A DNA stretch of 20,225 nt. It comes from a virus. Below the pieces are notes generated by a model. That model was not told the origin of the DNA and made no database searches. It saw only the letters and a list, made by a program, of their open reading frames with translations. Where the stretch lies: positions 1 through 20,225 of IMG/VR virus record IMGVR_UViG_3300005264_000197. One strand, 5' to 3'. Made by a program: the position numbers and the translations under genes. Of the stretch, positions 1-20,225 are shown piece after piece. Each line of letters begins with the position of its first letter. Within the stretch, counting starts at the first letter, position 1.

Positions 1-33
1 TTCAATCTGTTCGATTTTTTCATCTTTTGTCAT
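1..33 (-). CDS. Start of an unknown leftward gene, cut by the window edge
   Basis: Only the first 11 codons are present, reading MTKDEKIEQIE. The ATG (positions 33-31) is preceded by a good ribosome binding site, AAGGAG, about 7 bases upstream. A near-consensus sigma70 promoter lies at 94-66, so this gene very probably starts its own leftward unit. Nothing can be said about its function from the visible part. Confidence 0.6.
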   Translation of the reverse strand, partial: MTKDEKIEQIE

Positions 34-65
34 TTTTTGTCTCCTTTATGATTGATTATGTAAAG

Positions 66-94
66 AGTATATACTGGATTTAACATGATGTCAA
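66..94 (-). promoter_or_regulatory. Sigma70-type leftward promoter for the left-edge gene
   Basis: On the minus strand, TTGACA (94-89) is followed by exactly 17 bases and then TATACT (71-66). This is a full -35 box, ideal spacing and a 5/6 -10 box. Transcription would begin near 59, leaving a leader of about 26 bases before the ATG at 33. A host RNA polymerase should read it, which fits an early phage gene. Confidence 0.8.
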
Positions 95-100
95 GTTTTA

Positions 101-433
101 TTATAAACATGATGGTATAAGAGTATAGATAATTATATCAGTATCATAAACTTTTGCTTTTACTATTTGCGTTAACAAATTTATTTCTATAATTTCAATA
201 ACCATATTATAATCTTTCATAAAAACAAATTTATCATATAAATTTAATAAACATTCGTTATCATCCTTCAATAAACAATGATAAAATAAAGTAAGTGCTA
301 ACATATCAGTTGATACTGGATGATTTTTTTTAACTTTAACCAGTTGTCCCTCACCATTAATAGATATAGAATCAGCAAAAGATGTTCCAAACATAATTAT
401 ACTTATAATTATCACCATAACAAATTTTTTCAT
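101..433 (-). CDS. Small exported protein of unknown function
   Basis: A 110-residue protein of no family I recognise. The N-terminus is a typical Sec signal peptide: MKK, then a hydrophobic stretch of about 14 residues (VMVIIISIIMFG), then a signal peptidase I-like site TSFA|DS near residue 20. The mature part, about 90 residues, would lie in the host periplasm or outside it. It has scattered Cys (in HCLL, ECLL and the C-terminal SCL) that could form disulphides. It is the last gene of the four-gene leftward operon starting at 1735, 19 bases after the HAD gene. Its ribosome-binding region (AAAGGAATTATATA-ATG) is nearly identical to that of the other exported protein at 1529-1735. Role unknown; superinfection exclusion or periplasmic interference would be typical but is only inference. 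Confidence 0.7.
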   Translation of the reverse strand: MKKFVMVIIISIIMFGTSFADSISINGEGQLVKVKKNHPVSTDMLALTLFYHCLLKDDNECLLNLYDKFVFMKDYNMVIEIIEINLLTQIVKAKVYDTDIIIYTLIPSCL

Positions 434-452
434 TATATAATTCCTTTTTTAT

Positions 453-932
453 CTAACAGTACATTTTTTCACAAAGTATTTTATATGTATCATTAAGATT
501 TCCTTTATGATGTATACCAATACCACCTGCTTTTATCCATGGATTAATATATTTTAAATAATCATCAATTAAAATATCATTTTTTTTACAATATTTTGCC
601 TTATTACTATCTATAATAGCATTTGTTGCAACATCATCACCCAAATATTTACTTAACCATGATTTTTTAGCAAATATACATTCATTAAGTTTATCTTCAC
701 CCATTTCATCCATAGGTGCTGATAATATAATAGGATTAAAAGTTTCAATTTTCATCCAAAATTGTATAACACCAGATAACATTGTCATTGTTTCCCAAAA
801 ATCATAATTTACTTTTGATATTTGTCTCCATTTTTTCATTTTATCTAAATTAGTTAAATCAATATTATAGATTTTACATTGTCCATTGAAATCAGTTAAT
901 ACACCATCCATATCCACATATAAATTCTTCAT
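453..932 (-). CDS. HAD-family 5'(3')-deoxyribonucleotidase-like phosphatase
   Basis: A 159-residue protein beginning MKNLYVDMDGVLTDFNG. This contains the HAD motif I DxD(G)V(L)TDF with nucleophile D7 and acid/base D9. Near the C-terminus NAIIDSNKAKYC supplies a motif III-type lysine, and ILIDDY is the motif IV acidic pair. The compact size and DMDGVLTDF signature match the small 5'-deoxynucleotidases (NT5C/YorS-like) found in many phages. These dephosphorylate (deoxy)nucleoside monophosphates in the cytoplasm and adjust the dNMP pool. The start overlaps the stop of the upstream gene by four bases (ATGA at 932-929), implying translational coupling. The family assignment is fairly firm; the substrate is inferred. 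Confidence 0.85.
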   Translation of the reverse strand: MKNLYVDMDGVLTDFNGQCKIYNIDLTNLDKMKKWRQISKVNYDFWETMTMLSGVIQFWMKIETFNPIILSAPMDEMGEDKLNECIFAKKSWLSKYLGDDVATNAIIDSNKAKYCKKNDILIDDYLKYINPWIKAGGIGIHHKGNLNDTYKILCEKMYC

Positions 933-1516
933 ATTATATCACCATTCTTATTAAAATTATAATCATTAATTAGTATCGTTTTTTCAACAATTTTATCACT
1001 TGATAAATATTCATATTCTTTTTTAAGTTGTTCATAGATATCAATAGATAAAATGTTTCTGATATCATCAACTATTTCTTCTAATTCATCAAAAATGGGA
1101 TCAAAATAACTTTTGGTCTTATTATTATTATCAAAATACCATATTTCATCAATTGACGTATTACAAGATTTTTTATGAAAATACTTATTATTGTTTCTAT
1201 ATATTGACAGTGAAAAATCAATAATTTCTTTATCATACCATTTTTTCAATACTCTCCATTGTCTATTATCATAATTATTAATAATCAAATAATCAAGAAA
1301 TTTGTTTATATTAATAGATGATGTGAAAGAAGCACCATCACCTTGTGAATAAAATCCAGAAAAAAAAATTTTAACATCTTCAAATCCAAAACTATTAAGA
1401 ATATCAATATATTGTTCAAAAATATATTTACACCAAACATCATTATCAACATTAATATCTCTATGTTTTTCAATAACTGATAATATTTGTTCTTTTGTCA
1501 TATCTTTTAATTTCAT
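929..1516 (-). CDS. Conserved phage protein of the FSGFxSQGDGAxF family
   Basis: A 195-residue soluble protein. The segment IFFSGFYSQGDGASFTS (about residues 49-65), an upstream KHRDINVDNDVW and a C-terminal YEYLSSDKIVE match, from memory, a widespread protein family of phages and bacteria with consensus SGFWSQGDGA. Its length is normal for that family, so it looks complete. Some database entries call it an antitoxin of a toxin-antitoxin stability system, but I know of no solid functional evidence and give no function. It is the second gene of the leftward operon, 12 bases after the small membrane/exported protein. It overlaps the HAD gene by four bases. Confidence 0.75.
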   Translation of the reverse strand: MKLKDMTKEQILSVIEKHRDINVDNDVWCKYIFEQYIDILNSFGFEDVKIFFSGFYSQGDGASFTSSININKFLDYLIINNYDNRQWRVLKKWYDKEIIDFSLSIYRNNNKYFHKKSCNTSIDEIWYFDNNNKTKSYFDPIFDELEEIVDDIRNILSIDIYEQLKKEYEYLSSDKIVEKTILINDYNFNKNGDII

Positions 1517-1528
1517 AATTCCACCTTT

Positions 1529-1735
1529 TTAAAAATAAAATTTTTTCATTTCTACAAACTCATGTAACACCCTATTTAAATAATATGATGATGTGTAATT
1601 TTTATATAAAGTAGTTTTTTCTACCATAAATGCTGTATTACATATTATATTATGCATCTGAAAATTTTCTGCAAGTTTACATGGTAACTCATACATTATA
1701 ATAATTAATAATATTATCAATAAAATTTTTTTCAT
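1529..1735 (-). CDS. Small membrane-anchored or exported protein, unknown
   Basis: A 68-residue protein starting MKKILLIILLIIIMYELP: a lysine pair followed by about 12 very hydrophobic residues, so either a signal peptide or a single N-terminal membrane anchor. The remaining ~50 residues are hydrophilic, with Tyr-rich TSSYYLNRVLHEFVEMKKFYF at the end. No clear lipobox is seen, although a Cys follows ELP. It is the first gene of the operon served by the promoter at 1784-1756. Its ribosome-binding region is almost identical over about 23 bases to that of the exported protein ending at 101. I do not recognise a family. Confidence 0.6.
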   Translation of the reverse strand: MKKILLIILLIIIMYELPCKLAENFQMHNIICNTAFMVEKTTLYKNYTSSYYLNRVLHEFVEMKKFYF

Positions 1736-1749
1736 TATATAATTCCTTT
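1727..1749 (-). repeat. Translation-start leader shared with the gene at 101-433
   Basis: On the minus strand, AAAGGAATTATATA-ATG-AAAAAA occurs here and again at 447-425, covering the ribosome binding site, spacer, ATG and first codons. Both copies precede genes for small proteins with hydrophobic N-termini in the same operon. A duplicated start region is the simplest explanation. Confidence 0.6.
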
Positions 1750-1755
1750 AAAATA

Positions 1756-1784
1756 AAGATATTATAAAAAATATTTAATGTCAA
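1756..1784 (-). promoter_or_regulatory. Sigma70-type leftward promoter of the 1735-101 operon
   Basis: On the minus strand TTGACA (1784-1779) is followed by 17 bases and TATCTT (1761-1756). A better-looking TATAAT lies inside the spacer but at 12 bases from the -35, which is too close. The -35 box is perfect and the position, about 20 bases before the first ATG (1735), is right for the four-gene operon. Confidence 0.55.
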
Positions 1785-1796
1785 GATTAATTTTAA

Positions 1797-1832
1797 ACAA
1801 AAAAAGACCATTTAATATAATTAAATGGTCTT
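1797..1832 (-). terminator. Rho-independent terminator of the P-loop kinase gene
   Basis: A perfect 13-bp inverted repeat (1804-1816 pairing with 1820-1832, three-base loop) is followed on the minus strand by a run of seven T (1805-1799). It lies just past the stop of the kinase gene (1869). It would end leftward transcription there and insulate the operon starting at 1735. Confidence 0.9.
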
Positions 1833-1868
1833 CTGTTAATCAAATAACATCTTTAAAATATCATAGAA

Positions 1869-2831
1869 TTAATTATCATATTCACTAATTGAATTTAATA
1901 AATCATCAGTATAATTTAAAGTACTAGTATAATCAAAAATTTTATTCATTAAAAAATTTTGATTTTTTTCATCTTCATCAACTTTGATATTATTTGGATT
2001 AGGGTAATTTTCAATTTTATTTTGAAGATTGGTTTTAAGACTTTTAATTGATATGGGTTTTTTGCCTGTTTCTTTAATTTTAACAGAAGTGGCTTTTTTT
2101 AGATATGATCCATTCCCTTTTTTACTTTTAATAATTTTATTAGGTCTTGTTATATCTGATGTAACAAATTCAGTATCAACGTCTCTTTCATTAAAAGTAA
2201 TCCAAATATCACCATCAAAATATTTTTTAGGATAATTTGCACTTACAAGTATTTCAAACATTGTCTTTCTAACACCTTCATGTGTTTGTAATACTATTTC
2301 AGGATTTACATATCTATCTCTTTCTTTATTTTGTTGTAAAGCAACCGAAACTTTATTCAATACCCATACCATATGAATATCTTTTGGTTTATAACCCATA
2401 TCATTACATAAAAAAACTGTTTTTTGAAATTTGTGCATATTTTTTAATGTTACATCAAAAATGATATTTGGTTTATGATCATTATTTGGATTAATTGTTT
2501 TTTTTAAAAGTTCTTGTTGTGCAGTATTTAAACCTGACTTTTTAATTACTGTATGAAGTAATGATACATGTTTTTCATTTTTCATATCCAGATCATTTAA
2601 ATTATCACCAAATTTTTTTTCAAGGTTTCTTCTGATAATGGCTGATTTTAATACCATTTTTTTAATATTATCAACATCAAATATTTTACCCTCAATACCT
2701 ATAAGATTTGATTGTATAAAACCTTTCCCAGAACCAGCACCACCAGCCATAATCAAAGCAGTATTATATTTGGGTCTTTTATTATTAAATGTTATCAGTG
2801 CTTCGTTTAAATAATTATTAAATCTTGTCAT
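1869..2831 (-). CDS. P-loop kinase, zeta-toxin/polynucleotide-kinase-like, with a capsid-targeting-like N-terminus
   Basis: A 320-residue protein. Residues 29-37 (AGGAGSGKG) form a Walker A loop with K36, and FDVDNIKKMV at 51-60 supplies the D-x-D pattern seen in zeta-toxin- and PNK-like kinases. Such enzymes move a phosphate from ATP to a small molecule, nucleic acid end or peptidoglycan precursor; the substrate here is unknown. The N-terminus, MTRFNNYLNE|AL, resembles the T4 capsid-targeting sequence (MKTYQEFIAE) with an L-x-E cleavage site, and is shared with several rightward late proteins. The C-terminal ~90 residues are Lys/Asn-rich and look flexible. It forms its own unit: a consensus promoter at 2885-2857 and a strong terminator at 1832-1797. 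The GGGAG site 8 bases before the ATG supports the start. Kinase fold is firm; head packaging is inferred. Confidence 0.8.
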   Translation of the reverse strand: MTRFNNYLNEALITFNNKRPKYNTALIMAGGAGSGKGFIQSNLIGIEGKIFDVDNIKKMVLKSAIIRRNLEKKFGDNLNDLDMKNEKHVSLLHTVIKKSGLNTAQQELLKKTINPNNDHKPNIIFDVTLKNMHKFQKTVFLCNDMGYKPKDIHMVWVLNKVSVALQQNKERDRYVNPEIVLQTHEGVRKTMFEILVSANYPKKYFDGDIWITFNERDVDTEFVTSDITRPNKIIKSKKGNGSYLKKATSVKIKETGKKPISIKSLKTNLQNKIENYPNPNNIKVDEDEKNQNFLMNKIFDYTSTLNYTDDLLNSISEYDN

Positions 2832-2856
2832 ATTTTTCTCCCTTAATTTATACTAT

Positions 2857-2885
2857 ATTATATATAGATATATTTATACTGTCAA
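2857..2885 (-). promoter_or_regulatory. Consensus sigma70 promoter with an embedded TATAAATA box
   Basis: On the minus strand TTGACA (2885-2880), a 17-base spacer and TATAAT (2862-2857) form a perfect sigma70 promoter for the kinase gene at 2831. Inside the spacer is TATAAATA (2878-2871), identical to the T4 late promoter -10 box. If both work, the gene could be read early by host polymerase and again late. The -35 box overlaps the TGA stop of the upstream gene. Confidence 0.8.
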
Positions 2886-3217
2886 GTTTTAATATTTTTA
2901 ATAATTTGAATAATATTTCGTTCATAAACATATGCACATTTAACATTACAACTATCCAATGAATCAATATTTAAACAATATCCTGGACATTCAGTTTTAT
3001 TTATTTTTATTTCATTAAAAATTTTACCATTATATAAATCTCTAAATTCATTAACACCAATACTTAACACTTGATCACATTGATGTTTAAAAAGAAAAAA
3101 TCCTAAATTTATATTATCAAAATTTGAATCATAACCTACTATAGTTAAAGATATATCATAAAGAAAATCATTTCTTGTTTTCCATTGTTTTTGGCATTTA
3201 TTGCATATTTTAAACAT
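2882..3217 (-). CDS. Small Cys-rich protein resembling a deltaproteobacterial family
   Basis: A 111-residue protein starting MFKICNKCQKQW. I chose the ATG at 3217 because AAGGA lies 8 bases upstream and related proteins begin at this point. An upstream ATG at 3328 would add 37 residues but has no such site. Cysteines: C5-x-x-C8, one in FKHQCDQ, and a C-terminal group ECPGYCLN...SCNVKCAY, which look like metal- or cofactor-binding pairs. From memory, the layout (CxxC-W, FL-D, GY-x-x-F, LFxH-C, F-x-x-LYxG, CPGYCL, C-x-x-C, REIIQII) matches short proteins common in Desulfo- and Geobacter-type bacteria, whose function I do not know. It may have been taken from the host. Transcribed leftward, ending just before the kinase promoter. 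Confidence 0.7.
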   Translation of the reverse strand: MFKICNKCQKQWKTRNDFLYDISLTIVGYDSNFDNINLGFFLFKHQCDQVLSIGVNEFRDLYNGKIFNEIKINKTECPGYCLNIDSLDSCNVKCAYVYERNIIQIIKNIKT

Positions 3218-3315
3218 TTCAAGGTTCCTTAAAAAATTTACATTCAGAACATGACAATCGTAAATCAACACAACTTTTTTTGATATACATGATATTAAAT
3301 GAGTTTTATTTTTCT

Positions 3316-3441
3316 TTAATACTGACAAACATTAATAATACCATTAAATGAATTATTAGTAATAGACCACATACCATCATTTAATTCTTTTCCACAAATA
3401 GTATAATTTCCATTATGACTACCATGCTTTAAATCATGCAT
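3316..3441 (-). CDS. Possible 41-residue protein
   Basis: This lies in the otherwise gene-free stretch 3218-3535. On the minus strand an ATG at 3441 opens a 41-codon frame beginning MHDLKHGSHNGNYTICGKEL and ending VCQY. The composition (Gly, Asn, His, one Trp, two Cys) looks more like protein than chance translation of AT-rich DNA, and codon choice resembles the neighbours. The ribosome binding site is weak (GTAAAGAAA). No family is recognised. The rest of the stretch (3442-3535) is AT-rich and I see no gene in it. Confidence 0.4.
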   Translation of the reverse strand: MHDLKHGSHNGNYTICGKELNDGMWSITNNSFNGIINVCQY

Positions 3442-3535
3442 ACTATTTCTTTACATATTTGTATTATATATAATGTTGTCATCATAATTTTATTTAGTAT
3501 CTATTTACCTTTTTTATTATTCATTAGATATATCT

Positions 3536-3949
3536 TTAATAAATTATAACTCTATTTTTTTTTATTGTCATCAAATTTTTAAATTCTGAATTATTCTTTA
3601 TTAACGATACTACTAAATTATGTGCATCAAGCCAAGCATTTAAATTATTTTCTGTTTTTATTAAAATCAAATTAAATATCATACCATTTTTTTTAATATA
3701 AACTGATGTAAATTCATTATTAATTATATTATAATTATCATTATATAATAAGAAATTTACAGTATATGGTTTAATATCATTACATAATAAATTGTCATAT
3801 AATAATACTATATCAATATCTGATTTTTTTTTATTGAAACCACCAAAAACAACAGATCCAGTAATTGTTCCTAATGTATTAATTTTACTAAACAAATCAT
3901 TTGGTATCTCTTCTTTTTCATTTAATTCATTTAATATTTTATTATTCAT
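3536..3949 (-). CDS. Minimal nucleotidyltransferase (pol-beta-like fold)
   Basis: A 137-residue protein with the nucleotidyltransferase signature GSVVFGGFNKKKSDIDIVLL: G31-S32 for the nucleotide phosphates and D44-x-D46 for metal. Family members move an NMP from NTP onto a protein, RNA, antibiotic or other small acceptor. The third catalytic carboxylate usually sits on a later beta strand. Here the best-matching strand reads MIFNLILIK, with Asn where Asp is expected, so activity is uncertain. It starts one base after the stop of the PD-(D/E)XK gene, making it the third gene of a leftward Dam/nuclease/nucleotidyltransferase set. No HEPN-type partner, as in MNT-HEPN toxin-antitoxin pairs, is seen next to it. 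The fold assignment is good; the role is unknown. Confidence 0.75.
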   Translation of the reverse strand: MNNKILNELNEKEEIPNDLFSKINTLGTITGSVVFGGFNKKKSDIDIVLLYDNLLCNDIKPYTVNFLLYNDNYNIINNEFTSVYIKKNGMIFNLILIKTENNLNAWLDAHNLVVSLIKNNSEFKNLMTIKKNRVIIY

Positions 3950-3950
3950 T

Positions 3951-4478
3951 TTAAACTACCTTTATTAATGAGTTATGATTTTCCCAAAGACTATCAATTA
4001 CAAATTTTTCTTTTTTACTTTCTATACTATTTTTAATTCTTTTATCTTTAGATGTATCAACAAACAGATATATAATAAAATCATAGGCTGTGCTATAAAC
4101 GAGACATTGACCAAAACCAGCTCTTACATCACTACCTTTATCACCTTTTTTAACTTCAATAGCAATTTTTATACCATCAAGACATACTTCCATATCAGGT
4201 CGATGTTGTGTTCCAAAAAGAACCATATTATGCATTGTTTGTTTATTATGACTTTCCCATTTTAAACTTTTAAGTGTTTTGTTTTTGGCTGTTTTAACAG
4301 ATACTCCTTGATTAATAAAGTGTTCATTTATTTTTGCTTTAAGTGGTTGATACATATGTTGTTTAATTTTATCTTCTGATTTTTTAAAACCAATTTCATC
4401 ATATATATCCTTATCTGAAATTACATTCATAATTGTATTCAGTAAAATATTTCTTTTTTCTGTTTTTGATGCCTTCAT
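3951..4478 (-). CDS. PD-(D/E)XK-family nuclease-like protein
   Basis: A 175-residue protein. The core reads RPDMEVCLDGIKIAIEVKKG, with D95 and the E108-x-K110 pair of the PD-(D/E)XK nuclease fold. A downstream AGFGQCLVY supplies the conserved Gln (Q124) of the following helix, and a beta strand FIIYLFVD comes next. This is the usual arrangement for a restriction-endonuclease-like catalytic core. The N-terminal ~85 residues are helical and basic. The gene follows the Dam methylase by 59 bases on the same strand and is followed one base later by a nucleotidyltransferase. Together with the methylase it could form a phage-borne restriction-modification-like pair. It could equally be a Holliday-junction or recombination nuclease. 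Ribosome binding site AAGGAG is well placed. Confidence 0.75.
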   Translation of the reverse strand: MKASKTEKRNILLNTIMNVISDKDIYDEIGFKKSEDKIKQHMYQPLKAKINEHFINQGVSVKTAKNKTLKSLKWESHNKQTMHNMVLFGTQHRPDMEVCLDGIKIAIEVKKGDKGSDVRAGFGQCLVYSTAYDFIIYLFVDTSKDKRIKNSIESKKEKFVIDSLWENHNSLIKVV

Positions 4479-4537
4479 AAAAATCTCCTTAATTGTTTAC
4501 AAATACTATAAGATTAAAAAGTCAAATTAAAATTTAA

Positions 4538-5338
4538 TTAATAATTCATTATTAATATTTCTTCACCATTAGTTTGTTTTTTACCCTTTTGGGCAGCACT
4601 AGCCTTTTTAAAATTCTTAGATTCCCAATGATAGTTATTTTTTGGAAACCATTTTGATAATTCAGGAAAATCATAATATGATAATATCCATTTAGATTTA
4701 CTATTTTTTAATAAACCAGCTAAATGTTTATGATGTGTTATATTAAAGTCATGAAACCCATAAAGATTTTCTGTGCCATAATATGGTGGATCAATATAAT
4801 AAAAAATATTTTCACTATCAGTTTTTTCAATCAATTTCTCATATGATAGATTATATACTGATACCTTATCTAATTTTTTTCTTATTCTTGTATCATGTAA
4901 TCTTTTATTAAAAGCAAGATATTTACTTTTATATTTACCTTTTAAATCCACCATTTTTGCTTTGGAATTCATTATACCTGAAAATATTTGTGTTACAAGG
5001 TATGCATACTTCACACCTATATCATAATCTGGTATTGTTAATAAATTAATATCATCAAAGATTTTTAATACATCATTTTTATAATCGTTAAATATGTTTA
5101 CCATTTGTGGAGTTTGTTTATCTGCTATTAATGTAAAATCTTCTTCACAACAACAAGCAAAAAGATTTGCCATAAATGGGTTTACATCATTGTATATTGC
5201 CTTATTGCAATGTATATCATTTTTAAGATATGTCCAAAAGGCACCACCAAAAATTTCGCAATATGTATCAATATTTTTTGGAATAAACTCATTGATCCAT
5301 TTTGCTTGTCTATATTTACCACCTATATATGGAATAAT
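4538..5338 (-). CDS. dam: Dam-type DNA adenine-N6 methyltransferase with a non-standard start
   Basis: Transfers methyl from S-adenosylmethionine to adenine N6 in DNA. The frame beginning at the first ATG (5173) would lack the N-terminus, but the same frame stays open to a stop at 5365-5363. The extra residues carry motif X, PYIGGKYRQAKWI, and motif I, YCEIFGGAFW, of D12-class methylases. Motif IV, DPPY, is at about residues 183-186. No ATG, GTG or TTG occurs between 5363 and 5173. AGGAG (minus strand, about 5351-5347) sits 8 bases before ATT at 5338, which I take as the start, giving about 266 residues, normal for Dam. A sigma70-like promoter lies at 5456-5428. The target site (often GATC) is not provable here. 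A sequencing error or lost start codon is the alternative. Confidence 0.85.
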   Translation of the reverse strand: MIPYIGGKYRQAKWINEFIPKNIDTYCEIFGGAFWTYLKNDIHCNKAIYNDVNPFMANLFACCCEEDFTLIADKQTPQMVNIFNDYKNDVLKIFDDINLLTIPDYDIGVKYAYLVTQIFSGIMNSKAKMVDLKGKYKSKYLAFNKRLHDTRIRKKLDKVSVYNLSYEKLIEKTDSENIFYYIDPPYYGTENLYGFHDFNITHHKHLAGLLKNSKSKWILSYYDFPELSKWFPKNNYHWESKNFKKASAAQKGKKQTNGEEILIMNY

Positions 5339-5427
5339 AACTATATCTCCTATATTTTTCTGTTAATTTTTATATATTCATTATTAATTTGTTTTATTAT
5401 ATAACTTTTTATTACAAATTTCAATCA

Positions 5428-5456
5428 ATAATATAACAATAATTTTCTATTATCAA
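5428..5456 (-). promoter_or_regulatory. Sigma70-like leftward promoter for the dam cluster
   Basis: On the minus strand TTGATA (5456-5451) is followed by 17 bases and TATTAT (5433-5428), a 5/6 match at each box. The leader to the inferred dam start is about 80 bases. It is back-to-back with the rightward TATAAATA box at 5458, making 5366-5495 a divergent control region between leftward and rightward genes. Confidence 0.55.
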
Positions 5457-5457
5457 G

Positions 5458-5465
5458 TATAAATA
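5458..5465 (+). promoter_or_regulatory. T4-type late promoter box for the rightward unit
   Basis: TATAAATA, identical to the T4 late -10 box, lies 30 bases before the ATG of the first rightward gene (5496). There is no -35-like hexamer at the sigma70 distance, as expected for late promoters read by sigma gp55-type factors. Such boxes occur by chance in AT-rich DNA, but position and strand are right for the late genes that follow. Confidence 0.6.
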
Positions 5466-5495
5466 TAATAAAGTCATTAATGAAAGGAATTTAAT

Positions 5496-5825
5496 ATGTC
5501 AGATATATGTGAAATATGTAAAGAACAAACAGATTTTATTAAAGAGCATCATATTCATAGTAAATCAAAAGGTGGTTCAAATAAACCATTTAATCTTGCT
5601 TATATTTGTTCTGAATGTCATGATTTAGTTCATGTAGGTATCATTATAATAGAAGGTAGGTTTAGCTCTATGAATGGTAATATTCTTATATGGAGAAAAT
5701 TAAATGAACAATCTATTACTGATCTTAATGATCCTGTAGTATGGCTTAAACCAAATAGTAAAAAAATACAAGAAAAATATCTTCAAAGATTGATTGTTTC
5801 ACAAAATAATGAAAAATGTAACTAA
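5496..5825 (+). CDS. HNH endonuclease-like protein
   Basis: A 109-residue protein with an N-terminal HNH/treble-clef nuclease module. C5-x-x-C8 and a later CSECH pair bind zinc; EHHIHSKSKGGSN holds the catalytic-type HH; NLAYICSECHDLVH supplies the N and final H. Residues after ~50 are not recognised. Small phage HNH proteins act as nicking homing endonucleases or, near terminase, in DNA packaging. Here terminase is several kilobases away, so a freestanding mobile endonuclease is slightly more likely. It is the first rightward gene, with an AAAGGA ribosome binding site and a TATAAATA box upstream. Its last ~11 codons lie inside the repeated leader that precedes the PARP-like gene, so its C-terminus may have been reshaped by an insertion. 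Confidence 0.8.
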   Translation: MSDICEICKEQTDFIKEHHIHSKSKGGSNKPFNLAYICSECHDLVHVGIIIIEGRFSSMNGNILIWRKLNEQSITDLNDPVVWLKPNSKKIQEKYLQRLIVSQNNEKCN

Positions 5826-5916
5826 TTGATTTTATTACAAGTCATTTACTTTGGCACCAGGCAAAACACTAAAAAAAATTAAACATAAAAATAATTGTTT
5901 CACAAGGACAAAAATG
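5792..5916 (+). repeat. Leader element copy A, ahead of the PARP-like gene
   Basis: About 125 bases ending at the ATG of the PARP-like gene match 14603-14727 with nearly the same length. Landmarks in order: ATTGTTYCAC, AATAATGAAAAA, TAACTAATTGATTTTATTA, TTTACTTTG, ACCAGGCAAAACACT, AATTGTTTCACAAGGA, then ATG. The first block (ATTGTTYCACRAAATAATGAAA) resembles the last (AATTGTTYCACAAGGA-ATG), so the element is bounded by two copies of a ribosome-binding-like sequence. Confidence 0.8.
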
Positions 5917-8900
5917 ATAAAAGAAAATACATTTTACCAAAATAATAAAGAAAAACAAGATTTTGAAAAATCACCTACAAAATTAGGTAATGCATTTTGG
6001 ATTAACATAATTGGATTTATTGCTTTATATGATTTAAATAAAAATAATGCCAGACTTCACGCATATTTTCAACAAAAAGTTCAACTATCAAATGTTAATG
6101 ATAATTCAAATGATATTATATTAATTATTAAAATACTTGAATATAAAAAATTAATTAAACCATCTGTTGCACAAGAATTAACTAAATTACTTGCAAGAAT
6201 TAAAAAATTATCAGATATCAAAATAGATCAATTATTATTCAGAAAGCTTTTAAAGAAAATACCTATTAGTAAAGTTAAACCATCTGCCAAATTAAAACCT
6301 TTTATAACTGATTATAAAAAATCAGTAACATCATTACAAGATATGATTGATCCATTATATAACTTTGCCAAACAACAAAAAATTTGTGAAGAATACAAAT
6401 TAATGTGTAGAATAATCAAAAAAAATAATATATCAACAACTGATTTCACTACACCTAAAATAATTAATACACCAATTAAAATCAATGATACCAATACCGA
6501 TACTAATACCGATACTGACATTGACATTGTATATGATGATGAATGGTATCAAAATTTTAAAGACAACACACCAAATGATAAAGAATTTCCATTTGTTAAA
6601 AATAATAAAGAATTAGTTAAACTTTTTTTATTAAAATTTGTTAATATTGACTATATGTATAAAAAACGTCCTAATGTTAAAAATATGAAAACACAATTAA
6701 AGAAATTTGATACTAGTGCAAAAGAAATAATGTCAATTATTAACGAAAAAGATATAGAAGATATGCATAAAAATAATTTTCCTATTAATAACAAAAATTT
6801 AAGTTATTATTATGATAATAATAAATTATTTTCACCAATATCTGATACTTTTTTTAATCAATATTTAAATTTTGATAGATTTTATGAAATTTTTCCTTAC
6901 AAATATCTGATTAAAAAAAAATATCAAAAAAATATTAAAATGTCAGAAATTAATATTAAAGAAAGACTTACTATTATTAATAATTGGGATAATAATGATA
7001 TTCTTGATATGAAACAGTCATTTAATGATTTTTCTGTTTATAATTTACAAATATTATCACAATATCCAAATATCTGGAAAATGATAAAAAATATATTAAT
7101 TGTTAATGATGAATTATTTTTAAAACTTAATCATGCTGATTTAAAAATAATGCTTAAAAATAAAATACTTTATGACCTTATAAAAAATTGGTATAATATA
7201 ACATCTGATTCTTATAAAAATATGTTTAAATCAATTGTTTATAATGCTGATATGTTATATATGGTTAAATTTATTGATAATAATATTAATAAAGATGAGA
7301 TGTTATATATATCATTTTTAAACTGGATATATAATAAGACATCTTCAAGAATAATAGATTTTAATAAAATGTCAAGTTTTGAAATAGAAAAATGGTTAAA
7401 AAGTAAAAATAAATTAGAATCATTTAAAAAAGATTTCGAAGATCCAAAATATGATAAAATAACTATTATAACAGAGAGATATTCAAAATATTCAGTAAGA
7501 TATATTAATGTATTATGTAAATTTATTAATGAAAGAAAAAGACCTTTTGTTTTTGGTAATAAAGATCAATGTATAAATTTCGTATCATCGTTAGATAATA
7601 TTGAAGAAAAATGTAGACCTGTATTAGCTAAACACTTTCTTAATTATATTAAACAATTTGAAAAATTTATTCAAACATATTTAATACCATCTTCCTGGGA
7701 AAATTATTTAAATGATAATAATTATTTTGATCTATTAGATCATGTTATTGGATATATGTCAATGTTTTTTTTAAAAAACATATCTGTTTTTTTTATAGAA
7801 AAAAACATTGATAAATTTATTTTATTATCTAATAGAATAGATTTATATAAGGAAATATATCAAAAAAAACAATGGATAGTATTTACTGTTAATGACATGA
7901 AAGATTTATTAACAAAATCCAATACTATAACATTTACCAGAGAATTTGCTGATATGATATTTGGAAACACAACTAAAGAACCAAAAGATAGATGGCAACA
8001 ATGTAAAGACTTTCTTATTAAGAAAATAAATGAAAATCCCAACATGTCAGATGGTTTAATTGATGGAAAACAATTACTTAATGATGAATATCAAACCTTT
8101 CTTTTGAAAAATTTTAAAGATCGATTGAAAACTATTAATTTAATTAATACCTGTCTTAGATATTATTCTTTAAACGAAAAAGAAAAAAATAAACTATTTG
8201 ATTTTTTAATCAAAATATTTGATAACGAACAAAATTTAACTGATTTTATATCTAATCATATATCTAATCATATATTTAAAAATACAACATTAATAACTTT
8301 ATTAAGCAAATTAACTGATATAAATTCTATAAAAACTTTAATGAATAATAATCTCCAAATATCAAATGTAACAATACCATCTTTATTAAATGATTGGAAT
8401 TTTTTAAATATTATTATTGATAAATTAGATGATATAAAAGTAACAAATGAAGATTTTGATGAATATATAAATACAGTCTTTAAAGACAAAAAACTTACTA
8501 CTGTTATTAATGGTATAAGAAAAAATATTTTATATAGTGCTTTTGTTAAAGATATATATGATGATAATAAATCATTAATACAACCAATAGAAAAGATGAC
8601 ACAAGAAAGAATTAATCAAGTATTAAAATTTAATAATGTATCAATCAAACTTCCAACTGAATTGAGAAAAAAGAAAAATGAAAAACTTAAACCATATTTA
8701 AACAGAATTAAAAACAATATTCATAAAATGGAGATAAGTAAACCTTTACATATTGATAAAATTGAAGAAACAGAAGAAGAATTAGAAATTAAATCTGCAG
8801 AATATTTAAAGTATTATAATGGTAATCATGGTAATAGTGCTATAGAATTTCTTGAATCATTTAATGTTGATATGCCCAATGATGATCTTAAACAATGGAT

Positions 8901-9648
8901 GATAGATAATCCAGAACCAACAGTAATACCTGGATTTCATGGTACAGGTAGTATTGGTGCATCTATGATATTAAGATTTGGATTTAAAATTATACCTGCA
9001 GGTGACAAATCTATAGTTGGTAGAATGTTAGGTGATGGTATTTATATATCTAATATTATTGAAAAGGCTGCACAATATATTGGTGATACTGGTTTTAGTA
9101 GACGTCGTGGAACTATAGGATATATTTTAGAAACTGAATGTTATATAGGACAAAAAGAAATAAATCATAAAGTAGCTGGTGATTCAAGAGATAGAATATT
9201 ATCACCTGAATGGGTTATTTTTGATCCAAGATCACAAATAAAAATTGTTAAAGCACATAAAGTAAAAATGACAAGTAAAAAGTATATAAATTATTTAAAA
9301 AATAAACATAAAGTGAAAATTAATGAAAATAAATATTTTGGTAAAAAAATATTAAATGAAAATAAATTAATGAACATGATAACATATATTTTTTATGATG
9401 GGAATATTCCTGATGAAAATGGAACAATTATACCATTTGAAGATTTTGAAACTAAATATAAAAACAATAGTAATATAATTGTTACTTATGGACAATATGG
9501 ACCAGAAGTTAATATAAAAACTAATGCAGACATAATAGGTTCTGTTCATATACCTACTACATTAATATTTAAAGAACAAAACCCAGAAAATCTTTATGAT
9601 AAATATTTATCAATAATGGATGATATATTAAATGATTATGAAGATTAG
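5914..9648 (+). CDS. Giant protein with a C-terminal PARP-type (H-Y-E) ADP-ribosyltransferase domain
   Basis: A 1244-residue protein. I start it at the ATG at 5914, behind ACAAGGA; a TTG 63 bases earlier lies inside the repeated leader. About 990 residues of Lys/Asn/Ile-rich, probably helical sequence of no recognised family come first, with a low-complexity Asp-Thr run near 6490-6530. Then comes an ART fold: GFHGTGS with H1009, GDGIYISN with Y1044, a Lys-Ala-Ala-x-Tyr helix, and SPEWVIFDPRSQIKI with E1099. This aligns with PARP1 H862, Y896 and E988 and its following VYDxxQ strand. PARP-type enzymes move ADP-ribose from NAD+ to proteins, nucleic acids or small molecules. T4 Alt and ModA are the other (R-S-E) type, so this differs from the classical T4 arrangement. 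The gene is followed 8 bases later by the tagged amidoligase. Domain call firm; target unknown. Confidence 0.85.
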   Translation: MIKENTFYQNNKEKQDFEKSPTKLGNAFWINIIGFIALYDLNKNNARLHAYFQQKVQLSNVNDNSNDIILIIKILEYKKLIKPSVAQELTKLLARIKKLSDIKIDQLLFRKLLKKIPISKVKPSAKLKPFITDYKKSVTSLQDMIDPLYNFAKQQKICEEYKLMCRIIKKNNISTTDFTTPKIINTPIKINDTNTDTNTDTDIDIVYDDEWYQNFKDNTPNDKEFPFVKNNKELVKLFLLKFVNIDYMYKKRPNVKNMKTQLKKFDTSAKEIMSIINEKDIEDMHKNNFPINNKNLSYYYDNNKLFSPISDTFFNQYLNFDRFYEIFPYKYLIKKKYQKNIKMSEINIKERLTIINNWDNNDILDMKQSFNDFSVYNLQILSQYPNIWKMIKNILIVNDELFLKLNHADLKIMLKNKILYDLIKNWYNITSDSYKNMFKSIVYNADMLYMVKFIDNNINKDEMLYISFLNWIYNKTSSRIIDFNKMSSFEIEKWLKSKNKLESFKKDFEDPKYDKITIITERYSKYSVRYINVLCKFINERKRPFVFGNKDQCINFVSSLDNIEEKCRPVLAKHFLNYIKQFEKFIQTYLIPSSWENYLNDNNYFDLLDHVIGYMSMFFLKNISVFFIEKNIDKFILLSNRIDLYKEIYQKKQWIVFTVNDMKDLLTKSNTITFTREFADMIFGNTTKEPKDRWQQCKDFLIKKINENPNMSDGLIDGKQLLNDEYQTFLLKNFKDRLKTINLINTCLRYYSLNEKEKNKLFDFLIKIFDNEQNLTDFISNHISNHIFKNTTLITLLSKLTDINSIKTLMNNNLQISNVTIPSLLNDWNFLNIIIDKLDDIKVTNEDFDEYINTVFKDKKLTTVINGIRKNILYSAFVKDIYDDNKSLIQPIEKMTQERINQVLKFNNVSIKLPTELRKKKNEKLKPYLNRIKNNIHKMEISKPLHIDKIEETEEELEIKSAEYLKYYNGNHGNSAIEFLESFNVDMPNDDLKQWMIDNPEPTVIPGFHGTGSIGASMILRFGFKIIPAGDKSIVGRMLGDGIYISNIIEKAAQYIGDTGFSRRRGTIGYILETECYIGQKEINHKVAGDSRDRILSPEWVIFDPRSQIKIVKAHKVKMTSKKYINYLKNKHKVKINENKYFGKKILNENKLMNMITYIFYDGNIPDENGTIIPFEDFETKYKNNSNIIVTYGQYGPEVNIKTNADIIGSVHIPTTLIFKEQNPENLYDKYLSIMDDILNDYED

Positions 9649-9656
9649 GAGAAATA

Positions 9657-11279
9657 ATGAGATTTAAACAATATTTAATAGAAAAAACTAACAAAAAAGA
9701 ATTTGAATCATCTTTAAAAAATAAAAATATTATTGCTGGTTGTGAATTTGAATTTTATTTAAATCAAAATATATTTAATATTGATATTGATATTGAAACA
9801 CCAGAATTTAAAAAAATAAGAAATCAACTTGAAAATGAAATTAGTCAAGTTGATTCTGCTTTAGAAGATTATATTGATGAAATATCTAATATTAATGATA
9901 AAGAACAGAAAATTACTGATGAAATTATAGATTTAGAAGAAAAAATAGATACACTTGATGATGAAATTACAGATTTAGAAATTGATCAAATTGGTGTTGA
10001 TAAAGACACAAAAATTACTAAACAAATTGAAGACAATAAAAAATTACTTTATAAATTAAAAGATAAATTTGAAAATCTTCAAGAAGAATTAGATGATTAT
10101 AATGATAATGTATTACAAGATATAGCATATGATGATTTTATAAACAATTCAGCATCAACATATACATTACATTCATTACAACAGATTCTAAACTTATTAC
10201 AAGATTCAGGATGGTATGAAGAAGAAATTAATAGCGACTATATAAATCAAAAATTATTTGAATATTCTTTAGAAAACCAAGAAACAATAGATAATGTTAA
10301 TAATCTATTTACTGTCCTTTATAATTATAATTTAGATGATTTGATTTATGATTTAGAAAATAATAGTGAAAATATTGATAATATTGATATACCAACAGAA
10401 GATGATATTATGAATTTAAATTTTCCTATTAACATGAATCAAATACAAGAAATTACTGAGGATGGTTCACTTGGTCCAGGTGGTGTGGAAATAGTCACTA
10501 ATCAACATCAAGTAGGTGATTTAGTTGATGTTATTGATGAAGTATTTGATTGGATTGATGACGTAGGATATGTAAATAATGATTGTGGATTTCATGTTCA
10601 TATGTCTATGAAAACTAAAAATGAAATTGACCCATTAAAATTATTATTATTCATAGAAGAAGGTAGAATATTTCAAGATTTTCAAAATAGAGTATCAAGT
10701 AACTGGGCAGAATCAATTAAAAAAGGACATTTTGATAAATTAGAAACACTTAGTTATTCAGATGTTATATCTATTGCAAAAAAAGAAAAAATTGATAAAA
10801 AAATGAATACTGAAAAATATTTAGGTGTTCATTTGATTGATCTTGAACAGAATCATGTTGAATTTAGATATATGGGTGGTTTTGATTATCATAAAAAATT
10901 TCATGAAGTTAAAGAAGTTATTGCTAATTACGCTCATTGGATATCTATTGCATGTGATCCAGACTATAAGAAAAAAGAATATATTTTAAAAGTTAATAAA
11001 ATGACTAATCATTTCAATTACTTATATTTATCACAAGTAATTAAAACTTTTAATAGTTTGGTTGATAATGACATAAAAAATCAAAAAATTAAATTAAATA
11101 TTATTAATAAATTACGGCAGAAAATTTTAAAACCTGTAATGTTACAATTAAAATCAATACCTAAGCCATCTAATAAGATAAAAATTAATAAAAATTTACA
11201 AAGATGTGGAAATAATGTAGCTGAAAAGTTATTTAAAAATAAATATATACCTGAAATTAATAGATTTAATAAAAGATAA
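9657..11279 (+). CDS. Amidoligase (glutamine-synthetase-like carboxylate-amine ligase) with capsid-targeting-like N-terminus and coiled-coil insert
   Basis: A 540-residue protein. Family motifs: G28-C-E30-F-E32, a GGVEIV segment with E278, CGFHVHMS with H313 and H315, and VEFRYMGG with E402 and R404. These match the amidoligase family, which uses ATP to join a carboxylate to an amine and is predicted to act on peptides, peptidoglycan-like or small molecules. Between the first and second motifs lies an insertion: residues ~50-150 are strongly heptad-patterned, acidic and probably coiled coil, and ~150-260 are helical. The N-terminus MRFKQYLIE|KTN closely resembles the T4 capsid-targeting sequence and its cleavage site, so I infer packaging in the head. 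RBS AGGAG, 8 bases after the PARP-like gene, so co-transcribed. Family good; substrate unknown. Confidence 0.8.
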   Translation: MRFKQYLIEKTNKKEFESSLKNKNIIAGCEFEFYLNQNIFNIDIDIETPEFKKIRNQLENEISQVDSALEDYIDEISNINDKEQKITDEIIDLEEKIDTLDDEITDLEIDQIGVDKDTKITKQIEDNKKLLYKLKDKFENLQEELDDYNDNVLQDIAYDDFINNSASTYTLHSLQQILNLLQDSGWYEEEINSDYINQKLFEYSLENQETIDNVNNLFTVLYNYNLDDLIYDLENNSENIDNIDIPTEDDIMNLNFPINMNQIQEITEDGSLGPGGVEIVTNQHQVGDLVDVIDEVFDWIDDVGYVNNDCGFHVHMSMKTKNEIDPLKLLLFIEEGRIFQDFQNRVSSNWAESIKKGHFDKLETLSYSDVISIAKKEKIDKKMNTEKYLGVHLIDLEQNHVEFRYMGGFDYHKKFHEVKEVIANYAHWISIACDPDYKKKEYILKVNKMTNHFNYLYLSQVIKTFNSLVDNDIKNQKIKLNIINKLRQKILKPVMLQLKSIPKPSNKIKINKNLQRCGNNVAEKLFKNKYIPEINRFNKR

Positions 11280-11342
11280 TGTTACTAAATTTAACCTTTA
11301 TAATAAAAATATGGTTTAATGTTACTAAATTTAACCTTTATA
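11277..11342 (+). repeat. Two direct 26-bp repeats ahead of terminase
   Basis: The same 26 bases (starting TAATGTTACTAAATTTAACC) occur at 11277-11302 and 11317-11342, a period of 40. The first copy begins with the TAA stop of the amidoligase gene. Each copy ends in TTTATA and runs into a -10-like TATAAT (11299-11304) or TATAGT (11339-11344). No good -35 box is at the right distance. This could be a tandem phage promoter or protein-binding site controlling terminase and neck genes. Confidence 0.7.
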
Positions 11343-11355
11343 GTAGGAATAATAA

Positions 11356-12897
11356 ATGCCAATAAGATATGATGATTATGTTAAATCTCCTGGTTTAGAA
11401 GAAGAATATACTCCTGAAATGATCAGAGAGTTGGCATTATGCACAAAAAATAGATTACATTTTATAAAAAAACATATTAAAATAGTTACTGGTGATAACG
11501 GTGTCGTAAAATTTGATGATTATATGTATGACTTTCAAGAATCATTAATAAATGACTTTATAAAATATAGATTTACTATTAATTTATGTGGTAGACAGCA
11601 GGGCAAAACAACAGTTGTTGGTGCATATGCTATGTCATATGCTTGTTTTGAAGAACATAAGACCATTGGTATAGTATCAAATAAAGAAGCTAGTGCCAAG
11701 TCATTTTTAGCAAGAGTCAAATATATGTATGAACAAATACCATCATATTTAAAACCAGGTGTTATTAGATGGGCAGAAAAATCAGTTGAATTTGATAATC
11801 ATGTTAAAATAATGATAGCTGCAACCAGTAAAGATAGTTTTCGTGGTGAACCTATTAATTTATTAATATGTGATGAACTTGGATTTGTCGATCCTCCATG
11901 GAAGGCCATTGAATTTTGGAATAGTAATTATCCAACCATTTCAGCATCTACAACCTCAAAAATTATCATTATTAGTACACCAAATGGTATGTATAACTTG
12001 TTTCATAGATTATATACTGGTGCAGTGGAAGGTAAAAATACATTTAAACCTAATAAATATGATTGGACATGTGTACCAGGCAGAGATAAAGCATGGGCAG
12101 ATGAACAAAAGGCAAATCTTGGTAGATTACAATTTAATCAAGAATATGCAATACAGTTCCTTGGTTCTAGTTCAACAGTAATTGATTTTAATATACTTGA
12201 ATCACTTAATCTTTGTATTGAAGAACCAAATTGGTATGAAGAAAAAAATAAATTAAAAATATGGGAAAAACCAATACAAGGTGCAAAATATGTAGTTGCT
12301 AATGATGTTGCCAAAGGTACTGGTAAAGATTATTCTGTTAGTCAAATACTTAAAATACATTCAACTAATCCATTAAAAATAGAACAAGTTGCTGTATTTA
12401 GAGATAATTATACTGATGTATATACTTTCTCATTTATCATAGATAAATTATGTAAATGGTATAATAATGCATTTATAATGGTTGAAAACAATTCAGACGG
12501 TGCTGCAGTTGTATCACAATTATGGTGGGAACTAGAAAATGATAATTTAGTTAATACAGGTGGTAAAGAAAAAGATCTTGGTATAAGAGCAACCAGACTA
12601 ACTAAACCAAAAGCAGTATTATTTATGAAAAAACTTATTGAAGACGGTATGTTATTATTAAAAGATAGTAATACAATAACTGAATTAAATGACTTTATAG
12701 ATAAAGGTAATGGTAAATATGCAGCAAATAATTATCATGATGATACTGTTTCTGCATTATATTGGGCATGTTATTTGTTTCAAATGAAAGATCTAATTGA
12801 TGATGTTAATTTTATGACAAAAAATGATGATGATGATGGATGGGGTATCATTGATAGTAATATAAATAATGACGAATTTGATTTTATAATAATGTAA
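11356..12897 (+). CDS. Terminase large subunit, T4 gp17-like
   Basis: The DNA-packaging motor: ATPase plus nuclease that cuts concatemers and pumps DNA through the portal. N-terminal ATPase domain: Walker A CGRQQGKTT with K84 (residues 78-86) and Walker B LLICDELGF with D173-E174. A coupling motif, IIISTPNG, follows. C-terminal RNase H-like nuclease domain: VANDVAKG with D317, MVENNSDG with E377, and NYHDDTVSA with D462/D463, the acidic cluster seen in T4 gp17. At 513 residues it is somewhat shorter than T4 gp17 (about 610), mainly at the N-terminus, and the C-terminal tail is acidic (NDDDDG). RBS TAGGAA lies just after the second 26-bp repeat. The neck gene gp13 follows 12 bases later. The small terminase subunit is not seen in this window. 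Confidence 0.95.
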   Translation: MPIRYDDYVKSPGLEEEYTPEMIRELALCTKNRLHFIKKHIKIVTGDNGVVKFDDYMYDFQESLINDFIKYRFTINLCGRQQGKTTVVGAYAMSYACFEEHKTIGIVSNKEASAKSFLARVKYMYEQIPSYLKPGVIRWAEKSVEFDNHVKIMIAATSKDSFRGEPINLLICDELGFVDPPWKAIEFWNSNYPTISASTTSKIIIISTPNGMYNLFHRLYTGAVEGKNTFKPNKYDWTCVPGRDKAWADEQKANLGRLQFNQEYAIQFLGSSSTVIDFNILESLNLCIEEPNWYEEKNKLKIWEKPIQGAKYVVANDVAKGTGKDYSVSQILKIHSTNPLKIEQVAVFRDNYTDVYTFSFIIDKLCKWYNNAFIMVENNSDGAAVVSQLWWELENDNLVNTGGKEKDLGIRATRLTKPKAVLFMKKLIEDGMLLLKDSNTITELNDFIDKGNGKYAANNYHDDTVSALYWACYLFQMKDLIDDVNFMTKNDDDDGWGIIDSNINNDEFDFIIM

Positions 12898-12909
12898 AAA
12901 GGAAATATC

Positions 12910-14295
12910 ATGTTACATGGAAATACAAAAACTGAATTAAGAGAAATAGTTAAAAGAAGACTCGGTGCCCCAATGGTTAAACTTGAAATATGTGATGATC
13001 AAATAAATGATTTTATAGATTATTCAACCTCAAATTTCATTAAATGGGCAGTTGGTAATGCAACAGATATAATATGGTTCACTATACCATTAAAGGCAGG
13101 TAGAAAATTTTATGACTTACCAAAAGGTGTTATTGACATACTTGGATATGAAGAATCAAATGTAGGTGAAGGTGGTATAAATACATTATTTACTATAGAA
13201 AATTATCTATACAATCAAGGTTATTTTGATTCATTATTTTCCATGCCATATTCAGTAATAGATTTTCATATCGTAAATGACTGGATGGAAACACTTGACA
13301 GATATCAACCTGATAAATACTCATGGAGATTTCATAAAATAACAAATCAATTAGAAATTACTCCAACACCAAAATACGGCAATGATAATATTATTATAAA
13401 AAGACCAAATCCAAATACTAATATAATTACTGATTATCAGTTAGATAGCCCTGGATATATTATGATTAAAGCAAATGTTATTCAAGGTTCAACTTTACCA
13501 AATATTATTAGAGGATGGGAAGATGTTTGTAAAGAAATATTACCAAGTGATGAATTAAGAATAATTAGAACAGAAGAAGCTAATATTAATTATTTTGCAT
13601 TAACCAATAATGCTATTAATCAAGAAATGACAATTATAAAAAATGGTTCTGAATATAATAAATGGAAATGGTTAGATGATAATGGCAAATCTATTGAATG
13701 GACATCTCCTAATGATATTATTCAAGGCGATGAATTATTATTAAAATATAATACTATCAAAATAGAAGAAAATTTGATTGATGATAATGCAAATATTAAA
13801 ACATATAACCAAATTATAAATAATTATATAATAACAGTTATAGAATTAACAACCAAAACACTTTTATTATCTGAAAAAACATTATCACCAGAAAATATTA
13901 TTATTAAAAGAAATGGTAATAGTTATTTTTATGGAAATGACTTTCTAGTAGATAATGATGATCAAACTATAAATTTTGCTGGAAAAACATTAGATGGTAT
14001 ACTTCAAGATCAAGACTCTTTAGAAATTATATTTACATCATTAAATTCTACACTTGAAGAATATAAAGAAGATTTATATGGTAGACATTGGATAATCGAT
14101 ATGACAGTGGCTATGACAAAACAAACTTTAGGGTTAATTAGAAGAAAATTTTCCCAATTTCAATCAATTGGAAATAGTGGTATATCACTTGATGGTGAAT
14201 CACTTATTAGTGAAGCTAGAGAAGAAATTGATAAACTTAATGAAGAATTACGAGATGAAGAAGTATATGAAGGTGGTTATATTATAATGGGGTAA
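12910..14295 (+). CDS. Neck (head-to-tail connector) protein, T4 gp13-like, with a central insertion
   Basis: A structural protein that closes the portal vertex and helps join the tail. The N-terminus, ELREIVKRRLGAPMVKLEI then CDDQINDFIDYSTSNF, and the C-terminus, YGRHWIIDMTVAMTKQTLGL then ISLDGESLISEAREEIDKL, match the two conserved ends of gp13-type proteins of T4-like phages as I remember them. Those are about 300 residues; this one is 461. The extra length is a central segment, roughly residues 170-390, rich in beta-type sequence, that I do not recognise (repeated I-I-K-R-N-G and D-D-N patterns). It may be an exposed decoration domain. RBS AAGGAA, 12 bases after terminase. Its last codons (ATTATAATGGGGTAA) are the left end of the 120-bp tandem duplication. 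Confidence 0.8.
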   Translation: MLHGNTKTELREIVKRRLGAPMVKLEICDDQINDFIDYSTSNFIKWAVGNATDIIWFTIPLKAGRKFYDLPKGVIDILGYEESNVGEGGINTLFTIENYLYNQGYFDSLFSMPYSVIDFHIVNDWMETLDRYQPDKYSWRFHKITNQLEITPTPKYGNDNIIIKRPNPNTNIITDYQLDSPGYIMIKANVIQGSTLPNIIRGWEDVCKEILPSDELRIIRTEEANINYFALTNNAINQEMTIIKNGSEYNKWKWLDDNGKSIEWTSPNDIIQGDELLLKYNTIKIEENLIDDNANIKTYNQIINNYIITVIELTTKTLLLSEKTLSPENIIIKRNGNSYFYGNDFLVDNDDQTINFAGKTLDGILQDQDSLEIIFTSLNSTLEEYKEDLYGRHWIIDMTVAMTKQTLGLIRRKFSQFQSIGNSGISLDGESLISEAREEIDKLNEELRDEEVYEGGYIIMG

Positions 14296-14524
14296 ATTTA
14301 TGAAAAAAGAATTTGACAATACAGATCAAACATACTATAATATTGAAAAAGATAATTATGAAAAGAATTTAAATAATAATTATATAAAATTAATGCTAGA
14401 ATTATAATGGGGTAAATTTATGAAAAAAGAATTTGACAATATAGATCAAACATACTATAATATTGAAAAAGATAATTATGAAAAGAATTTAAATAATAAT
14501 TATATAAAATTAATGCTAGAATTA
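14281..14524 (+). repeat. Tandem 120-bp duplication
   Basis: 14281-14400 is repeated at 14401-14520, with four further shared bases and a single difference (C at 14322, T at 14442). Each copy starts with the last four codons and stop of gp13, then a ribosome binding region and the first ~34 codons of a small gene. Near identity points to a very recent duplication. Confidence 0.95.
14300..14407 (+). pseudogene. Truncated first copy of the duplicated small gene
   Basis: ATG at 14300 with a GGGG-type site upstream opens a 35-codon frame identical to the start of the next gene except Thr for Ile at residue 8. It stops at 14405-14407 because the duplication joint brings in the gp13 tail sequence (GAATTATAA) in place of the rest of the gene. 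It is probably a by-product of the duplication, though it could still be translated into a 35-residue peptide. Confidence 0.65.
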
Positions 14525-14620
14525 AATGGTGTTGTTAATGATGAAGTTGTTAATGATGAAGTTGTTAATCAAATGGTAACAGTCATACACAATACAAAAA
14601 TCAATTGTTCCACGAAATAA
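14420..14620 (+). CDS. Small Asn/Glu-rich protein, unknown
   Basis: A 66-residue hydrophilic protein starting MKKEFDNIDQTYYNIEKDN, with a predicted helical, charged N-terminal half. A 15-bp tandem repeat gives VVNDE-VVNDE-VVNQ at about residues 37-50. The first half is duplicated immediately upstream. The last codons (about 14603-14620) fall inside leader element copy B, so the native C-terminus may have been replaced when the following cassette arrived. No family recognised. It is the first gene of the accessory block between gp13 and gp14. Confidence 0.5.
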   Translation: MKKEFDNIDQTYYNIEKDNYEKNLNNNYIKLMLELNGVVNDEVVNDEVVNQMVTVIHNTKINCSTK

Positions 14621-14727
14621 TGAAAAACTTAACTAATTGATTTTATTATAAATCGTTTACTTTGATGACAGGCAAAAACACTTAAAAATAATTTAAAAAA
14701 ATCAATTGTTCCACAAGGAGAAAAATG
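14603..14727 (+). repeat. Leader element copy B, ahead of the 100-residue tagged protein
   Basis: This is the second copy of the ~125-bp leader found at 5792-5916, ending at the ATG at 14725. It shares AATAATGAAAAA, TAACTAATTGATTTTATTA, TTTACTTTG, CAGGCAAAAACACTTA and AATTGTTCCACAAGGAG. It also holds TATAAATC (14647-14654), a one-base variant of the late promoter box; copy A has TTACAAGT there, so the promoter reading is weak. Confidence 0.8.
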
Positions 14728-15027
14728 AGATTAAAAGAATATATGTTAAATGAAAAAAAGAATGATTATATTATATATCATGGTTCATATACAAGTGCAG
14801 TATCTTCAATGATGGATTTTGTTAAAAAAAATGGATATACAACAGATGAAGATGATGTTTTTACATCAATAACGGCTGGACCACCTAAACCGGGCAAAGG
14901 CAAAACAAACAGAATTCATCTTGAATTATATAAAAATGGGAAAAAACAAAAACAAAAATTACATGCTCAAGTATATAATAGAGGCACATCAGGTAATACA
15001 TTTGAATTAAATATGTATATTCAATAA
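14725..15027 (+). CDS. Small phage protein with capsid-targeting-like N-terminus
   Basis: A 100-residue protein. The first residues, MRLKEYMLNE|KK, fit the tag seen on the amidoligase and the 356-residue protein, with L-N-E as a possible prohead-protease site. The body (YHGSYTSAVSSMMDFVKKNG, GPPKPGKGKTNRIHLELYKNG, then a C-terminal GNTFELNMYIQ) resembles, from memory, a family of small proteins in other T4-like phages whose C-terminus reads YELNxYI. Its function is unknown to me. RBS AAGGAG is part of leader copy B. If the tag works, the ~90-residue mature protein would ride inside the head. The next gene is the amidohydrolase, 77 bases on. Confidence 0.7.
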   Translation: MRLKEYMLNEKKNDYIIYHGSYTSAVSSMMDFVKKNGYTTDEDDVFTSITAGPPKPGKGKTNRIHLELYKNGKKQKQKLHAQVYNRGTSGNTFELNMYIQ

Positions 15028-15053
15028 AAAATATTTGACTATTCATTAATATT

Positions 15054-15105
15054 ACCAGGCAAAACACTTAAATTTTAAACATAAAATGTTTAAGGAGAAA
15101 TAAAA
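15054..15105 (+). repeat. Short third copy of the leader element, with a hairpin beside the ribosome binding site
   Basis: ACCAGGCAAAACACTTA (15054-15070) is nearly identical to 5856-5871 and 14668-14684, and the following TTAAACATAAAA and AAGGAG also match copy A. Within it TTAAACAT (15075-15082) and ATGTTTAA (15086-15093) form an 8-bp, three-base-loop hairpin touching the AAGGAG site, which might modulate translation of the amidohydrolase. Confidence 0.65.
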
Positions 15106-15842
15106 TGTTTCTACATATACCACATAGTTCTACAAATATAATTAATGGTATTGATATACCATATTTAAAAAAAAATCTTGATTGGTTTACTGATTGGTTT
15201 ACTGATGATTTATTTAAATACAAAAATGTAGAACAAATTATATTTCCTTATAGTAGATTATGTGTTGATGTTGAAAGATTAATTAATGATCCAATGACCA
15301 AATTTGGTAAAGGTATGTTTTATGTTACTGATGTTGATGGTATAGAAATAAAAAGACGTATTAGTGATCAAACATTAAAAAGACTTTACAAAAATCATCA
15401 TGACAGATTAACTCAAGTCACGACAGATTGGTTATGTTATAAACAATATGGTATAATTGTTGACTGTCATTCTTTCCCAAATAAACCATTTCCATGGGAA
15501 AATGCAACTATAAGACCTGATATTTGTATTGGTCATGATCAATTTCATACACCAAATGATTTAATAATAAATCTTATAGAATATTTTAAAAAATATCAAT
15601 TAAATGTAACTATCAATACTCCATATGAAGGTACAATTATACCAAATTCTTTTTATAAAAAGAAAAGATGCAAGTCTATTATGATTGAAGTTAATAGAAG
15701 ATTATATCTTAATGATGAATATGGTAAAAATTATAAATATGATTATATTAAAAGAATCATATTTAATGCATTAGATATAATTAATAACTGGGAAAAAAAT
15801 AAAAATGACAGATATATTAAACAAGTTGGAAAAAATACTTGA
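15105..15842 (+). CDS. N-formylglutamate amidohydrolase-like metallohydrolase
   Basis: A 245-residue protein. Motifs of the FGase family: HIPHSS (H4, H7) at the very N-terminus, SRLCVDVERL (R51, D55, R58), VDCHSFP (D120, H122) and EVNRRLYL (E195, N197, R198). Together these form the zinc and substrate site. Known members remove the formyl group from N-formyl-L-glutamate in histidine breakdown, or act on other amides and peptides. In a phage the substrate is unknown; with an amidoligase elsewhere in the same late region, an amide- or peptide-modifying role is possible. A 15-bp in-frame duplication gives DWFTDWFTDD at about 27-35. RBS AAGGAG. The next gene starts 38 bases before this one ends. 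Confidence 0.85.
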   Translation: MFLHIPHSSTNIINGIDIPYLKKNLDWFTDWFTDDLFKYKNVEQIIFPYSRLCVDVERLINDPMTKFGKGMFYVTDVDGIEIKRRISDQTLKRLYKNHHDRLTQVTTDWLCYKQYGIIVDCHSFPNKPFPWENATIRPDICIGHDQFHTPNDLIINLIEYFKKYQLNVTINTPYEGTIIPNSFYKKKRCKSIMIEVNRRLYLNDEYGKNYKYDYIKRIIFNALDIINNWEKNKNDRYIKQVGKNT

Positions 15843-16407
15843 AACTTTTGCTCAAATGGGTAAATTATCACCAGAAGAACTTCAAAAAGGTCAATATTTA
15901 GATCCAAAAAATAAAGATAATTTTAAACAAGTAACTGGTAGAGTTTTCTATCAATCTATTAATAAAATAAGACAAAATGATATATCAAAAATAGATAGAG
16001 GTCTTAAACCGAAAGGTTTAAAATCTTTATCTGTTTATAACGTAAACGAATACGAAAAAATGCGTTGTTATCTTGGTAAGAATAATTCATCAGGATATTG
16101 TATTGCACATGGTAATGAATTAGTTAGTGTTTTTAGTTCTCAAAAATCATCTATTGACGCTATAATGATACATGCTATAAAAAATGGTGCCAGAAAACTT
16201 GATTGTTTTGCAATAAGAAACAAAACAAAAATAAGTGGTCATTTATATAAAATATATTCTAAATTTGGATTTAAAATTGATAAATCAATGAATGATGGTG
16301 ATATAAATGAGCCGTATGCAATTATTAATGGTATAAGTAATTATGTTAATGATCAAGGTGATGTTGAACCAAATAACCCACAAGTTGTTATTTTTATGAA
16401 AAGATAA
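15805..16407 (+). CDS. GNAT-like acetyltransferase-fold protein
   Basis: A 200-residue protein. The central part, GYCIAHGNELVSVFSS, then SIDAIMIHAIKNGARKLDCFA, then LYKIYSKFGFKID, follows the strand-helix-strand-helix order of GNAT enzymes, including the closing Y-x-x-F/GF motif. The usual R/Q-x-x-G-x-G/A acetyl-CoA loop is not obvious, so it may be a divergent or non-acetylating member; some GNAT-like proteins act as amidoligases. The N-terminal ~60 residues are helical. It overlaps the FGase-like gene by 38 bases, so the two are translationally linked. The start at 15805 has only a weak upstream purine run. Fold call moderate, activity unknown. Confidence 0.6.
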   Translation: MTDILNKLEKILETFAQMGKLSPEELQKGQYLDPKNKDNFKQVTGRVFYQSINKIRQNDISKIDRGLKPKGLKSLSVYNVNEYEKMRCYLGKNNSSGYCIAHGNELVSVFSSQKSSIDAIMIHAIKNGARKLDCFAIRNKTKISGHLYKIYSKFGFKIDKSMNDGDINEPYAIINGISNYVNDQGDVEPNNPQVVIFMKR

Positions 16408-16408
16408 T

Positions 16409-16762
16409 ATGAAACTAGCTATAGTTGGATCCAGAACATTTAAAAATTACAAGTTGGTATGTACAGAAATAGACAAATTAACAAAATTTGGTCTTTGCAG
16501 TATAAATAAAATCATATCAGGTGGTGCTGTAGGTGCAGATTCTTTAGGTGAAAAATATGCTAATGAACATAACATAATGACCATGATTTTTAAACCTGAT
16601 TGGAAAAAATACGGTAAAGCTGCTGGATTTATAAGAAATGAAGATATTATAAAAAATTGTGATTTTGTCCTTGCCTTTTGGTGTAATAATAGTAAAGGTA
16701 CTGAACATTCAATTAAATTAGCTAAACAATATAATAAAGGATTGAAAGTTATTGACTGCTAG
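16409..16762 (+). CDS. SLOG-superfamily (YspA/DUF2493-like) nucleotide-binding protein
   Basis: A 117-residue Rossmann-like protein. Motifs in order: MKLAIVGSRTF (GSR at 7-9), a central IISGGAVGADSLGEKYA with the GGAxGAD loop, KPDWKKYGKAAGFIRNEDI with the conserved RN, and VLAFWCNNSKGTEHSIKLA with the S-x-GT motif. This matches the YspA branch of SLOG proteins, which bind nucleotides or NAD-like ligands; some SLOG proteins are sensors in anti-phage defence. The length is typical and all motifs are intact. It starts one base after the GNAT-like gene and overlaps the endonuclease frame by 11 bases. What ligand it binds in the infected cell is unknown. Confidence 0.85.
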   Translation: MKLAIVGSRTFKNYKLVCTEIDKLTKFGLCSINKIISGGAVGADSLGEKYANEHNIMTMIFKPDWKKYGKAAGFIRNEDIIKNCDFVLAFWCNNSKGTEHSIKLAKQYNKGLKVIDC

Positions 16763-17816
16763 ATTAACATATTCACATGTAAAAAGTTTTATTGAATCTA
16801 AAGGATATACTTTATTAAGTAAAGAATATGTTAATGCAAATACAAAATTAACTGTTAAATGTAATAAAGGGCATATATGGTACCCAATTTATAATAATAT
16901 CAAAAATGGACAAGGATGTTCTATTTGTGGTAAACAATCAATGATTCAAAAAATGAAATTAACATATAATGAAGTTAAACATTTTATTGAATCTAAAGGA
17001 TATACTTTATTAAGTAAAGAATATATTAATGCAAATACAAAATTAACTGTTAAATGTGATAAAGGGCATATCTATAAAGTAAAATATGGTCATTTCCAAC
17101 AAGGTCATAGATGTGCTATTTGTCAAGGTGTAAAAAAATTAACATATAATAAAGTTAAAAATTATATTGAATCAAAGAATTATTCTTTGTTAAGTAAAAA
17201 ATATAGTAATAATAAAAATAAATTAACTGTTAAATGTGATAAAGATCATATTTATAAAGTGTCATTTTCTGACTTTCAACAAGGTAATAGATGTGCTATC
17301 TGTCAAGGTGTAAAAAAATTAACATATGATTTTGTTAAAAATTATATTAATTCAAATGGATATACTTTATTAAGTAAAAAATATGAAAATAATTCTACTA
17401 AATTAACTATTAAATGTAATAAAAATCATGTTTATAAATCATCTTTTAGTAATTTTAAAAAAGGTAGAAGATGTCCAATTTGTAATAAAAAAAATGTAAC
17501 ATCAAAAGGTGAAAGAGATGTTGCAAAATTTATAACATTATTAAATATAAATATAATAAAAAATGATCGTACTCAAATATTAAATCCCGTAACTGGACAT
17601 TATCTTGAACTAGATATATGGATACCTAATTTGAATAAAGCTATTGAATATAATGGTGCTTATTGGCATTCTTTACCCAATAACCAAATTAATGATCAGA
17701 TAAAAAAAGAACAATGTAAAAAATTGAATATTGATTTATTAATAATTGATGACATTGAATGGAATAATAATCAAAAATATCAAAAACAAATTATAAAGGA
17801 ATTTATTAATGGCTAA
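16752..17816 (+). CDS. Putative homing endonuclease: four zinc ribbons plus a Vsr-like nuclease domain
   Basis: A 354-residue protein. Residues 5-249 are four tandem ~60-residue repeats, each reading LTYxxVKxxIESKGYTLLSK, then KLTVKCxKGHI and CxICxG, with two Cys pairs per zinc ribbon and likely DNA contact. Residues ~250-354 form a Vsr/EDxHD-type nuclease: GERDVAKF (E254), YLELDIWIPNLNKAIEYNG (D288, E300), YWHS (H307) and a closing LLIIDDIEW. This fits freestanding phage homing endonucleases. No in-frame ATG precedes repeat 1, so I take TTG at 16752, with AAAGGA about 10 bases upstream. The gene overlaps the SLOG gene and ends 8 bases inside gp14, whose ribosome binding site it contains. This is a tight fit between the accessory block and gp14. 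Confidence 0.85.
   Translation: MTARLTYSHVKSFIESKGYTLLSKEYVNANTKLTVKCNKGHIWYPIYNNIKNGQGCSICGKQSMIQKMKLTYNEVKHFIESKGYTLLSKEYINANTKLTVKCDKGHIYKVKYGHFQQGHRCAICQGVKKLTYNKVKNYIESKNYSLLSKKYSNNKNKLTVKCDKDHIYKVSFSDFQQGNRCAICQGVKKLTYDFVKNYINSNGYTLLSKKYENNSTKLTIKCNKNHVYKSSFSNFKKGRRCPICNKKNVTSKGERDVAKFITLLNINIIKNDRTQILNPVTGHYLELDIWIPNLNKAIEYNGAYWHSLPNNQINDQIKKEQCKKLNIDLLIIDDIEWNNNQKYQKQIIKEFING
16764..17498 (+). repeat. Four tandem zinc-ribbon-coding repeats (about 180 bp each)
   Basis: Units start near 16764, 16959, 17139 and 17319; the first has about five extra codons at its end. Units 1 and 2 are almost identical over ~100 bases, and units 2 and 3 share the segment coding RCAICQGVKK. The pattern indicates stepwise tandem duplication within the gene. 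Confidence 0.9.
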
Positions 17817-18558
17817 TTGTCAAGATATACAAAATCAACAACAAGCTATAAGTAATTGTAATAATTGCATTATACCCGGAACACCTTTATGGAATTTGTT
17901 TAATCAAGAAAATGATTGTGAACAACAACTATTTCAATCAATAGTTGAAGAATTTACTGATATAGCCGGATTCCCAATTAAATTCTGGATGTCATTACCT
18001 GAACATGACGATATTTATGGTGAAGATGCCACAAATACATATGCTGAACCAGTTGAAACCAGACTTATATATGAACCAAGTGAAGAAAATGGTATTATTA
18101 ATGCCTTTGGCTTTCAATCAGATGATGTCTTACAATATACTATGATACCAAAAACAACCTTTATAAGAGATATTGGCACAACTTTTCAAACTTATCATCC
18201 ATCAGGAGATATTATACAACCAGTAGTAGGTGATGTCATAACAACTTTATGGAATAACCGTAATTACGAAATAGTTGATCTTGGATCAGAAGAAAGAATT
18301 TTCATGGGACAAAAACATATTTGGGAAATGATATTAAGACCTTATAGATTTAGTGAACAAAGTGATAAAGCAAGAGAAATTCATTTACCACCAAATGAAG
18401 ATGATATTACTGTTATTGATGAAGAAATGGATAATCAACCAGGCCCAGATGAACAAAATTATTCAAGTGATAGATATGGCGATAATTCATGGGTAGAAGA
18501 CGAGAGTGACGATGTTGATGATTATAATGATGTTGATAAAAAAATTTTTGGATTATAA
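17809..18558 (+). CDS. Neck protein, T4 gp14-like
   Basis: A 249-residue structural protein, close to T4 gp14 (256). The core order, FWMSLPEHDDIYGEDATN, then VETRLIYEP, then QYTMIPKTTFIRDI, then GDVITTLWNNRNYEIVDLG and HIWEMILRPYRFSEQSD, agrees with gp14-type neck proteins as I remember them (GEDA motif, a beta domain, then a closing R/L-x-x-Y/F-x-x-S-D/E). It forms the head completion ring with gp13, on which the tail docks. The N-terminus has an unusual NCNNC pair, and the last ~45 residues are very acidic (WVEDESDDVDDYND). It starts inside the last codons of the endonuclease. In T4 gp13 and gp14 are adjacent; here ~3.5 kb of accessory genes separate them. Confidence 0.75.
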   Translation: MANCQDIQNQQQAISNCNNCIIPGTPLWNLFNQENDCEQQLFQSIVEEFTDIAGFPIKFWMSLPEHDDIYGEDATNTYAEPVETRLIYEPSEENGIINAFGFQSDDVLQYTMIPKTTFIRDIGTTFQTYHPSGDIIQPVVGDVITTLWNNRNYEIVDLGSEERIFMGQKHIWEMILRPYRFSEQSDKAREIHLPPNEDDITVIDEEMDNQPGPDEQNYSSDRYGDNSWVEDESDDVDDYNDVDKKIFGL

Positions 18559-18573
18559 AGATTTAAACAATAT
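18559..18573 (+). repeat. Isolated copy of the capsid-tag coding sequence without a start codon
   Basis: AGATTTAAACAATAT, exactly the codons for RFKQY used at 9660-9674 and 18955-18969, follows directly on the TAA stop of gp14. It lacks an ATG, and the frame ends after about 14 codons. It may be the remnant of a tagged gene or a recombination scar; chance is possible in such AT-rich DNA. Confidence 0.4.
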
Positions 18574-18634
18574 ATAACGATATTAGAATTAAATATCTTG
18601 TAACAAATAATATTAACTATTAAAGGAATTAAAA

Positions 18635-18922
18635 ATGACTAATATAATAAATAAAATTGAAAATTATTTAAATGAAAAAAATGAATATGATAAAATGAAA
18701 GAAATATTATCACTAAATGGTATTATTTGCATTAAAGGTGATGTAGCAGTTGCTTCAGGTATTTTAACACTTGAAGCAGAAAAAAAGTTTTTTACTGCAA
18801 AATCATTTAAAAATGGTAATGATTACATTGTTGATTATAAATTATACCAACAAATTTCAAAATTTAATAAACAAGTTTTGAAAAAATGGCATGAAGAAAA
18901 TAATTTACCATATTATGGTTAA
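18635..18922 (+). CDS. Small protein, possibly head-targeted, unknown function
   Basis: A 95-residue protein starting MTNIINKIENYLNEKNEYD. The YLNE|K within the first 14 residues resembles the end of the capsid-targeting tag on the neighbouring gene (MRFKQYLNE|S), but the start of the tag does not match, so targeting is only suggested. The rest contains a probable helix, a strand pair (GIICIKGDVAVASGILTLEA), and a C-terminal helix ending LPYYG. No family is recognised. RBS AAAGGA. It is 76 bases after gp14 and 29 bases before the tagged 356-residue gene, so probably co-transcribed with both. Confidence 0.6.
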   Translation: MTNIINKIENYLNEKNEYDKMKEILSLNGIICIKGDVAVASGILTLEAEKKFFTAKSFKNGNDYIVDYKLYQQISKFNKQVLKKWHEENNLPYYG

Positions 18923-18951
18923 AAAATATTTCATCTTGAAGGTCAAATAAA

Positions 18952-20022
18952 ATGAGATTTAAACAATATTTAAATGAATCAGCATCTATGACAACAGTAC
19001 TACAAGAAAGTTTACATTGTGTTGCTCTTGGAATAATTCAATTAACAAATAAAAATATATCAACAATCGAATTGTTAAATGGTAACTTATTTTCAAAATC
19101 ATATGATGATTATTGTAACGTTGATATAGCACTTCAACCACTATTTGATTTTGCTAATAATAATCCATCTTGGGTAACTGCTGTTGTTAATAATTCTAAT
19201 ACATTATATAATTCAAAATTCTTAAAAGGTAAATATATTTTTTATAGAAGTAATGGAATAATGAAATCAGTATATGATACATTTAAATCTTTGTCATCTA
19301 AAGAAGGTATAAAATTAAATCCTGATAAATGGAATCCAGGTGATATATGGGCATCTAAAATTTCTTCAATCCCAACATTTAAATCTTTATCTGAATTTAA
19401 TGAATTTATATCAAAATCATTAAAAAAAGGTAATTTAATAGGCATATCATTAAAAAAATCAAAAGGTATGCCCAAAATTGATTATATTGAACAAACAGTT
19501 AGTGGTAATAATATAAAATTTAAAGGTATCAAAAAACCACAATCAGTATTTAATACAGGTATAAATATCTTAACTGATAATCCAAAAAAATCTTTAAATG
19601 TGAGAAGTTTTAGAATATCAAAAGCTGCAGGAATTACTAGTGAAATTATTGATAAATCATCATCAGCTAGACATGGAAAAGCAGCACTTACAAAATTTAT
19701 CAAACAATATAATATACCACAAATGACACTTTCTGATTTTAGAAAAAAATATAATGAAACAGAAATAATGAATAATATGATTATATCATTATGGAAAGAT
19801 GCTGGACATGTTTTTAATAAAAATAAAATTGATAAAGATTGGAGTGTTAGACAATCTAAAGGTGAAAATATGGTAGGTTATTATAGATCAATTATTAATA
19901 GTCTTCAAATAGGTGTATTTTTAAATCAAAATAAAGGTATGGCTGATAAAATTTTAACTGATATCTTTACAACAGCATCTTCAATGGGTAAACATTCAAG
20001 TGATTTTATAAAAGTTTATTAA
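18952..20022 (+). CDS. Tagged late protein of unknown function
   Basis: A 356-residue protein. MRFKQYLNE|SAS is nearly identical, including codons, to the start of the amidoligase and resembles the T4 capsid-targeting sequence with an L-x-E cleavage site. Beyond the tag it is soluble, basic and rich in Lys and Ser. A central block, LNPDKWNPGDIWASKI, then SLSEFNEFISKSLKKGNLIGISLKKSK, recalls a motif (WNPADIW followed by a GISLKK strand) that I believe occurs in other uncharacterised phage proteins, but I cannot name a family or activity. Followed by two hairpins and a late-type promoter. If packaged, it would be one of the larger internal head proteins of this phage. Confidence 0.75.
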   Translation: MRFKQYLNESASMTTVLQESLHCVALGIIQLTNKNISTIELLNGNLFSKSYDDYCNVDIALQPLFDFANNNPSWVTAVVNNSNTLYNSKFLKGKYIFYRSNGIMKSVYDTFKSLSSKEGIKLNPDKWNPGDIWASKISSIPTFKSLSEFNEFISKSLKKGNLIGISLKKSKGMPKIDYIEQTVSGNNIKFKGIKKPQSVFNTGINILTDNPKKSLNVRSFRISKAAGITSEIIDKSSSARHGKAALTKFIKQYNIPQMTLSDFRKKYNETEIMNNMIISLWKDAGHVFNKNKIDKDWSVRQSKGENMVGYYRSIINSLQIGVFLNQNKGMADKILTDIFTTASSMGKHSSDFIKVY

Positions 20023-20024
20023 TA

Positions 20025-20048
20025 ATCCTATTATCTATAAAATAGGAT
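20025..20048 (+). terminator. Possible weak terminator after the tagged gene
   Basis: ATCCTATT (20025-20032) and AATAGGAT (20041-20048) form an 8-bp stem with an 8-base loop just after the stop. The downstream ATTATTCTT is only moderately T-rich, so termination may be partial. Confidence 0.45.
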
Positions 20049-20076
20049 ATTATTCTTAAAACTTTCCCAAAGATAT

Positions 20077-20107
20077 GTGATGGTGTACTTAATTGTTACA
20101 CCATCAC
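20077..20107 (+). other. Strong hairpin directly before a late promoter box
   Basis: An 11-bp perfect inverted repeat (20077-20087 with 20097-20107, nine-base loop) has no T-run on either strand. It ends two bases before TATAAATA. It might stabilise or process the 3' end of the upstream message, or serve as a protein-binding site beside the promoter. Confidence 0.6.
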
Positions 20108-20109
20108 TA

Positions 20110-20117
20110 TATAAATA
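20110..20117 (+). promoter_or_regulatory. T4-type late promoter box near the right edge
   Basis: TATAAATA lies in an intergenic region with no sigma70 -35 box. It would drive the next rightward gene, whose ribosome binding site (TATGGAGAAAAA) ends the window. If that gene starts at the last base, the leader would be about 100 bases long. Apart from the hairpins and this box I see no gene in 20023-20225. Confidence 0.55.
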
Positions 20118-20225
20118 ACCACATCTGGTTAAAAAACATATAATGAAATCTGATTATTATATCTAAAAGTTAATAAATAATTCTGAATCTAAAGAAAAGA
20201 AAAATAATTTTTTATGGAGAAAAAA

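Follow-up and report, generated by a model that had tools for sequence, protein, structure and literature searches.

The window, as the whole stretch of 20,225 nucleotides is called here, corresponds to the full virus record IMGVR_UViG_3300005264_000197 and is not an excerpt from a longer genome. Among its 23 predicted proteins are a large terminase subunit and two neck proteins of T4 type (Table 1), and the closest relatives of the terminase, at approximately 37% identity, belong to T4-like phages. Neither gp21 nor any scaffold or capsid gene was recognised in the 20-kb contig, a fragment in which no head-shell module appears. Searches of the window for RNA families and for tRNAs found none, and viral contigs queried with the terminase and the amidoligase-like protein returned no relatives.

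Table 1. Features of the window discussed in the text, with their supporting matches and N-terminal tags.
Feature	Position	Strand	Evidence or tag
P-loop kinase, Zeta-toxin-like, 320 aa	1869..2831	-	tag MTRFNNYLNE at 2802-2831, predicted cut after Glu
Large protein, C-terminal PARP-type ADP-ribosyltransferase (ART) domain	5914..9648	+	phrog_18612, 8e-83
Candidate internal site YFGKKILNE, followed by N, in the PARP-domain protein	9334-9360
Amidoligase-like protein, 540 aa	9657..11279	+	tag MRFKQYLIE at 9657-9683
Terminase large subunit, T4 gp17 type	11356..12897	+	PF03237, 2.6e-18; PF17289, 1.8e-8
Neck protein, T4 gp13 type	12910..14295	+	phrog_211, head-tail adaptor Ad2, 7.6e-18
100-aa protein, domain of unknown function	14725..15027	+	tag MRLKEYMLNE at 14725-14754
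Neck protein, T4 gp14 type	17809..18558	+	phrog_679, head closure Hc2, 6.6e-8
95-aa protein	18635..18922	+	weak fifth tag candidate MTNIINKIENYLNE; looser motif only
356-aa protein, phrog_1462 family, invariant DKWNPGDIW	18952..20022	+	tag MRFKQYLNE at 18952-18978

Four proteins of the window begin with a similar tag of 9-10 residues. An earlier note on this DNA, made from the sequence alone, had reported these four starts, and all of them are present, although the kinase gene lies outside the interval 9657-20022 in which the note placed the set; the other three tagged genes lie inside it. A strict motif, M-x(1-6)-[FY]xx[FY][LIMV]xE, matches three of the 23 predicted proteins (the kinase, the amidoligase-like protein and the 356-aa protein) against 0.02 expected under composition models (P ~1e-6). 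Among the 949 ATGs found in six frames of the window, it occurs at just three, every one of them a gene start, and 200 permuted motifs gave a mean of 0.17 matches in the window versus the 3 observed. The tag of the 100-aa protein fits loosely, with Leu replacing the first aromatic residue and one residue inserted before L-N-E. A search of the 20-kb window for further tag starts, as the earlier note had proposed, added the 95-aa protein, a weak candidate that had been missed.

The capsid-targeting sequence (CTS) of T4 internal proteins offers the closest comparison. Suppressor genetics of T4 IPIII assigned residues 4 and 7 mainly to targeting and residues 8 and 10 to processing, with gp21 cleavage occurring after L/I-x-E (PMC9026906). 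These four residues are matched by the tags, with exact spacing in the three strict ones, which bears out the likeness to the T4 CTS that the earlier note had noticed: F/Y occupies both targeting positions in three of four window tags (the 100-aa protein has Leu at the first), and the L/I-x-E processing motif is present in all four (LIE, LNE, LNE and LNE). The criterion for a CTS places it within the first 10-19 residues. Like IPII and IPIII (MKTYQEFIAE), the window proteins combine a tag of 9-10 residues, of the form aromatic-x-x-aromatic-[LI]-x-E, with unrelated bodies, and T4-type packaging and neck genes are found in both T4 and the window. The T4 internal proteins are small and basic, whereas among the window bodies are a kinase, an amidoligase-like enzyme and the 356-aa protein. 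As positive controls, a DNA pattern for the tag recovered T4 ipII and ipIII.

The bodies, of which at least one clearly belongs to an enzyme, differ in their Pfam and PHROG assignments, in agreement with the earlier description of them as unrelated. The kinase matches Zeta_toxin (PF06414; E 3e-9, 37 bits versus a cut-off of 22.3) and phrog_5268 (5e-80), and carries its P-loop, GGAGSGKG, at residues 30-37. Its homologues in GAP161 and VmeM-32 start with MKSFKDFTSLDE and MLQSFKEFSKQIDE, respectively, each followed by ALITF as in the window (MTRFNNYLNE/ALITF, the slash marking the predicted cut), so that the [LI]xE/A junction is retained across kinase homologues in other T4-like phages while the spacing differs. 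The phrog_5268 kinases of Straboviridae (RB43/GAP161 type) are homologous to that of the window (41% identity) and have a CTS-like start ending in [LI]DE/ALITF; most of them are annotated as hypothetical. For the amidoligase-like protein, the identity given in the earlier note holds via a homologue only: its direct match to PF12224 (Amidoligase_2) is weak (E 0.053; 13.8 bits, below the 22-bit cut-off), and the label is used because a homologue in phage Atu_ph07 (29% identity over 181 aa) matches PF12224 with 5e-7. This homologue is tagless.

The domain of the 100-aa protein is present in 19 other viral contigs, in some of which it is preceded by MISFSQYLIEA. In fused homologues it lies inside long proteins, with ISEA, LDEA, LEEA, VSEA or FTEA at the same boundary (two exceptions among those read); an internal gp21-type site would be expected to resemble this [LIVF]xE/A boundary. 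In its structural model, residues 1-13 are disordered and the rest is folded; a comparison of the model with a viral structure library gave no match, a result that does not by itself argue for a new fold. Members of the 356-aa family are numerous, with at least 569 contig matches. Its tag is kept in the two closest full-length homologues among the matches listed (MRLKQYLLE in L188, 50% identity; MKFKEFITE in L189, 42% identity) and occurs in eight further sampled members, the remainder of the 34 sampled being tagless or partial sequences; since the tag is present in some members and absent from many distant ones, it is modular. The model of the 356-aa protein has a pLDDT of 89.5, with residues 1-10 under 50, and comparison of its fold with the PDB gave no convincing match (best Z 3.9), again not evidence of a new fold.

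The large protein encoded directly upstream of the amidoligase-like gene, and probably beginning with the ATG at 5914, recalls T4 Alt, a head-packaged ADP-ribosyltransferase that is ejected and that gp21 cuts at both ends (PMC9026906). Just behind the ART domain, an F-rich [LIM]xE element aligns in four homologues, FTNFINE/A in pf16, FSELLTE/S in Ah1, FEEHLME/A in Moby and FEDYMME/K in X1, the corresponding element in the window being FGKKILNE/N. Cutting of the 5914-9648 protein at this internal site is possible, and the alignment is suggestive of an Alt analogue with a C-terminal site, which the protein may be. It differs from Alt in that its domain is PARP-type and that no N-terminal tag was seen on it.

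The distribution of the tag was examined in viral contigs with the DNA-level pattern M-K-x-F-K-x-[FY]-x-x-E, a gene start being defined as the beginning of an open frame of at least 50 aa. Among the matches listed, the motif lies at gene starts in 111 of 126 cases, compared with 2 of 22 matches of a control motif with permuted codons, and the 117 tagged ORFs listed fall into approximately 60 unrelated body clusters. The residue after Glu, which the pattern leaves free, is Ser 44 times and Ala 22 times among the 119 listed (together 66/119). Pfam families on the tagged bodies listed include adenylate kinase, HD, GNAT, cytidylyltransferase and methyltransferase, as well as a weak Zeta-toxin match. 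The gp21 protease (PF03420) was found in all seven long contigs identified by the tag among the matches listed. Counts of tag starts exceed the permuted mean in C48C1 (7 vs 1.2), S-CREM2 (6 vs 1.5) and T4 (4 vs 1.0). A search for gp21 (PF03420) did not find it in phiKZ or SPO1: phiKZ has no tag start in 280 kb, and the three motif matches of SPO1, none of which resembles MK.F.. starts, are unconvincing. HTVC008M has no tagged genes though gp21 is present; the tag is therefore common in, and not universal to, T4-like phages. G015, a related 110-kb contig encoding a 356-aa protein homologue with 42% identity, carries 10 tagged ORFs versus 0.77 for permuted motifs; one of the ten encodes a SAM lyase (PF23780, over the cut-off) and another a HAD-like protein. 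Searches for gp20, gp21 and gp23 in G015 and in the related 27-kb contig G014 recognised none, and these contigs may be fragments or too divergent. Tagged SAM-degrading enzymes are shared by G015 and S-CREM2; by comparison with T4 IPI, they would fit a counter-restriction role.

Published virion proteomes of relatives link the tag to mature particles. In the Synechococcus phage S-CREM2, 52 of 219 proteins were detected in virions (PMC10665884, Table 3), and all three strict-tagged proteins are on this list (P = 0.013). When Phe is allowed at the aliphatic position, four of four are in the virion (P = 0.003), namely a SAM hydrolase, an APH-like kinase, a cytidylyltransferase and a 237-aa protein; a looser motif gives 5/6, and the widest, in which the tag may begin at any point within roughly the first 20 residues, gives 7/10 (P = 0.002). 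The widest set adds a Cas9-like nuclease with a tag-like LRFASFMAE at residues 17-25, as well as a baseplate protein, which probably matches by chance. At 3-10 proteins the tagged set is small, and the strict figure is the safest because the definitions were broadened after the data had been seen. The authors of the S-CREM2 study pointed out that proteins highly expressed in infection may co-purify with virions (PMC10665884). The T4-GC190 cytidylyltransferase was also detected in purified S-SM1 virions, as stated in the accessible part of the published account, which explains this presence with no reference to the tag (PMC3037559). The T4-GC190 enzymes of the cyanophages S-SM1, S-CREM2 and P-SSM2 start with MKKFSAFLNEA, MKNFSSFLTEA and MKSFSQFLTET, respectively; tagged enzymes of this family are detected in S-SM1 and S-CREM2 virions, their type differing from that of the window cargo.

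The reading that best accounts for these observations, to which we assign a probability of about 0.8, is that the shared N-termini are T4-type CTSs, which would direct the proteins into the head, be removed by a gp21-type cut and allow ejection with the DNA. In this scheme, the tagged proteins would attach to the internal core through their two ring residues ([FY]xx[FY]) during prohead assembly, a gp21-type protease would cut after [LI]-x-E so that the folded body stays in the head, and the freed body would leave with the DNA at ejection. The predicted cargo comprises the P-loop kinase, the amidoligase-like enzyme, the 100-aa domain and the 356-aa protein, which probably would act as early host take-over or counter-defence factors. 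What the window itself shows is a set of tags on unrelated bodies, a terminase and neck proteins of T4 type and, in two models, disordered tags beside folded bodies; as for relatives, virions have been found to contain enzymes with the tag, and gp21 occurs. By analogy with T4 and these relatives, packaging, cleavage and injection would take place in the virus of the window. Cleavage draws indirect support from the Ser or Ala after Glu, the [LIV]xE at the boundary in fused homologues and disorder that ends near the predicted cut. The head-cargo reading of the earlier note thus stands as far as the matched residues, the unrelated bodies in gp21-bearing T4-like viruses and the virion enzymes of relatives are concerned. 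Its description of the proteins as late is without sequence support: the putative late promoter TATAAATA occurs 13 times in the window against 15 expected, hence with no enrichment.

Among the alternatives, the one that survives best, though it is unlikely, holds that the tag binds the prohead core and that the tagged proteins are structural or scaffold components, which leave or stay in the head, and not delivered effectors. The T4 core proteins gp22 and gp67 are likewise cut at L/I-x-E (PMC9026906), and several of the tagged bodies listed from the contigs are short and lack an enzyme domain; however, two of the four window proteins are a kinase and an amidoligase-like enzyme, and mature virions contain a tagged SAM hydrolase, kinase and cytidylyltransferase. 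We consider it improbable that the proteins enter proheads and the protease of this lineage leaves the tag uncut. Asp at position 10 in T4 does block cutting yet permits targeting (PMC9026906), gp21 was not seen in the 20-kb fragment and some window tags continue from LxE with K, but all four window tags keep [LI]xE, as do the kinase homologues, even though the spacing changes. Marginally less probable still is a mobile 5' module, consisting of start codon, leader and first codons, that spread by recombination as a translation aid without targeting. The amidoligase-like and 356-aa genes are indeed identical over their first 20 coding bases, and what may be a relic of this sequence is seen near 18559; against this, the DNA upstream of the tagged genes is dissimilar, relatives keep the protein pattern despite other codons and spacing, Ser or Ala is favoured after Glu, and the tag goes with virion presence. 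A shared leader at the DNA level alone was rejected in view of the unlike upstream DNA and of the protein pattern kept with different codons. That the short amphipathic N-termini of an AT-rich genome resemble one another by chance can be dismissed, for although short motifs arise easily in proteins rich in Lys, Phe, Tyr and Asn, as the spurious SPO1 matches illustrate, this reading is rejected by the window statistics, by the excess at gene starts among the matches listed and by the empty phiKZ genome, and the closest full-length 356-aa homologues among those listed retain the tag.

Under the preferred CTS reading, the tagged proteins of the window would extend the T4 CTS set to an enzyme cargo wider than usually described. 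That CTSs allow T4-like phages to package varied proteins has been proposed earlier (PMC9026906); no paper turned up in a literature text search for tag sequences of the MKTFKQ kind, and, as far as the searched literature shows, the range of enzymes carried and their connection with published proteomes seem to be new. The view that many enzymes of environmental T4-like viruses bear the tag, and that it explains the enzymes in published virion proteomes, is well supported. A broader proposal, which we hold at somewhat better than even odds, is that these viruses use the modular tag very widely to deliver enzyme sets at infection, and that internal [LI]xE sites let gp21 free fused domains of virion proteins. 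If true, the delivered sets would include kinases, SAM-degrading enzymes, nucleotide-handling enzymes and even a Cas9-like nuclease, and cargo would be readable from sequence alone, the tag serving to catalogue what uncultured T4-like viruses inject. For the enzymes that recur in purified cyanophage virions, where co-purification is possible according to the authors, the tag offers a testable rule. In T4 itself, the DNA pattern that recovers ipII and ipIII also finds gp61.1 (MKTFKEFIKE), which by its tag is a candidate internal protein.

A CTS-like or [LIM]-x-E element lies, in aligned position, directly behind the ART domain in the PARP-domain family (window gene 5914-9648 and the loci of its phage homologues, L006, L281, L282 and L283), and possibly represents an internal site for gp21, the prohead protease. 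The 100-aa domain, encoded in the window by the tagged gene at 14725, is fused into long proteins in the comparison loci L007, L008, L009, L015, L016 and L019, where [LIVF]xEA stands directly ahead of it at the domain boundary; this position suggests a polyprotein-like release, in which the prohead protease would free the 100-aa domain from the long fusions.

The N-terminus of T4 gp61.1 is a near-perfect CTS, and this hypothetical protein could be an unrecognised internal head protein of T4. Short, lysine-rich tagged proteins resembling gp61.1 were also seen on several contigs.

Features of the window and of T4 phage DNA (locus L180)
Feature	Coordinates	Strand	Remarks
gp61.1, 54 aa, hypothetical	L180:567-731 (T4 18966-19130)	minus	N-terminus MKTFKEFIKE
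Protein with four ~60-aa repeats and a C-terminal endonuclease-like part	window 16752-17816		Relatives in G015, a related 110-kb contig
Direct repeat, 83 nt, copies 83% identical	window 5784-5866 and 14595-14677		Ahead of the PARP and 100-aa genes
Tandem duplication, 120 nt, 99% identical	window 14281-14520		End of the gp13-type gene

Tag-like sequences were also noted in proteins of other phages and contigs. The Cas9-like nuclease of S-CREM2 (L184:7704-10313), which has been reported from virions of this phage, carries the tag-like LRFASFMAEA at residues 17-26. For the cytidyltransferase of C48C1 (L179:3015-4358), a start further upstream yields MIKNFSQYLLEEEREVYFTFGRMNPPTIGH, and thus a tagged enzyme; the annotated start is probably too far downstream. 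Four tagged proteins of G015 (L273:11928-14822, minus strand; L272:10657-11460) share a YRG motif, placed shortly after the body begins, and appear by eye ADP-ribosyltransferase-like, a likeness for which Pfam gave no support.

The family of the tagged 356-aa window protein (18952-20022; phrog_1462) has at least 569 contig matches, with DKWNPGDIW invariant. The structure model of the window protein is confident, and a PDB search with it returned no convincing match.

Among the other window genes, the repeats of the four-repeat protein look CxxC-rich and zinc-ribbon-like on visual inspection. An N-formylglutamate amidohydrolase-like gene is present in the window (15105-15842) and in Vibrio phage VmeM-32 (L003:2245-3846), where it adjoins the homologue of the window's tagged kinase gene.

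The core of the direct repeat, CAGGCAAAACACT, was found again ahead of window position 15105, and Rfam contained no match for the 83-nt repeat. At window 18555-18575, preceding the weak tag candidate gene at 18635, AGATTTAAACAATAT matches, base for base, a segment of the DNA that encodes the tag in the 9657 and 18952 genes; it lacks an ATG and is perhaps a decayed tag.
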